Shown in pieces: positions 1-64,000 of a stretch of DNA of 64,000 nucleotides. Position 1 is the first letter of the stretch; each line of letters starts with the position of its first letter. The position numbers and the translations under genes were made by a program. The DNA is from Fidelibacterota bacterium (GTDB taxonomy: Bacteria; Fidelibacterota; UBA8477; JABMPR01), in contig JAJRSW010000055.1 of NCBI GenBank assembly GCA_024278595.1, positions 1-64,000 of the forward strand, read 5' to 3'. The notes beneath the pieces are model-generated. The model was not told the DNA's origin and did no database searches. It was given only the letters and a program-made list of their open reading frames with translations.

Positions 1-488
1 GGAAAAAGCGTTCCCTCCAGATGGCTAAAACCCGGACCGGCGATGCTGAGCAGGACAGAATCAGTGAGTAGATCATTCATCTTCAACGAATCCAGATCAA
101 GTTTCTGGCTCAGCAAGCCAATGATCTCATCTGATCGAAGCCCCTCAGGAATAGTGATCTTAACTTCAACCGCCCGGGCATGTGCCAGTGCTTCAATGGC
201 TTCTGTATTCGTTGATCGGCGATCTAATAAATAGGCTCCCGGATATATCGCCCGGTTTTTACGGAGGAGTTGAGCTGCAATTTTGAAACTGCTCGGTGAT
301 CCGATCACGCCAGCCGTATAAAGTTGTTCTGCAATTGCCGTCAAACTTGCACCATCCTGAATGACCAGTTCTACCGTCCCGGGATCCACGGCCAGGGGGC
401 GATGATCAAAGATCAGATACAGACTGGTGATCCCCGCCAGAGTGAGCATAATAAAAAATATAAGGATCGATCGTACAATACTTTTCAA
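1..488 (-). CDS. mltG: Endolytic transglycosylase MltG, N-terminal part (runs off window start)
   Basis: Reading the minus strand from a TTG at 488 gives an open frame to the window edge. It has an N-terminal membrane anchor (about residues 5-25, SILIFFIMLTLAGITSLYLI), then a LysM-like region and the start of the YceG domain (ITIPEGLRSDEI, then LEGTLFP, close to the family's LEGYLFPDTY). MltG is an inner-membrane lytic transglycosylase that cleaves nascent glycan strands and ends their elongation. The catalytic Glu lies beyond the visible part. The TTG start is preceded by AAAGG about 9 nt upstream. A second in-frame TTG 6 nt earlier is too close to that site. Seen: anchor and LEG motif. Known: family role. 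The gene continues outside the window. Confidence 0.85.
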   Translation of the reverse strand, partial: MKSIVRSILIFFIMLTLAGITSLYLIFDHRPLAVDPGTVELVIQDGASLTAIAEQLYTAGVIGSPSSFKIAAQLLRKNRAIYPGAYLLDRRSTNTEAIEALAHARAVEVKITIPEGLRSDEIIGLLSQKLDLDSLKMNDLLTDSVLLSIAGPGFSHLEGTLF

Positions 489-617
489 GCACAAATTCCT
501 TTCTAAAGTCAATCAATATAGATGGGCGCTTTTGGCATGTCAACGTTGGTAAATTTTTATGCGAAATAATGATTTTTATTTGCGCACCTATACTCCACCA
601 TCTATATTCGCCGCGCT

Positions 618-857
618 ATGGGAAGCAAAGGCAATAAAGACGGTAGACACTGGCTCTCTGAGTTACCTTTTTCGCGTACAAATTATATTCTTTTCATAGC
701 AGGGCTTTTTGTCATTATTCTTGGATATGTTCTCATGGGAGCTGGTGAGTTAAACAGCACCCAATCGTTGACTGTTTCACCCATTGTGTTACTCATCGGC
801 TATCTCGTTATCTTCCCGGTGGCCATCATGTACAAGAAAAAAGACAAAGCTAATTGA
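618..857 (+). CDS. DUF3098 family small membrane protein
   Basis: A 79-residue protein with a soluble N-terminus, the segment FSRTNYILFIAGLFVIILGY and a second hydrophobic helix (about residues 54-72) ending in a KKKDK tail. The pattern of F-x-R-x-NY before the first helix, a GxxLM turn and two membrane segments is that of DUF3098, a family of unknown function often found near division and FtsX-like genes in the Bacteroidota/FCB group. It is transcribed divergently from mltG. No clear ribosome binding site is visible before the ATG, so the start is only probable. Confidence 0.75.
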   Translation: MGSKGNKDGRHWLSELPFSRTNYILFIAGLFVIILGYVLMGAGELNSTQSLTVSPIVLLIGYLVIFPVAIMYKKKDKAN

Positions 858-923
858 AATTTTGGGGATCGTAGTTTCCGTCTTCGCTCTCCGAGCTACG
901 CCGTGACAAGCAGCTTGGTTGAA
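854..923 (+). repeat. Degenerate duplicate of the tRNA-Asp 5' half split by a 34-bp insert
   Basis: Bases 854-876 nearly repeat the leader and first nucleotides of the tRNA-Asp at 988 (both contain GGGATCGTAGTT preceded by a TTGAAA-rich leader). Bases 911-923 match the tRNA D-arm (CAGCTTGGTT then GAA). The two matching parts are separated by 34 bp (877-910) rich in CTTCGCTC/GAGCTACG-type sequence, which are absent from the intact tRNA. No anticodon or T arm follows, so this is not a functional tRNA. Confidence 0.6.
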
Positions 924-987
924 GTAGATAGACATTGCAACCCTCAGCCTTCAAAGCAATGATCCTGCGAGAAGTGTTTGAAAATTT

Positions 988-1062
988 GGGATCGTAGTTC
1001 AGCTTGGTTAGAACGCCGGCCTGTCAAGCCGGAGGTCGCCGGTTCGATCCCGGTCGGTCCCG
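988..1062 (+). tRNA. tRNA-Asp (anticodon GTC)
   Basis: The sequence folds as a cloverleaf. The 7-bp acceptor stem GGGATCG pairs with CGGTCCC (one T-G pair). The anticodon stem CCGGC/GCCGG encloses CTGTCAA with anticodon GTC at 1023-1025. The T arm is GCCGG-TTCGATC-CCGGT, and the discriminator base is G. CCA is not encoded in full (only GCA follows). A terminator comes directly after, so this is a single-gene transcript. Confidence 0.95.
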
Positions 1063-1064
1063 CA

Positions 1065-1096
1065 AAAAGCTCTTGAGAAATCAGGAGCTTTTTTTT
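1065..1096 (+). terminator. Rho-independent terminator of tRNA-Asp
   Basis: A 12-bp stem (AAAAGCTCTTGA against TCAGGAGCTTTT, one T-G pair) closes a GAAA loop and is followed by a run of T. It begins 2-3 nt after the tRNA. Confidence 0.85.
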
Positions 1097-1121
1097 ATAC
1101 ATTTTAGCCTGTTGGTTTTAA

Positions 1122-1275
1122 CCTGCACTATTCATGAATTATGGCCACGAAGATTATTAAAGTTATGAACAAGGTCATTTTCAAACAGAATTATTTGCAT
1201 CTGTGAGTAATTTTAGATAAGCATATATTTTTTGGAACTTTGTCTTCGTGACTTAGTGGCTATGAATTATTCAGG
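1122..1275. repeat. Dispersed MITE-like repeat, copy A
   Basis: This 154-bp block is repeated in inverted orientation at 29944-30117, with the shared core ATTATTAAAGTTATGAACAA and TTATTTGCATCTGTGAG. Its ends are imperfect inverted repeats: CCTG followed by ATTCATGAATT and GCCACGAAG on the left, and the complement of these in TAGTGGCTATGAATTATTCAGG on the right. It has no coding capacity. The GTGCCTTCGTG / TTCGTGGC style of motif is typical of dispersed non-coding repeats in environmental genomes. Confidence 0.75.
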
Positions 1276-1623
1276 CTTAATATCTTTCACCACACTTCCC
1301 GGGGAAAATGTGGCTAGTCATGGAATCAAGGATCCTAACCCCAGGAGTTAAACGGGATCATGAGTAAAAATTGGATAGGGTTGAAAATGTTAACCTCCTC
1401 GGGAGTTGTTTAAATAAAGGCCACCATGGCTACGACGTAGCTTGGCACGTCTCAACCCTTCGAGATTCCATTTTTAATATCAAATGCCAATCGATAGCGC
1501 AGCCCGCTAGGGTGACCGGAAAAATTGATTTAACCTTAATCTGAGTTTTGAAATCTATGTGCTACACTCGGAAGCTGAAACGCGTTTGGCAGGCATTATT
1601 CACTAAAAACAAATCTTTTTAAT
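1276..1623. other. Intergenic region with no recognised gene
   Basis: About 350 bp between the repeat and the pirin relic. I see no open frame with a credible start, no tRNA and no strong hairpin with a T tract. A short palindromic word, GCTACGACGTAGC, lies near 1429. Confidence 0.5.
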
Positions 1624-1860
1624 TTACATGGGTTCGTCCAGGCTCCCATCGATCAATTGAGCAAACTTTTTAATCTCACGGCCATGGATGGGTCCAGCCT
1701 GATCCCAATTCCTTCCTCCAAACTGGGTTTTGGAATAATCGTCGTAAGCTTCCTGGATCTCTTGCCTGGTATTCATGCCAAAAGGTCCGTGTTGGACCAC
1801 TGGTTCTGAAATAGTATGTTGATCACAATTCAACCCGTTGAGCAGATCAGGATATCGCTA
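1624..1860 (-). pseudogene. Pirin family C-terminal relic
   Basis: Read leftwards, the frame opens just after a TAG at about 1861 and encodes a stretch with SEPVVQHGPFGMNTRQEIQ followed by EAYDDYSKTQFGG. This matches the C-terminal cupin of pirin-like proteins (typical EPVVQYGPFVMNT...EAFRDYQ..FG). Only about 75 residues remain of a normal length near 230-300. The N-terminal cupin with its metal-binding histidines is absent and no ribosome binding site precedes it. I infer a decaying remnant. It could be expressed as a fragment, but no function is implied. Confidence 0.65.
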
Positions 1861-1968
1861 CCTGAAAATACCTGAGATTCGCCAGATCGACCACTATTCA
1901 AACAAATAAGACTTCATATTTCCTGCTTATTAATTATGTTGTAATAATTGATTGAAAAGGAGGCAAGA

Positions 1969-2400
1969 GTGGGTCGGACAAAACTTATTATAGTAGTGAT
2001 TGTAGGTGTTTTCATCAGCATGCAATTAATACCGCTCAATCAAGTTAATCCTAAGATCATTCAAGATATTGCAGCACCAGCGAAGATCGACCAAATTCTG
2101 AGAACATCCTGTTATGATTGTCATTCAAATGAAACCGTCTGGCCCTGGTACAGTCGAATCGCACCAGGTTCTTTTCTCATCACCAGGGATGTCATTGAAG
2201 GACGGAAACATATTAATTTCTCGGAATTTTCTGAATTGGATGCTTTTGACAGTACAGATATAGCCGAAGAGATCATTGAAGTTCTGGAGGACGGCGCAAT
2301 GCCAATTCTACCGTATCTGTTACTTCATCCTGGTGCCAGCCTGAGTGACAGTGAAAAGCAGGCCTTGAAAATTTGGGCAGAATCACTCTACCCAAATTAA
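1969..2400 (+). CDS. Haem-binding domain (CxxCH) membrane-anchored protein
   Basis: A 143-residue protein starting at a GTG placed 5 nt after a perfect AAGGAGG. A frame opening at 1948 would put that Shine-Dalgarno inside the coding region, so the GTG is preferred. Residues 4-22 form one hydrophobic helix (signal anchor). A single c-type haem motif follows, CYDCHSNETVWPWYS, with the RIAPGSFLI continuation typical of the Pfam haem-binding domain family (Haem_bd). These are periplasmic monohaem proteins of uncertain redox role. The gene ends 41 bp before motA on the same strand, so co-transcription is possible but not proven. Confidence 0.8.
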   Translation: MGRTKLIIVVIVGVFISMQLIPLNQVNPKIIQDIAAPAKIDQILRTSCYDCHSNETVWPWYSRIAPGSFLITRDVIEGRKHINFSEFSELDAFDSTDIAEEIIEVLEDGAMPILPYLLLHPGASLSDSEKQALKIWAESLYPN

Positions 2401-2441
2401 ATTTAAAGACCGTTATCTTGTCGAGAAGTTGTGAGGAATAA

Positions 2442-3269
2442 ATGGATATTGCCACCATAGTTGGACTTGCATTTGGCTTGTTCCTGGTATTTTTCGGGAT
2501 GTCAGAACCAGGTACCTTCACCCCTCCAGAAGCCTTTTTTAATCTCCGTGGACTAGCCATTGTTTTAGGTGGGACCCTGGCTGCAACCCTGGTCAATTAT
2601 CCCTTTAAAAATGTTCTGGGAATGCTAAAAGTCTCACTGCAGGCTTTCTCCAACAATGGTAATAACAACCACATGGAAATCATTGCTGAATTGTCAACTT
2701 TCTCTGAACAGGCCAGAAAGAAGGGACTGCCTTCCCTGGAAAATATGCTGGACGGAATTGAGAACCACTATTTACAAATGGGTCTGGAAAACGCCATCCT
2801 TGAAAGAGACCCAAAAAAGTTGGAAAATTTCCTGGATAATGAGCTCAACTCTATGATCGACCGCCATTCAAATGGGCAGGAGATCTTCTACAATATGGGT
2901 TCCTACGCGCCGGCCTTCGGGCTATTGGGGACTGTCATGGGTTTGATCCTCATGATGACAAGGCAGGCTGCCACCTCCTCGGTAGACAGTTATGCCGCTG
3001 GCGCTCAGGACTCAATGGCAGCCCTCCTGGGTGGAATGGGTATTGCGCTGGTCACCACTTTCTATGGTGTATTGCTGGCCAATCTTTTGTTTATACCCAT
3101 TGCTGGTAAATTAAAAGCCCGGTCTGATGAAGAAGTGCATAGCCTGAATATCATCAAGGCTGGCATTCTAAGCATTCACGCCAAAGAACATCCTCTTATC
3201 ATGCGAGAGAAACTGCTAACCTTTGTGGATAAGGACACTCGCCGGGCTGCCAGACAAGCTGCCGATTAG
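2442..3269 (+). CDS. motA: MotA-type stator channel subunit
   Basis: A 275-residue protein with four membrane segments: residues 5-22, about 33-52, then after a cytoplasmic loop about 148-170 and 185-210. The MotA signature YAPAFGLLGTVMGLI contains the conserved channel proline. It is followed by GGMGIALVTTFYGVLLANL, which separates MotA from ExbB/TolQ. MotA forms the pentameric outer ring of ion-driven rotary motors, turning around a MotB dimer. A GAGG site precedes the ATG. The next gene begins 6 bp downstream. No flagellar genes are visible in the window, so the motor partner is unknown. The ion (H+ or Na+) cannot be read safely. Confidence 0.88.
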   Translation: MDIATIVGLAFGLFLVFFGMSEPGTFTPPEAFFNLRGLAIVLGGTLAATLVNYPFKNVLGMLKVSLQAFSNNGNNNHMEIIAELSTFSEQARKKGLPSLENMLDGIENHYLQMGLENAILERDPKKLENFLDNELNSMIDRHSNGQEIFYNMGSYAPAFGLLGTVMGLILMMTRQAATSSVDSYAAGAQDSMAALLGGMGIALVTTFYGVLLANLLFIPIAGKLKARSDEEVHSLNIIKAGILSIHAKEHPLIMREKLLTFVDKDTRRAARQAAD

Positions 3270-3275
3270 CTCTAA

Positions 3276-3977
3276 ATGGCCAAGCTCTCCTTATCCGCCG
3301 AACGTGCTTCAAATTCATGGAAGGTCACTTACAGTGATCTGTTAACCGGATTGCTGGCATTCTTCCTCCTACTCATCATCAAGGCCGAGGAGGATGCCAA
3401 AACCACCTTCAAATTTGCTGATCAAATGAAAGATGTTATTTATAGCAAGATCGTAAAAGAGAAGCAAGCTCGGGGGCTGGACTGGCTTTATGTTGAACAT
3501 GCAGGTCCCAAGGGTATCAAGCTATTGATCCCATCAGAAATCGGTGACCGTACATTTTTCCAATCCGGCGATGATCAGATCGTTATTAATTTTATTTTTT
3601 ATCTACAAACCGTGGCAAATATCGTAGCTGACCTGGAGTTGGAAAAGATCCCCATCCGACATGCCGATGTCTTCAGAAAATTACAGGCTACTGGCAAGAC
3701 CGTTAAGATCAACGTGAGGATCGAGGGGCATTCAGATGCTGTCCCCCTGGGTCGTTCCTCCCGATTCCGAGACAATTGGGATCTATCCACAGCCCGGGCT
3801 CACCAGGTCATGCAATTTTTCATGTCTCAGACCCCCCTCCCGGATTCATATTTTTCAGTTTCAGGATACGGACCCTTTCATCCGCTAATCGATATCAGGA
3901 GTATCGATGAGAACCGCCGGGTTGAGATCTATCTGGATATTCAAATGATCGATCTGGAAAACGGTCGGCATGTCTGA
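3276..3977 (+). CDS. MotB-like stator protein with OmpA C-terminal domain, first paralogue
   Basis: A 233-residue protein. A short N-terminus leads to one membrane helix with the MotB-type ion-binding Asp (VTYSDLLTGLLAFFLLLI, D21). A linker follows, then a peptidoglycan-binding OmpA/MotB domain (VRIEGHSDAVPLG, then DNWDLSTARA and the end NRRVEIYL). The protein would plug the MotA ring and anchor it to the wall. It follows motA by 6 bp and overlaps the next, different MotB gene by 8 bp, so the three are translated as one unit. It retains both the Asp and the wall-binding motif, so it looks functional and not a relic. Confidence 0.85.
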   Translation: MAKLSLSAERASNSWKVTYSDLLTGLLAFFLLLIIKAEEDAKTTFKFADQMKDVIYSKIVKEKQARGLDWLYVEHAGPKGIKLLIPSEIGDRTFFQSGDDQIVINFIFYLQTVANIVADLELEKIPIRHADVFRKLQATGKTVKINVRIEGHSDAVPLGRSSRFRDNWDLSTARAHQVMQFFMSQTPLPDSYFSVSGYGPFHPLIDIRSIDENRRVEIYLDIQMIDLENGRHV

Positions 3978-4656
3978 GGATCTGAATAAGATAGCGGGGC
4001 AAGCCCGTTCGAGCTGGGTTCTTTCTTACGGTGATACCATCACACTGCTGATCACCTTTTTTATCATGATGATCACCGTACGCGCCGGTCAGATCAACAA
4101 GATCCATAACTGGGTAAATGAACGGTTGGATGAAGCAACTTCCGAAGTCCAGGAAGTCATGGATGCTTCAAAGATTAAAGAAATCTCTATCAAAAGAAAT
4201 TCCAAGGGTGTGCAGATCACTTTGAATGATCCTCGCCTTTTTGAAGTTGCCTCAGCCCAACCCCGGCAGAGCCATACTTACCAATTAGATGCGGTATCGG
4301 CAGCTATTCGCGATCTGCAAATTTTCCATTTGGAGGATACTCCCCATGCAGGGTTCTTAAAAGAGTTGGAAGTATCAGGATTACAGTGGCTGGTAGAAAT
4401 TCGCATTGAAGGGCATACAGATAACATGCCTCTCACCCGTAATGCGCTTTACCGGGATAACTGGGAATTAAGTGCGGCCAGAGCGCAATCCATCATGATC
4501 CAGCTTCAGGATAGGACCGGATTGGCGCCCTCCATTTTTGCCATCGGAGGCTTTGGGGAATTTCAACCCATTGGAGATAACAATACCCAGGCTGGTCGCG
4601 AGGTTAACCGTCGGGTTGAAATCTATATTGGTGCGTCTTTGATCAAGGTCCTCTAA
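3970..4656 (+). CDS. MotB-like stator protein with OmpA C-terminal domain, second paralogue
   Basis: A 228-residue protein with the same architecture as its upstream neighbour but clearly diverged. Its membrane helix is VLSYGDTITLLITFFIMMI (Asp at residue 22) and its OmpA motif is IRIEGHTDNMPLT followed by DNWELSAARA. The ATG lies inside the end of the previous gene (8-bp overlap), indicating translational coupling. Two MotB proteins with one MotA suggest either a hetero-dimeric plug or two alternative stators sharing a ring. This is inference from gene order. Confidence 0.83.
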   Translation: MSEDLNKIAGQARSSWVLSYGDTITLLITFFIMMITVRAGQINKIHNWVNERLDEATSEVQEVMDASKIKEISIKRNSKGVQITLNDPRLFEVASAQPRQSHTYQLDAVSAAIRDLQIFHLEDTPHAGFLKELEVSGLQWLVEIRIEGHTDNMPLTRNALYRDNWELSAARAQSIMIQLQDRTGLAPSIFAIGGFGEFQPIGDNNTQAGREVNRRVEIYIGASLIKVL

Positions 4657-4703
4657 TTCCGGCTTCCCAGATCTTCGGTTCAAAAAAACAGATTTTCCCT
4701 TTG

Positions 4704-4731
4704 TTGAAAGAATATTAACATTTATCATAAT
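4704..4731 (+). promoter_or_regulatory. Candidate promoter upstream of porU
   Basis: TTGAAA (4704-4709) and CATAAT (4726-4731) are separated by 16 bp in the AT-rich 120-bp gap before porU. This fits a primary-sigma promoter by pattern only. Spacing to the ATG at 4779 leaves a leader of about 40 nt. Confidence 0.3.
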
Positions 4732-4778
4732 GCTCTTAAGAATCGGAACATTCAACAGGTTTTTACGTTTAGGTATGC

Positions 4779-7700
4779 ATGAATAAATTTTTAATCTTCT
4801 TACTCTTCTTAGCCCCCCTCTTTGGGATGGAACTGACAATTCTGGATCAGGGAACGACAAGTATTACAATAAAGCTCAATATTTCTGAGCCCCAACTGGC
4901 CGCTTATCAATTTGGCGATAGATCCCTGTTACTACCACGTTGGTCAAATACCAAAGTCGGCTATAACCCAAATTCACAAAATATCGTCCCTCGGTTTTCC
5001 ATTCCAATCCTAATCCCACCAGCTGGTGAATTGCCAAGTATTCAGGTGTTGGATACGCAGCTTCAACCTGATCCCCGGCTCACCCGGCTCAACATATTGC
5101 CGGAGAGCATCAATGAGACTCAAAACTTGCCGGATATGGATCCAGATCAGTTGCTTGACCAGCTGGTGACGGAAGACTTTCGCGCCTATCACACCGGGCG
5201 GATCTTGATATATCCCTATGCATCTGGAGGACAGCGACTGGTGGAGATGACCCTGCGGCTTGATTTTCCCACCAATATCCCAGAGGGAAAAAGCCGAAAC
5301 CCGGAATTGCTCCAGGGCTACCTCAACTGGGAAATGGCTAAAAACTGGAGCCGTCCCGAACCGGAAAGTCTGAGACGATCTCTAAGCCAGTTTCCCACGG
5401 GCCAATGGTATCGGATTCCCATCAACAGCATGGGAATTCATCGCATTAGTGTTGGCTCCTTTGCCGGTAGCGTCCCTGATTCTGATCCGGCAAGCTGGCA
5501 GGTCTATGCGCCCTTTTTTGAGGGCAGATCACTCCCCTTCGGTCTTAGCAACACCGAACCAACACCGGATAACCTTAAACCAGTCAGTATAGGGGGTAGT
5601 GGCCTGACGGACGGTGTATTCTCAGGAGACGATGAGATCATCTTTTTTGCCCAGGCTTTGAATGGTGACTTTAAAGGTGAAAATTTTACCCACCTCTTTG
5701 GCCGACAGCGCTACTATTGGCTTAGTGTTCCCGAAGACAATTCCTTTACAGCGAACCATGTTTCACCCTTGGCTAGCTCCCCCCTGAATCCCGCTGAGAC
5801 CGTGCTGAATTATGAAAAACGACTGTATCATGAATCTGATCTATACAATCAATTGCATTCTGGTCAGACCTGGGTGGGTGAAAAGTTAACCGGGAGTTCT
5901 GACCAGTTCACCCTCACTTTCTCCGAGGATTATTTAGATCTGAATGGGAGTGACGAGCTAAAATTGAATGCCCTGATGATCCTCGACTATGATGTGGGAG
6001 GATACCGGGACTCCATCCACGTAGAGTTGAATGGTTTTCCATTTAATGTGACTCAGAATACCTCTACCTGGTATAAAAAAATAGCCCTCAATGGGACATC
6101 CGGCGGGATGATGCAGGATGGTAATAACACCCTTATATTGAACTATACCAGCATTGCAAACAACTCTGTTGTATATCTGGATAGTTTGCGCCTGGCTTAC
6201 CATCGCCTGCTGGCTCCTGCTGACAATTATCTTTTTGGGACGGTCACCCTGCCAGGCTTGGTAAACCGCCTTATTTTTCAAGATCTGCCTGCAGATTTTC
6301 ACCTTTGGGATATTACTAATCCATCGACCATCACCGAATGGCAGATCGAAAATGATCAATTCACACTTGCCGAAACCGGTAAACGCGAGTTGATCGGATT
6401 CACCACTGATCAGGTAACAAATATCATATTAAGTGAGTCCATTGATCAAGGAGACCCGCCCTTGCGTCGGCTTGGACAGCAAGCTGACTACCTGATAATT
6501 ACGCCTGAAATATTCATGGACCAGGCTGAACGGATCAAGGACTTACGCGAGCAACAGGTGGCTGAGTCTGAACGTCTCAGCGTGGAGATCATTCTCATTG
6601 AAGACATTTACGATCAATTCTCAGCTGGTACTACGGATCCTGCCGCCATCAAACATTTTCTCCACTATGTATATTTTTTCTGGGATCAGCCCCAACTGCA
6701 CTACGTACTTTTCCTGGGTGATACGGATTATGATTACCGTAATATTACCGGTCAGAGCAAGATGATAATCCCCACCTATCAAAAAGACGGATTCACTGAT
6801 ATCAGTTCCTACCCCACGGATGACAAGTACACTTATATCGCTTCCGGTACCTGGGATGCCCTGCCTGATCTGGCTATTGGTCGGCTACCAGCCCAGACCC
6901 ACGATCAATTGGAGATCATGGTTGATAAGATCATCAGCTATGAGTTGACCCCGGAACCGGGAATCTGGCGGAACACGATCACACTGGTGGCCGATGATCC
7001 CATGCGCCCAAATTCGAATGAGCCTATTCACATAAATGACACTGAGCGCTTAGCTCGAATTTTTCCCTTGAGCATTCACGTGGACAAAGTTTATCTGACC
7101 GAATATGCTGAGGTCCAGGACCCCAACTCCCCTTACATTAAAAAGCCGAAAGCCCGGGATGATTTTATTAGAAAACTTTACAACGGAACTTTGCTGGTGA
7201 ATTATCTGGGGCACGGATCTCCAAATGTCTGGGCTCAGGAGGAAGTTTTTACGGTCTCTGACCTGGGCCTGGTAAAGACCGGCATGCGGCTGCCCTTCTG
7301 GATAGCTGGAACCTGCGATTGGGCAAAATATGATGACATTAATTCCTCCTGTGTTCCAGAGGAGCTCATGCTCATGCAGAGCAATGGTGCCGTCGGGATC
7401 CTTTCCACTACCCGGAAAACTTACGCCTCCCCCAATAGCGCCCTGTTATCAGTCTTTTTTAATTATTTGTTTCCCGAAAATGACGCTGGCCGCTCGATTG
7501 CGGTTGGTGATGCCATTATGCTGGCTAAAAATATCGCTGAAACCTCCGATGTGAATAATGAGAAGTACATCTTATTTTCTGATCCAGCTTTAAAGCTGGC
7601 GTCCCCTGTCCGAAAAGGTCAGATCGAAACTCTTAATCCCAGTGTACTTCAAGCCATGGGTCGAGTGAGCTATTCCGGCGTAACAGATACCAGTCTGGGA

Positions 7701-8648
7701 GTTGATGCCAGGGCTGCAGTCACTGTTTATGACACCCCTAATCCAGTGACCCGTTCCTACCTAACTGGCTCCAGTGGATACGTTGCCCAGATCTCATATG
7801 TCCTGCCCGGTAAACGGATCTTCCGCGGGTTGATCTCGGTCAATGATCAGGATTTTTCCGGGGAGTTCGTGCTCCCGAAAGATATAAAATACTCCGGGGA
7901 AGGTGGGATCCTGCGGGTGCAGTATTGGGATAATTCCGGACTGGATGGCAGCATCTTTCTGGATACCTTGAAGTTCCAGGGGACCGATTCTACAGCACTG
8001 GATGATAATGGTCCCGAGATCCTCTTTATCTCTGATAATCTGGCCCTGTTGAACGGGGATCACTTCTCCGCAAATGATGCCTTGGAAATAGAGTTACGAG
8101 ATGACCAGGGTATTAATCTTACGGGTGCGGCGGGTCATGGGATCAGCCTGGCCATTGATGAAGATTGGGACAATGCCTACGATGTTACAGAACTTTTTGA
8201 ATATGACCTGGATCATTCTGACCTGGGAAGACTATCGGCCTATCTCTCTGAGATCCCCCCTGGAGAACATCTTATTTCGTTAAAAGCCTGGGACAGCCAG
8301 AATAATCCGAATGAGGCCAGTGTAAGACTGGAATTCTTCGCCGCTAATGATTTCAGGATCTATGATCTGTTCAATTTTCCAAATCCGATGGTAGACGATA
8401 CGGATGTCACTTTTCTCCTGTCTCATCCCGCTGAGGTGGAGTATGCCATCTACACCCTGGCCGGACGTAAGATCATCGGTGAAACACTGGGTTACCGGAG
8501 TCAGGGCTTTAATACATTCCCCTGGGATGGGCGTGACCGTTTTGGCGACCAATTGGCCAATGGGGTCTACATCCTTTATGTAAAAGCTGACAGTGATGAA
8601 TTCAGTGAACCCACCGAGAGCATCCAAAAGCTGGTGATCACACGTTAG
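4779..8648 (+). CDS. porU: PorU-like T9SS C-terminal signal peptidase (gingipain-family, C25)
   Basis: A 1289-residue secreted protein with a signal peptide (residues 1-17, MNKFLIFLLFLAPLFGM). A beta-rich N-terminal propeptide/jelly-roll region is followed by a caspase-like gingipain domain (about residues 560-950). The catalytic pair is visible: His812 in NYLGHGSPNVW and Cys846 in IAGTCDWAKYD, 34 residues apart as in gingipains. The C-terminus (about 1195-1289) is a FlgD/sorting-like Ig fold with FNFPNPM, WDGRDRFG and LANGVYIL. PorU removes the C-terminal sorting domain of T9SS cargo and attaches the cargo to the surface. Length and domain order match the family. Its TAG stop codon is formed at the edge of the inserted repeat that follows. 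Likely client proteins are encoded at 27.6-36 kb. Confidence 0.9.
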   Translation: MNKFLIFLLFLAPLFGMELTILDQGTTSITIKLNISEPQLAAYQFGDRSLLLPRWSNTKVGYNPNSQNIVPRFSIPILIPPAGELPSIQVLDTQLQPDPRLTRLNILPESINETQNLPDMDPDQLLDQLVTEDFRAYHTGRILIYPYASGGQRLVEMTLRLDFPTNIPEGKSRNPELLQGYLNWEMAKNWSRPEPESLRRSLSQFPTGQWYRIPINSMGIHRISVGSFAGSVPDSDPASWQVYAPFFEGRSLPFGLSNTEPTPDNLKPVSIGGSGLTDGVFSGDDEIIFFAQALNGDFKGENFTHLFGRQRYYWLSVPEDNSFTANHVSPLASSPLNPAETVLNYEKRLYHESDLYNQLHSGQTWVGEKLTGSSDQFTLTFSEDYLDLNGSDELKLNALMILDYDVGGYRDSIHVELNGFPFNVTQNTSTWYKKIALNGTSGGMMQDGNNTLILNYTSIANNSVVYLDSLRLAYHRLLAPADNYLFGTVTLPGLVNRLIFQDLPADFHLWDITNPSTITEWQIENDQFTLAETGKRELIGFTTDQVTNIILSESIDQGDPPLRRLGQQADYLIITPEIFMDQAERIKDLREQQVAESERLSVEIILIEDIYDQFSAGTTDPAAIKHFLHYVYFFWDQPQLHYVLFLGDTDYDYRNITGQSKMIIPTYQKDGFTDISSYPTDDKYTYIASGTWDALPDLAIGRLPAQTHDQLEIMVDKIISYELTPEPGIWRNTITLVADDPMRPNSNEPIHINDTERLARIFPLSIHVDKVYLTEYAEVQDPNSPYIKKPKARDDFIRKLYNGTLLVNYLGHGSPNVWAQEEVFTVSDLGLVKTGMRLPFWIAGTCDWAKYDDINSSCVPEELMLMQSNGAVGILSTTRKTYASPNSALLSVFFNYLFPENDAGRSIAVGDAIMLAKNIAETSDVNNEKYILFSDPALKLASPVRKGQIETLNPSVLQAMGRVSYSGVTDTSLGVDARAAVTVYDTPNPVTRSYLTGSSGYVAQISYVLPGKRIFRGLISVNDQDFSGEFVLPKDIKYSGEGGILRVQYWDNSGLDGSIFLDTLKFQGTDSTALDDNGPEILFISDNLALLNGDHFSANDALEIELRDDQGINLTGAAGHGISLAIDEDWDNAYDVTELFEYDLDHSDLGRLSAYLSEIPPGEHLISLKAWDSQNNPNEASVRLEFFAANDFRIYDLFNFPNPMVDDTDVTFLLSHPAEVEYAIYTLAGRKIIGETLGYRSQGFNTFPWDGRDRFGDQLANGVYILYVKADSDEFSEPTESIQKLVITR

Positions 8649-8810
8649 TGTCCAGGCAACCCTGTATTGGTGCAACCAAGTCTGGTTCTTTTTGTTGCTA
8701 ACTGCGTTGAATATTATGAACATAGCTAAGGCTATACTCATAATATCCGCCTTGTTATCAATCAAAAACTCCTGCGACTTTTCACATACTACAGGGTTAC
8801 CTGGACACTA
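8646..8810. mobile_element. MITE-like element with 21-bp terminal inverted repeats flanked by TA
   Basis: TAGTGTCCAGGCAACCCTG at 8646 is the inverted copy, with one mismatch over 21 bp, of the sequence ending at 8810. Taking GTGTCCAGG...CCTGGACAC (8648-8808) as the element, both flanks are TA, as expected for insertion by Tc1/mariner-IS630 type transposases. The interior (about 8710-8747) contains a further long hairpin (ATATTATGA...TCATAATAT with ATAGC/GGCTAT). There is no transposase gene. The element supplies the porU stop codon (T8646-A8647-G8648). Confidence 0.6.
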
Positions 8811-8822
8811 GTGTCCAGGTAA
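8797..8822. repeat. Perfect 26-bp palindrome before maf
   Basis: TTACCTGGACAC followed by TAGTGTCCAGGTAA reads identically on both strands. It consists of the right terminal repeat of the MITE plus a third, outward copy of the same 9-12 bp. It ends 6 bp before the maf ATG, and its AGGTAA may act as the ribosome binding site. Confidence 0.8.
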
Positions 8823-8828
8823 GCAGTT

Positions 8829-9419
8829 ATGGATCCCACGATGCTGATCCTGGCCAGCGCTTCCCCACGACGTAAGTTGTTATTGGAGCAGATCGGTCTC
8901 TCCTTTGAGATCCATCCCAGTCAGGTACCTGAACCCGACTATACGGCTGGTGACCCTGTTGAATATGCAATTGGTTTGGCTGACTTGAAAGCGGCTGAGA
9001 TCTCCCTTCAATTTCCCACGGCCCTGGTGGTGGGCGCTGATACCATTGTAGTGGTGGATGACCGGGTACTGGGTAAACCGCTGGATGCAGCTTCAGCCAA
9101 AAACATGCTGGAATTGCTCTCTCATCGGACCCACCAGGTGATCACCGCTTATTGTTTCCGCTTGAGAAGCCGGGGGATCAGACAAAGCCATCATGTTCTA
9201 ACTCAGGTCCGCTTTAAAAAACTGCATGAGACTGAGATCGATGATTACATCCGTTCGGGGGCCCCATTTGATAAAGCCGGTGCTTATGGAATTCAGGATT
9301 ATTCAGGAATATTTGTCGATCATATCGAGGGCTGTTTTTACAATGTGGTGGGCTTCCCCCTATCAGATTTCAATTCCCGGCTCAGTGATCTGTTGCAAGA
9401 ATACCAGCTCAAGCTCTAA
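8829..9419 (+). CDS. maf: Maf family nucleotide pyrophosphatase
   Basis: A 196-residue protein with the Maf hallmark near the N-terminus (LILASASPRRKLLLEQIG), the catalytic GADTIVVVDDRVLGKP segment, the FDKAGAYGIQ motif and a C-terminal NVVGFPLSD. Maf proteins hydrolyse non-canonical or modified nucleoside triphosphates (dTTP/UTP/CTP-type), limiting misincorporation; some act in septum arrest. Length is typical. Two starts are possible (8829 and the ATG at 8841). The first is chosen because AGGTAA lies 7-9 nt upstream. Confidence 0.9.
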   Translation: MDPTMLILASASPRRKLLLEQIGLSFEIHPSQVPEPDYTAGDPVEYAIGLADLKAAEISLQFPTALVVGADTIVVVDDRVLGKPLDAASAKNMLELLSHRTHQVITAYCFRLRSRGIRQSHHVLTQVRFKKLHETEIDDYIRSGAPFDKAGAYGIQDYSGIFVDHIEGCFYNVVGFPLSDFNSRLSDLLQEYQLKL

Positions 9420-9736
9420 AAAAGATCCAGTTTCAGCATGTCTCAAAATTGATCGCAGCTTGATTGCAGTTCTGAATTGTCCAGGGCTTCGTTCAGAAAC
9501 ATCCCACAGCCCTGCTTTTTCTATCTGTGAAGATCTGTGTTTTATCAAGCCTGCCACGGCAGAGCTGAAAGCGAAGACGGGTGCCAAAGAACGAACTATG
9601 GACAGAATGGATTTGGTATTCCTCAAAATTTGTACCGATATATTCATGTCTAGAAAAGCTCCCGGACCTTCTCTGCGGTCTTGATTTATGGGGAAAAATC
9701 CTTAAACTCAGGAGCATTCAGCTTGGAGGAGCAGTC
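9420..9736. other. Intergenic region before the RodZ-like gene
   Basis: About 317 bp with frames open on both strands but none with recognisable protein sequence or a good ribosome binding site. I see no terminator or RNA gene. The frame continuing upstream from the RodZ-like gene into this stretch lacks domain similarity, so I do not include it in the gene. Confidence 0.4.
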
Positions 9737-10531
9737 GTGGCATTTCATGAAGACCTAAGAAACCATCGCCTTAAAAAAGGACTCATCCTGGAAGAGATAT
9801 CCGAGGACACCAAAATCAATGTCCGCATCCTGCAGGCGTTGGAACAGGGTGATTATCATATCCTCCCCGTTCCTTATGTACGTTTATTCATGAAAGCTTA
9901 TGCCCAAGCCATCGATTTTCCGGTTGAGGATATTTTGCGAGGCCTGGAAAACGAACTCAAGCTTACGGGAGAACAGGGTGGATCCAACCCCCTTTCATCT
10001 GATCTGGCTGGATCTGTGGATATGACCGGAGCTCTGATCTCCGATAATCAGAACATGCTTCAGACGGAGCGTGGCTCACAAAGCAATACCACCCGGCTGA
10101 TCGCTGGAATCATCGTACTGATTGTGGTGATCATATTTGGTAAAAGTCTGCTCAGACCGAATACACCTGCCTCACAAACACCACAACGTCCATTGCTACC
10201 TGCCATAAATTTGAATTTGAGCCTTGATTCACTTGACCTGCCTGATTCATTGTTCTCGCCTCAGTCCAAGGGACTGACCATTACCTCTGCCGACTTTTTA
10301 TCCATCGTCCGTCAACAGGTTAACAAGCCAAGTGATACGCTATTCCAGGAACCTGGCAGATCTTTGACCATAGTGTTCTCAGATTCCATGCAACTGAAAA
10401 TGTACCCCAGCAGTGCCGTGTTCATCTCCATTCAAAAAGACACCTTACCTGGTTCCCCTTTCAACAATGCCTGGTTGGTTATTTCTGCCGATTCCACCAG
10501 CGGACAGTTGCGGACCTATCCCTCCCTGTGA
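9737..10531 (+). CDS. RodZ-like helix-turn-helix membrane protein
   Basis: A 264-residue protein from a GTG preceded by GGAGGA at 6 nt. The upstream in-frame extension to 9581 has no such support. Residues 3-70 form the HTH_25 domain (EDLRNHRLKKGLILEEISED, then ILQALEQGDYHILPVPYVRLFMKAYA). A linker leads to one membrane helix (RLIAGIIVLIVVIIFGKSLL) and a Ser/Thr/Pro-rich periplasmic part. RodZ links MreB to the elongation machinery. The C-terminal domain is not the usual DUF4115, so the assignment rests on the N-terminal domain and the topology. Placement just before the division cluster supports a cell-shape role. Confidence 0.7.
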   Translation: MAFHEDLRNHRLKKGLILEEISEDTKINVRILQALEQGDYHILPVPYVRLFMKAYAQAIDFPVEDILRGLENELKLTGEQGGSNPLSSDLAGSVDMTGALISDNQNMLQTERGSQSNTTRLIAGIIVLIVVIIFGKSLLRPNTPASQTPQRPLLPAINLNLSLDSLDLPDSLFSPQSKGLTITSADFLSIVRQQVNKPSDTLFQEPGRSLTIVFSDSMQLKMYPSSAVFISIQKDTLPGSPFNNAWLVISADSTSGQLRTYPSL

Positions 10532-10568
10532 TCTGATTTCAGGGAGTTCCTTCGATCTAGCTTATTAG

Positions 10569-10594
10569 CGACGATTTGGATCGTCGTTTTTTTT
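10569..10594 (+). terminator. Rho-independent terminator after the RodZ-like gene
   Basis: A 7-bp perfect stem CGACGAT/ATCGTCG with loop TTGG is followed by eight T. It separates the maf/RodZ-like genes from the dcw cluster. Confidence 0.9.
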
Positions 10595-10817
10595 ACCGCC
10601 TACCGGTTGAGCTGGTTGTAAACCAGGGTTTTTAACCCACAAAAGCTATATCGGCTCCATCGGCCTGCTCAGGCCTGACTGGCCTCAAGCAACGTATCTT
10701 GTTGTTTATATGCGCCTTATCATCAACAACTGATTGGTTTATTCGCTTTCCTTAGAGGGTTGCGCAGCCAGTTCTACCTGGTATGGATTCAAAGAATTTT
10801 ACTTTTTTGCTTGGTTT
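10595..10817. other. Leader region of the dcw cluster
   Basis: No gene is visible between the terminator and the MraZ boxes. A weak promoter-like pair, TTGCGC (10760) and TATGGA (10782) with a 16-bp spacer, lies in front of the boxes. I would not rely on it. Confidence 0.3.
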
Positions 10818-10854
10818 GTGGGTAGTTTTACCTAATTTATGGGTAATAGTGGGT
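10818..10854 (+). promoter_or_regulatory. MraZ operator boxes upstream of mraZ
   Basis: GTGGGT at 10818, ATGGGT at 10839 and GTGGGT at 10849 stand 21 and 10 bp apart, so all lie on one helix face. Regularly spaced GTGGG repeats before mraZ are the known binding sites of MraZ, which represses its own dcw operon. One repeat position (about 10828) seems lost. Autoregulation is inferred from the family. Confidence 0.7.
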
Positions 10855-10889
10855 GATAATCCCTAACTATTCAATTGCTGAAACGGGAA

Positions 10890-11351
10890 ATGGGAACAAA
10901 AACATTTACAGGCGAATTTCGTTATTCAATCGATTCTAAAGGTCGGGTGAATATTCCTGCGAAATTCAGAAAAGCGTTACCGGAGACCAGTGAGGATACT
11001 TTCGTGGTAACTCGAGGCTTGGATGAGAACATCATCGCCTACTCATTGGACAAGTGGCAGCAGATCGAGGAAGAATTACTGAAGCTTTCTTCCCGCCTAC
11101 CAGGGCACCGTGCGTATAAACGCCAGGCGACCCGCTTTGCCTCGCCGCTCAAATTCGATAGCCAAGGTCGCGTCGCGATTCCAGCCAATCTGCTGCAACA
11201 TGCCGGGATTGAGAAAGACGTCGTGATCATTGGGATGATCGATGAAATCGAAATTTGGGATCCGGAAATTTTAAAACGCTATGAGGAAACTGTGTTCCAA
11301 CTTGATGCTGAGGATATTGAAGCCATTGACAATTATACCAGATCGTCGTGA
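10890..11351 (+). CDS. mraZ: Transcriptional regulator MraZ
   Basis: A 153-residue protein with two AbrB/MraZ half-domains: FTGEFRYSIDSKGRVNIPAKF near the N-terminus and the matching SPLKFDSQGRVAIPANLL near residue 90. MraZ forms ring-shaped oligomers that bind GTGGG repeats in its own promoter. I choose the ATG at 10890 because it gives the family-length N-terminus. A TTG 15 bp upstream is also open, and neither has a strong ribosome binding site. The stop codon overlaps the rsmH GTG (GTGA), starting a run of overlapped genes through ftsZ. Confidence 0.93.
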   Translation: MGTKTFTGEFRYSIDSKGRVNIPAKFRKALPETSEDTFVVTRGLDENIIAYSLDKWQQIEEELLKLSSRLPGHRAYKRQATRFASPLKFDSQGRVAIPANLLQHAGIEKDVVIIGMIDEIEIWDPEILKRYEETVFQLDAEDIEAIDNYTRSS

Positions 11352-12298
11352 GTCAGCCAGCTCAGACGCAATTTCGTCACACACCAGTTCTGGTGAGCGA
11401 GGTTTGCGAGCTGCTGGTCAACGATCTTTCCGGGATATATGTGGATGGGACCTTCGGTCTCGGTGGACACACAAAAGCACTTTCCGCCCTGCTGAATGTT
11501 GATGCAACATTAATTGGCATAGATCAGGATCAAACTGCTCTTGCGCAATTCCCCCCTTCCCTAGTACAGCAATCCCTGCACCTGGTGTGCACAAACTTTG
11601 AGAATTTGAATCAGGTTCTAAACGACCTGAATATCAATAAAGTTCATGGGATCCTGCTGGATCTCGGACTGAATTCCTTCTCGCTGGATGATCCCGAGCG
11701 AGGATTTGCCTTCAGTCTCCCAGGCCCCCTGGACATGCGTTTTGACAGATCAAATGAACTGACAGCAGAAATCGTGGTGAACACGTATTCGCAAGAGCAG
11801 CTGGCGAATATCATTTATCGCTATGGAGAAGAGAGGAATAGTCGCAGGATAGCGCGTAGAATCGTGGAAATGCGGACCAGCAAAAAATTAACCCGGAGTG
11901 ATGAGCTAAAACAGGCTGTCATGAAGAGTGTGGATCCCCGCTTCCGCAACAAATCTCTGGCCAGAGTATTTCAGGCCTTTCGAATCGAAGTCAATCGCGA
12001 AATGGACGTTCTGGCTCAGGTGCTGGATGCCGCCACAGATGTACTGGTCCCTGGTGGTCGCCTGGCAGTGATCAGTTATCATTCTCTGGAAGACCGGATG
12101 GTCAAAATGCACTTTCGGGAATTGTCTAGAGATGTACCTCGTCAACCAGGCATGGTTGATACTGAGGTAAAAATTCCGTTCCTGAAAAGAATTACCGGTA
12201 AACCCGTGGTGGCGCAGCCTTCAGAAGCTTCCCAGAATCCACGGGCACGCAGCGCCAAGCTGCGGGTCGCAGAGAGGACCACTCATGCGACACAGTGA
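11348..12298 (+). CDS. rsmH: 16S rRNA (cytosine1402-N4)-methyltransferase RsmH
   Basis: A 316-residue SAM-dependent enzyme that methylates N4 of C1402 in 16S rRNA. Visible motifs are HTPVLVSEV (residue 11), the SAM-binding VDGTFGLGGHT (32-42), GIDQDQTAL (57-65), the LLDLGLNSFSLDDPERGF segment with GPLDMRFD, and ISYHSLEDRMVK near residue 240. The GTG start overlaps the mraZ stop by 4 bp, and the 3' end overlaps ftsL by 14 bp. Length is standard. Confidence 0.95.
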   Translation: MSQPAQTQFRHTPVLVSEVCELLVNDLSGIYVDGTFGLGGHTKALSALLNVDATLIGIDQDQTALAQFPPSLVQQSLHLVCTNFENLNQVLNDLNINKVHGILLDLGLNSFSLDDPERGFAFSLPGPLDMRFDRSNELTAEIVVNTYSQEQLANIIYRYGEERNSRRIARRIVEMRTSKKLTRSDELKQAVMKSVDPRFRNKSLARVFQAFRIEVNREMDVLAQVLDAATDVLVPGGRLAVISYHSLEDRMVKMHFRELSRDVPRQPGMVDTEVKIPFLKRITGKPVVAQPSEASQNPRARSAKLRVAERTTHATQ

Positions 12299-12584
12299 GA
12301 CGGGACGTGAGATCCTGAAAACTATTCTATATATCGGTATGGTGCCCATCGTGGCCGCTCTGTTATTTCTGTATGTCTGGCTCGGCGAAGAAGTTCGGAC
12401 AAGTGCCGTAAAACTGGACTCACTTAAGACCCGGGAGATCAAGCTCCGTGGCGAGTACAATCTGGTGCTGAGCGAACGAAATCGCCTCCACCGCCCGGAC
12501 AACCTATCCAAATTGGCCCGTGAGAACCTGGGATTGATCCAGCCGAATCCAGAAACCCGCGAGATCAGAGTCAGACTAAAATGA
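12285..12584 (+). CDS. ftsL: FtsL-like divisome protein
   Basis: A 99-residue bitopic protein: short basic N-terminus, one helix (residues 13-33, LYIGMVPIVAALLFLYVWLG), then a leucine-rich periplasmic coiled coil ending in LARENLGLIQPNPET. That end is the FtsL/DivIC-type motif. FtsL forms a complex with FtsB and FtsQ that activates septal wall synthesis. Sequence is poorly conserved across the family, so the name rests on topology, the terminal motif and its place between rsmH and ftsI. It overlaps both neighbours. Confidence 0.8.
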   Translation: MRHSETGREILKTILYIGMVPIVAALLFLYVWLGEEVRTSAVKLDSLKTREIKLRGEYNLVLSERNRLHRPDNLSKLARENLGLIQPNPETREIRVRLK

Positions 12585-14551
12585 GTATGACCTATAAGAA
12601 ATTTCGTGGTCGCTATATTATCGTAGTTATGGGTTCGGTCCTGATCTGGACCATGTTGGTGTTTCGCATGTTCTTTATCCAGGTCATTGATGCAGAAAGT
12701 CTGGGAATTGCCATTGAATCCAGATTTGAGGCCAAGGTTTCGGTGCCACCCTTGCGCGGTAATTTTTTCGACCGGAATGGCAAAAAGCTCACTGACAATT
12801 CTGAACATTTCACCTTTGCTGCCCGACCAGGAAAAGTCAAAGATAAAGATGCCATCGCCCGACTGTTCAGCAAAACCTTTAACAAGTCAAAGCAATATTA
12901 CCTGAATCTTTTAAACTCAAAGAAATCATTCATTTACCTTGAGCGGAATGTCAATCCAATCTTGGGACGGGAACTGGGTCAGGGTCTGCTCCCAACCGGT
13001 GTGCAGGTTGAATCCAATGTTCGTCGTTATTACCCCTACGGTGATGTGGCAGCGCCTTTAATCGGTTTTGTGGGTACCGAGAATCATGGATTATCCGGAC
13101 TGGAAGCCCATTATGATCATCAATTAGCAGGCATTGAAGGCTGGAAAGAGCGGGGGTCCGATGGACGCGGCAATACGCGTATTCGGGGAAGCTTCAAGGA
13201 ACAGAGGCCGATCAACGGTGATAATATTTTTCTAACAATTGATATAGACCTGCAGGTAATCATTGAAGATGAATTACGATCCGCCGTTGAACGACATAAA
13301 GCGGATCGGGCCATGGCCGTTCTGGTCGATCCTCATACGGGAGAGGTGCTGGCTCTGGCAAATGTGCCCAGCTTTAATCCGAATTCTCGTGCAGACCTGA
13401 CTCAGGAATCACTTACCTCCCACCCCATCATGTCGGCCTTTGAACCCGGTTCTACCTTCAAGGTAATTGGGGCCACCGCCTTGCTGGAGAATAACGCAGT
13501 GCATCCCATGGATGTCCTCTTCTGTGAAAATGGAAAGTTTTCAATCCACGGTATCAGTATCAAAGACTGGCGGCCATTTGACAATCTGACCTTCTCAGAA
13601 GTGCTTCAAAATTCATCGAATATCGGCGTCATTAAAGCCATGGAAAAATTGGAAGCCTCCAAGCTGTTCAGGACTGCCAGAAAATTTGGCTTCAGCGAAA
13701 AGAGTGGTATTCAATTCCCCTATGAGAATACGGGGTCCCTTAAAAACAATAAATACTGGTCAAGCGTCTCCAAATCTGAGATCGCCATTGGTTATGAGGT
13801 ATCGGTTACCTGTTTGCAACTGGCAATGGCCTATGCCGCTATCGGGAATGGTGGGGTACTCCTGAAACCGCAATTGGTTAGGAATATTACCACGCCAGGT
13901 GGCCATGAACAGACAGTTGACCAGATGGATGCTATTCGCCAGGTGGCTTCTGAAAACACCATGCGCACCCTGGCGGATATCCTGGAAAAAGCAGTCTCTC
14001 AGGGTACCGGATCCCACGCCTTTTTGCCCAGCCTGAGGATCGCAGGAAAAACTGGAACCGCAAAAAAGATCCGGAATGGTAGATATGTCAGTGAATATAT
14101 GGCTTCATTTGCCAGTTTTTTTCCAGCCAATGATCCTAAGTATGCTCTAATCGTGGTCGTGGATCATCCCAGGGCCGGTGGCTATACTGGTGGTATGGTG
14201 GCTGCCCCCATCGCAAAACAGATCTATCGGCGGATTCATAACCTGAATGGCATCTCTCAAAAACATTACCTACAGGCAGCCAATTCGTCCCCTTCGGACC
14301 AGGCCGGGGATTCCCCATCTTTAACGGGGCAATTACTCAGTGCTGTTATTCCGGTAATAAAAGCAAATGCTGGACAACTTATTATGCCTGACCTAAAAGG
14401 TCTGAGTATGAAGATGAGCCTCTCAGGCCTTTATGCCATGGGACTGACCCCCGTTCCACACGGCAGCGGGCGCGTCATCAGACAGGTGCCTTCAGCCGGT
14501 AAAAAACTGAGCACAGGTCAAACTGTTGAGATCTATTTGGGTGAACTATGA
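12581..14551 (+). CDS. ftsI: Septal transpeptidase FtsI/PBP3-type with PASTA domain
   Basis: A 656-residue class B penicillin-binding protein. It has an N-terminal anchor (residues 12-34), the non-penicillin-binding domain (PPLRGNFFDRNG, RRYYPYGDVAAPLIGFVG) and the transpeptidase with its three active-site motifs: STFK (291-294), SSN (345-347) and KTGT (490-493). One C-terminal PASTA domain (about 598-656, PDLKGLSMKMSLSGLYAMGL) is present. The enzyme cross-links septal peptidoglycan with FtsW. PASTA is typical of the SpoVD/FtsI proteins of many FCB and Gram-positive bacteria. It overlaps ftsL and murE by 4 bp each. Confidence 0.95.
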   Translation: MSMTYKKFRGRYIIVVMGSVLIWTMLVFRMFFIQVIDAESLGIAIESRFEAKVSVPPLRGNFFDRNGKKLTDNSEHFTFAARPGKVKDKDAIARLFSKTFNKSKQYYLNLLNSKKSFIYLERNVNPILGRELGQGLLPTGVQVESNVRRYYPYGDVAAPLIGFVGTENHGLSGLEAHYDHQLAGIEGWKERGSDGRGNTRIRGSFKEQRPINGDNIFLTIDIDLQVIIEDELRSAVERHKADRAMAVLVDPHTGEVLALANVPSFNPNSRADLTQESLTSHPIMSAFEPGSTFKVIGATALLENNAVHPMDVLFCENGKFSIHGISIKDWRPFDNLTFSEVLQNSSNIGVIKAMEKLEASKLFRTARKFGFSEKSGIQFPYENTGSLKNNKYWSSVSKSEIAIGYEVSVTCLQLAMAYAAIGNGGVLLKPQLVRNITTPGGHEQTVDQMDAIRQVASENTMRTLADILEKAVSQGTGSHAFLPSLRIAGKTGTAKKIRNGRYVSEYMASFASFFPANDPKYALIVVVDHPRAGGYTGGMVAAPIAKQIYRRIHNLNGISQKHYLQAANSSPSDQAGDSPSLTGQLLSAVIPVIKANAGQLIMPDLKGLSMKMSLSGLYAMGLTPVPHGSGRVIRQVPSAGKKLSTGQTVEIYLGEL

Positions 14552-16020
14552 ATCTGAATAAGCTCAACGCCAATGTATCGAACATTATTGAGGTCAAGGG
14601 TCAGCCGGATCTAAATATTTCAGGGATCAGTTACGATTCCCGCCAAGTTCAGCCCGGTTTTTTATTTATTGCCATACGGGGCCTGGTCTCTGATGGTCAT
14701 AACTATATCCCAGCCGCTATCCAGGCTGGTGCCGTTGCCATCGTGTATGATCGAGGGGATCTGGCCATCTCTGCTGATGTGACGGCCATCCTGGTAGAGG
14801 ATTCCCGGATGATCCTGCCTGATATCGCAGCTACTTATTATGGACATCCCGAGGAGGATCTCAGGCTGGTTGGTATTACCGGTACCAACGGAAAAACCAC
14901 TACCAACTACTTTGTCCAGCATCTACTCACGGACTCCATGCTCAAGACAGGCCGGATCGGCACCACTGGAGCGGCCATGGGTGATGTGAACATCGATCTG
15001 ATGCACACAACCCCTGAATCTGCAGATCTTTACGAAATACTCGCCGAATTCGTAGCCCATGGCGCCGAGGCGGTGACCCTGGAAGTATCCTCGCATGCTC
15101 TGGCTCAGAATCGGGTGGAGGGACTCAGTTTTGATGTGGCTGTCTATACCAATCTCACTCAGGACCATTTGGACTACCATGGTTCTTTCGAGGAATATCT
15201 GACTGCCAAACAACTCCTGTTCAAGGGGCTGTCAGAAGAGTCAGTTGCCATCGTAAATACAGACGACCCGTTTTCAGCAAGAATTATCGAAGTGTGTGTG
15301 GCGAAGATCGTCCGTTATGGGTATAACGCCCAGGCAGAATACCGGATCCTTGATCATTCCATCAATCGTGATGGTGTAGAATTATCTTTAGAGACACCCG
15401 CCGGTCGGCGAAAACTTCAAGTGAACACCGTTGGCAGTTTTAACTATTACAACTTCCTGGCAGCCTATGCTGCAGCAGTGGAGTTGGAATGTGATATCGA
15501 AAAGGTCGAGGCAGCTGCCCAGACCCTGCCGGCGGTGCCTGGTCGCCTCGAAAAGATGGCCAATTCAGCCCCGTTCACTGTGTTTGTGGACTATGCTCAC
15601 ACACCTGATGCCATGGAAACCATCCTGAACACCCTGGTTGAGGCTTACCCTGACCAGAAGCTCATCTCTGTTTTTGGCTGCGGTGGAGATCGTGATCAGG
15701 GGAAACGCCCCCTCATGGGTGAGATCGCTACCCGTTTATCCACCCACACGATCCTGACTGATGACAATCCGCGCACAGAGTCACCCATAGCCATTATTGA
15801 TGCCATAGCGGCTGGCTGTAAAGACCGGAAGAACTATGAGATCATCCAGGATCGCAGCAGCGCATTGGAAGCGGCCCTCCAGCAGGCACAGCCAGGTGAT
15901 ATTATTGCCATTCTGGGCAAGGGTCATGAGCAGTATCAGGAGATCATGGGGAAGCGTAAACCTTATAGTGATATGGACCTGGTGAACCAATTCATGGAGC
16001 AGCATGGCTATTTTGCATGA
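14548..16020 (+). CDS. murE: UDP-MurNAc-L-Ala-D-Glu:meso-diaminopimelate ligase MurE
   Basis: A 490-residue Mur ligase adding the third residue of the stem peptide. It has the N-terminal domain motif GISYDSRQVQPGFLFIAIRG, the ATP loop TGTNGKTTT (111-119), the central HTTPES, and DDNPRTE (406-412). The DNPR motif is the known determinant of meso-diaminopimelate (not lysine) selection, which predicts a DAP-type, Gram-negative wall. The start ATG overlaps the ftsI stop, and the 3' end overlaps murF by 17 bp. Confidence 0.96.
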   Translation: MNLNKLNANVSNIIEVKGQPDLNISGISYDSRQVQPGFLFIAIRGLVSDGHNYIPAAIQAGAVAIVYDRGDLAISADVTAILVEDSRMILPDIAATYYGHPEEDLRLVGITGTNGKTTTNYFVQHLLTDSMLKTGRIGTTGAAMGDVNIDLMHTTPESADLYEILAEFVAHGAEAVTLEVSSHALAQNRVEGLSFDVAVYTNLTQDHLDYHGSFEEYLTAKQLLFKGLSEESVAIVNTDDPFSARIIEVCVAKIVRYGYNAQAEYRILDHSINRDGVELSLETPAGRRKLQVNTVGSFNYYNFLAAYAAAVELECDIEKVEAAAQTLPAVPGRLEKMANSAPFTVFVDYAHTPDAMETILNTLVEAYPDQKLISVFGCGGDRDQGKRPLMGEIATRLSTHTILTDDNPRTESPIAIIDAIAAGCKDRKNYEIIQDRSSALEAALQQAQPGDIIAILGKGHEQYQEIMGKRKPYSDMDLVNQFMEQHGYFA

Positions 16021-17371
16021 GACCCTGACATCGCTCCCTGATATCAAGATCTTGGGAGTGTTTGACTCCCCAATTACCGGTGTCAGTATTGATACTCGAA
16101 GCTTAAATGCCGGAGATCTCTTCGTGGCATTTATTGGTACCCAGGTGGATGGTCATGACTTTATCCCAAAAGCCATTTCCCGTGGCGCTTCAGCCGTCAT
16201 GGCCTCCACTTTCTGGGACGGATGTGAGCATTGGGACGCCCCCATCCCGCTGATTATAACCGAGGATCCGGTAAAAACACTGGCTGACCTGGCCACTGCA
16301 CACCGGAAACGTTTCCAGATACCGCTCATCGCCATCACCGGAACGAATGGAAAAACCTCCACCAAAAACCTGCTCACCCATATTCTTGAAAGGCGATTTA
16401 CGGTTTTGAGCACAAAGGGTAATCTTAATAATCACATTGGTTTACCAATGACCATCCTGAACCTGGACCAAAGCCATGAGATGGCCGTTATTGAGATGGG
16501 AGCCAGTCAGCAGGGTGATATCGAATACCTGTGTAAGATCGCTCAACCCACCCAGGGGCTCATCACGAACATCAGTCTGGCTCATATTGAATATTTTCAC
16601 GACCTGGAAACCATCCAGGCCACCAAGGGAGAGCTTTTTCAGTACCTGTGTGAGCATGAGGGTCGCTCATTTGTCAATATCGATGATGCCCTAGTTGAAC
16701 AATTGGCCGAGATATGTACCAATCCCATCAAATTCGGTTTTCAAATGGTTCGGGAAAGATCCTATGGAATGACCGGACCTGATGAACAGGGTTGTTACGA
16801 TATTTCTTTCGGAAAATATTCTGCTCACCTGACCCAGCCTGGGAAAGCCAGCGCCTGGAATGCAGCGGCTGCCATCACCATCGCTTTGCAAAACGGTCTG
16901 CGCTTTGATCAGGTAAAGAGTGCCCTGGAAGATTACCCCGGAGAACAGGGCCGCATGGAGTATGAATTGGTTGGGGCAGTTCACTTTTTCAACGATGCCT
17001 ATAACGCCAATCCAGCCAGCGTAAAAGCAGGCTTTGAGACGGTATCTGAGTTGAACAAATCCTCGCGCAAGATCTTGATCTTTGCTGATATGTTGGAATT
17101 AGGAGCACACAGCCCGGCCTTACATGCAATTGCCGGTGAGCAAATGGCCATTGCCGGGTTTGATCACATCATCCTGTTCGGGGAAGAGGTGCAGGCCAGT
17201 GCCCAAAAGCTCAATGAATTAGGCTATCATTCAGTTTATCACGACCCCCATAAAGCTTCCGCCATTCGACACTTCCTGGAACACATTGCCCCTGGTGATG
17301 TGGTGTACCTGAAGGGATCACGTAGTATGCAATTGGAGGCTTTCATCAACGCCTATAAGGAACAGAACTAA
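16004..17371 (+). CDS. murF: UDP-MurNAc-tripeptide:D-Ala-D-Ala ligase MurF
   Basis: A 455-residue Mur ligase completing the UDP-MurNAc-pentapeptide. Motifs: GVSIDTRSLNAGDLFVAFIG (residues 26-45), the ATP loop TGTNGKTST (112-120), then VIEMGASQQGDIEYL and NDAYNANPASV. The ATG at 16004 lies within the last codons of murE (17-bp overlap). The stop TAA overlaps the mraY ATG by one base. Length and order are standard. Confidence 0.95.
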   Translation: MAILHETLTSLPDIKILGVFDSPITGVSIDTRSLNAGDLFVAFIGTQVDGHDFIPKAISRGASAVMASTFWDGCEHWDAPIPLIITEDPVKTLADLATAHRKRFQIPLIAITGTNGKTSTKNLLTHILERRFTVLSTKGNLNNHIGLPMTILNLDQSHEMAVIEMGASQQGDIEYLCKIAQPTQGLITNISLAHIEYFHDLETIQATKGELFQYLCEHEGRSFVNIDDALVEQLAEICTNPIKFGFQMVRERSYGMTGPDEQGCYDISFGKYSAHLTQPGKASAWNAAAAITIALQNGLRFDQVKSALEDYPGEQGRMEYELVGAVHFFNDAYNANPASVKAGFETVSELNKSSRKILIFADMLELGAHSPALHAIAGEQMAIAGFDHIILFGEEVQASAQKLNELGYHSVYHDPHKASAIRHFLEHIAPGDVVYLKGSRSMQLEAFINAYKEQN

Positions 17372-18480
17372 TGCTATATCATCTGCTGCTGCCGCTCCAG
17401 GAATATTTATCAGCATTAAACGTATTCCGCTATATCTCCTTTCGCTCTGCCAGTGCCGCCATCACGGCTGTCCTTTTTTCATTCATCGTGGGTCCCTGGA
17501 TCATCCGTAAGCTGCATAAAATGCAAATTGGTGAAACGATTCGCACGAATGGCCCAAAATCTCATGCGGCCAAGGCCGGAACACCGACCATGGGGGGGCT
17601 CATCATCCTGGGTGCGATCCTGATCCCCACCCTGCTCTTTGGCCGTCTGGACAATATTTATATCCAGATGATGATCGTCTCTACTGTCTGGATGGGTGCT
17701 GTGGGGTTCATAGATGATTATCTCAAGGCCGTCAAAAAGTCCAAACGCGGCCTCATCGCCCGTTACAAACTACTAGGCCAAGTCTCATTGGGCCTGCTTC
17801 TGGGGGCGGTCATGTTGCTCCATCCGGAATTCGAAAATGTTCGTACCGTTACCACCGTGCCCTTCATGAAAGATCTGATGATAGATCTAAGGACCGGCTG
17901 GCTGTATATCCCCTTTGTCATCTTTGTGATCACAGCTACCTCAAATTCTGTCAACCTTAGCGATGGTCTGGATGGCCTGGCGGCGGGACTCATGGCCATT
18001 GCAGCCGTGGTCTTTGCCGGTATCGCCTATATCACTGGACGCGCTGATTTCAGTCAATATTTAAACATTATATATCTCCCTGGTGCAGGAGAGCTCACTG
18101 TCTTTTGTGCGGCACTCATTGGAGCTTCGATTGGTTTTCTCTGGTTCAACGCCCGACCTGCAGAGGTCTTTATGGGCGATACCGGGTCATTGGCTCTGGG
18201 AGCCGCACTTGGGGCGGTGGCAGTCATGTTAAAGAAGGAATTCCTACTCCCCTTCGCGGGTGGAGTTTTCATTCTGGAGTCTCTTTCAGTGATCATTCAA
18301 GTGCGCTATTTCAAATATACCAAGAAAAAGTATGGAGTGGGTCGGCGCATCTTTAAAATGGCACCCATTCATCATCATTTTGAGCTAAGCGGTTGGGACG
18401 AGAACAAAGTAGTGATCCGGTTCTGGATCATGGGAATTCTGTTTGCCTTCCTCACCTTTACAACTTTCAAGATCAGGTAA
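17371..18480 (+). CDS. mraY: Phospho-MurNAc-pentapeptide transferase MraY
   Basis: A 369-residue polytopic enzyme (about 10 helices) that makes lipid I from UDP-MurNAc-pentapeptide and undecaprenyl phosphate. Diagnostic segments are GTPTMGGLIILG, GFIDDYLKAVKKSKRGL (Asp pair), NSVNLSDGLDGLAAGL, FMGDTGSLALGAALG and the late MAPIHHHFELSGW. It starts on the murF stop (TAATG). murD starts 2 nt after its stop. Confidence 0.96.
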   Translation: MLYHLLLPLQEYLSALNVFRYISFRSASAAITAVLFSFIVGPWIIRKLHKMQIGETIRTNGPKSHAAKAGTPTMGGLIILGAILIPTLLFGRLDNIYIQMMIVSTVWMGAVGFIDDYLKAVKKSKRGLIARYKLLGQVSLGLLLGAVMLLHPEFENVRTVTTVPFMKDLMIDLRTGWLYIPFVIFVITATSNSVNLSDGLDGLAAGLMAIAAVVFAGIAYITGRADFSQYLNIIYLPGAGELTVFCAALIGASIGFLWFNARPAEVFMGDTGSLALGAALGAVAVMLKKEFLLPFAGGVFILESLSVIIQVRYFKYTKKKYGVGRRIFKMAPIHHHFELSGWDENKVVIRFWIMGILFAFLTFTTFKIR

Positions 18481-18482
18481 TT

Positions 18483-19859
18483 GTGGACGCGGCTAAAGTA
18501 ACGGGACAGAAGGTCACTGTGCTGGGCAGTCAACGCTCAGCCATGGGCGCTGCCCGCTTGCTCAGTCATTTTGGAGCGCAGGTCCTGGTAAGTGAACTGA
18601 ATGCGGATCAGTTCGATGCTGAAAAACGTCAGGTAATGGCAGATATCGGCGCCGAATTTGAATTCGGTTATCACTCTCCTGATGTATTGGAAAGCGATTT
18701 TGTCATCGTCAGTCCCGGGATCCCGGAGAATGTTGACATCATTAAAAAGATCCGTGATAAAGGGATCCCCATCTATTCCGAGATCGAAATGACCGCCTGG
18801 TTTATCGAGGCACCGATCATCGCCGTAACAGGATCCAACGGTAAAACGACTACGGTCAATATGATCCACCATCTGCTGCAAACGGCTGGATATGATAGCT
18901 ATCTGGGTGGCAATGTAGGCGTAGCAGCTTCAGAAGTGTTGCTCCAAAGCTTAAATGAATCACCAGTGAAGCCCATATTCGTCCTCGAAGTAAGCAGCTT
19001 CCAATTGGATAATATTGAGAGTTTCCAACCCCAGGTTGGGGTCATTCTCAACCTTACCCCTGATCATTTAGATCGATATTCAAGTCTGGATGCCTACTAC
19101 GAATCCAAGTTAGGTCTCTTTAAGAATATGGAACACAGCGGTACAGTGGTCATTAACCGCGATGATCCTGAACTGGCCCGCCGGGACATTATTGCTGAGC
19201 ATAAACGATTCTTTGCCGTGGATAGTGACCGGGGTGGGGATGCCATGCTGGCTGAGGGTGTTTTGGGGATCATGAAAAAAAGTGGTTGGTGTCCCATCTT
19301 ACCGGCAAAAGTGCTACCAATCCCAGGTAAACATAATTTAAGTAATGCACTGGCAGCCATTGCTGCTGTGATGGATTTCATTGAACAACCCGAACTATTG
19401 GCTCAGGGGTTGATGACCTTTGAGGCAGTCCCCCATCGGATCGAATATGTGGGTAAGATCAATGATATCCGCTGTTATAACGATTCCAAAGCGACCAATA
19501 TTGCTTCAACTGAAGTCGCCATCCAGAGTTTTTCACAACCCATGTGGTTGATCCTGGGTGGGAAAGATAAGGGCGGGGATTTTACTGCCCTGTTACCCCA
19601 GTTGGAAACCCAGGTTCGGGAAGTCCTGCTGGTTGGTGATGCAGCTGAGATCATTGATGTTCAAATTGGTCGCGCCCTGGTCACCCGCAGACTGGAAACC
19701 ATTGAAAACGCCATCGAGCACTGTTTCCAACATGGAGCAGCAGGCGATGTCCTGCTCCTGTCACCCGCCTGTGCCAGTTTTGATCAATTTGACAATTTTG
19801 AAGCCCGCGGTGACCACTTTCGCCAATTGATCCAGGCTCGGGAAGGTTGGTCTCTTTGA
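18483..19859 (+). CDS. murD: UDP-MurNAc-L-alanine:D-glutamate ligase MurD
   Basis: A 458-residue Mur ligase adding D-Glu. It has an N-terminal Rossmann segment (VTVLGSQRSAMGAARLL), the ATP loop GSNGKTTT (117-124), LEVSSFQLD, and NDSKATNIASTEVAI. I start at the GTG at 18483, just 2 nt after mraY with AGGTAA upstream. The same frame is open 90 bp further into mraY, but that extension has no MurD similarity. It ends within the ftsW start (TTGA). Confidence 0.94.
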   Translation: MDAAKVTGQKVTVLGSQRSAMGAARLLSHFGAQVLVSELNADQFDAEKRQVMADIGAEFEFGYHSPDVLESDFVIVSPGIPENVDIIKKIRDKGIPIYSEIEMTAWFIEAPIIAVTGSNGKTTTVNMIHHLLQTAGYDSYLGGNVGVAASEVLLQSLNESPVKPIFVLEVSSFQLDNIESFQPQVGVILNLTPDHLDRYSSLDAYYESKLGLFKNMEHSGTVVINRDDPELARRDIIAEHKRFFAVDSDRGGDAMLAEGVLGIMKKSGWCPILPAKVLPIPGKHNLSNALAAIAAVMDFIEQPELLAQGLMTFEAVPHRIEYVGKINDIRCYNDSKATNIASTEVAIQSFSQPMWLILGGKDKGGDFTALLPQLETQVREVLLVGDAAEIIDVQIGRALVTRRLETIENAIEHCFQHGAAGDVLLLSPACASFDQFDNFEARGDHFRQLIQAREGWSL

Positions 19860-20980
19860 AACAATTCCATTTAGATAAAGTATTGTTTTTTATCGTTGTA
19901 ATTCTATTTGTGGCCGGCTCGGTGGTCATGTATTCCGCCTCGACCTCTCAAAATCCAGATTCAGCCCATTATTTAAAGCGGCATCTGCTCAACGGCAGTA
20001 TAGCCATTATTTTGGGCATGTTATTCGCTCGATTTCCATATCAATATCTCCGCCCACTACGGTATATCATTCTGTTAGGGATCTACACCTTGTTGATCGG
20101 GGTCCTGATCTATAACAAGATGATGGGCATCACGCATCCAGCCCGTTGGCTGTATGTGGGCGGTTTTAGTTTCCAGGTAGCTGATTTTGTACGTCTCGGA
20201 ATGATCATCTTCATTGCTGACTATCTGCACCGTAAACAGCATATCCTGAGTGATTTCAAAGAGACCGTACTGCCGGCATTTGTCTTGGTGGGCACGGTGG
20301 TAGCCTTAATCGCCATCCAACCCGACCTGTCATCATCATTAATGATTATGATGATGTCACTGGTACTCTTTTATCTGGGCAATATCCAACTGAGTCATAT
20401 TTCTGCCTTTTTATCCCTGGGTTCCATCTCAGCCATGTTGTATGCCTGGAGTAAACCCTATATGTGGAAGCGGATCATGACCTTCATGAGTGATAACGTG
20501 GATATGGCCAATGAAGGCTTCCAGGTTCACCACTCCCTCATGGGGCTGGCCCATGGTGGGATCACCGGTGTTGGTCTGGGCAACAGCTATGTCAAAGATC
20601 TATTTCTTCCCGAACCGCATACTGATTTTGTGTTCAGTATCCTGGGTGAGGAATTTGGCTTTATTGGCTCCTTCTTCTTCCTGCTGCTCTTTCTATTGCT
20701 GTTCCTGAGGGGTTTAAGGATCGCCAGAAATTCAACCGATTTTTTCAGTATGCTACTGGCCATCGGGATCAGCTTTTCGCTCTTCAGTTTTGCCATGGTC
20801 AATATTGGGGTGGTCACCGGTTTTCTACCCACCACCGGCTTACCCCTCCCGCTGATCTCCTATGGGGGGTCCAATCTTTTGGCAACTGCGGTCATGCTGG
20901 GAATCCTGTTCAATATTTCATCCAATAATGAATCGGGGAAACTCCTGTCCTCAGAAAGGATGTTGAACCTTGAATTCTAA
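19856..20980 (+). CDS. ftsW: Septal glycosyltransferase FtsW (SEDS family)
   Basis: A 374-residue SEDS polymerase with about 10 membrane helices. Family markers are VVMYSASTSQNPDSAHYLKR near the N-terminus, the HPARWLYVGGFSFQ region, HTDFVFSILGEEFGF, and TGFLPTTGLPLPLISYGGSN near the end. It polymerises lipid II with FtsI. The TTG at 19856 is preferred because GGAAGG lies 9 nt upstream and the start overlaps the murD stop (TTGA). A TTG 9 bp earlier sits directly on the ribosome binding site. Confidence 0.93.
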   Translation: MKQFHLDKVLFFIVVILFVAGSVVMYSASTSQNPDSAHYLKRHLLNGSIAIILGMLFARFPYQYLRPLRYIILLGIYTLLIGVLIYNKMMGITHPARWLYVGGFSFQVADFVRLGMIIFIADYLHRKQHILSDFKETVLPAFVLVGTVVALIAIQPDLSSSLMIMMMSLVLFYLGNIQLSHISAFLSLGSISAMLYAWSKPYMWKRIMTFMSDNVDMANEGFQVHHSLMGLAHGGITGVGLGNSYVKDLFLPEPHTDFVFSILGEEFGFIGSFFFLLLFLLLFLRGLRIARNSTDFFSMLLAIGISFSLFSFAMVNIGVVTGFLPTTGLPLPLISYGGSNLLATAVMLGILFNISSNNESGKLLSSERMLNLEF

Positions 20981-22121
20981 GTCAGTGGGCAATCGACTAC
21001 GCGTAGCATTGGCTGGCGGCGGAACCGGTGGACACATCATACCAGCCCTGGCCATTGCCGAGGAACTGGAACGGTGTGTGGCTGACGATAGTTCTTTTTC
21101 AGGGGTTGAGCTGCTGTTCTTCGGCAGCGACTACGGTATGGAGAACAGACTTATCCCAGACGCCGGCTTTGCCTTGGAAACCCTGCCAATACGGGGCTTA
21201 TCCCGTTCCTTATCCTGGGCTGGAATTAAGCATAACCTACTCTTACCAGGTCGGATCCTGACCTCCATCCTGAAAGCCAACAAAGCTCTGAGATCGTTTG
21301 ATCCTCACATCACTGTTGGCACAGGTGGCTACGCCAGCGCTATCCCCGTTCGTCAATCGCTGCGCAATAACATCCCCGTGGTGTTGCAGGAGCAGAACAG
21401 TTATCCTGGTCTGGTAACGCGTATCTTCGCGCCCAAGGCCAAACAAATATTCCTCACCTACGAAGATGCCAAAAAGCACCTTAAAAATGCTGAGATCCGC
21501 ATGACCGGGAATCCGATCCGCCACCTGGCGGAATCAGTCCAACGGGTTGATGCGGCCCACTTTTTTGGACTGGATCCGGAGTTACCGACCCTCTTCATTC
21601 TGGGTGGTTCCCAGGGAGCAAGAGCAATAAACCATCATTTTGCAAAAAAAGCCTCCCTGTACCTGGAAAAGATCGGTATGCAGATCCTGTGGCAAACGGG
21701 CCGGGCTGATCTGGAATACTGCCAACGTCATATCAGCAGCAACTCCAGGATAAAACTACTCCCCTTTATCAAGGAAATGGACCAGGCTTACTCATTGGCC
21801 GATCTTATGGTCTGTCGGGCAGGAGCGATGACGCTCACTGAAATCAACCATTATGGGTTACCGGCCATTCTGATCCCGCTGCCCTCAGCCGCTGCCAATC
21901 ATCAGGAGTTCAATGCCAGAAGCCAGGAGCAAGCTGGCGCTGCCCGGGTGCTGTTGGAGCAGGATTTGTCAGAAGGAGCCTTCCTGCCCATGCTGACTGA
22001 AATATTTACAAATCGCGAGACCTTGAACAGCATGGCTCAGGCCTCAGCCACCTTAAAAAGACCTCACGCCGTTCAGGAAATCTGTGAAAGTATTATCAAA
22101 ATAGCGAGTACCTGTGCTTAA
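20970..22121 (+). CDS. murG: UDP-GlcNAc:lipid I N-acetylglucosaminyltransferase MurG
   Basis: A 383-residue GT28 enzyme forming lipid II on the inner face of the membrane. It has the GGGTGGH donor/acceptor loop (residues 16-22), the TVGTGGYASAIPV segment, LFILGGSQGARAIN and the C-terminal CRAGAMTLTEINHYGLPAILIP. The TTG start has AAAGGA 9 nt upstream and overlaps the end of ftsW by 11 bp. The 3' end overlaps murC by 8 bp. Confidence 0.95.
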   Translation: MNSKSVGNRLRVALAGGGTGGHIIPALAIAEELERCVADDSSFSGVELLFFGSDYGMENRLIPDAGFALETLPIRGLSRSLSWAGIKHNLLLPGRILTSILKANKALRSFDPHITVGTGGYASAIPVRQSLRNNIPVVLQEQNSYPGLVTRIFAPKAKQIFLTYEDAKKHLKNAEIRMTGNPIRHLAESVQRVDAAHFFGLDPELPTLFILGGSQGARAINHHFAKKASLYLEKIGMQILWQTGRADLEYCQRHISSNSRIKLLPFIKEMDQAYSLADLMVCRAGAMTLTEINHYGLPAILIPLPSAAANHQEFNARSQEQAGAARVLLEQDLSEGAFLPMLTEIFTNRETLNSMAQASATLKRPHAVQEICESIIKIASTCA

Positions 22122-23475
22122 GGCAGCTCAACAGATCCACTTTGTGGGCATTGGCGGTATCGGCATGAGTGCCCTGGCCTTGCTGTTGAAGCAGCAGGGA
22201 AAAACCGTATCTGGTTCAGATCAGGTCGATAGCTCCCTCCTGGACACACTGCGAATAGCCGGGATCAAAGTCTTTATTGGTCACTCAGCCCGGCAGGCAG
22301 CAGCAGCGGATCTGGTGGTCTATTCCAGTGCAGTTAATTCTGATAATCCGGAACGGCTCTATGCCGAGCAGAACAACATCCCTGAGATCAGAAGAGCAGA
22401 ACTGCTGGGGCAGATCGCCAGCAGATATGACCATACCCTGGCAATCGCTGGAACCCACGGGAAAACCACCACCACGGGCATGTGTGGACAGATCCTCATT
22501 GCTGCGGATCTGGATCCCGGCATTCTGGTGGGTGGGATTCTACCCAATCTAAACTCTAATGTACGGCTCGGTTCAGAGACCCATATAGTAGTTGAAGCGG
22601 ATGAATATGACCGGTCATTCTTGGCCTTGAGTCCGGATCGAATTATCGTGACCACCCTGGAAGCTGACCATCTTGATATCTACAAGGACCTCCAGGATGT
22701 CCGGGATACTTTTCTAGAATTTATTGCAAAACTTGATCAGGATGGGATCCTGGTGCTCCAGGGCGATGATGCTGAACTGATCCGTCTGGCTAATTTAAGC
22801 CCTTATCCCTCAGTGAGTTACGGGCTTAACGAGGGGAACGATTACCGGGCTTTGGATATCCATGTATCTCAATTCAACAGCCAGTTCTCGGTCCTGAAGG
22901 CCGGCCAACACCTGGGTAGCATCACGCTGGCCATGCCCGGTGAGCACAATGTAATGAACGCTCTGGCTGCGGTTGCCCTGACACATCAAATGGGTATCGA
23001 TCTCAAGCATATCAAAGCTGGATTAGAGGCTTTTCGGGGTGTTGAACGGCGCTTTGAAATGAAGGGCAGTCGGAATGGTGTTCAATTTATTGATGATTAC
23101 GCCCATCATCCTGCCGAATTGGAAGCGACGTTAAAAGCAGCCCGCAGGGGCTGGCCCACATCACGGATCATTGCTATTTTTCAACCTCATCTTTATTCCC
23201 GGACCCGTGATTTTGCCCCCGCTTTCGCGGTGGCTCTGGGTCTGGCTGATATTGCGCTCATCACCGATATATATCCCGCCCGAGAGCGGCCTATTTCCGG
23301 TGTGAGTTCGGATCTGATCCTAAGATCATGTGCGGATTCACTGAAATATTTACCCACCATTACTGAGGTATATAGCTACCTCGATCCGATCCTGGAGCCG
23401 GGTGACCTGGTGATCACCATGGGAGCCGGAGATATCTGGAAGCTCCACCCGATGTTCCTGGGAGGAAGTAGCTAG
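22114..23475 (+). CDS. murC: UDP-MurNAc:L-alanine ligase MurC
   Basis: A 453-residue Mur ligase adding L-Ala to UDP-MurNAc. Motifs: FVGIGGIGMSALA (10-22), the ATP loop GTHGKTTT (113-120), VVEADEYDRSFL, DDYAHHPAELEATLKAAR and the late ITMGAGDIWKL. The GTG start is inside the end of murG (8-bp overlap). ftsQ starts immediately after its TAG. Confidence 0.95.
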   Translation: MLKAAQQIHFVGIGGIGMSALALLLKQQGKTVSGSDQVDSSLLDTLRIAGIKVFIGHSARQAAAADLVVYSSAVNSDNPERLYAEQNNIPEIRRAELLGQIASRYDHTLAIAGTHGKTTTTGMCGQILIAADLDPGILVGGILPNLNSNVRLGSETHIVVEADEYDRSFLALSPDRIIVTTLEADHLDIYKDLQDVRDTFLEFIAKLDQDGILVLQGDDAELIRLANLSPYPSVSYGLNEGNDYRALDIHVSQFNSQFSVLKAGQHLGSITLAMPGEHNVMNALAAVALTHQMGIDLKHIKAGLEAFRGVERRFEMKGSRNGVQFIDDYAHHPAELEATLKAARRGWPTSRIIAIFQPHLYSRTRDFAPAFAVALGLADIALITDIYPARERPISGVSSDLILRSCADSLKYLPTITEVYSYLDPILEPGDLVITMGAGDIWKLHPMFLGGSS

Positions 23476-24249
23476 ATGGCGAAAAGCGCTCTCTATAGTA
23501 TCCCGCCCCTGAGTTGGTTATTCTCGGCAATCCTCATTGTCAGCGTGGTCCTGTCCGGGTTTCTCAGCTTAAGCTATGCCAGCTTTTTAAAGATTGATGA
23601 AGTGGAAGCCATCAATCTCTATGGACAACGGACCATGAGTCCGGAGCGGGTGAAAAGTTTGACCGAGGTCTATCTGGGTGAAGCCCTCCACGATCTGGAT
23701 CTTAAGGAAATACAGGATCAATTTCTGGCCTATCCCCTGATCCGAAGCGCCAAAGCGACCCGGCATTTTCCCAATACCCTGGATATTTACCTCTACGATG
23801 TCTTGCCAGTGGCCTACATCGCCATTAAAAGCATCATGACCCTGGATGATAAGGCCACCTTACTGCCCCTACCTGACAAAGGGATGCTCTACAATCTACC
23901 CATCATTACCGAAGTGAGTACGGACCTGCGCTCAGCAGAGATCGGTACCATCATCCCTGATGAAACGGTACAGATGCTGGTGAATTTCTTAAAGATCATC
24001 CGCCGGGAACATCAAAATATTTATCTGGACATTTCAGAGGTCTCCTATGACCGTCGCGGGATCAAGCTGGTCTCAGCCACTCATGGGACCAGTGTACTGT
24101 TGGGAAATGAGGATGAGGCTGTTTTGAACTGTACCATCCTGTCAAAATTTATTGCCGACGAAACAAATTCAGGGATCATCAGTCCCTATCAGTATATCGA
24201 TCTGCGTTTTGAGCGTCAGATCATTGTAAAGGAGCGAAATTCGCGATGA
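23476..24249 (+). CDS. ftsQ: Divisome protein FtsQ/DivIB
   Basis: A 257-residue bitopic protein with one helix (residues 12-36, PLSWLFSAILIVSVVLSGFLSLSYA). A POTRA domain follows (IDEVEAINLYGQRTMSPERV to the YPLIRSAKATRHFPNTLDIYL motif), then the FtsQ beta domain. It recruits and regulates FtsI/FtsW with FtsL and FtsB. The name rests on topology, the POTRA motif and the position between murC and ftsA. The ATG abuts the murC stop, and the end overlaps ftsA by 4 bp. Confidence 0.88.
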   Translation: MAKSALYSIPPLSWLFSAILIVSVVLSGFLSLSYASFLKIDEVEAINLYGQRTMSPERVKSLTEVYLGEALHDLDLKEIQDQFLAYPLIRSAKATRHFPNTLDIYLYDVLPVAYIAIKSIMTLDDKATLLPLPDKGMLYNLPIITEVSTDLRSAEIGTIIPDETVQMLVNFLKIIRREHQNIYLDISEVSYDRRGIKLVSATHGTSVLLGNEDEAVLNCTILSKFIADETNSGIISPYQYIDLRFERQIIVKERNSR

Positions 24250-25496
24250 ACAGCCGAGGAATATACATTGGGTTAGATATCGGGACTTCCAAGGTCTGTG
24301 CCATAGCTGCCGAACCTGATCATGAGGATATCCTCAAGATAGTTGGTTTGAGTAGTTCTCCGTCAACCGGGTTACGCCGGGGAACCATCGTCGATATAGA
24401 GGCCACTTCAGCAGCTATTCGCCAGGCTCTGGATGAGATCGAAGTTAGTGCTGGGATCAAAGCTGAATATGTGACCGTGGGTATTGCCGGAGAACATATT
24501 TTCAGCCTCAATGCCAGGGGTGTGATCGGGATCGCAGATCTGTCAAGGCGGAGTGGTGGCAAAGAATTAGAGATCACTGAAGAAGACGTGGAGCGGGTGG
24601 TGGAATCGGCAACAGCAGTCGGGCTCCCGAACGGCCGGCAGATCATCCATGTGATCCCCCAACAATTTTCTGTGGATGATGAGGCTGGTCTACGCAACCC
24701 GGTGGGCATGACGGGCCGTCGCCTGGAAGCTCAGGTCCATCTCGTCACATCAGCCACAGCCAGCACCAAGAATATCATTTCCACAGTCCGCAATGCTGGC
24801 TGTCAGGTAAAGGATTTTGTATTGGAGCCCATCGCATCGGCCCAATCCGTCCTTACGGAGGAGGAGAAGCAGATCGGCGTGGGTTTAATAGACATCGGTG
24901 CCGGCACTACAGATGCCATCGTCATGTCCAAGTTCGGTGTGGAGCACACTGTCTCGCTACCTTTCGGCGGGAATCAGGTGACGTCTGATATTGCCAGTAT
25001 CCTGCGCATCACGGAAGAACAGGCTGATGAGCTAAAACTGAAATTCGGCCACTGTTTTACGGAGAGCACGGCGGTCGACAAAGTTTTTGATGTGAAAGGT
25101 GTCGGTGGTCGACAGGATCGTAACATTAATGAGTCTGAGTTCTCCATGTACATCGAAGCTCGGATGGATGAGATCCTCCAGATGGTGAAGAACAACCTCA
25201 AAGAGAACGGAATGTTGAAGCATTTGAATTCAGGTCTGGTCTTCACTGGTGGTGGATCCAAGATCCCCGGTCTTGAGGCCCTGGCAAAGCGTGTATTTGA
25301 GATGCCCGTCCGGCTGGGTCATCCAATTGGGTTTACTGATACGACTGAAATGATCGAGAGCCCTGAATATGCAACGGCGACTGGTTTGATCGCCTATGCT
25401 GCAAAATTCCAATCGAATGAAAGAAGACGTCTGGACCGGGGTGCCCCGGCTCGGATCATAAATAAGATAAGCGAATTTTTTCGAAATAATTTTTAA
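24246..25496 (+). CDS. ftsA: Cell division protein FtsA
   Basis: A 416-residue actin-like ATPase that tethers FtsZ to the membrane. It has phosphate-1 GLDIGTSKVCAIAAE (residue 9 on), the SHS2/1C insertion with AEYVTVGIAGEHIFS, phosphate-2 VGLIDIGAGTTDAIVMS, the adenosine loop VFTGGGSKIPGL and a C-terminal amphipathic tail (ARIINKISEFFRNNF) for membrane binding. Start overlaps ftsQ by 4 bp. ftsZ follows after 32 bp with its own strong ribosome binding site. Confidence 0.96.
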   Translation: MNSRGIYIGLDIGTSKVCAIAAEPDHEDILKIVGLSSSPSTGLRRGTIVDIEATSAAIRQALDEIEVSAGIKAEYVTVGIAGEHIFSLNARGVIGIADLSRRSGGKELEITEEDVERVVESATAVGLPNGRQIIHVIPQQFSVDDEAGLRNPVGMTGRRLEAQVHLVTSATASTKNIISTVRNAGCQVKDFVLEPIASAQSVLTEEEKQIGVGLIDIGAGTTDAIVMSKFGVEHTVSLPFGGNQVTSDIASILRITEEQADELKLKFGHCFTESTAVDKVFDVKGVGGRQDRNINESEFSMYIEARMDEILQMVKNNLKENGMLKHLNSGLVFTGGGSKIPGLEALAKRVFEMPVRLGHPIGFTDTTEMIESPEYATATGLIAYAAKFQSNERRRLDRGAPARIINKISEFFRNNF

Positions 25497-25528
25497 TCGA
25501 AACCACATCCAAAACGGAGGATAGTAAC

Positions 25529-26779
25529 ATGTTATTTGAATTTGATAGTTTAAAAGAACAGAAGGCGCGAATACGGGTCATCGGTGTTGGTGGTGCAGGA
25601 AGTAATGCCATCGACCGCATGGTTGATTCAGAGCTCTCTGGCGTTGAGTTCATTGCAGTAAATACTGATGCCCAGGCTCTGGATCACAGTAAAGCGGATG
25701 TAAAGATCCAGATCGGCAAGGCCATCACCAAGGGTCTTGGGGCCGGTGCAAAACTGCATGTGGGTGAAGCCGCCGCAGAAGAAGATGCCCAGGCCATCGC
25801 AGCGGCCCTGGACGGCTCTGATCTGGTTTTCATCACCGCCGGGATGGGTGGCGGTACCGGTACTGGTGCTGCGCCAGTGGTCGCCCGGATATCCAAAGAT
25901 ATTGGCGCCCTCACCATTGGGATCATTACCACTCCCTTCCGATTCGAAGGTCCCCCGCGGGCCAAACGCGGCCAGGAGGGTCTGGACAAACTGCGTGAAT
26001 TTGTGGATACATTGATCGTGATCCCCAACCAGCGTCTGCTTTCCATCGTCGATAAGAGCACCAGCATGGTTGATGCTTTCCTGGAGGCCGATTCAGTGCT
26101 CCATCAAGCCACCAGGGGTATTTCCGACCTGATCAATGTACACGGACTGATCAATCTTGATTATGCCGATGTTAAAACGGTCATGGAAGGCATGGGCGAT
26201 GCCATCATGGGTACGGGCATAGCTTCGGGTGAGGAACGCGCAGTATTAGCTGCTCAGACCGCCATATCCTCCCCACTGCTGGATGATACCAATATCGAAG
26301 GCGCCCAGGGCTTGTTGATCAATATCACTGGTGGACCGGGTATGACCCTGGCCGATGTCGATGAGGCTTCCAATCTGATCTATGAAGAGGTTGGCGAACA
26401 GGCCAATATCATACTAGGGGCCGTCATTGATGAGGATATGGGTGACGAGATCCGGGTAACGGTCATCGCTACTGGCTTCCACCATGAGAGTGATCTACGT
26501 TTCGATCAGAATGAAAGCCAGCCAGCTCGCGCTTATCGGCCAAAGATGCCCATTGCTGAAGCCGTAACCCGGGCACAGATTAAAATCGATGCGCCTGTGA
26601 TCGATTTTAATGAACCGGTAGTGGCAGCCAGACTGGATTCTGCTGAAAGTCATGAGGATCTGGAAAGTCCGGCCTTTCAGCGTCTGGAGGAGCAGAAGCA
26701 GGAAGATGTGATTATGCACTTCAGCGATGATCTTAATGTTCCAACCTATGTCCGTCGAAATGATACGCTGAATATGTAA
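25529..26779 (+). CDS. ftsZ: Cell division GTPase FtsZ
   Basis: A 416-residue tubulin-like GTPase forming the division ring. It has the N-terminal GVGGAGSNAIDRMV (19-32), the nucleotide signature GGGTGTGAAP (107-116), GFKLGP-like TPFRFEGPPRAKRG, and the T7-loop NLDYADVKTVM. A variable linker leads to a C-terminal peptide VPTYVRRND that would bind FtsA. AACGGAGG precedes the ATG at a good distance. This is the last dcw gene and two hairpins follow. Confidence 0.97.
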   Translation: MLFEFDSLKEQKARIRVIGVGGAGSNAIDRMVDSELSGVEFIAVNTDAQALDHSKADVKIQIGKAITKGLGAGAKLHVGEAAAEEDAQAIAAALDGSDLVFITAGMGGGTGTGAAPVVARISKDIGALTIGIITTPFRFEGPPRAKRGQEGLDKLREFVDTLIVIPNQRLLSIVDKSTSMVDAFLEADSVLHQATRGISDLINVHGLINLDYADVKTVMEGMGDAIMGTGIASGEERAVLAAQTAISSPLLDDTNIEGAQGLLINITGGPGMTLADVDEASNLIYEEVGEQANIILGAVIDEDMGDEIRVTVIATGFHHESDLRFDQNESQPARAYRPKMPIAEAVTRAQIKIDAPVIDFNEPVVAARLDSAESHEDLESPAFQRLEEQKQEDVIMHFSDDLNVPTYVRRNDTLNM

Positions 26780-26860
26780 ATGATAAATCGCCCGGTGGGG
26801 CATTTCACCCCCGTGTAAACGGGACAAAACCCGATCTTTCGGGTCGCACAACCTCCGTTT

Positions 26861-26898
26861 AAAAAGCCTTGCTCCCCTGGGAGTAGGGCTTTTTCTTT
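26861..26898 (+). terminator. Rho-independent terminator of the dcw cluster
   Basis: AAAAAGCCTTGCTCCC pairs with GGGAGTAGGGCTTTTT (wobble pairs included), closing a short loop and running into T-rich sequence about 80 bp after ftsZ. Confidence 0.85.
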
Positions 26899-26963
26899 TG
26901 GTCGAAATAATGCTAAACCAGCTGTTCTTATTCGCTAAATACCCCCTGAACATCTGAATCTAA

Positions 26964-26988
26964 AGAAGCCGCTCAATGTGCGGCTTCT
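26964..26988. terminator. Second hairpin downstream of ftsZ
   Basis: A 9-bp stem AGAAGCCGC/GCGGCTTCT with a 7-nt loop is followed by TATATT, without a good T run. The same AGAAGCCG...CGGCTTCT hairpin recurs at 36334, so it may be a family of 3'-end hairpins. Confidence 0.5.
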
Positions 26989-27594
26989 ATATTATTGGTT
27001 CTTAATATTTTAAATTCAACTGAGATGGAGTGGGTGAAAATAGATGCTAGACTAGCGTTATTGGGCTATGTAGACCCAGCCATTAGAATGTTATCCAAGA
27101 ATCTTGGCATCATAGCTATACTTCGAGCTCAGCATGACACTCTGATACATCAATATATCTAGTATTATGGAGGTTGTAGGAGTTGGAAGGAGGCTCACCG
27201 CAAGTAAACCATCTCAACAAGACTCACTTCGCTGCGTTCAGAAAGACTAGTGGGGGTGGTCGCTAAGGGTCAAGAGTTTTGCCGTACCCATTCCGCTCAG
27301 ATTAGTCTTCCTGAGTGAAACGAAGGATCTCCAGTTGGTGTTATACCGTATTCACCTCCATATTCTTCATGTTACGAGGGAATAGCGGTTACCATTGTTC
27401 CGCATCTGTGCCAATCCGTATTGATCTGTGGCTAAAAAAAATGTTCCCTCACAATGGCTAAATTGGAACTGAAACTGGTATAATACCTAGACTTTTTCTT
27501 ATTATCTTTTCGTCTCTGAGCGATTAGGGGCAGATCCCGATAGACTATATCAAAGATTCTGCTGGGAGAGAGTTTGGGTGGTTATTTAAAAAGA
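26989..27594. other. Gene-free stretch at the edge of the accessory region
   Basis: No gene with a credible start is visible in about 600 bp. It contains the relic tail at 27143-27219, a copy of the dispersed word CTGAGTGAAACGAAGGATCT (near 27312), and a CTGTGCCAATCCGTATTGAT segment of the kind common in dispersed non-coding repeats. Confidence 0.5.
27143..27219 (-). pseudogene. 3'-terminal relic of a T9SS cargo gene
   Basis: On the minus strand, 27215-27195 reads E-M-V-Y-L-R-stop, matching the K-M-V-Y-L-R-stop that ends the LamG cargo gene at 32856. Similarity continues past the stop codon to 27143 (matching 32804-32855: TGATACAT, then GGAGTTGGA and CGCAA). Upstream of the tail the similarity stops at once. 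It is therefore a broken-off end of a paralogous gene with its 3' flank. Confidence 0.6.
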
Positions 27595-27595
27595 A

Positions 27596-30007
27596 TTACT
27601 TAACGAGCAACGCCTTCCCTGAAAGCTTGATACCTTGGGATTTGATCTGATATAGGTAAAGACCTGAAGATAGATTCCCGGCTTCCCAGTGTATTCGATG
27701 TAATCCTGTAGATAAATTCGGTAATTCTTGCCTTTCCAGTAATTGACCCTTCATATTATAGATCGTAAACTCAACATCGTCGATGATTGGGATTGAAAAT
27801 GAAATGTGGGTGCTTCCGTTGAAAGGATTAGGGAAATTGCCATGGAGTTCAAATCCTGCTGGCAGAGTCTGTTTATCTACAGCGTCAGGTGCCTGGTACT
27901 CGTAGGCACCAATATCAGGTGCCAACCCAGCATACTCACTGGAACTCAGATTGACAATAGTATCCCCTTCCCAGACAAAGAAATCGGTTCCGGCATCAAT
28001 TGCCGGAGAATTAGCGGTCAAATAATACGGATTCTCCCCCCCCCCCTGGAACCAGGGATCTGCATCTAGGTTATCTCCCAACCAGTAAAAAGTATTTTCA
28101 CCAACCTGTCCTACCCCTGATTCCCCTCCCTGGATTAAACAGTTTTTAACCACAAGAGTATTTTGACTCATATTATAGGCATTTTCCAGCCAGAACTGAT
28201 TGGGTGTATTTCCATGTACTATGCTGTTAGCAATGACAAGTTCTGCACCACCAAAAAGTGTAATCCCAGCTCCCATGGATTCTGGAAGATGATTATCTGC
28301 AAATGTACTACTGAGCACCTTGACAGCTGTATTATTTACTAATAAAGCAATACCATAGGCAGGACCCCATGCTTGCATGTTCTCGTTAAGTGAGACCTCC
28401 ACATTTGAAACAATATTCACTGGATTTTCGATATGGAATGTTGTATGTATTTGAAATGGGTAATTCAGATACAATTCCCAAATGTCACTGTATACAGCTT
28501 GTGTGTTTCTGAAAATACTGTTGCGTATTTCAGTCCTAGCACATCCACCAAAAGTTGTATTCAATCGACAGGTATTGTCAATGAACTCAAGACTATCGAA
28601 CAACACACTAGTATTAAGAGGATGGAGCTGTTCAAACCCTTCTGGGAAGCCCACTTGCCCTTGCAGAATTGAGCCCCCATTGTTCTCAGTGAACCGTATG
28701 TTCCTATATTCAGCATCAATGTTCTCAAATATTCGAACAGCACGTGGTTCTCCAGTACGAGCACACCCTTTAATAGTTAAATTTGATATCCTGTAATGAT
28801 TGTCAAACCATGCCAACATTAAGTTCCGCTCATTTTCCCCATCGAGAATCGTTAGTTCCTGCCCCGCTCCAATCAGATCTACACCAGTTCGAATATTTAA
28901 TGGAAAGAATTGACCATCTGAGGGTGAATATACCCCCTCTTCAATGTAGATTCTCCTACGTATTGTGCTGTCACTTTCGATAATTGTAAGGGCATGCTGG
29001 ATTGTTTTCAGGGGATCCTCGGATATAAGCCCTGAATTTTGATTGTCACCTGTTGGACTCACATACAGATCGTGAGCAACCTTCTCAAAGTAGGCATGGT
29101 CCATTGTCAGGTTCAGCCCATCTGGCCAAACATTGGAGCTCTGGTCAGGCAAATCTATGGTGAATGTGTCAAGAGGAATGCTGAGAGAATCCGTGAATAT
29201 CATTCCAACACTTATGTCATTATTGTATCCCGCATAATTATTATAAATACTGCACTTATTAATTGCATCAAACTCAGGATTGGCTGAGGGTGCAATCCCT
29301 ATCCCACCACCACTAAAAGTGCCAGCTTGATTTGAGTGAACAGACAATCCTGAAAGAAGCGGAGCTGAATCATATGATATACTGATTCCACCTGCAGATC
29401 CAATTACAGAGGTAGAATTATGCTTGATGGTGCAGAACACGATTGACGGGCTACTGTATTGAATACGAATACCCCCTCCATATACAATCCCAGCGCTTCC
29501 ATCATTTGGGGAAATAAAACCATTCTGAATAGTGAAACCTATTAGCTGGCAGGTCCTATTTTCACCATTGGTGATTGTCACTACCCGCCCCGAATGAGCC
29601 CCATCCAGAATTGTATTATTGATATAAGTCTCATCCTCTGTAAAAAGATAGCGCGAGGTGAGGACTACATTCTTTCCGTTGAAATTGATATTTTCATAAT
29701 AGGTACTCGGTTCCACCAGGATGGTGTCCCCATGGTTAGCGCCATCGATGGCATCCTGGACATGAATAAAGTGACCACCCGGTTCCGGTTGAACGATCCA
29801 GGTTGTGGCGAAAGCTTGTGAAAGAGAATATAATATAAATAACACAGCAAAAACATGCTTTTGCCCGCTTGCGCATAACTTCGTATGGGCAGCTAGAGTA
29901 CGCTGAGACCGCAATGTATTATTGTTATTAATTCTCAACCTAACCTGAATAATCCATAGCCACGAAGTCACGAAGGCACAAAGTTTTAAAAAATATATGC
30001 TTAGCAA
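27596..30007 (-). CDS. Secreted right-handed beta-helix protein with T9SS type A sorting domain
   Basis: The open frame encodes up to 803 residues. From the signal peptide (HVFAVLFILYSLSQAFA) on, it contains a parallel beta-helix with repeated GGGI/NNT-type rungs and a DUF1565-like part (LYVSPTGDNQNSGLISEDPL...GVYSPSDGQFFP). A second beta-helix follows, and the last 80-90 residues are a sorting domain (NFPNPFNGSTHISFSIP, then LSSGLYLYQIKS...GKALLVK). Such proteins are exported by T9SS and trimmed by PorU; the ligand is unknown. The first about 20 codons (from 30007) come from the dispersed repeat and are doubtful. In-frame TTG at 29914 is an alternative. An ATG at 29876 would give a clean signal peptide only if one base in an A5 run (29849-29853) is removed. 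Confidence 0.8.
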   Translation of the reverse strand: MLSIYFLKLCAFVTSWLWIIQVRLRINNNNTLRSQRTLAAHTKLCASGQKHVFAVLFILYSLSQAFATTWIVQPEPGGHFIHVQDAIDGANHGDTILVEPSTYYENINFNGKNVVLTSRYLFTEDETYINNTILDGAHSGRVVTITNGENRTCQLIGFTIQNGFISPNDGSAGIVYGGGIRIQYSSPSIVFCTIKHNSTSVIGSAGGISISYDSAPLLSGLSVHSNQAGTFSGGGIGIAPSANPEFDAINKCSIYNNYAGYNNDISVGMIFTDSLSIPLDTFTIDLPDQSSNVWPDGLNLTMDHAYFEKVAHDLYVSPTGDNQNSGLISEDPLKTIQHALTIIESDSTIRRRIYIEEGVYSPSDGQFFPLNIRTGVDLIGAGQELTILDGENERNLMLAWFDNHYRISNLTIKGCARTGEPRAVRIFENIDAEYRNIRFTENNGGSILQGQVGFPEGFEQLHPLNTSVLFDSLEFIDNTCRLNTTFGGCARTEIRNSIFRNTQAVYSDIWELYLNYPFQIHTTFHIENPVNIVSNVEVSLNENMQAWGPAYGIALLVNNTAVKVLSSTFADNHLPESMGAGITLFGGAELVIANSIVHGNTPNQFWLENAYNMSQNTLVVKNCLIQGGESGVGQVGENTFYWLGDNLDADPWFQGGGENPYYLTANSPAIDAGTDFFVWEGDTIVNLSSSEYAGLAPDIGAYEYQAPDAVDKQTLPAGFELHGNFPNPFNGSTHISFSIPIIDDVEFTIYNMKGQLLERQELPNLSTGLHRIHWEAGNLSSGLYLYQIKSQGIKLSGKALLVK

Positions 30008-30117
30008 AAATTATCCCTCACAGATGCAAATAATTATGTTTAAAATGACCTTGTTCATAACTTTAATAATCTTCGTGGCTTAGTGTATTCGTGGCAATAA
30101 TTCATGAATAATGCAGG
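29944..30117. repeat. Dispersed MITE-like repeat, copy B (inverted relative to copy A)
   Basis: Its reverse complement aligns with 1122-1275 almost throughout. It is about 20 bp longer because of a partial internal duplication of the TAAGCCACGAAG word. It covers the possible 5' end of the beta-helix gene. The two copies lie 28.7 kb apart in opposite orientation. Confidence 0.75.
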
Positions 30118-30199
30118 CTAATTTCCTCCCTCTCTCTGAGAGACCCTAGCGAAGGACAATCATAGGGTGCCTCCGCCAGGGTGTGCCATTGGATGTATA

Positions 30200-32386
30200 T
30201 TATTTTATCAACATCACTTTTTGGGTTGACTGGTAGTCTCCGGTTTTGAAAATGATAAAATACAAACCGGAATCCTGGGTATTGGCATTCCAGGTCAATT
30301 CATGTTGTCCTCTGGACTGCTCACCTCGATACAGGTTTTCAACCACCCGCCCTTGTATGTTGTACACCACCACTGAAACAAGTGATTTCCTGGTCAACTC
30401 ATAGCGTAACCTGGTACTGGGATTGAAGGGATTTGGATAGCAGGCAAGCAAGGATGTAGATGTGATCATAGGTTCTGGACTCTTTTCCATATCTGCATGA
30501 TAAACCACAAACCCACCCTCTGTCACATCACGTTTCAGGCTGCTCAGCGTAAAGTGCTCCCGGAAGGTCTGTCCAGGAGCATTATCCGTCTCCGGGTTTC
30601 CAGTTCCTTTGGCTAATCCAGCATCTCTGATAACCTGAAAGCTGATCTCATCCATTGATTGGCTACCGTTGTAGGCTAGCATATAGACTGGGAATTCTGT
30701 TACGGGTTGGGCACCAATACAGTCATCGCCGATAAAGATACCTATTTCGGTTACGGATTCAGAATCCTCAATCGTATCAATTGCCAGAGCTGAATAGTCA
30801 TTCAACTCCTGCACCTCAAAGGAACCACCGGCCAGAGCCAGTTCACCTCCAGGAGGAGGACCACCACCGGTGTTGTAGGTCATAAAAATGGAAGCACCAG
30901 GACTTAAGGTGAGCATATACATCTCACCGTAGTCAAGGGTCCGACAAGGACCGGTGGGTGATGAGCAACTGCTATAGATCCACTTAGTACCCTTCTTAAA
31001 CATATACCAGTCCTGGGCTTTAAGTGATACCAGGCGATCCAATACATTGGCTGGCAGGGCATCCAAAGGTTCCTGGTCTTCTTGAATAAAGTAGGAGACC
31101 CAGTTCTCACCCTGGTTAAGAGTTATCTGAGTTTCTGAAGCTACCCTGGTACCCACGGCCTGGAGGTTATAGTAATCTGCCTCTTCTGACATGAGGAGTT
31201 TATAACCAGCAATGCTGGCTAAATCGATGTCGGGATCCCATCCAGTTCCTTCACTATACAATGTGAAGCCACCACTATAATCAACCCTTTGAGCATTGGG
31301 TGAAACAGTTTCTAATACAGTTGTTATAGAAGTATTATCAACCTCCAGTACAGGGAAACCCACCCAGTTCCAGCTACTGCTCAACTGCTTAACTTCTACT
31401 GTGGAAGCATTAACATTAAAATCCGGAAACACTACAGCATTCCCCGTTCGAGGTAGATAGACCAGATCTCGATTATCTAATTCTGTCCAGAATGCGGAAT
31501 GAACCAATTCCTGACTTGACACGGCATTAAAGCCCAGATGAGAGATACTGGAATAATATAAAGTGTGTTCATAATTCTCAATGTATGGGCTTGAGTCTGG
31601 ATATATAGCCCTACGAAAAGCCCAGATAGCCCTTCCATCGCTAAAGGTGAAGTTCAAGTGGCTTTCATTGGTGATATAAAGAAAATATGAATCGGTCAGT
31701 GCATTTTTAAGTCCCTGCAGCACATCACCATCCTCGCCCAGAATATTTTGCATAAGCCAGCAGAAATAGAGTTCTGAATCAATGACATGTTCAAATCCTT
31801 CAGGAGTACTCCAATCACCACCACAACCAGCTTCATCAAAAGTCTGCAATCCACCATGGGCAGCTATCCAGGTCGCATCTATAAGATCACGTAATTCGGT
31901 TTTCTCATCGATCGTTCCGTTGTGGGTAAAAGTGTAGGTTATTCCTGGCTCATACCAAACCCAGGGATGGGGATTATCAGGGTAATCCTCATTCGCTCCA
32001 CTACCACACCCGGAAGAGGCTTTACGGAGATGACTCATTACGGTGGTAATATTTTCAGCAGCCATAATTTCAGATTGGGCATTGTTGTAATCAGTTGCTT
32101 GGTCATGGTTAGCGGCATTTCCGTTTCCCCGAAACACCAAACCAAGATTGTTATCCGGACTAAATCTTTCGTTCTGATAGGCTAACATTGCCCATCCGGT
32201 AGGATGATACTGACCTTGCGTTTGAAAATCATCCCCAAAGCCTTGAAATCTTGTTCCTATAGTGCCTGCAGTAAGCACTTCCCCGGCATTCGCCTGCATG
32301 GAAAACAGTCTGGAAGCAAACACATTGGATTGCATAAGACCCGAAAGAAGAATAATGAGAGTCATTATCTTTGAAATTCGTTTCAT
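30200..32386 (-). CDS. Secreted class II glutamine-amidotransferase-like (Ntn hydrolase fold) T9SS cargo
   Basis: A 728-residue protein with signal peptide (residues 1-24, cleavage after NVFA). An N-terminal domain of about 260 residues resembles class II amidotransferases of the YafJ type: RLFSMQANAG at the mature start, HPTGWAMLAYQ (61-71), HLRKASSG (119-126, the substrate-binding Arg region), NPHPWV (138-143) and THNGTI (154-159, Asn-Gly oxyanion hole). The catalytic N-terminal Cys of the family is replaced by Ser25, which would become residue 1 after signal cleavage. A beta-rich middle and a T9SS sorting domain (CYPNPFNPSTRLRYEL, SGLYFIIF, KVMLIK) follow. Substrate is unknown. It could hydrolyse amides outside the cell or be a non-catalytic fold. 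Confidence 0.75.
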   Translation of the reverse strand: MKRISKIMTLIILLSGLMQSNVFASRLFSMQANAGEVLTAGTIGTRFQGFGDDFQTQGQYHPTGWAMLAYQNERFSPDNNLGLVFRGNGNAANHDQATDYNNAQSEIMAAENITTVMSHLRKASSGCGSGANEDYPDNPHPWVWYEPGITYTFTHNGTIDEKTELRDLIDATWIAAHGGLQTFDEAGCGGDWSTPEGFEHVIDSELYFCWLMQNILGEDGDVLQGLKNALTDSYFLYITNESHLNFTFSDGRAIWAFRRAIYPDSSPYIENYEHTLYYSSISHLGFNAVSSQELVHSAFWTELDNRDLVYLPRTGNAVVFPDFNVNASTVEVKQLSSSWNWVGFPVLEVDNTSITTVLETVSPNAQRVDYSGGFTLYSEGTGWDPDIDLASIAGYKLLMSEEADYYNLQAVGTRVASETQITLNQGENWVSYFIQEDQEPLDALPANVLDRLVSLKAQDWYMFKKGTKWIYSSCSSPTGPCRTLDYGEMYMLTLSPGASIFMTYNTGGGPPPGGELALAGGSFEVQELNDYSALAIDTIEDSESVTEIGIFIGDDCIGAQPVTEFPVYMLAYNGSQSMDEISFQVIRDAGLAKGTGNPETDNAPGQTFREHFTLSSLKRDVTEGGFVVYHADMEKSPEPMITSTSLLACYPNPFNPSTRLRYELTRKSLVSVVVYNIQGRVVENLYRGEQSRGQHELTWNANTQDSGLYFIIFKTGDYQSTQKVMLIK

Positions 32387-32855
32387 TTAATCAACTCCTT
32401 ACAAGTAAATTAACATTTTATTTACCAAATGCACATGCTTGCATTCAGTAATCACTGTTGCTCAACTAAATGAGATTCTTGTCAAACAGTATGGATTAAA
32501 ACTAGAAGAAAAGATTGTGGTTTTCTGGACCAAAGAAATCCAGTTGCCACACTTCAACAGGTATAGACTGAAATTCAGGAAAGTGTATTCAGGGAAGGTC
32601 AATGATTTAGCTAATTTTTATTTGGGTAAATTTTCACCCCAGAAATAACACAGATACTCAATTAAAAGGGGAAATCTAGGGGTTGCAGAATTATCCGAAG
32701 CAGACTGATTTAAATCTCTTACATAACATACTCAGTTCACTCATAATCTATTACTTGCCCTTGTCACTAATAAACTTAGGTACGGAACATTTTGCTGACG
32801 TACTGATACATGATTATATCTTGTGTTATTGGGGGGCAGGAGTTGGATAGGAGAC
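32387..32855. other. AT-rich intergenic region
   Basis: About 470 bp between two minus-strand cargo genes. It holds the leader of the amidotransferase-like gene, an open frame without credible start (32439-32648, rejected) and, at 32804-32855, the 3' flank shared with the relic at 27143. No terminator is obvious. Confidence 0.4.
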
Positions 32856-35800
32856 TTATCGCAAATATACCATCTTCACTACACTCGAATAATCACTTGC
32901 TCGAAGACGGGCAAAATACATCCCGGCAGCGACCTGTCGACCGACTTTATCTACCCCGTTCCACTGTAATGAGTAGTAACCAGCCTCCTGGCTTGACTTT
33001 TCGTAGTCCCAAACACTGCGACCCAATATGTCAAAGATTGAAAGTGTCACATCTGCAGTTTCTGGTAGCTCATATTTGATTGTAGTTGTAGGATTGAATG
33101 GATTTGGGTAATTCTGCCAGAGGGCATATTCAGCTGGTAATTCTGGACCGTTTACAACCCCGACCAGCACATCAACATTGATGGGTATGATGAGATCGCG
33201 CATCTCAGGATCATTATTTATAAAATGGATCAAGGCACTACTTTCACCAAGCGGTAAAGAAGCCGCATTGATTACTAAAGAGATCATTCTACTCTCTCCG
33301 GGACCAACAGTATCAGAAACAGTAGAGGCTTGGATCCAGTTCGCCCGGTGAGGAATGTGAATATATCCCATACCTGAGTCGGGCATTATTTCGCCCGCTG
33401 GAGGCCCAAAAATATAGCTCATTGCACCCAAGTTCCACCCTGGTGTTGGTCCAAAAATTGATTTGGGAATTCCAAGTAACAATTCGGTTGAAAAATCCTC
33501 ATACTCAAGAGTAGATGGAATTATATCGGTGTGCTCATGGGTTTCATGATTGTAAATTGAAACATCATGATTAAACCTGAAGCGGAGAGTACTCTCAACA
33601 CCGAGAGACCAAGGTATATAAGTAGTATCACCGATCACAATTCCAGTTTCAGGATTCATATCCGTATCAATAAAGAACAGAATCTCACCATAATACAAAG
33701 GGTCATATCCGACAAGATCGAAAAGTACTTCATCTCCGCATAAACCAATAGTTAATGACCTTAAATCTTGTGCAGCTTCCTCATCAAATGAGTCATTATA
33801 TGTTGGCCCCCAAAATGTACCATGCTCATATCTACTCAGATTATGTGAATTAGCTGGTGAGTTTTCCATGTAGTTTATAGCATAAAACTCAAAGTCAAGC
33901 TCACTTTGCCCGAGGTTAGTAATGCTAAAGGAATACTGTGTCGTTTCATCTTCCTCTACCTCTAAAGTAATTGACTCTATGTCCACTTGGATCACAGGAG
34001 CTTGGAGTCCGATCGCTAGAGTTGATACTTCAACCAATAGCTCATCTGGATCATTTGTAGAGAATACTATACTCCCAGACTGATCACTGATGCTCAATGG
34101 GTTGAATACAAATGTAAACACTAGAGAAGAGTTTTGTGCTATATTTGCTGATGTTGGCGTTACTGATATATCGGTGCCAGGAAGCTCAACACCGAAAATA
34201 CTCAAGTCACCAAAGCCCTTATTGAAAACCTCTATTTCGAGAGTATCCGGATAACCGATAAAGGCTTCCACAAAACTTAGATTATTGGCATCAGCCTCAT
34301 AATCCGGAGCTCCAATTACAGTCAAAGTGACAGGTATCGAGATGATATTCGCTGTTGGATCATTCGATTCGATCTCAATGTTCACCTGATATTCACCACC
34401 CGGTAAAGCACTTGCGTTCAGTAAAATATCCTCAGAATGACTACCAAAGGTGTACTGTACATCAAGCATAGGAGTATAACTAATCCAGTTAGGTGGAAGA
34501 AATGTTCTCCAATAAGAAAAACCAAAACCTTCATCATCGGTACTCCAACTATCGAACCAAAACTCCAGATACAGATCATCATCCTCTAAGTGAGCTGATA
34601 TGACAGTATCCAGGAGACCAAAGGGGTTTGCATTTGGAGAGGTAGGATATTGAGCATGATACAAAGGTCCGATTGCCCAACCAGTTCTTGCAGGTGAAAA
34701 CATACCCACTTCTGATTCCCATCTGGCATTGAACAAACCCCCATATCCTTCTCTGGCTAACCAAACATTGGGAGTGATTCGATCCTGATTTTCTGGTAGC
34801 AACCCATCCACCCAGTTCTGTCTCTCAAAGAAGATTGTTGGACTACCAAGACTATCCAGCAAGCTACTCGTCCACCCTAGAACACCTTCTCCAGTCGAAT
34901 TATCTATTGTAAGCAGGAAGTTGGAGCTTCCACCAGTATAGAGTGTATCAGAAATAACCTCAGGAGTGACCACCATATTTGGTGGAAACAGTGTTACCCC
35001 TGAAAGTGTGAGTGATTGTGGACTTTGGGCTGTGTCATTACTAGTGATTATGAGGGATTCTGTGAACCAGGCTTGATCTAAGGGATCACAGATAACTTCA
35101 AAGTTTGAACCTTCTCCTGGTGCTAGTGATATGGGTGTGAAATCAGTCTCGAACATTCCGTGGGAAAACTCTACACTGGAAATTTCCAAGGAATCAATGC
35201 CCAAGCCATAATTCATTATCTCAACCAGTGTTGTTTCAGGATAGCCAATGTAAACTTCACCAAACAAAATACTCAACTCTGGAATAGTAACTAAGTTTGG
35301 ACCAAAGGGTAGATGGTAGAGTGAATCCACTCCACGTTCACTAAGCACGTGATCATAGAGTCTGATGTCATCGATAACACCGTGCCAATTCTCTCCTTGC
35401 TCAGGATTTGATCCGATCCAGAGTGGGTAATCGCTCGTCTGAATATCAAATAACAGAGCAGGATGATTGAGCTCCAGCTGTCCGTTGACATAGCACTTCG
35501 CCCTTTGAATGGAATGGTCGAAGGTAACAGCAAGGTGGGTCCACTCCCCTGGTTCTATTGATCCAAATGTTATCGCTTGCCCACCGACACAAAATTTCCA
35601 TTCCGAATTCCCAATTGTAGATAAGCTGTATGTTTCAGGTGTATCAACATCGAAGTCAGATTCCGCTTTAACCAGGATGGTGTGGTCGGTATCCGTTGCA
35701 CCTTCATCCACAAAGACCCATGTTTCAATAGTGAGCTCTCCGGTTATATCAAGGCTCGCAGCATCAGCTATTTCGATGAAGTCATCGATCCCATTAAAGG

Positions 35801-35993
35801 AGTGGGCGTAGTTGTCATTACCGAAACGATCCGGTGTAGGTGTGATACTAAAGTTTATTGCATCATTCCCATACCCGCTGATGTCATCAGTATTTCCGTA
35901 GAAGGGCCAGAAACCGACCAGATCTGCATACAACATCGACTGGACGATCAATAATCCTAGTGTGATTCTAATTACATATGTTGATATCTTCAT
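32856..35993 (-). CDS. LamG-domain, ASPM/SPD-2/Hydin-like repeat protein with T9SS sorting domain
   Basis: A 1045-residue secreted protein. The ATG at 35993 is chosen because AGGGGTGG lies just upstream; the frame is open 33 bp further. After a signal peptide (MKISTYVIRITLGLLIVQSMLYA) comes a LamG/concanavalin-like domain (LVGFWPFYGNTDDISGYGND ... WHGVIDDIRLYDHVLS, about 24-230). Several choice-of-anchor-D/Hydin-type Ig repeats follow (PELSILFGEVYIGYPETTLV, repeated as ADANNLSFVEAFIGYPDTLE), then a sorting domain (LWQNYPNPFNPTTTIKYELP ... YSSVVKMVYLR). Probably a surface adhesin or glycan-binding protein. The last is inference; no enzyme motif is seen. Confidence 0.85.
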   Translation of the reverse strand: MKISTYVIRITLGLLIVQSMLYADLVGFWPFYGNTDDISGYGNDAINFSITPTPDRFGNDNYAHSFNGIDDFIEIADAASLDITGELTIETWVFVDEGATDTDHTILVKAESDFDVDTPETYSLSTIGNSEWKFCVGGQAITFGSIEPGEWTHLAVTFDHSIQRAKCYVNGQLELNHPALLFDIQTSDYPLWIGSNPEQGENWHGVIDDIRLYDHVLSERGVDSLYHLPFGPNLVTIPELSILFGEVYIGYPETTLVEIMNYGLGIDSLEISSVEFSHGMFETDFTPISLAPGEGSNFEVICDPLDQAWFTESLIITSNDTAQSPQSLTLSGVTLFPPNMVVTPEVISDTLYTGGSSNFLLTIDNSTGEGVLGWTSSLLDSLGSPTIFFERQNWVDGLLPENQDRITPNVWLAREGYGGLFNARWESEVGMFSPARTGWAIGPLYHAQYPTSPNANPFGLLDTVISAHLEDDDLYLEFWFDSWSTDDEGFGFSYWRTFLPPNWISYTPMLDVQYTFGSHSEDILLNASALPGGEYQVNIEIESNDPTANIISIPVTLTVIGAPDYEADANNLSFVEAFIGYPDTLEIEVFNKGFGDLSIFGVELPGTDISVTPTSANIAQNSSLVFTFVFNPLSISDQSGSIVFSTNDPDELLVEVSTLAIGLQAPVIQVDIESITLEVEEDETTQYSFSITNLGQSELDFEFYAINYMENSPANSHNLSRYEHGTFWGPTYNDSFDEEAAQDLRSLTIGLCGDEVLFDLVGYDPLYYGEILFFIDTDMNPETGIVIGDTTYIPWSLGVESTLRFRFNHDVSIYNHETHEHTDIIPSTLEYEDFSTELLLGIPKSIFGPTPGWNLGAMSYIFGPPAGEIMPDSGMGYIHIPHRANWIQASTVSDTVGPGESRMISLVINAASLPLGESSALIHFINNDPEMRDLIIPINVDVLVGVVNGPELPAEYALWQNYPNPFNPTTTIKYELPETADVTLSIFDILGRSVWDYEKSSQEAGYYSLQWNGVDKVGRQVAAGMYFARLRASDYSSVVKMVYLR

Positions 35994-36100
35994 AATCCAC
36001 CCCTGTTTAGGTTGGTAAGTTAGCACCGATCCACATCAATTCTTCCAACTAATTGTAGACCGGTGCTGATATTACGAGGACTCGTTATTTCAGAAGGAGA

Positions 36101-36306
36101 AAAGTGCCGATATCACAATTACGATCTATGATATCTTAGGTCGAAATATCTGGAGTTACGAGGAGACTGATAAGCCTGCTGGATATTATTCCCTTCTGTG
36201 GACTGGCTTGAACAATAACGGCAAGTTAGCAGCCAGCGGGATTTACCTGATATCCTTCTCGACGCCTGAATTTAGAGCTGTACAGAAGGCTGTTCTTATT
36301 CGATAG
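36101..36306 (+). pseudogene. Orphan T9SS type A sorting domain (gene relic, plus strand)
   Basis: The plus strand encodes about 68 residues, with ADITITIYDILGRNIWSYEE, AGYYSLLWTGLNNNGK, AASGIYLISFS and a final VLIR-stop. This is the second half of a sorting domain like those of the neighbouring cargo genes (compare ADVTLSIFDILGRSVWDYEK). No PNPFNP start, start codon or ribosome binding site is present. The rest of the gene has been lost, apparently at a junction near 36095. Confidence 0.75.
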
Positions 36307-36333
36307 TTGCTTTAAACTGATGATCTAAACTTG

Positions 36334-36364
36334 AGAAGCCGTTCTTTTGAGCGGCTTCTTTCTT
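36334..36364 (+). terminator. Hairpin terminator after the sorting-domain relic
   Basis: AGAAGCCG pairs with CGGCTTCT across a 10-nt loop, followed by TTCTTT. It lies 28 bp after the relic's stop and probably served the lost gene. The stem matches the hairpin at 26964. Confidence 0.6.
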
Positions 36365-36487
36365 TACCTGAGTAATTAGCTTTATTTTGGCTGTTTAAGA
36401 AAACCCTCCGCAGAATGTGAACCATTAAGACAGGTTCTTCATACCAATCCCTATAACAACCCATGATCAGAGAAGCTAAAGTACTGA

Positions 36488-36664
36488 TCACCCCCTATTA
36501 TAAAATGGTCCAAATACATCGATATCAAAAACCTTTGCCGCATCAACCAATTTCCTGGTTAGACTTCTGTCTGAACCACTTGGTGTAACAGATCCAGAGG
36601 GATGATTATGTGCCAGTACGAGGGCTGAAGCATTGTACCCTCGCAAGGTGTCAGACGGTAATCT
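36488..36664 (-). pseudogene. RadC/JAB-domain fragment
   Basis: The minus-strand frame ending at TGA 36488-36490 encodes LRGYNASALVLAHNHPSGSV followed by TPSGSDRSLTRKLVDAAKVFDIDVFGPF. This is the metal-binding HNHPSG core of RadC (JAB/MPN) proteins. About 55 residues remain of roughly 220. The N-terminal helix-hairpin region and the usual C-terminal DH..IG end are missing. It abuts or slightly overlaps the 3' end of the aminotransferase gene on the same strand. A relic of a mobile or repair gene. Confidence 0.7.
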
Positions 36665-37995
36665 TATAGGCTTTTGATCACCTTACGGATAGAATCACCA
36701 ATATGATCAATACCTGCTGAAGTGATGGTCAGTGCCGGTGCCAGGCGCACCACCGTTTTATGGGTCTCCTTGGCATAGATACCTTCATCCAACAACTTGA
36801 GTGAGACCTTGTGTCCATCCAGTCCGGGCTGATCAAACATCTCAAAAGCGGTTAACAGACCTGCGCCTCGGCCCGCTTTGATCTTGTCTGGAAATTCGCT
36901 TCGAATACTCTCAAAATGATCCAGTAGTCGGGCACCCATGTTCCGGGCGTTCTCAGCCAGATGTTCATCAACCATCGCTTTAATCGCAAAGACAGCCGTA
37001 ACTGATGCCAGGGGAAAACCACCAAAGGTTGAACCTTCAGAACCCGGCGTCAGAACATCGATCACCGCTCGCCGTCCTGCCACAAAGGAGACGGGCATAA
37101 TACCACCACCAGCGGCTTTCCCGCAGGCCATGAGGTCTGGCATTACCCCGTAGAGTTGATGAGCAAAATGGGCCCCTGTACGGGCAAATCCGGTTTGGAC
37201 CTCATCCACACAGTAGAGCACGTTATGGGCTTTACATAATTCGGCCACCCGAGGGTGGTAATCGGCATCCGGCAGAATCACACCAGCCTCACCCTGGATC
37301 GGCTCAACAATATAGGAAGCGATCCGATCACCTTTTTCCTTGAACAGCGCTTCCAGGGCATCTGCATCATTAAAAGGCACGACCTCGATCCCAGGCAGGA
37401 ATGGACCAAAATCCTCCTTAGCCATGGGATCCGTGGAGGCGGAAACCGCAAACAAGGAGCGACCATGGAAGTTCTCAGCGGCCACCACGATGATGGCTTC
37501 GTTGGCTGGAATCCCCTTGACCCGATAACCCCAGCGGCGGGACAACTTGGCCATTAGTTCAGGTGCTTCCACCCCGGCAACCTTGGGCACGACCTTGTCC
37601 ATTTTGGTAATGGCCGTGGCGGCCATGAGAAAAGCGGCCATATATTTATGGCGAATGGAACGTGGGACAGTCGGTATTTTCTCATCCTGCAGGTGGGCGA
37701 TCACTGCATCCACGATGGTCTTATTTAATTGGCCCTGATTGACGGCAGAATAACAGCAAAGGCCATCCAGTAATTCTTCTTCGATATAGGCTTTGATTCC
37801 GGTTGGATCCGGTTTTCGACAGATCAGCGTTGAGCTGTCCTGAACGCTGCTTACCACTACATTTTCCAGCGGGGCATAATTCTGACCGCCCTTGGCCAGT
37901 TCGATGGCTTCATGCTCAGCGGGTCCCAGATCACCGATCCGCACACCATCAATGGTCAGATCATCTCCATAGCCGGATATATTGACGTTACTCAT
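36664..37995 (-). CDS. Class III PLP aminotransferase, ornithine aminotransferase-like
   Basis: A 443-residue fold-type I enzyme. The ATG at 37995 follows AGGAGAAG; the frame is open 39 bp further without support. Recognisable ornithine aminotransferase features are CYSAVNQG, RRWGYRVKGIPANEAIIVV, NFHGRSLFAVSASTDP, FGPFLPGIEVVPFND, VEPIQGEAGV, CVDEVQTGFARTG (Asp stacking on PLP) and the Schiff-base Lys in MACGKAAGGG. The family's NTG motif before the phosphate-binding loop is replaced (KVAGVEA). The usual HPxI after NQG is also changed. It likely transaminates ornithine or a related omega-amino compound, but these changes leave the substrate open. No operon partners are evident. Confidence 0.8.
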   Translation of the reverse strand: MSNVNISGYGDDLTIDGVRIGDLGPAEHEAIELAKGGQNYAPLENVVVSSVQDSSTLICRKPDPTGIKAYIEEELLDGLCCYSAVNQGQLNKTIVDAVIAHLQDEKIPTVPRSIRHKYMAAFLMAATAITKMDKVVPKVAGVEAPELMAKLSRRWGYRVKGIPANEAIIVVAAENFHGRSLFAVSASTDPMAKEDFGPFLPGIEVVPFNDADALEALFKEKGDRIASYIVEPIQGEAGVILPDADYHPRVAELCKAHNVLYCVDEVQTGFARTGAHFAHQLYGVMPDLMACGKAAGGGIMPVSFVAGRRAVIDVLTPGSEGSTFGGFPLASVTAVFAIKAMVDEHLAENARNMGARLLDHFESIRSEFPDKIKAGRGAGLLTAFEMFDQPGLDGHKVSLKLLDEGIYAKETHKTVVRLAPALTITSAGIDHIGDSIRKVIKSL

Positions 37996-38084
37996 TTTGC
38001 TTCTCCTGTATTTCTTCGGTCCACTGCCATGCACTGGAGCAATCTAAATTAAATGTCGGTCATCTGACCATTGATTGGTTGAAA

Positions 38085-38147
38085 ACCTGTCATCACCAAT
38101 GATCATGGCCGACAGTGCAATAAACGAGCCGAATTAAGCCGTTCAAT
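38085..38147 (-). pseudogene. Relic of a prepilin peptidase 3' end
   Basis: On the minus strand the stretch FGSFIALSAMIIG corresponds to FGPFIAITAMLFGIG near the C-terminus of the intact pilD at 38553. The DNA is also similar (ATGGCCG, ATAAA, CCGAATT). The codon before it is TAA where pilD has CAA. It lies downstream of the Big-1 tail relic in the same order as the intact operon, so both are probably leftovers of one duplicated segment. Confidence 0.5.
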
Positions 38148-38235
38148 AGTATGAAACCAAACCAAAATATTTGGTGGGGCTATCGCTGAGCGTTAAAATA
38201 AGTGCAGCAGTTTTTCGGACCGCCACCCAGTCCGG

Positions 38236-38340
38236 TTATTCAGGGATCGAACGTCTCAACTCGATGGACAGCTGTTCGCTGCTGGTAATCTGTGGATCAA
38301 TGAGCGTGCCCCAGACATAGGCCGTAAAGGGATCATATCG
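38236..38340 (-). pseudogene. Relic of the Big-1 lipoprotein C-terminus
   Basis: The minus strand encodes YDPFTAYVWGTLIDPQ, then ITSSEQLSIELRRSIPE-stop. This is almost identical to the end of the large lipoprotein gene at 42324 (DPFTAYVWGTLIDPQQTSSE...SIELRRSIPE). About 34 codons are kept, and similarity ends abruptly on both sides. It overlaps the end of the following small frame in another phase. Confidence 0.8.
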
Positions 38341-38515
38341 GGATTACCATTAATCCATGAGGTTTGCCGTTAGTAGTACCGGAAAGGGGTTGGTCGGCTT
38401 CATAAGTGCTCCCCAGATCAGAAAATACAGTCTCGACCAGACCAGCAAATAGCCACTGGGGGAATCGAAGACCAGGCCTGATCTTAAACTGAATATCTTG
38501 GAAATCTTTTGACAT
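38333..38515 (-). CDS. Small hypothetical protein or 5' gene fragment after pilD
   Basis: Sixty codons with a good AAGGAG nine bases before the ATG, 37 bp after pilD on the same strand. The protein (MSKDFQDIQFKIRPGLRFPQ...) has no motif I recognise. It stops (TGA) exactly where the Big-1 tail relic begins, so it is probably the beginning of a gene truncated by the same rearrangement. Translation is plausible; function is unknown. Confidence 0.4.
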   Translation of the reverse strand: MSKDFQDIQFKIRPGLRFPQWLFAGLVETVFSDLGSTYEADQPLSGTTNGKPHGLMVIPI

Positions 38516-38552
38516 TTGGGTCAGCTCCTTCTGCTCTTATCCTGAAAGCAAA

Positions 38553-39323
38553 TCAGAATCTCATGCTTAGCAGATGGGTCGCTATTTGTGGATCGAACGC
38601 CCGGCCAATTCCAAATAGCATGGCCGTAATTGCGATAAAGGGTCCGAATTGAATGGCCCTTTGAAGTTTATAACCGCTGCCAATTCCCTGGACAACCCAC
38701 AGTAAAAGGGTGAATAGTGTGGCGAAAAACACGGCGTACATGGACAGCAGTGGTCCTAACCAGATCCCCAGGGCCATGGCCAGCTTAAGATCCCCCATCC
38801 CCAATCCAGGTTTTTTGACATAGAATATCTGGATCAAAATAATGAACCCAAATAGTAACAGCATAGGCAGAACACCACTAAACTGAAACAAAATTTGATC
38901 CCAATTCCCGGCAGCCCGGAGTAGACCGGCAACTAATACGATAAACAACAATTTATTGGGGATGATCCAGTGCTCCACATCAATCAGTGCGATGGCAACC
39001 AGGGCTGAATAGGCCAGGATCATTTCAAGCGCTACGAAGGGCTCCAGGATCAAAATGGCTGCCAGGACAACGGGAGCTGACAATAGATCAATCAACAAAT
39101 AGGTCTTGGACCCTCGTCCGCCGCACTGGGTACAGCGACCCACAGATAACAGTGTTCCCAACCAGGGCACTTTCATGATACCGGCATGGGCTGCCTGGCA
39201 CTTACCGCAATGTAAAGGGGTTTTGAATAGCGCTTTATTTAAGGGAAGGGCGTAGATGATCTGATGCAGCACGCGTGTGATGAGAAGACCAGCTACAATC
39301 CCCAATATCACTTTTATAAGCAT
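38553..39323 (-). CDS. pilD: Prepilin peptidase / N-methyltransferase PilD
   Basis: A 256-residue polytopic A24 aspartic protease that cleaves and methylates type IV prepilins. It has the two zinc CxxC pairs (CGKC near residue 41 and CTQC near 66), and the active-site aspartates in LIDVEHWIIPN and GLGMGDLKLAMALG. About seven helices follow. The ATG at 39323 has GAGGTG 5 nt upstream; a TTG one codon earlier is less likely. It lies 48 bp after pilC in the operon. Substrates would be the pilins encoded at 51.6-54.2 kb. Confidence 0.92.
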   Translation of the reverse strand: MLIKVILGIVAGLLITRVLHQIIYALPLNKALFKTPLHCGKCQAAHAGIMKVPWLGTLLSVGRCTQCGGRGSKTYLLIDLLSAPVVLAAILILEPFVALEMILAYSALVAIALIDVEHWIIPNKLLFIVLVAGLLRAAGNWDQILFQFSGVLPMLLLFGFIILIQIFYVKKPGLGMGDLKLAMALGIWLGPLLSMYAVFFATLFTLLLWVVQGIGSGYKLQRAIQFGPFIAITAMLFGIGRAFDPQIATHLLSMRF

Positions 39324-39371
39324 CAATTCACCTCAGTTAGTATTCAAACAATACCTAAACTCTGATCTTGA

Positions 39372-40586
39372 TCACATGCCGGATTTCATGGCCTGGCCGA
39401 TATAGAAAACCGGCAAATAGGTCACAAACAGCACCAGGGTGATCAAGCCACCGACAAACATGATCATCAGGGGTTCGATGAGCGAGGTCATCCGGTTGAC
39501 CATGGCATCTACCTGTTTGGCATAAAATTCAGCTGCTTTATCCAAAAGATTATCCAGTTCCCCCGTCTCCTCCCCTGTGCTGATCAACTGCAGCAGGATG
39601 GGCGGAAATTTCTCACTGATCTTGAAGGCCGCAGAGATATTGTAGCCATCACGGATATATTCGGCACTGGTCCTGATAGCCTTAGCGTAAACCTTGTTAT
39701 TGACAACGCGTTCGATGAGTTTCATGGAAGGCATCACCGGCACACCGGCTCCTAACAGAATCCCTAAAGTTTTGGCCATTTTATTGTAAATATTATAGTT
39801 GATTAAAGTTCCAAAAACGGGGAACATCAGCTTTCCGGAATCAATGATATAGCCGCCTCGACGGGTCAGAGAGATCATCCATATAGCGATGTAAGCTATT
39901 ATTCCGAAGAAAATAACTTGACCAAAATGGTTGGCCACCATATCAGATATCCTCACCAGGGCCTGAGTAGCAGCGGGCAGCTCAGCACCCAAAGACTTAT
40001 ACACTTCGTTGAAACGGGGGACAATAAAGATCAGCATGACGGCCATGACCGCTCCCAGGAAAGCCAATACCATAAAGGGGTAGTACAGGGCTGATTTAAC
40101 CTTCTGATTTGTATCATGCACCATCTCTATGTAAGTGGCCAATTGATCCAGGATGGTCTGTAGACTACCACTGACCTCTCCCGCTTTTACCAGCGCGATA
40201 AATAGATTGTCAAAGGTTCCCGGGTGCCGCTCCATGGCATCCGAAAGACTTAAGCCCCGACGAATATTATCAGCAACATCCAGGAGGGTCTTTTTAAAAC
40301 CAGGATTTTTTTCCTCTTGAGCCAGATTAGTCAATGATTTTTCCAGGGTCAGACCAGCGGCAAACATAGTGGCCAACTGCCGAGTAAAGAAAACCAGATT
40401 CTTTAGTGGCACTCTAGATCTGATCTTGGCAATGGATAGATTGAGTTCTTCAATGAAATCGTCGCCCCACTGCTTTTCCTGAACTTTTTTCTTTTTCCGC
40501 CCTTCAGCTATCTTATCAAAAGCGGCTTCTCTGGCCGCTTTCTCCTGCTGTTTCTCAGCATTGGGGTTTGACATCATCTCAACCAA
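39372..40586 (-). CDS. pilC: Type IV pilus inner-membrane platform protein PilC
   Basis: A 404-residue GspF-family protein: charged cytoplasmic N-terminus (about 60 residues), then two GspF domains (LVFFTRQLATMFAAGLTLEK and MAKTLGILLGAGVPVMPSMK), each followed by membrane helices, and a terminal helix ending in YLPVFYIGQAM. It couples the PilB and PilT motors to pilin polymerisation. GGAGG lies 8 nt before a TTG at 40586, directly after the pilB stop. The ATG codons at 40577/40574 are too far from that site, so TTG is favoured. Confidence 0.92.
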   Translation of the reverse strand: MVEMMSNPNAEKQQEKAAREAAFDKIAEGRKKKKVQEKQWGDDFIEELNLSIAKIRSRVPLKNLVFFTRQLATMFAAGLTLEKSLTNLAQEEKNPGFKKTLLDVADNIRRGLSLSDAMERHPGTFDNLFIALVKAGEVSGSLQTILDQLATYIEMVHDTNQKVKSALYYPFMVLAFLGAVMAVMLIFIVPRFNEVYKSLGAELPAATQALVRISDMVANHFGQVIFFGIIAYIAIWMISLTRRGGYIIDSGKLMFPVFGTLINYNIYNKMAKTLGILLGAGVPVMPSMKLIERVVNNKVYAKAIRTSAEYIRDGYNISAAFKISEKFPPILLQLISTGEETGELDNLLDKAAEFYAKQVDAMVNRMTSLIEPLMIMFVGGLITLVLFVTYLPVFYIGQAMKSGM

Positions 40587-42293
40587 TTAAAAATCCTCCA
40601 CGGTTGACCGGAGTACTTCTTCAAAAGTAGTGACACCATCCATGAGCTTTCGAATGCCAGCATCACGCAGCGAGACCATCCCCTGTTCAAGCGCTTTTTC
40701 TCGAATGACTTCCTGATTGGCATTCTCGAACACTAGTTTACGGATCGCCTGACGCATCTCCAACATTTCGAAAATACCGGAACGTCCTCGATAGCCAGTT
40801 TGCCGACACTGTACACATCCCTTACCGTGGTAATAGGTATGCTTTTTACCCTCCAGGCCCAGTCGGACCAGTTCATCCTTGGACGGGGTGTATTCTTCCT
40901 TGCAATTCTTACAGATCGTTCTCACCAATCGCTGAGCCATCACCAGGTTTAAACTGGAGCCCACCAGGAAGGGTGGTACGCCGATATCAATGAGACGCGT
41001 GATGGTGGAGGGAGCATCATTGGCGTGAACAGTACTAAAGACCAAGTGGCCGGTGAGGGAAAATTTGATGGCAATGTCTGCCGTTTCCTCATCTCGAATT
41101 TCACCAATGAGTAGAATATCCGGATCCTGGCGCAAGATGGATCGCAGGGATGAGCTGAAGGTCAATCCGATCTTTTCACGCATCTGCACCTGGCTGATAC
41201 CATCCATCTGGTACTCCACCGGATCTTCAACCGTGGTAATATTAGTTCCCTCTGTCTTAATCTCCTTGAGTGAAGCATACAGCGTGGTTGATTTTCCCGA
41301 ACCGGTTGGTCCTGAGATCACAATCATCCCGTAAGGCTGTCGGATCCAGCGACCAAAGGTGATCAAATCCACAGGCTGCAATCCTAAAGTGGTTAAATCA
41401 AGATTGAAACCGCCCTTGTCCAACAGACGCATGACGATCTTTTCCCCGTGGACGGTGGGCAGCACTGAGACACGTACATCGATCTCACGGTCGCCCATCT
41501 TGATACTCATACGTCCATCCTGGGGCAGACGTCGTTCAGCGATATCCAGATTTGAGAGGATCTTGATACGCGTTGTAAGACCGCTCAAGGAGGTAATGGG
41601 TGGGGTCATGATCTTCTGGAGCACACCATCGATCCGAATGCGCACATTGACCACGTGCGTTTGGGGCTCAACATGGATATCCGTGGAGCGCTCTTTGATG
41701 GCTTCCATGAGGATCAGGTTGACTAACTTTACAAAAGGAGCGTCCTCCTCACTCACCGATTCCGTGGAAAGATCAACCAGAGCTGAATCGTCCTCATCGC
41801 CGGAGAAAACCTGGATACTGGAGAGGGCTGCATCCACTTCATCGGTCTGCCTGATCTTTCCATAATGATAGTCAATGGCGGCTTGTAAGGCTGTTTCACC
41901 AGCCACCACCACTTCCACTTTCAGGGTGGTCAGCTTCTCGATGGCATCTACGGTGCCCAGATCCTCAGGATCTTCCATGGCCACCACAATGGTCGTTTCT
42001 GATCTGGCCAGGATGAGGGACATATTCTCATAGGCAAAATCTTCAGGGATGATGTTAATGATCTTCCCATCGACCTTCATGAGGTCATCTTCATAGACCG
42101 CCGGATGACCAAGTTGCAAAGCGTAAACTTTGACCAGATCAGCCTCAGCGATCATACCCATGCGGATGAGCAGTTTACCCAGTTTTTCTTTGGTGGTCTT
42201 CTGTCTTTCAAGGGCTTGATCCAATTGAGTCTGATCAAGCACACCCTCATGCATGAGAATGTCACCGAGTTTCTGAAATTGAGGATTGAACAT
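40587..42293 (-). CDS. pilB: Type IV pilus assembly ATPase PilB
   Basis: A 568-residue GspE/PilB ATPase. It has an N-terminal MshEN domain (FQKLGDILMHEGVLDQTQLD), an acidic linker, Walker A GPTGSGKST (328-336), the Asp box, Walker B RQDPDILLIGEIRDEETADI and the His box GHLVFSTVHANDA. A tetracysteine zinc site follows (CKNC ... CVQC). It powers pilus extension. PilT and pilin genes in the same operon favour the pilus over type II secretion. It starts 30 bp after the lipoprotein gene with only a weak ribosome binding site. Confidence 0.94.
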   Translation of the reverse strand: MFNPQFQKLGDILMHEGVLDQTQLDQALERQKTTKEKLGKLLIRMGMIAEADLVKVYALQLGHPAVYEDDLMKVDGKIINIIPEDFAYENMSLILARSETTIVVAMEDPEDLGTVDAIEKLTTLKVEVVVAGETALQAAIDYHYGKIRQTDEVDAALSSIQVFSGDEDDSALVDLSTESVSEEDAPFVKLVNLILMEAIKERSTDIHVEPQTHVVNVRIRIDGVLQKIMTPPITSLSGLTTRIKILSNLDIAERRLPQDGRMSIKMGDREIDVRVSVLPTVHGEKIVMRLLDKGGFNLDLTTLGLQPVDLITFGRWIRQPYGMIVISGPTGSGKSTTLYASLKEIKTEGTNITTVEDPVEYQMDGISQVQMREKIGLTFSSSLRSILRQDPDILLIGEIRDEETADIAIKFSLTGHLVFSTVHANDAPSTITRLIDIGVPPFLVGSSLNLVMAQRLVRTICKNCKEEYTPSKDELVRLGLEGKKHTYYHGKGCVQCRQTGYRGRSGIFEMLEMRQAIRKLVFENANQEVIREKALEQGMVSLRDAGIRKLMDGVTTFEEVLRSTVEDF

Positions 42294-42323
42294 ATCGTTT
42301 TGTCTCGCTACTTTCTACTTGAA

Positions 42324-45300
42324 TTACTCAGGAATTGATCGTCTTAGTTCAATGGACATCTGTTCACTACTGGTCTGCTGAGGATCAATTAATGTGCCCC
42401 AGACATACGCCGTGAAAGGATCATAGGATGTCACTTCAGGTGGGTCTGCATTATTGAAGTTTGGTGTGCATAAAGCCCCATCAAAATATACCACAACTTG
42501 AGCTGTCCCCTGCTCATCGGTCACGGCGATTGGCGGATCGATCGTGTTGCCATCCAGGTCTTCAAAATGATCTGCACCAATGGCCTGGAACAGGATCCGA
42601 CCGCCAAAGATAGGATTATTATAATAATCATACAGCCCAGCTGTAAGAGTCACAGGCACTGGATCGGGACCACCCATTCCAAAATCGTAGAAAGATATGG
42701 AGGGCGTAACAGTCAAAGTCCCCGGATAGAATGGTAATATCTGGGCGCTGTCAGCATCGGCATTTACAAATGTGGCAATGGTATCGCCATCAGCACCCCA
42801 AGTTCGGGCTATCACATAAACCGTATCAAAAATCACGCCCGAATTATAGTAGATCTTACTCCAGGCCATACCGTGATAGGCATCACCAGCAATGTTTTCA
42901 TTATTGGTAAATGATTCACCAATAACATTGGCAACACTATCAGGGATGATGGACCAGTAGACTTGGGTACTGTCTTCAACAGGATTGGTAAACTCATCCC
43001 AGACCAGAGCGGCGACTTCCATTTGATAGAATCCACCACCAATCTGTTCGATTGAAACCACATCAACGTCAGCATTGATATGAGCTGGCAAGCCGGCTCG
43101 GATCGTGACAGGCATTCCGGTCGAAACGATGGGGATCCCATCTGGCGTTTCGGTACTGACTGTGAGCTGAACCGGACCTGATTCAGTGCCACTATTTAAG
43201 GTCACACTGGCAGTTCCATAATTCGTGGCCACCGTAACTGAGGTTCCTTCACCATTTATATTGGAGCCAGCTGGTGTCGGACCGATCTGAAAGGTTACAT
43301 CATAGGAAATGTCAACCAGTTCACCGCGCGCATCGCGCACTTCGGCAAAGAGCGTGGTGGATTCAGCACCCCAGCCACCCTGAATGACAATATAATTCGG
43401 AGCAACTGGCGGGATGATCACGTAGGCCGCCTCCATGGGTCTGACCCGGATCAGAACTGAATCGGTGGCGATACCAGAATAGGCATAGACCTTGGCGATC
43501 CCGGATGAATCACCCATGGTAAATACTGCGGTTGCATGTCCGGCGGCATCGGTGACCGTAAAGGGTGTAATAAATCCGATATCGGTGGAAAAAGTCACTT
43601 CAGTACCAGCATCAACGGCAAATCCATTGGAATCAGAAATAAATAGATCCAGATCAGAGCTATTGACCTCAGGCTGCGATATTGGTGGTAATTCGTCCTG
43701 ACTGGCTGACATGTCAATAAATGCTGGAACTCTAGGTGGCTCGAATTCATTTTGGCGGATCTCAACTGCCACAGTATTTGAGTGTACACCCCAGAAGGGG
43801 TGTTCGACCTGCATGGAGATTGTTGCAGTCGCTGGTCCGGGACCAACAGCCCCAAGATCCGAAAAGTCCGTCTCGGCCACACCAGCGTTGTTGGTATAGA
43901 TGGGAGAGGCTACAGTTCCAATATCAGATGAGAAATTCACCTGAATACTATCTACTGGATTACCATTAATGTCTCTGACAACAGCGTAGACACGTGCCAG
44001 TGTCAAGCCATTATCATAGTAAATGAATTCCTGATAGCTAAAGGCATTGATCTCATAGTCCGTCATGGGGACAAATTCGATATCACTGGTTATGTGGGGG
44101 ATGTTATCATCACCGGCAATAAATGATTCTACGCTGACAGTCCCGCTTGATCCGGGATTAAGCGTAAAGGTAACCTTGGCAGTACCGGTTGAATCACTGA
44201 CCATGGTAGCAGAAGAAAGATAGCCCAGGTTTTGACCGGCCGTCACCTGAAAATCTACGGTCACACCCTCCAGGGCCACGCCGCGATTATCTCTTACCTG
44301 GGCTCGAATATCTGCTGTAAAGGCCGAATCCACATCGGTTAACAGGACCTGACCACTAATTGGTTGGGTTATCACATAAAAATTTGGTTCAGTGGCATCA
44401 TCCAACAGACGCACCTGTACATTCACCGAATCTGTTACATCCCCATAAAAGGGGTGCGTGACCAAACCGCTTATTGTGGCAGAGACATCCGTTGTGTAGG
44501 TATCTCCCAGATCTGAGAAATTGGTCTGAACCACACCGGCATCATCGGTAACTTTGGGCGAGTTTATAGTTCCGTAATTTGAGGAAAAATTGACAACTAC
44601 CCCTTCAATGGGATTCCCTTCGGTATCCCTTACAATGCCCACAATACGACTCGTGGTGACACCCTGATCGGCATAGATGATATTATCCAGAGTTGAAACT
44701 GTCAGGTCAAATGATTGGATGGCCACTGCCTGGATATAGGCTGTATCCGCAAAAGCAATTGCAGACGCACCAGCTGCCCGGGCCAGAGTTTGGCTGCCAA
44801 AGTCATAAACACCCGGATTATCACGCATGACCCTGGCCATGGCATCACCGGTGATGGTGGCCAGTACCCGCGCTTCGCCCAAACGTCCCATGTTGGTATG
44901 AAACTGTGTAGAACTTAGTCCAATGGCATTGGTAGAATCCAGCGCTGTACTAATATAGCCCAGTCCGCTTTCGTCTGAGAGCACCTGGTAATTGACCTCT
45001 ACATTCTCTACCGGTACGCCATTCGCATCAAATACGTGTGAAAAGATGGTGATCATGCTCGATTCATCAATTGCTTGAACTTCGATCATACCATCACTTG
45101 GCTGCGTATCAACAAAAAAGGTGTCAACCAGAGCTTCCATGGGCAGGACCTGGACATAGATCGTATCACGAACGATATTCGTGCCATCCGAATACTGACC
45201 TACGATCCTCACCGCATCGGCAGCTTGCCCATCATCATCGAAACTGGAAATCGCCCGACCGGTTTGATCGGTGTTTACCGTACCTGCCATCTTGCCCTGA

Positions 45301-45533
45301 GCCGGGAAGAATGTAATACTTGATCCGCTTTTGGGGACACCATCAACATCGGTAAGATAGGCTGTGATCCGGGCCAGTGATTTACCATTGTCAGCGTAAA
45401 TGACATCCTTATCCGTTGACAAGGTCAGCAAATAGGTGATGACGTCTTTCTCTGGCGGGGTGGGTGTTCTGGAGTCACATCCAAAGAACACCAGGACTGA
45501 GAGCAGGCTAATAACTAATACTCTAAATTTCAT
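42324..45533 (-). CDS. Giant Big-1 (invasin/intimin-type) Ig-repeat lipoprotein
   Basis: A 1069-residue lipoprotein. The ATG at 45533 (MKFRVLVISLLSVLVFFGCDS) has AAGGAG 7 nt upstream. The lipobox VFFGC places Cys17 as the acylation site. The rest is a chain of bacterial Ig-like domains of the Big-1 type, each with NFSS..GT and a D..G.A...FSDLG pattern. Examples are VRDTEGNPIEGVVVNFSSNY and VRDINGNPVDSIQVNFSSDI, which repeat at about 230-residue intervals with other domains between. It is likely an outer-membrane, surface-exposed stalk. Its place between pilQ and pilB suggests a pilus-linked adhesive or secretin-associated role, which is inference. A decayed copy of its last codons lies at 38236. 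Confidence 0.82.
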   Translation of the reverse strand: MKFRVLVISLLSVLVFFGCDSRTPTPPEKDVITYLLTLSTDKDVIYADNGKSLARITAYLTDVDGVPKSGSSITFFPAQGKMAGTVNTDQTGRAISSFDDDGQAADAVRIVGQYSDGTNIVRDTIYVQVLPMEALVDTFFVDTQPSDGMIEVQAIDESSMITIFSHVFDANGVPVENVEVNYQVLSDESGLGYISTALDSTNAIGLSSTQFHTNMGRLGEARVLATITGDAMARVMRDNPGVYDFGSQTLARAAGASAIAFADTAYIQAVAIQSFDLTVSTLDNIIYADQGVTTSRIVGIVRDTEGNPIEGVVVNFSSNYGTINSPKVTDDAGVVQTNFSDLGDTYTTDVSATISGLVTHPFYGDVTDSVNVQVRLLDDATEPNFYVITQPISGQVLLTDVDSAFTADIRAQVRDNRGVALEGVTVDFQVTAGQNLGYLSSATMVSDSTGTAKVTFTLNPGSSGTVSVESFIAGDDNIPHITSDIEFVPMTDYEINAFSYQEFIYYDNGLTLARVYAVVRDINGNPVDSIQVNFSSDIGTVASPIYTNNAGVAETDFSDLGAVGPGPATATISMQVEHPFWGVHSNTVAVEIRQNEFEPPRVPAFIDMSASQDELPPISQPEVNSSDLDLFISDSNGFAVDAGTEVTFSTDIGFITPFTVTDAAGHATAVFTMGDSSGIAKVYAYSGIATDSVLIRVRPMEAAYVIIPPVAPNYIVIQGGWGAESTTLFAEVRDARGELVDISYDVTFQIGPTPAGSNINGEGTSVTVATNYGTASVTLNSGTESGPVQLTVSTETPDGIPIVSTGMPVTIRAGLPAHINADVDVVSIEQIGGGFYQMEVAALVWDEFTNPVEDSTQVYWSIIPDSVANVIGESFTNNENIAGDAYHGMAWSKIYYNSGVIFDTVYVIARTWGADGDTIATFVNADADSAQILPFYPGTLTVTPSISFYDFGMGGPDPVPVTLTAGLYDYYNNPIFGGRILFQAIGADHFEDLDGNTIDPPIAVTDEQGTAQVVVYFDGALCTPNFNNADPPEVTSYDPFTAYVWGTLIDPQQTSSEQMSIELRRSIPE

Positions 45534-45577
45534 GTTAACTCCTTTAGGTCCATGCTTGGTTTGGGTCAAGATCCTGC

Positions 45578-47023
45578 TTACTCAGTAACTTCTGAATCTT
45601 CAACTGTGCTGTTCGCTGCATCATCCGCAGCCCCATCATCCTCATCATTGAGGTTGATATATTGGTCTTCCAATTCAAGCATTTGATCGGATTTTTCAAT
45701 ATGGGTGTAATTGTCCCTAATGATATGAGGGGTGATCTCGATGATCAGATCGGTCTTGTTCTCCACTGTTACCTTATGCTCAAAGAAGCGGCCAACGAAG
45801 GGCAGAGATCCCAAAAAGGGGACCGTGTTGATGATCTGTTTGCGATCCACACCCAGTAATCCCGCGATGATGATGGATTGACCATCTTTCACGCGGACCG
45901 TGGTGGTTGAAACTCTTCGCTTTACCCAGGGAATATTCTGTGCGGGACCTACAAAATCAAAAAACGAGGATACTTCTGGGGTGATCTCGGTGGTAATGTA
46001 ACCATCAGAATTTACGTTGGGTTTAACCTGAAGTTTGATACCGATGACCTCGCGTTGGACCCGAACCTGACCACCCACGCCACCACTGGACAGGACGTAG
46101 GGGATGATGTCTACCATCTCGATGTAGGCTTCACGACCATTAATGGTCACCACTTTAGAATTGGCCAGAATTTCGGCGTTATTGTTCTTGAGTAAAAAAT
46201 CCAACGTGATATCAAAAGCTGATAGTTGACGGCTAAAACCAATGCTATTACCCGGGTCAATTCGTTGGAAGTACATTTCATCTGGTATCACGTTATTGCT
46301 CAGTGGTTCAAAATATTCAAGACCACTGGCTGGATCCTGAGTCATGCCCGGTACCAGACTACCGCCGATATTGGGAATATTTGGCACAGCATTTTCGGCG
46401 ATAATTGAAGTAATAGATGCCAGACGAGCCCAATCGATACCGACCTTGTCTGTCCCGGATAATGCAACTTCGATGATGCGGGCCTCCAGCATGATCTGCA
46501 GCACAGGAACATCGATCTCTTCCACGATGCTCATGATCTCAACAATGTTTTTGGGGCTGGTATTCACCACCAGTTTGTTGCCGCCCTTATCCACCTGGAT
46601 CTTTTCCGTGATGTACTCCAGCAATTGTTTGACTTCAGTGGCTTCAGCATACTGGAGCGGAATGACATAAGATTTACTACCGATTTCCTCAGATAGACGT
46701 TTACTGGTAGCCACCAGGAATGATTTCCCCACCAACTCATAACTAAGCCCAGCAGCTCGTACAACCAGATTCACGGCCTGTTCGATGGGCACATTGTCCA
46801 GGTGAACAGAAATTCGGTCTTTGGAATTTACTTCCGGGCTGGTGACAATATTATAACCACTTTCAGAAGCGAGGATCGAGAGTACGGTTGGTAAATGAGC
46901 ATCTTCAGCATGGATGGTGATCATCTTATCGCCGGTCATCCCTGCCTTACGGTCCTGAGAAAATCCCCCTATGGTACAGAGTACCGAAACAGTTAACAGC
47001 AGCAGGACTTTAGTCGTTTTCAT
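45578..47023 (-). CDS. pilQ: Type IV pilus secretin PilQ
   Basis: A 481-residue secretin with a signal peptide (residues 1-22), an STN-like N-terminal domain (ITIHAEDAHLPTVLSILASE), and an N1/KH-type domain (YVIPLQYAEATEVKQLLEYI ... VVNTSPKNIVEIMSIVEEID). The conserved secretin beta-barrel follows (LEARIIEVALSG, then VPFLGSLPFVGRFF ... IIEITPHII). It forms the outer-membrane gate for the pilus. It is shorter than proteobacterial PilQ and lacks AMIN domains. An acidic tail (EDDGAADDAANSTVEDS) is unusual. The ATG overlaps the stop of the previous gene by one base. Confidence 0.92.
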   Translation of the reverse strand: MKTTKVLLLLTVSVLCTIGGFSQDRKAGMTGDKMITIHAEDAHLPTVLSILASESGYNIVTSPEVNSKDRISVHLDNVPIEQAVNLVVRAAGLSYELVGKSFLVATSKRLSEEIGSKSYVIPLQYAEATEVKQLLEYITEKIQVDKGGNKLVVNTSPKNIVEIMSIVEEIDVPVLQIMLEARIIEVALSGTDKVGIDWARLASITSIIAENAVPNIPNIGGSLVPGMTQDPASGLEYFEPLSNNVIPDEMYFQRIDPGNSIGFSRQLSAFDITLDFLLKNNNAEILANSKVVTINGREAYIEMVDIIPYVLSSGGVGGQVRVQREVIGIKLQVKPNVNSDGYITTEITPEVSSFFDFVGPAQNIPWVKRRVSTTTVRVKDGQSIIIAGLLGVDRKQIINTVPFLGSLPFVGRFFEHKVTVENKTDLIIEITPHIIRDNYTHIEKSDQMLELEDQYINLNDEDDGAADDAANSTVEDSEVTE

Positions 47024-47577
47024 TAATAGTCTTCCTCATTATCATATTGAGATTTGCGGCTCATCACACTCTTGTCTTCCGGATCCAGCGTGCGCCCTTG
47101 TAGCGGGTAAAACTTGGCCTCCCCCCGGCGGTAAACCAAAATTCCATTCTTGGTGATCTTTATGACCTTGTGATCCTCAATAAAACTTCCCACAGTTACG
47201 GTGTACTCTTTGTTCTTAAAATCCACGGTTGCTTTGGGAGGATCAATATTTATGTACAGGCCGCTGACCCGGATAGTGTTGGCCTGTTGGCTGTTTATAA
47301 GCCGACCCTGTTCATCCGTGAGAAAAACCACTTTATCCAGCTTTAAGGGATTATTTTTCAGGTCAAATTCATAAACGGCTCGCGCTTCCAGAGTCTTCTC
47401 CAGGACTTGAATAATCGTTTCCAGCTCCCTATCAGTCCCAATGGTAGTCCGTTCAGTAGCTCGGGCAATTTTCTCCCGGTTGTCCTGAACATCATACAGT
47501 GTATAGCTCTCAAAAAGAATTATGATGACCCCGGCCATGATGGTCAGTGACCAGAAGAAACGTGTACGTCGGTCCAT
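47023..47577 (-). CDS. PilP-position protein (bitopic, alignment complex candidate)
   Basis: A 184-residue protein with one N-terminal helix (residues 8-27, FFWSLTIMAGVIIILFESYT), a helical segment and a small beta domain (YTVTVGSFIEDHKVIKITKN followed by GILVYRRGEAKFYPLQGR). The GILV/Y..G pattern resembles the HR domain of PilP/GspC, which binds the secretin. I see no lipobox. Name by position only: it lies between pilO and pilQ, where PilP is found. It is 4 bp after pilO and overlaps pilQ by one base. Confidence 0.6.
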   Translation of the reverse strand: MDRRTRFFWSLTIMAGVIIILFESYTLYDVQDNREKIARATERTTIGTDRELETIIQVLEKTLEARAVYEFDLKNNPLKLDKVVFLTDEQGRLINSQQANTIRVSGLYINIDPPKATVDFKNKEYTVTVGSFIEDHKVIKITKNGILVYRRGEAKFYPLQGRTLDPEDKSVMSRKSQYDNEEDY

Positions 47578-47581
47578 GATC

Positions 47582-48136
47582 CTACTCCTTCACCAATGTC
47601 AGGGTTGATATTTGCATTTCAATTTCCTGGATCCGCAACACATCTGGACCCGCAGAATTCTTCAAACGCTCTACCCCATTTTTTATGTGAAATTCCTTAA
47701 TGGTGATGAGCCGGGATGAGCGTTCCAGCTCGGCAATGAATTTACCAAATTGACGGTAATTACACTTTATTTCAATGTCATAAGGGGTTTCAATACTGCG
47801 CTTACGGGCATTACCGAGTTTTGGTCGAATATTGAGCAGTTGGATCCCCAGACTGTCCATGGTATGCGTAATAGAATTTAAAAATGGGATGGAGGCATCA
47901 TCGGCCAGTGAATCCTGCTCACTTAAAGCCAGGTTGCGCTCGAACAGAGTATAAACATGATCTAGATTATTGGCCAGAATCTGGGCGGTGATCAATTGTT
48001 CATTCAAGGTCTCGATCTCCTGGTCATATTGCTTGATGACATTTGGCTTATCTTTCAAGACCCAGTTATAGCTATAGTAAAAACCAAGTGCCAGGACCAG
48101 CACACCAATTCCCAGAATATTTACGCGCTGTATCAT
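47582..48136 (-). CDS. pilO: PilO-like alignment-complex protein
   Basis: A 184-residue bitopic protein: helix at residues 6-26 (NILGIGVLVLALGFYYSYNW), a coiled coil (IKQYDQEIETLNEQLITAQI), then an alpha-beta ferredoxin-like domain with YDIEIKCNYRQFGKFIAELE, the pattern usual in PilO (v.v.G.Y.ql..Fl..l..l.R). With PilN it links the PilM ring to PilQ. The start overlaps pilN by 4 bp. Confidence 0.83.
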   Translation of the reverse strand: MIQRVNILGIGVLVLALGFYYSYNWVLKDKPNVIKQYDQEIETLNEQLITAQILANNLDHVYTLFERNLALSEQDSLADDASIPFLNSITHTMDSLGIQLLNIRPKLGNARKRSIETPYDIEIKCNYRQFGKFIAELERSSRLITIKEFHIKNGVERLKNSAGPDVLRIQEIEMQISTLTLVKE

Positions 48137-48738
48137 CGACTGGCCCTCCTCTTTTTCTTCTTGGGCTTGTCATTTTTTAAATACCCTTTGATCTCAAAAT
48201 TGACAACGTCCTGAGCCATAATGGTCAAACGCGAATATTTGGAGAATTTGATATCCGTAAAATCGCTGGAAAAAAGTTCGCTGCTCTTCAGTCTTTCAAT
48301 AAATTCTTCAATAATGTCGAATTCCCGTTCATCATGATAGATCCGGGAAATCCCCTCAATGATCAGAATATCACTTTTATAGTCCAAATGGGTCAAAGCC
48401 ATATCGTGGGGGATCAGCAGGCCCAGGGCGTTAAGTTTACTGGACCAGAGCTTCCGCCCCCGTTCCAGTTTGGACAATTCTATGATATCGTCCCTGGATA
48501 GATCCATCCCCTCTTGTTTTAATTCTTCGATCTGTGCCTCGATCTGAGCCATCTGATCTTTCTTTGCTTCAATCAGATTATTAAACTGGGTATTTTCATA
48601 CATCAGCCAGACACCGTTCAGGGACAGGAAGAGCAGCACCAGACCAAAATAGGTCCAGCGTAATCGTTCTCTTCGAATCTCTACCCGAGCGGCTTTACTC
48701 GATGCGTGATTCAGGTTGATTTTGATAGCGTTTATCAT
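48133..48738 (-). CDS. pilN: PilN-like alignment-complex protein
   Basis: A 201-residue bitopic protein. The short cytoplasmic N-terminus contains INLNHASSKAARVE, equivalent to the INLLP segment that binds PilM. A helix (residues 28-46, TYFGLVLLFLSLNGVWLMY), a coiled coil and a ferredoxin-like periplasmic domain follow. The C-terminus is strongly basic (KPKKKKRRASR). GAGGAAAC precedes the ATG. A 91-bp gap separates it from pilM. Confidence 0.82.
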   Translation of the reverse strand: MINAIKINLNHASSKAARVEIRRERLRWTYFGLVLLFLSLNGVWLMYENTQFNNLIEAKKDQMAQIEAQIEELKQEGMDLSRDDIIELSKLERGRKLWSSKLNALGLLIPHDMALTHLDYKSDILIIEGISRIYHDEREFDIIEEFIERLKSSELFSSDFTDIKFSKYSRLTIMAQDVVNFEIKGYLKNDKPKKKKRRASR

Positions 48739-48829
48739 GTTTCCTCGGGTTTCTCTTTAATCTGAAACTGCTATTAGCTTGTGGATTGAAAGGTGGATAC
48801 TGGAGCTGGGTTCAACGGGTGACCAGGAT

Positions 48830-49741
48830 CTATTCCAGAAGTCCGCGCATGGCGTATCCAACTGCCGTGGCATACTGGGCGGAAAATTCTCCATCATGTT
48901 CTACATCGTGGTGCAGCTGGGCAAAGGGATGATAGATCTCAGCGGGGACATTCAAGCGATTGGAAATAAATTCATCCAGACCCTGGATCCCTGCTGAGCC
49001 ACCCATGATGAAGATCTTCTGGAAAAAACTTTCGTTACTCTCCTTGATATAATACCTCAGCGATCGGCGCACCTCATCTACCAGATTATCGTAGATAGTA
49101 TGTTCAGCGACGCTCACTGAGAAATTGCCCTCTGTTGAGCCCTGGAGTTTATCCACCAATTCTGTGTGGGCGGGACTGCGTTTGAAGTCATCAGCTTCCT
49201 TATACTTCAGCTCCTGCTTTTCCATGATCTCTTTGGTAAAGTGATGTCCCCCGATCTGAATATCCCGGGCAAAAAATGGCGCCTGGCGACCCCAGACAAC
49301 CAGCACTGAGCTTACGGCTCCAATATTCAGAAAAACATGGGTACCTTCATCAGGCAGACCATGTTCGATCACATAGGCGTTGGCCATGCCAATGGCTTCT
49401 GAATCAACAATACCCGGTCTTAAGTTCATGCTCTTGACCAAATTCAGATGGTTGTTCAGATTTAGCTGAGTGGTTGCCACCAAGAGAACATTAAGTTTAT
49501 CCATCTCCTTAATATCTTCTCCCAGGATTTGATAATCCAGCAGGGCATCGGTTCCATCCATGGGAATATGCTTACGAGCCTCAAATTGCAAGGCTTCAGA
49601 CAGCTCGTTCTCATCTTCGGTATTCATCATTTTTAGTTGGCGAATACTGCTTTGCTGATTGCTCAGACCGGTGGTTAATGCCTTGACCCGTTTGGGATTG
49701 ATCTTCAGCCTGGCAAATAACCGTTCAGCCGCCTCCAGCAT
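48830..49741 (-). CDS. pilM: PilM actin-like protein, C-terminal 303 residues (split from its N-terminus)
   Basis: This part begins at an ATG nine bases after an in-frame TAA and contains most of the PilM fold: FEARKHIPMDGTDALLDYQI, ADDFKRS, the VDEVRRSLRYYIKESNES segment, and IFIMGGSAGIQGLDEFISNR (adenosine loop). The first actin subdomain with the nucleotide phosphate loop is on the separate upstream piece (49748-49891) in the same frame. PilM is a cytoplasmic ring protein binding PilN. No good ribosome binding site precedes this ATG. Expression would need re-initiation after the TAA or readthrough, or the gene is inactive. Confidence 0.8.
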   Translation of the reverse strand: MLEAAERLFARLKINPKRVKALTTGLSNQQSSIRQLKMMNTEDENELSEALQFEARKHIPMDGTDALLDYQILGEDIKEMDKLNVLLVATTQLNLNNHLNLVKSMNLRPGIVDSEAIGMANAYVIEHGLPDEGTHVFLNIGAVSSVLVVWGRQAPFFARDIQIGGHHFTKEIMEKQELKYKEADDFKRSPAHTELVDKLQGSTEGNFSVSVAEHTIYDNLVDEVRRSLRYYIKESNESFFQKIFIMGGSAGIQGLDEFISNRLNVPAEIYHPFAQLHHDVEHDGEFSAQYATAVGYAMRGLLE

Positions 49742-49747
49742 CCGCGA

Positions 49748-49891
49748 TTAATCAACTCGCTCAGAATCATATTCTTTGGTTTGATCATAAACCGGTTCAG
49801 TTCCATAGTTGACCAGCTGATAGCCCTTGGGGCTTTTGCTCAACTGCACCGCTTTTATTTCAAAGCGGCCAATATCAAGTCCAATACTCAT
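49748..49891 (-). CDS. pilM: PilM N-terminal fragment ending at an in-frame TAA
   Basis: Forty-seven codons from an ATG that overlaps the previous stop (ATGA). The fragment begins SIGLDIGRFEIKAVQLSK, the typical PilM start with phosphate-1 loop. It ends with SERVD and TAA at 49750-49748. The same frame then continues S-R-M-L-E-A-A-E-R-L-F without any shift, which would give a normal PilM of about 353 residues if the TAA were a sense codon. Reading verified base by base over 49735-49760. Confidence 0.85.
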   Translation of the reverse strand: MSIGLDIGRFEIKAVQLSKSPKGYQLVNYGTEPVYDQTKEYDSERVD

Positions 49892-51642
49892 TCTTCTGTG
49901 TACTCTCCAAATGCCGCTACTGTTAAATTGCGGCTCCCGTCAGAATTGCGGTTTTCCGGCCAGGCCGGGGGTGGATATTCCCGCAGGTTATAGTCATAAT
50001 TATAATTTTTATTGTAACCGATGGTGCGGGTGTAAGGTCCCGGGTTGTTGCGTTTCAGGTAGCCCCTTTTTGACTGGATCACACTCCCCCAGATATTGAC
50101 CGTCCCCCGGAAGTCATCCATGGTGGCCCCATAATAGCCCTGACCCTGACCATCGCCCTTGATATCCCCACCGTTTAAAAAGTTGAACTCATTGGTGGTA
50201 TTCTGCCAGTATTGGATCTGAAAGGCTTCGTCCATGGCGATCATGGCGGCATTGATCACCACATCAGCACCCCACTGACTGTTCCGGGCACCATTATCCC
50301 GGGTATTGGCAACGATGATGTTGGCGGCTGACAAGAGTCCCAACCGGTTCGAAGAACCATCCCGAACCATGCCATTATTATAGGAATCTTCATAGCGAAG
50401 ATCCCCGGTAATCCAGATATTGTTCTTCTGGTAGGCGATGATATCATGATTTCGCCGAGTTCGGTAGGCCGTGGGTGCTGAGGTAGCCACCGTAAATTTT
50501 CCCCTGACCTCACCAAACACCCGCACCTGGCCACCCTGAACCCAGATCACTGCCTGACTGGCGATCACATCTTCATAGCGATACAGGTCGTCATTTGCCG
50601 GCCTCGGGTAGTGGGGGTAATCATAATGAGACCAGTCATGGGGATTATTCTGATTTGTCCCAAAACTACCCCAGCCGCCGGTGGAAAAATCATGGGCGTA
50701 GACCCAGGGATAGTATTGCTGATAGGGTTCAACATAGTCGGTTTGATAGTCCGGGTGCAACTGACCTAAAGTCTGGTAAGGTGGCAGGGAATAGGGCCAC
50801 TGTCTTACATAAAAACCACCGGGGTGAAATTCTATCTCAGTCATGAGGAGCATATCAGGGTCAGGATTCCCATCCCCCAGCAACAGGTCATCAGCCGTGT
50901 AATAATGGGTGGCGGCATCTCTCACCCGATCATGACCAGTAAATGGTGGCCAGTCAATGACATCAGCAGAGTCTTTGTGAATACCGGTAAAAATGCCGTC
51001 TGAACAACTGTTCATGATAAAATTTCCAGCGGTATAAACTTCGCTCATCTGCTCATTGGGGCCTTCCACAAATTGCGGACAACCGAAGGCACTCATGGTG
51101 ATATCATCGTTGGAGTAAACAATGCCCTCCAGCCTTTCACCACTTCCAAAGGAAACATAGGCACCGGCCCAGGGGGGAGCCGGCGATTCAGTGTTTGTGA
51201 AGTACATATATTTGGCAAAGGTATCAGCATTGTAGCGGACTCTGACCTTCTTAGTCACCTCAATCGGTTCACCATTGAAACCATTAAAAGAAGCCACGCC
51301 TAAAGCATCACTCTCCAACTGTGGTTCATAGCCGGGACCCATGGGGATAAAGCGACAATTGATACTGTCATTATAGCCACGCATCGCTGGCAACTGTTCC
51401 CCACTCAAAGTGGTATCGGCGTTAAAATATTGACTCAGTAGAAAGGGGTTTCCAAATTTTCCAAGACCCGAAATTGCGTTCAGGTTGGCCTGGGTGGTGG
51501 CCACGTGCCGGAGATGAATAAAACGCTGTCCCATGACAAATTGCAGATAGCCCAGAGTGAATCCCAGGCTCACCAGGACCATGATCATGGAAAGAAAGAT
51601 CACATGACCACTTTGCTGCTGACGAAAATGCCTTAAAACCAT
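49888..51642 (-). CDS. DUF4900-like type IV pilus-associated protein (PilX position)
   Basis: A 584-residue protein with one N-terminal helix (residues 14-36, GHVIFLSMIMVLVSLGFTLG, led by a QQQSGH that resembles the PilX prepilin start). A large region rich in Trp, Tyr, Asn and Gly follows (FGSGERLEGIVYSNDDITMS, AVIWVQGGQVRVFGEVRGKF, NIIVANTRDNGARNSQWGAD). The pattern fits DUF4900, a beta-helix-like family in minor-pilin operons. Probably a surface-exposed pilus-initiating or tip protein (inference). ATG at 51642 has GGAGG 6 nt upstream. The end overlaps pilM. Confidence 0.65.
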   Translation of the reverse strand: MVLRHFRQQQSGHVIFLSMIMVLVSLGFTLGYLQFVMGQRFIHLRHVATTQANLNAISGLGKFGNPFLLSQYFNADTTLSGEQLPAMRGYNDSINCRFIPMGPGYEPQLESDALGVASFNGFNGEPIEVTKKVRVRYNADTFAKYMYFTNTESPAPPWAGAYVSFGSGERLEGIVYSNDDITMSAFGCPQFVEGPNEQMSEVYTAGNFIMNSCSDGIFTGIHKDSADVIDWPPFTGHDRVRDAATHYYTADDLLLGDGNPDPDMLLMTEIEFHPGGFYVRQWPYSLPPYQTLGQLHPDYQTDYVEPYQQYYPWVYAHDFSTGGWGSFGTNQNNPHDWSHYDYPHYPRPANDDLYRYEDVIASQAVIWVQGGQVRVFGEVRGKFTVATSAPTAYRTRRNHDIIAYQKNNIWITGDLRYEDSYNNGMVRDGSSNRLGLLSAANIIVANTRDNGARNSQWGADVVINAAMIAMDEAFQIQYWQNTTNEFNFLNGGDIKGDGQGQGYYGATMDDFRGTVNIWGSVIQSKRGYLKRNNPGPYTRTIGYNKNYNYDYNLREYPPPAWPENRNSDGSRNLTVAAFGEYTEE

Positions 51643-51654
51643 ATCTACCTCCAC

Positions 51655-52275
51655 CTATAGTCGAGCAATTAAGTTCTGAAATGCGTAGACCTTCTTCTTG
51701 AAGGTCAAATATTCTGTTTGATCAGATCCGTGCTGAAACCGGGTCGTTAGACCATAAACAATTAATACTTCGTAAACAGACTTCCCCACTGCTCTGATTT
51801 CGTTTCTGCGTTGAACATGCTCATACTCAGCATCGATGAGGTTCTGAACCGTGAACTCGGCCAGGAATATCTCTCTTTGACCTTGGTCCCGATACATCCC
51901 CGTCGGATGGAGCGGGATGTGAGGCAACATGTCCTTACCCTGAAAAAGGAAACTACCATCCGCCGTAGCCTGGATCGATTTTGTCCGGCCAACCCCACTT
52001 GCCCCTGGATAGGTCAGATAGATCAGATCGTAGCCGTTGGGACCTGAAGTAATGGAGATCTTCTTGGCTCCCTGCAACTTATCACCAATAACGTTCAGAG
52101 CCGCCGCACCATAGGTTTTTATATCCTTGGCTACCAGGTCATCCTGGTAAAAGCCAACGATGCTCACAGCACTGGAAACCAATCCTAAACCGACCAGGCT
52201 GAAAATGACCATGACAACGGCCATCTCAACTAAGGTAAATCCGTGGTTATTGTTCTTGGTTCGCATCGTGATCAT
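51655..52275 (-). CDS. Minor pseudopilin with type IV prepilin leader (PilW/PulJ-like)
   Basis: A protein of about 206 residues with the prepilin motif NNNHGFTLVEMAVVMVIFSLV (cleavage after Gly, Glu5 present), followed by a globular domain typical of J/W-type minor pilins. The exact start is open: ATG at 52275 overlaps the previous stop, and ATG at 52266 is also in frame and gives a shorter leader. It is processed by PilD. It sits with a second minor pilin and the DUF4900-like gene, the usual set that primes pilus assembly. Confidence 0.82.
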   Translation of the reverse strand: MITMRTKNNNHGFTLVEMAVVMVIFSLVGLGLVSSAVSIVGFYQDDLVAKDIKTYGAAALNVIGDKLQGAKKISITSGPNGYDLIYLTYPGASGVGRTKSIQATADGSFLFQGKDMLPHIPLHPTGMYRDQGQREIFLAEFTVQNLIDAEYEHVQRRNEIRAVGKSVYEVLIVYGLTTRFQHGSDQTEYLTFKKKVYAFQNLIARL

Positions 52276-52748
52276 CACCGGTAGCTGAAAGGCTTTGCTT
52301 CCAGATATATTTCTGTTTCCTCATTATCTGCCAGATGATCCACCCATACAATCCTGGCTTTCAAATAATAGTAAGGGTTACTCTGAGGGTTGTATTCCTC
52401 GGAGTAGATCGGTTCGAGAGGTTCACGAAAGATCTTGGCCACGATCGCTTTGTCCTTCTCATCCGTGGGGTTGTAAATGATCACCTCCTCACCGCGACTA
52501 TCACCACTTTTATCATTCACGGATATCTGGCCATAATTGATCAGGGCGATCCAATATTCCATGTAACCGCTGATCTCTTCCAGAGCCCGTTCCCGGATGG
52601 CGATCTTCCTGATCTCGGCCCGGGCGTAACTGGCACCATAGAACACTGTAGATGCTGTTATGGCAACGATCAATAATCCCACAATCACCTCGATCAGGGT
52701 GAAACCTGATTCAGATGAACGGGTTACTGATGATCGCCGTGACGACAT
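52275..52748 (-). CDS. Minor pseudopilin with type IV prepilin leader (PilV/PulI-like)
   Basis: A 157-residue protein with leader and helix SSESGFTLIEVIVGLLIVAI (cleavage after Gly, Glu5 present). It starts at an ATG one base after the pilT stop, with AGGAAT upstream. The frame is open far into pilT, but that extension is pilT antiframe sequence. The globular part (YWIALINYGQISVNDKSGD ...) is of V/I type. It overlaps the next gene by one base. Confidence 0.83.
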   Translation of the reverse strand: MSSRRSSVTRSSESGFTLIEVIVGLLIVAITASTVFYGASYARAEIRKIAIRERALEEISGYMEYWIALINYGQISVNDKSGDSRGEEVIIYNPTDEKDKAIVAKIFREPLEPIYSEEYNPQSNPYYYLKARIVWVDHLADNEETEIYLEAKPFSYR

Positions 52749-52749
52749 C

Positions 52750-53808
52750 TTACATAATTCCTGATGAGAATAATTTCGGATTATCGGCAATTTGAGCAGC
52801 GGCAGCCCGGGAAATTTTTCCCTGACTAACCAGGCGCTGCAGATCCTGATCCAGAGTCTGCATACCATCCACACCACCGGCCTGGATCACAGAGGGGATC
52901 TGATAGATCTTATCCTCACGGATCAGGTTACGGATTGCTGAATTAGCAATCATGACCTCACAAGCAGGTACGCGACCCTTGTCATCCTTGGTCTTTAAAA
53001 GCTTTTGGGCAATAACGGCCACTAAACTTTCGGACAACATGGACCTGACCTGACCCTTCTGAGCCACCGGAAAGATATCGATGATCCTATCGATGGTCTT
53101 GGAAGCGCTTGAGGTATGCAGGGTGGACATGACGAGGTGACCAGTTTCAGCTGCGGTCAAAGCCAACTGGATGGTCTCCAGATCACGCATTTCACCCACC
53201 AGGATAACATCTGGATCTTCACGCAGGGCGGAGCGCAAGGCATTGGCAAAACTGTCAGTGGAGATACCCAGCTCACGCTGGTTCACCAGGCAGTTCTTAC
53301 TCTCATGGTAATATTCCACCGGATCTTCAATGGTAATGATATGCGCTTCTTTATGTTCGTTAATGTGGTCCACCATGGCGGCCAGGGTGGTTGATTTTCC
53401 TGAGCCGGTGGGTCCGGTTAGCAGGATCAGCCCACGGTTGCGCATGGCCAATTTTGCAAGCACAGGCGGTACATCCAGCTCATCAAACCCTTTGATCAGT
53501 GTTGGAATGGTTCGAAAGACACCAGCGATTCCCCGGATCTGTTTAAAGAAGTTGACCCTAAAACGTCCTCTCCCCTCTAGCTCACGCGAAAAATCGATCT
53601 CTTTCCGATCGTGGAAGCGTTTGAGTTGGCCTTCCGTCATCACCTCATGAGTGATGGCCTCCATGGCCTCTTTGGTAAGCATGGGCAAATTCAATTTGCG
53701 CATAGTCCCATTGATCCGGACCATGGGAGTTGCTCCAACGCTCAGATGGAGATCGGAAGAGCCACTCTCCAGCGAGTAGCCCAGGAGCTCATCAATTTTG
53801 GATGTCAT
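52750..53808 (-). CDS. pilT: Pilus retraction ATPase PilT
   Basis: A 352-residue hexameric ATPase with Walker A GPTGSGKST (132-140), the Asp box, Walker B REDPDVILVGEMRDLETIQL, the His box TGHLVMSTLHT and the PilT-specific AIRNLIREDKIYQIPSVIQ near the C-terminus. It powers pilus retraction and so implies twitching, uptake or similar activity. It starts 7 bp after the pilin gene. Confidence 0.95.
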   Translation of the reverse strand: MTSKIDELLGYSLESGSSDLHLSVGATPMVRINGTMRKLNLPMLTKEAMEAITHEVMTEGQLKRFHDRKEIDFSRELEGRGRFRVNFFKQIRGIAGVFRTIPTLIKGFDELDVPPVLAKLAMRNRGLILLTGPTGSGKSTTLAAMVDHINEHKEAHIITIEDPVEYYHESKNCLVNQRELGISTDSFANALRSALREDPDVILVGEMRDLETIQLALTAAETGHLVMSTLHTSSASKTIDRIIDIFPVAQKGQVRSMLSESLVAVIAQKLLKTKDDKGRVPACEVMIANSAIRNLIREDKIYQIPSVIQAGGVDGMQTLDQDLQRLVSQGKISRAAAAQIADNPKLFSSGIM

Positions 53809-53815
53809 AGCAGGA

Positions 53816-54238
53816 CTATTTTGATATTTCGTCGAAACCGTAGCCGGAAAATTTACCAGTTGCTACTGTATAGATAACCTCATTACCAGCACCCTGTTTC
53901 ATCTCATCCGTACTATTGGCAGTGATCTGGGTCAGATCAGTTCCGCCACCGAGCATCTCAAATTCCCATTGAAGCTTGGTCGCCTCTTTGATGTTGATGT
54001 ATTTTGGTTCCAAATCCTGGAGAACATCTGTGGGCCATTCACCCATGTCCTGGTAATACATTTGGGCAGCATTATAAATGGAACCAATGGCGGACTGGGC
54101 ATCAGAGGCGTAGGCACCTTTTACATAATTCTGGTAGATGGGAAATGCTACCGCTGCCAGGATGGCAACAATAATAACAACGACCAACACCTCGATCAGG
54201 GTGAAGCCGGATTCCCGGGTTCTCAGGTTCTGTTTCAT
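53816..54238 (-). CDS. pilA: Type IV pilin (major pilin candidate)
   Basis: A 140-residue prepilin with basic leader MKQNLRTRESG, cleavage before FTLIEVLVVVIIVAILAAVA (Glu5 present) and a small globular domain (AQSAIGSIYNAAQMYYQDMG). It is first in the long operon, with a strong AAGGAGAG ribosome binding site, as expected for an abundant pilin. The C-terminal Cys pair found in many pilins is missing. Confidence 0.9.
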   Translation of the reverse strand: MKQNLRTRESGFTLIEVLVVVIIVAILAAVAFPIYQNYVKGAYASDAQSAIGSIYNAAQMYYQDMGEWPTDVLQDLEPKYINIKEATKLQWEFEMLGGGTDLTQITANSTDEMKQGAGNEVIYTVATGKFSGYGFDEISK

Positions 54239-54584
54239 CTTCTCTCCTTATAAGGTTTAATAGCTTTTACACTCGTTTTTGCGGCGCAAGATACATGCGA
54301 CATCAGGCACTTTCAAAACCTACTCAATAAAGAAATGATAACAGAATTTTGATATATGTCACATAGCGGACAGCTTCAATTTAGCATGAATTGAGAGGGG
54401 TGATCTTTCTGTTAGAAATGATCTGAAATATTTTCCGGATAGAGCTGAAAAAGATCCCTTGTAAATGAACAGAATTTTTCGTGTTCCGGAAAGTTTTCGA
54501 CTCAGTAATAATGACAAACTTTCAGCCAGATAATTTGGTCACCACCCTTAGATAGGGACGGATGATTATCCACCATTTCCCAGG
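54239..54584. other. Upstream region of the pilus operon
   Basis: About 345 bp that must hold the promoter of the leftward pilus operon. It is AT-rich (54320-54520). A sigma-54-like site was sought and not convincingly found. No gene is seen. Confidence 0.4.
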
Positions 54585-54845
54585 TGGAACGAAGAAGCTT
54601 GACCCTGAACCAAACATCATGGCCAGCCTGGAGGATCCTTCACGGTGTTCCAGGATGACTATTCATCAGCAATTTTCAGCTCTAGTCTTTCTGAGTGGAA
54701 CGAAGAAGCTTGACCCTGAACCAAACATCATGGCCAGCCTGGAGGATCCTTCACGGTGTTCCAGGCGGACTATTCATCAGCAATTTTCAGCTCTAGTCTT
54801 TCTGAGTGGAACGAAGAAGCTTGACCCTGAACCAAACATCATGGC
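54585..54845. repeat. 111-bp direct tandem repeats (two full copies and a partial third)
   Basis: The word TGGAACGAAGAAGCTTGACC starts at 54585, 54696 and 54807, a period of exactly 111 bp with almost no mismatches. Because 111 is a multiple of three, an open frame runs through it, but it has no protein features. The third copy ends at a matching inverted arm, CTTCGTTCCACTCAG (54860-54874), complementary to CTGAGTGGAACGAAG (54802-54816). So the basic unit is a palindrome-ended dispersed element. Confidence 0.9.
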
Positions 54846-54978
54846 TGACTTAGGGGATCCTTCGTTCCACTCAGGATGACTAAATGTGTATCAGATAGAG
54901 ACTCTGCTTCGCGAATTCCAACACCTCAAATCCAAAGAAATTATTACTTCTCACTTTTTAATTATTACTTTCAAACAA

Positions 54979-55051
54979 GGGGCCGTAGCTCAGTTGGGAG
55001 AGCGCTGCGTTCGCAATGCAGAGGTCAGGAGTTCGATCCTCCTCGGCTCCA
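54979..55051 (+). tRNA. tRNA-Ala (anticodon CGC)
   Basis: Cloverleaf of 73 nt. Acceptor GGGGCCG/CGGCTCC (one G-T pair), D arm with AGCTCAGTTGGGAGAGC, anticodon stem CTGCG/TGCAG around TTCGCAA with CGC at 55012-55014, T loop TTCGATC and discriminator A. CCA is not encoded. It lies 41 bp before the amidase gene on the same strand. Confidence 0.95.
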
Positions 55052-55092
55052 CATTTTATTCTTGAACTCGATAAGCTCACAAAGGAAAACCA

Positions 55093-57111
55093 ATGCGTCC
55101 ATCCTATCGAATCTTTTTAGCTCTGCAACTCATACTGCTGCCCATCTTTGTCCAAGCCGGTGATGGCGAAATCCCCAGGCTTAACCTGCTCCACCCGCAG
55201 CAAAATATGCAATTCTGGGTGGATCGCATCGAAGTAGCCGGTGATATCCCCCAGGGAACCGAGGTCTCCGTAGCTGGAGAGATCGTTGTACCAGATGAAG
55301 ATGGTCGTTTTCGATACATGTTAACTCTGGACCAACCCACTGTCCTCATCCCCATTGTTGAAACCCGGGGTTCTCGGACCTTCCGAGACACCATTCGCGT
55401 GTTTCACCGCAATCCTGATCACCTGCTGTCGGACAGTATCTTTGTTAATAATAACATCCCGGAGATTTTGGCTATCAACTTTGTTTATCCCCAGAGTGGT
55501 GATTTCTACGGTTCTCAAATTGGCCTGAGAGGGCGTACCCATCCTGAGGCAACTCTGCTTATGAATGGTGACACGGTCAAGGTCTACGCCTCCGGCGCCT
55601 ACACGACCCATGTCCAGGTCCAACCGGGCGAGAATTATTATGACTTTAAGGCAAGCCTGGATGGCAATGCTGTTACCGAACGGCTCACCCTCGTCCGGCC
55701 AGTCACAAAAAGCGAGCCTGGCAAGCTGGTCGTCAGCTCAGCCAAGCCGGTTCAGGAACAGTGGCTACTGGCCGGGGAATATTTGCAGGTCGGAATCCGC
55801 GGTCCCAGTTCCCGGAAGGTCTATTTCAAAATTGCGGGCCTGACCACCTGGCAGATTTTGACCGAGCTTAATCCAGGCCATTACACTGGCAGTGTCCATT
55901 TACTTGATATTGATAAGGAAGTGAATACCTGGGTCATATATCGGATGGGTCCCCTATCCAAAAGAATCAAAAGCGCTCCCCTGCGGATCATCACAGATGC
56001 GTTGGGTGGTTTGACCTCACATAGCGATACCCGAGTTTATGACCTGCCAAGTACAGATCAACTGCTATTCCCTTTGGCCGACTCTGTTTCATTACAGATC
56101 ATCGGCTTGGAAAATCGCATGTATCGTATCCGGCTCGGAGATTATCGAACCGCTTATGTACGAGCCAGTCGTGTCAAACTCGATCCTGCCAGCAAACTCA
56201 CTGCTGCACAGCTACTGGGTCCCATGCGTTCTGAGAATCTGGGAGATTGGACCATCTTCCGGATAAATACGGGGAACAAGCGCCTACCTTTTGAGATCAA
56301 AGAAAAGGCCGTACCATCCCGATTGACCCTGAAGGTTTTTGGCGCCAAGCAAGGTTGGGAATGGACCACCTACCCGGAAAATGACGCTACCATCCAGATC
56401 GTTGAACGCAGTCAACCTGAGGATATGATCTGGCAGATGGACTTTTACCCGACCCAAAACTTCTGGGGCTGGTACGGTCGCTATGCAGGCAATTTTTTGG
56501 AGATCGGTATCCGCAAGGCTCCGGAAATCTCGCCAGATTCACTTTTCGCCAATATCAACATCGAGATCGATCCTGGACATGGGGGCTGGGAACGCGGCGC
56601 TCTGGGTCTTACCGGCTACGCAGAAGCGGACGCCAACTTGAGGTACTGCCTCAAGCTGGAAAAAATGCTGCTGGAAGCCGGTGCCACCGTGTATATGACC
56701 CGCCGAGACGACCGCCAGGTAAGCCTGGCCAAGCGGGCTGAGATCGCCCGCCAGGATAGTGTCCATATTTTTGTCATGGCGCACAATAACGCACCTGGCC
56801 TCAGCACAGATCTCCTCACTGCCAAGGGGGCTTCCACCTTCTATACCTGGCCCAGCGCCAAAGTACTCAGCGACATGATCTATCCCCACCTGAGCGAAAT
56901 GGGCATTGACACCTCGGGGAAAGTGGCCCGCTATTACTACTATCTCACCCGCCAAAGTGAATATCTGGTCTATCTCATCGAAGGCGCTTTTATGACCTAC
57001 CCAACCGAGGAGCAGTTTCTGCTTTCAGAAGAGGGTTTGGATAAATTGGCCCGGGCCGCTTTTCTGGGCTTGGAAGATTTCCTGAGAGAACAAACGAACA
57101 CCCAACCCTAG
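55093..57111 (+). CDS. Secreted N-acetylmuramoyl-L-alanine amidase (Amidase_3)
   Basis: A 672-residue exported protein with signal peptide (residues 1-22), about 450 residues of beta-rich N-terminal domains, and a C-terminal zinc amidase. Zinc ligands are suggested by IDPGHGGWERGA (first His), the Glu of YAEADANL, the His of VMAHNNAPG and the C-terminal catalytic Glu of LIEGAFMTYPTEEQFLL. It would cleave the lactyl-L-Ala bond of peptidoglycan, for septum splitting or wall remodelling. The HNNA motif departs from the usual HANA, so alignment is needed for the third ligand. AAAGGA precedes the ATG. A hairpin follows the stop. Confidence 0.87.
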   Translation: MRPSYRIFLALQLILLPIFVQAGDGEIPRLNLLHPQQNMQFWVDRIEVAGDIPQGTEVSVAGEIVVPDEDGRFRYMLTLDQPTVLIPIVETRGSRTFRDTIRVFHRNPDHLLSDSIFVNNNIPEILAINFVYPQSGDFYGSQIGLRGRTHPEATLLMNGDTVKVYASGAYTTHVQVQPGENYYDFKASLDGNAVTERLTLVRPVTKSEPGKLVVSSAKPVQEQWLLAGEYLQVGIRGPSSRKVYFKIAGLTTWQILTELNPGHYTGSVHLLDIDKEVNTWVIYRMGPLSKRIKSAPLRIITDALGGLTSHSDTRVYDLPSTDQLLFPLADSVSLQIIGLENRMYRIRLGDYRTAYVRASRVKLDPASKLTAAQLLGPMRSENLGDWTIFRINTGNKRLPFEIKEKAVPSRLTLKVFGAKQGWEWTTYPENDATIQIVERSQPEDMIWQMDFYPTQNFWGWYGRYAGNFLEIGIRKAPEISPDSLFANINIEIDPGHGGWERGALGLTGYAEADANLRYCLKLEKMLLEAGATVYMTRRDDRQVSLAKRAEIARQDSVHIFVMAHNNAPGLSTDLLTAKGASTFYTWPSAKVLSDMIYPHLSEMGIDTSGKVARYYYYLTRQSEYLVYLIEGAFMTYPTEEQFLLSEEGLDKLARAAFLGLEDFLREQTNTQP

Positions 57112-57133
57112 AAGATCAGTCAGTTAAATTCAT

Positions 57134-57160
57134 AGGCGACGATTTAATTTGTCGCCTTTC
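57134..57160 (+). terminator. Hairpin terminator after the amidase gene
   Basis: A 7-bp perfect stem AGGCGAC/GTCGCCT with a 10-nt loop followed by TTTCT, 23 bp after the stop. Confidence 0.65.
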
Positions 57161-57324
57161 TGCAACACCGTCTGCCGATCCTCGCCATTTTTGTGGTCTT
57201 AAAGTATGCTACTTTTCAGGTTTCGTTCAGGCATCAAATTTCCTAGATTGAAGGCCTGAACAATTCTGGCTTGCAGGCCATATATATTTATTAGTCGGCG
57301 ATTTAAAATGAGGAATCTGAACAC

Positions 57325-58812
57325 ATGTCACTTTTCAAACTGAGCACGAAATCATACAGCGAATTACCGCAGGGGCAAGCCGCCTATATTTTTGGGATCT
57401 TTTCTGACAAAGGATTACCTGCTGAATTTAAGGCAGCCCATCCAAATTTAACTCAGCAGATTGAATTGGCCTTAGAGAATGGAGAATTTAAAGCAAAACT
57501 GAACCAGAGCCTGGTTCTGTATACACCAACATGCAATACTGCCCGGCGCTATATTGCCATTGGTTTGGGTGAATCCGAAAAATACACAGCTGATTTTCTA
57601 CGTCAGGCCGCAGCAACAGCTGCTAAAAAGGTGCTTGACCTTAAACTGACCACCCTGGCCATCGAATTCATGGGTGAATCATATTTGGACACAGATGATG
57701 CCCAGGCACTGGCTGAAGGTCTGATCCTGGGAAGTTATCGCTTTCTTAATTATAAAAAATCTGAAGATGAGTATGCAGGGATCGCATCTGTTGTGACCCT
57801 TAGCAATGCTGATATTGCTGCTGCCATGAATTACGGCATGCACGTATCAGCCGGTGTGGCCCTGGCACGTGACCTGGGAAATCACCCTTCCAATATTGCC
57901 ACCCCTACCTACCTTGCGGATACAGCCGGGGAGATCGCCAAGACCGGAGGCATGAAATTGACGGTCTTCGAGCGTGAAGATTTTGAAAAATTGGGCTTTG
58001 GTGGTATTCAGGGCGTAGCCCAGGGATCGGATGTCCCACCTAAATTTATTATTATGGAATACCGGGGCGGTGGACCCAAAGCCAAGACGCTGGGGCTCGT
58101 TGGAAAAGGGCTCACCTTTGATTCCGGTGGTATTTCCATAAAGCCATCGGCTGGTATGGATGAGATGAAATTTGACATGCTGGGTGGGGCTGCAGTGCTA
58201 GGCATTATGTCTGTCGTTGCGGAGATCAAGCCGAAATTAAATATTATTGCGGTGGTGCCCTCCACCGAAAATATGAATGGCGGGGAGGCTTATAAACCCG
58301 GTGATATCCTGACAGCTTATAATGGCAAGACCATTGAGATTCTAAATACAGATGCCGAGGGTCGCTTGATCCTGGCCGATGGACTGGCCTACATCACCGA
58401 TAAATATGAGCTGGACGGTTTGGTTGATTTTGCTACGCTCACAGGCGCCGTAGTGGTTGCCCTGGGTCACCGTTATAGCGGTATCATGACCAATGACCAG
58501 GAATTTGCTGATGAACTGATCCAGGTAGGTAAAAAGACCCAGGATCGCGTCTGGCAGATGCCGCTGGATGATGAGTATGCTGAAGATATCAAATCCAAGA
58601 TCGCGGATATCAAGAATACCGGTGCTGCCCGTGAAGCGGGCACAATCGCTGCGGCGGCCTTTCTGCGTGAATTTGTCAAGGAAGGAACCGCCTGGTGTCA
58701 TATCGATATTGCTGGTTCCGGCTGGCATAAAAAGGGTCGATCATATTTACCTGCAGGACCGACCGGTGCTGGTGTCCGTTTGATCATGGAGCTGATCCGT
58801 AGCTGGGAGTAG
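57325..58812 (+). CDS. pepA: Leucyl aminopeptidase (M17)
   Basis: A 495-residue two-zinc aminopeptidase. The catalytic domain carries VGKGLTFDSGGISIKPSAGM (residues 259-278, with the metal/catalytic Lys and Asp), MKFDMLGGAAV, and the signature NTDAEGRLILAD (341-352). The N-terminal macro-like domain is present, so the length is complete. It releases N-terminal residues from peptides in the cytoplasm. It lies 5 bp before plsX, but the two have no obvious functional link. Confidence 0.95.
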   Translation: MSLFKLSTKSYSELPQGQAAYIFGIFSDKGLPAEFKAAHPNLTQQIELALENGEFKAKLNQSLVLYTPTCNTARRYIAIGLGESEKYTADFLRQAAATAAKKVLDLKLTTLAIEFMGESYLDTDDAQALAEGLILGSYRFLNYKKSEDEYAGIASVVTLSNADIAAAMNYGMHVSAGVALARDLGNHPSNIATPTYLADTAGEIAKTGGMKLTVFEREDFEKLGFGGIQGVAQGSDVPPKFIIMEYRGGGPKAKTLGLVGKGLTFDSGGISIKPSAGMDEMKFDMLGGAAVLGIMSVVAEIKPKLNIIAVVPSTENMNGGEAYKPGDILTAYNGKTIEILNTDAEGRLILADGLAYITDKYELDGLVDFATLTGAVVVALGHRYSGIMTNDQEFADELIQVGKKTQDRVWQMPLDDEYAEDIKSKIADIKNTGAAREAGTIAAAAFLREFVKEGTAWCHIDIAGSGWHKKGRSYLPAGPTGAGVRLIMELIRSWE

Positions 58813-58817
58813 ACCGT

Positions 58818-59888
58818 ATGAAAACCTATCGTTTAGCCGTTGATGGTATGGGGGGTGATCTTGCCCCGAAAGCGATCGTGGAAGGAGTTTGCCGAGCCTG
58901 TGTGGCCGGTGACCTGCATGTCCTGCTCACAGGTGACCAGGAGATCCTGGAAGCCGAATTAGCGCATTTTCCCAAGGTTAGACAACACATCGAGATCGTC
59001 CATGCATCCCAGGCTATACCCATGGATGCCAAACCCAAGGATATTTTTGATAAGTACCCCGATTCATCCATGATCAAGGCGGCTGAAATTGTAGCTGCTG
59101 GTCAAGCCGATGCCTTGATCTCCGCTGGAAATACCGGTGCCCTGATCCTGGCAAGTGCCCAGACCATCCCGCGGATCAAGGGAGTGCACCGGACCGGCCT
59201 GGCTGCGGTTTACCCCACCCGCAATGAATTGAATCGTAAAGATATTTTCTCATTGATCCTGGATGTTGGTGCCAATATTACAGTCGACCGGGATCACATG
59301 ATCCACTTTGCTCTCATGGGTAATGCCTATGCTCAAAAAGTCACCGGTGTTGATAGGCCTTTGGTCGGTCTCCTGAACATGGGATCCGAAAATAATAAGG
59401 GCGGGCCCAAATATGTAGAGGTCAATCGCATCCTGGAATCACTGCCCCAGATTAATTTTTATGGAAACATTGAGGGCAGCGATCTCATGAAGGGGATCGT
59501 GGATGTTGTTGTAACTGAAGGATTCAAGGGCAATATTGCCGTTAAAACCATGGAAGGCGTTGCCGAAGCCGCCATGGGGCTGGGTAAACTGGCATTCCAG
59601 AAAAAACTGATTTGGAAACTCGGCATGATCATGCTTTCAGGTGGTATCCGTCAGGTTAAAAAGATCAGTGATTATCAGGAATATGGGGGTGCCCCAATAC
59701 TTGGCCTTGAAAAACTGGTTCTGAAATGCCACGGAAGATCGACGCCCAGGGCCATCGACAATGCCATTAAATTGGCAGTGAAGTGTTCTCGAGATGACCT
59801 GGTCGGTAATATGAAGGAAGCCATCAACGCCTTCGAACGTGAATTCACCCGAACTGAATACGACCATATCACTGGTTTTGACACCTGA
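58818..59888 (+). CDS. plsX: Phosphate acyltransferase PlsX
   Basis: A 356-residue enzyme making acyl-phosphate from acyl-ACP, the first step of the PlsX/PlsY phospholipid route. Diagnostic stretches are LAVDGMGGDLAPKAIVEG at the N-terminus, SSMIKAAEIVAAGQADALIS, SAGNTGALILAS, LLNMGSENNKGG and VVTEGFKGNIAVKTMEG. Length is typical. rpmF or fabH, frequent neighbours, are not present here. Confidence 0.95.
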   Translation: MKTYRLAVDGMGGDLAPKAIVEGVCRACVAGDLHVLLTGDQEILEAELAHFPKVRQHIEIVHASQAIPMDAKPKDIFDKYPDSSMIKAAEIVAAGQADALISAGNTGALILASAQTIPRIKGVHRTGLAAVYPTRNELNRKDIFSLILDVGANITVDRDHMIHFALMGNAYAQKVTGVDRPLVGLLNMGSENNKGGPKYVEVNRILESLPQINFYGNIEGSDLMKGIVDVVVTEGFKGNIAVKTMEGVAEAAMGLGKLAFQKKLIWKLGMIMLSGGIRQVKKISDYQEYGGAPILGLEKLVLKCHGRSTPRAIDNAIKLAVKCSRDDLVGNMKEAINAFEREFTRTEYDHITGFDT

Positions 59889-59967
59889 ATAAACTAACCT
59901 GCTATTTGAAATACTCATTGATATCCAAAAGCACAATTTTAACATTGTCTGAAATTGAGTAAGGGAA

Positions 59968-60414
59968 ATGAAAAGCCTGGTCAGGATATCAATATTTACA
60001 CGACCGATCATTTTGCTGGCTTTGCTAAGCCTGCTTCACGCTGGTGGATCAACTGTTGGCGAAGAGGCTGAATTAGTTTCCTATGCACAGGATGTTTATC
60101 GCCAACAGGGGGTTAATATGGCTCGTTCGGCCTTTGAACTGGACGAACAGGATACCTGGGGACGCGTATTCCTGATCAGATTGGTCAGCCGCAGCACAAC
60201 ACTATCCACCGATCTGCTCCAGGCTTTTCTCATCGGGGGTGCAGTCTCTCAACATGCCCGATCACCCATGGATCAGGTGGTTGTCACGGTTGAGGTCGAG
60301 TTCAGCCATCGCCAGGACATGATCCTCAGCGCTGATGGAAAATGTTGTGAAAAATTGTATAATAACAGAATGACTCCTGAAATGTTCACCAAAACATGTC
60401 TCAGGATGAAATAA
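59968..60414 (+). CDS. Secreted hypothetical protein
   Basis: A 148-residue protein with a signal peptide (about residues 1-25, PIILLALLSLLHAGGST). A mature part with VSYAQDVYRQQGVNMARSAF and a CC pair near residue 130 follows. I recognise no family. AAGGGAAATG around the start gives a weak ribosome binding site. It lies between plsX and a DUF350-like gene on the same strand. Confidence 0.55.
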   Translation: MKSLVRISIFTRPIILLALLSLLHAGGSTVGEEAELVSYAQDVYRQQGVNMARSAFELDEQDTWGRVFLIRLVSRSTTLSTDLLQAFLIGGAVSQHARSPMDQVVVTVEVEFSHRQDMILSADGKCCEKLYNNRMTPEMFTKTCLRMK

Positions 60415-60454
60415 ACGGGCTTAATTGACAGGAAATATGAAAAAGGAGAATAGA

Positions 60455-60748
60455 ATGTTCAAAAAAACAATGCTATTTATTGCATCCACAGTGGTCATGG
60501 CATCGTCTGCCTTCGCTGGCAGCCCCTTCGAAGTATCGATCTGGGAACGGTATGCTGAAGGTTTGGGTTGGGCCGTAGTGGCTTCGGTCGGATTTTCGGT
60601 GGGTGTAGCAATCGCACTTAAAGTGTTTGATTGGTTCTCATCTGATATTGACGAATGGGAAGAGATCAAAAAAGGGAACTGGGCAGTTGCGATGATCTTT
60701 GTTGCCATGATCGTCATGATCGGTATCCTGGTCCACAAAGTTATCTAA
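60455..60748 (+). CDS. DUF350 family membrane protein
   Basis: A 97-residue protein from an ATG preceded by AAAGGAG. The frame is open 30 bp further, but the ribosome binding site decides this start. It has a first hydrophobic segment with AFAGSP (possible signal peptide), then two helices, LGWAVVASVGFSVGVAIALK and WAVAMIFVAMIVMIGILVHK, separated by an acidic linker. This fits DUF350/YjfL-type proteins of unknown role. A strong terminator follows. Confidence 0.65.
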   Translation: MFKKTMLFIASTVVMASSAFAGSPFEVSIWERYAEGLGWAVVASVGFSVGVAIALKVFDWFSSDIDEWEEIKKGNWAVAMIFVAMIVMIGILVHKVI

Positions 60749-60766
60749 GAATTTTTTGGTCAAATC

Positions 60767-60795
60767 AAAAGGCGAGGTTTTCCTCGCCTTTTTTT
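60767..60795 (+). terminator. Rho-independent terminator after the DUF350 gene
   Basis: An 11-bp stem AAAAGGCGAGG/CCTCGCCTTTT with a TTTT loop, continuing into T. Confidence 0.92.
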
Positions 60796-60822
60796 ATGGC
60801 CGTAAGATACACCGCTATTGGT

Positions 60823-60915
60823 CATTCTGAGTGCAACGAAGAAGCTTTCCCCAGCGACCTGGTTCGCAAAATGGCTATTATCGTGATTGCTGGGGGGATC
60901 CTTCGCCTAACGATT
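60823..60915. repeat. Single copy of the GAGTGxAACGAAG dispersed element
   Basis: CTGAGTGCAACGAAGAAGCTT begins as in the 111-bp tandem units at 54.6 kb, and the block ends with GGATCCTTCG, as those units do. The middle differs: an internal hairpin is formed by CCCCAGC and GCTGGGG. It lies just after a terminator, between convergent genes. Confidence 0.6.
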
Positions 60916-60964
60916 CCAGGAAGACAAGCAGGTGGCCTTGGTCGAAATATTCACTGATCGGGTC

Positions 60965-62851
60965 TTAATTGAATAATTTCTTGAGCGTATCATGTTCATC
61001 CAGAAGTTCGAGATATTGTTCCTCCAAGAGCTCCTTCTGGACTAGGGCAGTCTGGATCTTGTCAAATCGGCTGACCAGGTCGGGATCGCTGAGAATCTCT
61101 TCTTGCTCCGCAATAGCAACTTCCAGTTCTGCGATCAGAATGGGTATTTTTTTAAACCGATTGGCTTGTTTCTTACGCCCGGCATAATCGCTCCCACGCG
61201 ATTTCAGAATAGGTGGTGGATCCAGAGCACGATCCTTTTTAACCCCTGTTGCCCCTCCCTGAGCTTTGCGCCATAAATAATATTCATAGTTGCCTGGATA
61301 AATCTGGATTTCCCCTTGATCAACCTCGATGATGGTATCCGTAACTGCATTCAAAAAATGACGATCATGCGAGATACAAACCATAGTCCCGCTAAAATTG
61401 CTGATCGCATCCTGCACAACATCTCTGGATAGCATATCCAGATGATTCGTGGGTTCATCCAGGAGTATCAGGTGAGCGGGAGTGGCCAACATTTTGGCCA
61501 AAGCCAAGCGGGAGATCTCTCCCCCACTCAAGACCTTGATCTGCTTTTCAATGGTATCTCCAGAAAATAAAAATGATCCGAGGTAATTTCGGATCTCGGT
61601 GATGGTCCACTGGGGTACTTCAGCAGCGATCAGCTCAAAAATAGTTCGTTCCATGGCTAATGTCTCGAATTGATGTTGAGCGAAATAAGCCCGTTCGACA
61701 CCTGCTCCCCATTTCAGACTTCCTGCAGTCAATGGCTCGACCTGGGCCAGCATTTTCAACAGGGTTGACTTCCCCGCCCCGTTGGGCCCCACCAGACCGA
61801 TCTTCTGTCCCCGTTCCAGATCAAGGTTCAATCCCTTAAAAACTTCCAGACTAGCATAAGATTTTGCTACCTGGTTAAGCTCAGCGATCATCCGCACCGA
61901 TCTACCGGGTTGCGGGATCCTCACAGCGATGCGGTTTTGCTGACCCTCAGGTGGTTTGATCCGGACGAGTTTTTCCAGAGATTTCACCCGACTCTGAACT
62001 TGCGTAGCCTTACTATCCTTATAGCGGAATCGTTCAATAAAGCGTTCTGTATCGGCAATCAGTTTCTGCTGATTCTTGTAGGCAGCCGCCTGCTGCTCGA
62101 TCCGCAACTGTTTTTCTGCTACAAAACGACTATAATTGCCTGTGTAGCTGTGGATGGTCTGGTTATGGATCTCAAATATTTGGTCAATCGTTTTGTCAAG
62201 AAAGGTCCTGTCGTGGCTAATGAGGACCAGGGCGCCGGTCCATTCCTTTAAGAAGTTTTCGAGCCAGATCAGAGATGCGAGATCCAGATGGTTGGTCGGT
62301 TCGTCCAATAGCAGGATATCCGGTGCCTTGAACAATAGTTTAGCCAGCGCCACCCGCATGCGCCAGCCCCCACTGAATTGTTCAAGGGGGATTTTCATTT
62401 GGACCGGACTGAAACCCAAACCGCCCAACACCTTTTTAGCCTTTGATTCAATGGTCCAGCCGTCGAGCCGATCAAATTCTGTCTGTACTCGACCCAAATC
62501 CTCCAACAGCTTCCCATCATCCGGCTGGGCTGCGATCCGGGATGAGAGTTCCTCGATTCTGAGTTCTAAGGCACCTACCTCTGGTATTTCATCCAAAACC
62601 TCATGCAGAATGGTCTTGCTGGAAGTTGAGGTGATCTCCTGTGGTAGATAGCCAATGCTCACCTTACGATCGATCTGGACATGACCCTGGTCGGCACTCT
62701 CTTCTCTGACGATCATCCTGAGCAAGGTGGTCTTGCCTGAACCATTGGCTCCCACCAGACCCGCTCTGGATCCTTTTTTGATCACCAGGTTCAGATCCTG
62801 GAACAAGGTTTTATCCGGGTAGGTCTTGGTAATATTATGAAAATGGATCAT
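60965..62851 (-). CDS. ABC-F family ATPase
   Basis: A 628-residue soluble protein with two ABC ATPase domains in tandem: Walker A GANGSGKTT and GPNGAGKST, signatures QFSGGWRMRVALAK and LSGGEISRLALAK, and Walker B ILLLDEPTNHLDL and LILLDEPTNHLDM. An ABC-F linker (EKQLRIEQQAAAYKNQQKLI) lies between them and a coiled-coil C-terminus ends it. There are no membrane segments. ABC-F proteins act on the ribosome (translation factors such as Uup/EttA or antibiotic resistance). The C-terminal coiled coil points to the Uup/YheS side. No substrate can be read. Confidence 0.93.
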   Translation of the reverse strand: MIHFHNITKTYPDKTLFQDLNLVIKKGSRAGLVGANGSGKTTLLRMIVREESADQGHVQIDRKVSIGYLPQEITSTSSKTILHEVLDEIPEVGALELRIEELSSRIAAQPDDGKLLEDLGRVQTEFDRLDGWTIESKAKKVLGGLGFSPVQMKIPLEQFSGGWRMRVALAKLLFKAPDILLLDEPTNHLDLASLIWLENFLKEWTGALVLISHDRTFLDKTIDQIFEIHNQTIHSYTGNYSRFVAEKQLRIEQQAAAYKNQQKLIADTERFIERFRYKDSKATQVQSRVKSLEKLVRIKPPEGQQNRIAVRIPQPGRSVRMIAELNQVAKSYASLEVFKGLNLDLERGQKIGLVGPNGAGKSTLLKMLAQVEPLTAGSLKWGAGVERAYFAQHQFETLAMERTIFELIAAEVPQWTITEIRNYLGSFLFSGDTIEKQIKVLSGGEISRLALAKMLATPAHLILLDEPTNHLDMLSRDVVQDAISNFSGTMVCISHDRHFLNAVTDTIIEVDQGEIQIYPGNYEYYLWRKAQGGATGVKKDRALDPPPILKSRGSDYAGRKKQANRFKKIPILIAELEVAIAEQEEILSDPDLVSRFDKIQTALVQKELLEEQYLELLDEHDTLKKLFN

Positions 62852-62873
62852 CTGCTTTTCGTTATGTAAAGTC

Positions 62874-62925
62874 AGCAGTAACCAGTAACTAGTGACGGGT
62901 GACCAGTGACAGGTGATGGGTTTCT
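62874..62925. repeat. Short imperfect direct repeats of GTGAC/CAGTGAC type
   Basis: CCAGTAACTAGTGACGGGTG, ACCAGTGACAGGTGATGGGT: the 7-10 bp word ACCAGT(G/A)AC recurs three to four times. Simple low-complexity repeat between the ABC-F gene and yhbY. Confidence 0.55.
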
Positions 62926-63009
62926 ATTTTCAAGTTTCATCTTGCCCGGCATAAATACAGGCATCCAAATGCTTTTTAGTTGCGTAAATCCGCGGCAAAA
63001 TAATGCTAC

Positions 63010-63312
63010 TTACTTCGGTAATTTATACTTCCGCTTTTCAAGCTCTTCATGCTCCCGATATAAAGTGAGTACGTGGCCGATCAGGCTTACAAATTGAGCT
63101 TTTGCACCGTCCAGGATGTCGTCGAGGAAGGCTTCCTTCTCTTCTTTAAAGGCTATGAACTTGACCTTTACCAATTCATGTTGACCTAAAGCGGTATCAA
63201 TGCTCTGGATCGTTTGAGCATTGATGCCTGATTTCCCGATCTGAACTAAAGATCGTAGGGGATGGGCCTGTGATTTTAAATATTTCTTTTGTTTTGATGT
63301 AAGTACTTCCAT
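63010..63312 (-). CDS. yhbY: YhbY-like CRM-domain RNA-binding protein
   Basis: A 100-residue single-domain protein: LTSKQKKYLKSQAHPLRSLV, then QIGKSGINAQTIQSIDTALG (the GxxG-like RNA-binding loop of CRM is seen as GKSG), then ELVKVKF and IGHVLTLYR. CRM/YhbY proteins associate with the large ribosomal subunit. AAGGAGAACTA precedes the ATG. The MFS gene ends 9 bp upstream on the same strand. Confidence 0.9.
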   Translation of the reverse strand: MEVLTSKQKKYLKSQAHPLRSLVQIGKSGINAQTIQSIDTALGQHELVKVKFIAFKEEKEAFLDDILDGAKAQFVSLIGHVLTLYREHEELEKRKYKLPK

Positions 63313-63321
63313 TAGTTCTCC

Positions 63322-64000
63322 TTAGCCCCGATCCAGGCTGGGAAATGAATCCGTCAAGGGATCACCGGGGTCACTTGGTTCTGGCTCTCGCCTTAAAAAA
63401 TCATTTATCAGTAAATGGTAGAAACTAACACCGACCGCGTATAAGACAGCTGTGATCAGAAAGATCTGGAAGTAATCCAATTCCATTTGCCTGAGAAACT
63501 GAAAGATCTTGGCACTGATAAACCAGGACGCACTCCAGATACTGGAACTCAGGGCCGAGATCAACTCCTGATTACGTTTGCCCACGTATTTCATTCCCAG
63601 TTCACTGGTCATGGGACCGGCCATATTCATCAGAGGTTGCCTGAGCATGTACGAGGCAATTGCAATGTAGATCGCCCATGAGAAAGCTGAGGCGACTTGC
63701 GACAAGGCCAGCAAAACCAAAAAGAATATGGCCAACCACTGCGGGATCAGAATGGCTACTCTGAATCCGAATCGACGTCGGATGAACGGGATCACCAGGG
63801 TGGATAGAAATACAATTCCCGCTGTACTGGCTCCGATCAAACTGAACTGTTCAGAATCCATCTCGAACACACTGTTAAAGAACAGGTTTACAAATGGTAT
63901 GGTCAATCCAGCGCCGATGGCGATCAACATGTTGGGGGTCAGGACCCGACCGATCAGGGTCCAATCATAATCCGACCGGAGTGCCTGAAAATTGCTTAGA
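63322..64000 (-). CDS. MFS transporter, C-terminal part (runs off window end)
   Basis: The minus-strand frame is open to the window edge (codons upstream of the Met at 63930 continue as DYDWTLIGRVLTPNMLIAIG), so the gene begins outside. About six helices are visible (IAIGAGLTIPFVNLFFNSVF, TAGIVFLSTLVIPFI, LIPQWLAIFFLVLLALSQVA and others) and a hydrophilic tail. The pattern is that of the second half of a major facilitator. Substrate unknown. Confidence 0.75.
   Translation of the reverse strand, partial: LSNFQALRSDYDWTLIGRVLTPNMLIAIGAGLTIPFVNLFFNSVFEMDSEQFSLIGASTAGIVFLSTLVIPFIRRRFGFRVAILIPQWLAIFFLVLLALSQVASAFSWAIYIAIASYMLRQPLMNMAGPMTSELGMKYVGKRNQELISALSSSIWSASWFISAKIFQFLRQMELDYFQIFLITAVLYAVGVSFYHLLINDFLRREPEPSDPGDPLTDSFPSLDRG

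Follow-up and report, generated by a model that had tools for sequence, protein, structure and literature searches.

The 64,000-nucleotide stretch of DNA analysed here (the window) carries on its minus strand a gene for a protein that combines the fold of a class II amidotransferase with a predicted export signal and, at the position of the catalytic Cys, a Ser, and thereby raises the question of whether such a protein is still an enzyme and how its nucleophile would be freed. The fold belongs to an enzyme family that is normally intracellular, here apparently sent to the cell surface, and the swap of Cys for Ser within an otherwise intact active site suggests a working enzyme with a different chemistry. 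The gene and its export signals are as follows.

30200..32386, minus strand: exported GATase_4 / class II amidotransferase-fold protein, Ser type, 728 aa (ORF call, Pfam and family alignment)
32395..32400, minus strand: AAGGAG, Shine-Dalgarno-like, 8 bases before the ATG (direct sequence reading)
32315..32386, minus strand: predicted signal peptide, residues 1-24, MKRISKIMTLIILLSGLMQSNVFA (rule-based scan and the same position relative to the nucleophile across the family)
32312..32314, minus strand: TCC codon of Ser25, predicted to be the nucleophile at the mature N-terminus; most relatives have Cys here (family and GlmS/PurF alignments)
30212..30439, minus strand: T9SS type A sorting domain (TIGR04183), residues 650-725 (Pfam/NCBIfam)

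The protein is laid out as a signal peptide, a GATase_4 domain (PF13230; E 1.2e-10, 41.2 bits against a curated cut-off of 23), a middle region and a T9SS tail, the last recognized both by Pfam (Por_Secre_tail, E 1.3e-8, above the cut-off) and by NCBIfam (TIGR04183, E 1.4e-11). The original prediction of T9SS-type export agrees with this tail and with the presence in the genome of SprA and of ~95 other T9SS-tail matches; signal peptide, C-terminal sorting domain and translocon, the marks of a T9SS cargo, are all present, and export by this route is plausible. The signal peptide ends in SNVFA and is followed by SRLF, which makes Ser25 the first residue past it. By a simple -3/-1 rule scan combined with family conservation, a cut by signal peptidase between A24 and S25 is the best prediction, in keeping with the proposal that signal cleavage would expose the Ser; two earlier sites in or at the end of the hydrophobic stretch are allowed, and the A24-S25 site alone lies at the normal distance behind the core. 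The genes neighbouring the GATase gene encode T9SS proteins and cell-division and secretion functions, with no egt genes among them, so that the linkage to egtB/egtD expected of an EgtC of the ergothioneine pathway is absent. The upstream gene at 32856-36026 (minus strand) encodes a T9SS protein with LamG-like lectin and HYDIN/ASH-type Ig domains, and a further gene at 42324-45569 (minus strand), flanked on one side by a secretin gene and on the other by type II secretion/type IV pilus genes of the ATPase and F type, encodes a 1081-aa protein with Big_1/invasin-like Ig domains.

Whether the domain has kept the means of catalysis depends on its fold and on the following elements.

31412..32314, minus strand: Ntn / class II amidotransferase domain, about residues 25-325 (AF2 model and PDB fold matches)
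32024..32032, minus strand: H119-L120-R121, in which R121 is the equivalent of E. coli GlmS Arg73 (family alignment and mapping onto the genome's own GlmS)
31964..31972, minus strand: P139-H140-P141 motif (family and GlmS/PurF alignments)
31916..31924, minus strand: H155-N156-G157, oxyanion-hole loop (family and GlmS/PurF alignments)
31772..31780, minus strand: D203-S204-E205, in which D203 is the equivalent of E. coli GlmS Asp123 (family and GlmS/PurF alignments)
30440..31411, minus strand: middle region, about residues 326-649, beta-rich, without a Pfam match

The AF2 model of the mature domain has a mean pLDDT of 90.5 and a pTM of 0.91, with an average of 97 over the first ten residues, and its best fold matches in the PDB are structures of EgtC in the apo form and in complex with glutamine or the natural substrate, followed by 1te5, 1xff (the GlmS glutaminase domain) and 3mdn. 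The amidotransferase fold claimed from the sequence is thus borne out by the structural comparison, and a search of PDB sequences with the family profile likewise retrieves 3mdn (2e-14) and 1te5 (3e-13). The best hit of a phmmer search of the PDB with the whole protein, ArtB at E 0.42, was set aside as a chance match. All three landmarks named in the original prediction (HLRKAS, NPHPW and HNG) are present in the N-terminal domain, and when the protein is aligned with three cytoplasmic members of GATase_4 and with the GlmS and PurF encoded in its genome, Ser25, directly after NVFA, occupies the column of the catalytic Cys, as had been proposed, while R121, N156-G157 and D203 align with conserved residues of the glutamine site. 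In the known structures of E. coli GlmS, Arg73 binds the alpha-carboxylate of glutamine and Asp123 its alpha-amino group. The N-terminal Cys nucleophile that marks class II amidotransferases is absent from the window protein and present in 60 of 68 exported relatives, and the glutamine-binding Arg and Asp and the oxyanion Asn-Gly are present in the window protein itself. With its predicted alpha-beta-beta-alpha fold and a nucleophile placed by the predicted cleavage at the mature N-terminus, the protein falls within the Ntn-hydrolase superfamily.

The exported family came to light in a search of related genomes. A search of genome contigs with the single protein returned no relatives; a search with the family alignment matched 58 of the 245 genomes of the phylum. 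The family is spread through Candidatus Neomarinimicrobiota, a little-known, mostly marine and largely uncultured phylum, with one member in a Delongbacteria MAG. Among the 68 non-identical exported members with the N-terminus present, all from this one phylum and the one outside MAG, the first position past the signal peptide is occupied by Cys 60 times and by Ser eight times, and never by anything else, which answers the concern that the position might hold random residues. Ser occurs in the window protein (L001), L002, L019, L074, L077, L083, L035 and L113. An allowed signal-peptidase site lies exactly before the Ser in all eight (rule-based scan), which speaks against cleavage elsewhere. 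Their active sites are otherwise preserved: HxR, the Gly of HxRxxxxG (G126), PHP and HNG are kept in all eight, and DSE in all seven that are long enough to reach it. Departures at other positions are mild (Lys for Arg26 in two members, Leu for Trp65 in L035 and Thr for Ser125 in some), and H119 and R121 stand in every row of the family alignment (R121 reads X in L103).

Judged from these sequences, export with the nucleophile at the predicted new N-terminus is the rule of the family, and Ser is a recurrent replacement within it. The simplest account of a catalytic column that coincides with the first mature residue would be that export brings the protein to signal peptidase I, which frees a Ser or Cys Ntn nucleophile; autocatalytic cleavage at the nucleophile has probably been replaced by signal peptidase. 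The earlier suggestion of a new maturation route for a Ser-type member therefore stands in part: exposure by signal cleavage is retained, whereas its being peculiar to the Ser protein is not, because most exported relatives have Cys at this site. Pro directly precedes the catalytic Cys in 14 exported Cys members (all ten of L006-L015, together with L022, L024, L025 and L098; for example LFP before CRML), and an acidic residue does so in two, L037 (RAD before CRLW) and L112 (YSE before CDYI), so that a plain signal-peptidase I site does not account for maturation in these 16. In L037 and L112 a normal cut would leave one acidic residue before the Cys, and a further trimming or self-cleavage step may exist. 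A Pro before the Cys suits neither signal peptidase I nor lipoprotein signal peptidase well.

The distribution of Ser over the family tree, which was built without the signal peptide and without the Cys/Ser site itself and contains several long branches, requires six changes between Cys and Ser, at least four of them forced by well-supported branches. A single origin of Ser is rejected under the model used (p-AU 4.7e-6), as is one origin for the window pair L001/L002 together with L019 (p-AU 0.0056); the exact count of origins is uncertain. The Ser codons (TCC, TCA, AGT and AGC) fall into both the TCN and AGY classes and point the same way, to several origins. The outgroup consisted of three cytoplasmic relatives obtained by tblastn of plasmids, which returned weak GATase_4 relatives at 22-30% identity; because these cytoplasmic outgroups have Cys, the direction of change was most likely from Cys to Ser. 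Comparison of the window protein with its orthologue L002, likewise of Ser type, gives a dN/dS of ~0.23 in the domain, which indicates that the domain is maintained.

Maintenance of this kind would fit either an active enzyme or a pseudo-enzyme, and the reading that competes most seriously with an active Ser form is that the Ser members are inactive, with the fold serving as a binder of gamma-glutamyl groups or amides or as a scaffold for a beta-helix protein, and with Ser merely a tolerated first residue. Replacement of Cys by Ser in Cys-type Ntn hydrolases is usually crippling, which counts against an active Ser form, as does the fact that the majority of the family keeps Cys. The naturally Ser-containing SCRN1 stays unprocessed, and a Cys-to-Ser mutant of PLBD2 loses autocleavage (Ntn review, PMC9140057). 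Ser is also generally common after signal peptides, and genomes G001 and G016 each carry one Ser and one Cys member, so that the Ser copy could be a spare. Several independent losses would be expected to yield Ala, Gly, Asp, Thr and others rather than Ser every time, however, and the beta-helix proteins exported alongside have Thr, Ile, Phe or Asp at their predicted first mature position. The remaining landmarks of the active site are unchanged in the Ser members, and the SCRN1 and PLBD2 cases concern self-cleavage, an obstacle that would not apply where signal peptidase makes the N-terminus. With the landmarks kept, Cys or Ser alone at the site and dN/dS at ~0.23, the dead enzyme used as a binder, which the original prediction had offered as its second possibility, is disfavoured, and we regard it as unlikely while still according it appreciable weight.

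The reading that we prefer, and hold to be somewhat probable, is that of a cell-surface gamma-glutamyl amide hydrolase whose nucleophile, Cys in most members and Ser here, is bared by signal peptidase and which acts with a beta-helix partner. The GATase protein would cross the inner membrane by means of its signal peptide, and a cut by signal peptidase I between A24 and S25 would turn the nucleophile into a free N-terminus without any requirement for methionine removal or self-cleavage. The T9SS tail would then carry the protein across the outer membrane and anchor it. At the surface, Ser1 would attack a gamma-glutamyl-type amide with its own alpha-amino group as the base, R121 and D203 would hold the substrate, and N156-G157 would stabilise the oxyanion. 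By analogy with the GlmS and EgtC families, the substrate is most likely some gamma-glutamyl amide, because the residues with which GlmS grips glutamine by its alpha-carboxylate and alpha-amino groups are kept. As the protein carries neither a synthase domain nor an ammonia acceptor, its activity would most likely be that of a glutaminase or a hydrolase of gamma-glutamyl amides.

It is improbable that the protein is instead an active amidotransferase that hands on ammonia or a glutamyl group, with the acceptor held in the middle region or in the beta-helix partner. An acceptor domain normally accompanies class II amidotransferases, and one could be provided by the constant middle region and by the partner, whether linked or fused; no synthase-type domain or nucleotide-binding fold was found, however, by Pfam or by a fold search of the whole protein, and ATP-driven transfer is unlikely outside the cell. 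The whole-protein model has a pLDDT of 80, with a beta-rich middle region for which a fold search with the full-length model gave no specific PDB match; this region is kept in all members of ~730-750 aa and missing from those of ~400 aa. That the family consists of lipoproteins, whose lipidation site is the Cys after the signal peptide and is lost in Ser members, draws on the position of the Cys right after a hydrophobic signal and on a lipobox-like stretch in some members (e.g., VLAC), but is very improbable and was rejected, given that the Cys stands in the GATase catalytic column beside an otherwise intact active site that lipidation would block, that the -2/-1 residues are often F, N, H, K or P and poor for a lipobox, that the +1 residue of the window protein is Ser, and that surface anchoring is already supplied by the T9SS tail.

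Among known systems, the closest to the proposed surface hydrolase are EgtC (the ergothioneine gamma-glutamyl hydrolase) and the DUG3/YafJ-type GATase_4 proteins (PF13230; 4zfj/4zfk/4zfl, 1te5 and 3mdn), which share its Pfam family, its fold, the HxRxxxxG, HPF/HPW, HNG and DSE motifs and a stand-alone, hydrolase-like layout. They are cytoplasmic and begin with Met-Cys, whereas the window protein is exported, longer, T9SS-tailed and of Ser type, with maturation predicted to occur by signal cleavage. The glutaminase domains of GlmS and PurF share the fold and the glutamine-binding residues; unlike them, the window protein has no synthase domain, is exported and has Ser for Cys1. Choloylglycine hydrolases and penicillin V acylases carry a Cys nucleophile that becomes N-terminal after removal of a short leader, and some Gram-negative members are exported; penicillin G acylase and the AHL acylases are exported Ser Ntn hydrolases. 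The former, in which the nucleophile is Cys only (review PMC8066178), belong to another Ntn family and offer a parallel only in the way they work. The latter resemble the window protein in Ser nucleophile and export, but are self-cleaving, have a large insert in the fold and likewise belong to a different Ntn family. SCRN1, a secernin, offers a natural change from Cys to Ser within a Cys Ntn family (PMC9140057); it is cytosolic and unprocessed, in contrast to the exported window protein with its signal-peptidase site before the Ser. Nothing relevant was found in the open-access papers searched on a secreted class II amidotransferase or on signal peptidase exposing an Ntn nucleophile.

A broader proposal, which we advance tentatively and rate at slightly less than an even chance, is that the Ser members form a catalytically active branch within the class II amidotransferase fold, derived from exported Cys enzymes on several occasions, made possible by exposure of the nucleophile through signal peptidase rather than self-cleavage, and working as a surface module with the beta-helix protein. 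Activity of the Ser forms would mean that a fold treated as restricted to Cys can change its catalytic atom in nature, and the repeated swaps would then amount to replicate natural experiments on the reasons for keeping Cys in other places. Handing the making of the N-terminus to signal peptidase would explain the escape from the usual obstacle, the loss of self-cleavage.

The partner invoked in these proposals is encoded directly downstream.

27596..30007, minus strand: exported beta-helix (DUF1565/Beta_helix) protein with a T9SS tail (Pfam and locus comparison)

Its true start is uncertain, and its signal peptide is approximately KHVFAVLFILYSLSQAFA, followed by TTWIVQ. A homologue lies on the same strand directly downstream of every long-type (~730-750 aa) GATase member for which downstream DNA is available, at 14 loci that include a G164 gene split by a contig break, while the short (~400-aa) Cys members examined are without it. 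A phylum-wide profile search with the tail removed placed 16 full-length-type partner loci, one of them split in two pieces, far above the generic beta-helix background, and 14 of these adjoin a long-type GATase gene, on which grounds a chance neighbourhood was rejected; the other two are G000:C84, at a contig end, and G013:C239, without a GATase gene. Genome G219 encodes, as L122, a single 1085-aa protein in which the partner beta-helix is fused to a GATase domain of Ser type (partner-profile match E 1e-94, residues 332-1018). Of the eight Ser members, seven have the partner as a paired gene or as part of a fusion, as against eight Cys members (Fisher p 5e-5, a test that ignores kinship). The conserved gene order and the fusion suggest that the GATase protein would work with the co-encoded beta-helix protein, the two acting together at the cell surface; linked and once fused, the exported beta-helix protein offers a way into an uncharacterised surface system in a phylum that is largely uncultured.

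Individual loci vary around this arrangement. The window's own genome holds a second partner copy (L139:1-1584, G000:C84), cut by the contig start, for which no GATase gene was found in the assembly, and at L137:3535-7077 (G013:C239) a 337-aa lipoprotein-like gene stands beside the partner gene in the place of the GATase gene. The partner gene at L030:3808-6148 (G016:C177) is broken into two frames that overlap and contains a stretch of unknown residues, probably because of a frameshift or a gap in the assembly, and in L140 (G077:C37) the middle region and tail of the GATase protein are joined to a beta-helix piece without the GATase domain. The two gene pairs of G001 (L126:148-9692, G001:C171) lie in tandem as GATase and beta-helix modules, one of Cys type and one of Ser type.
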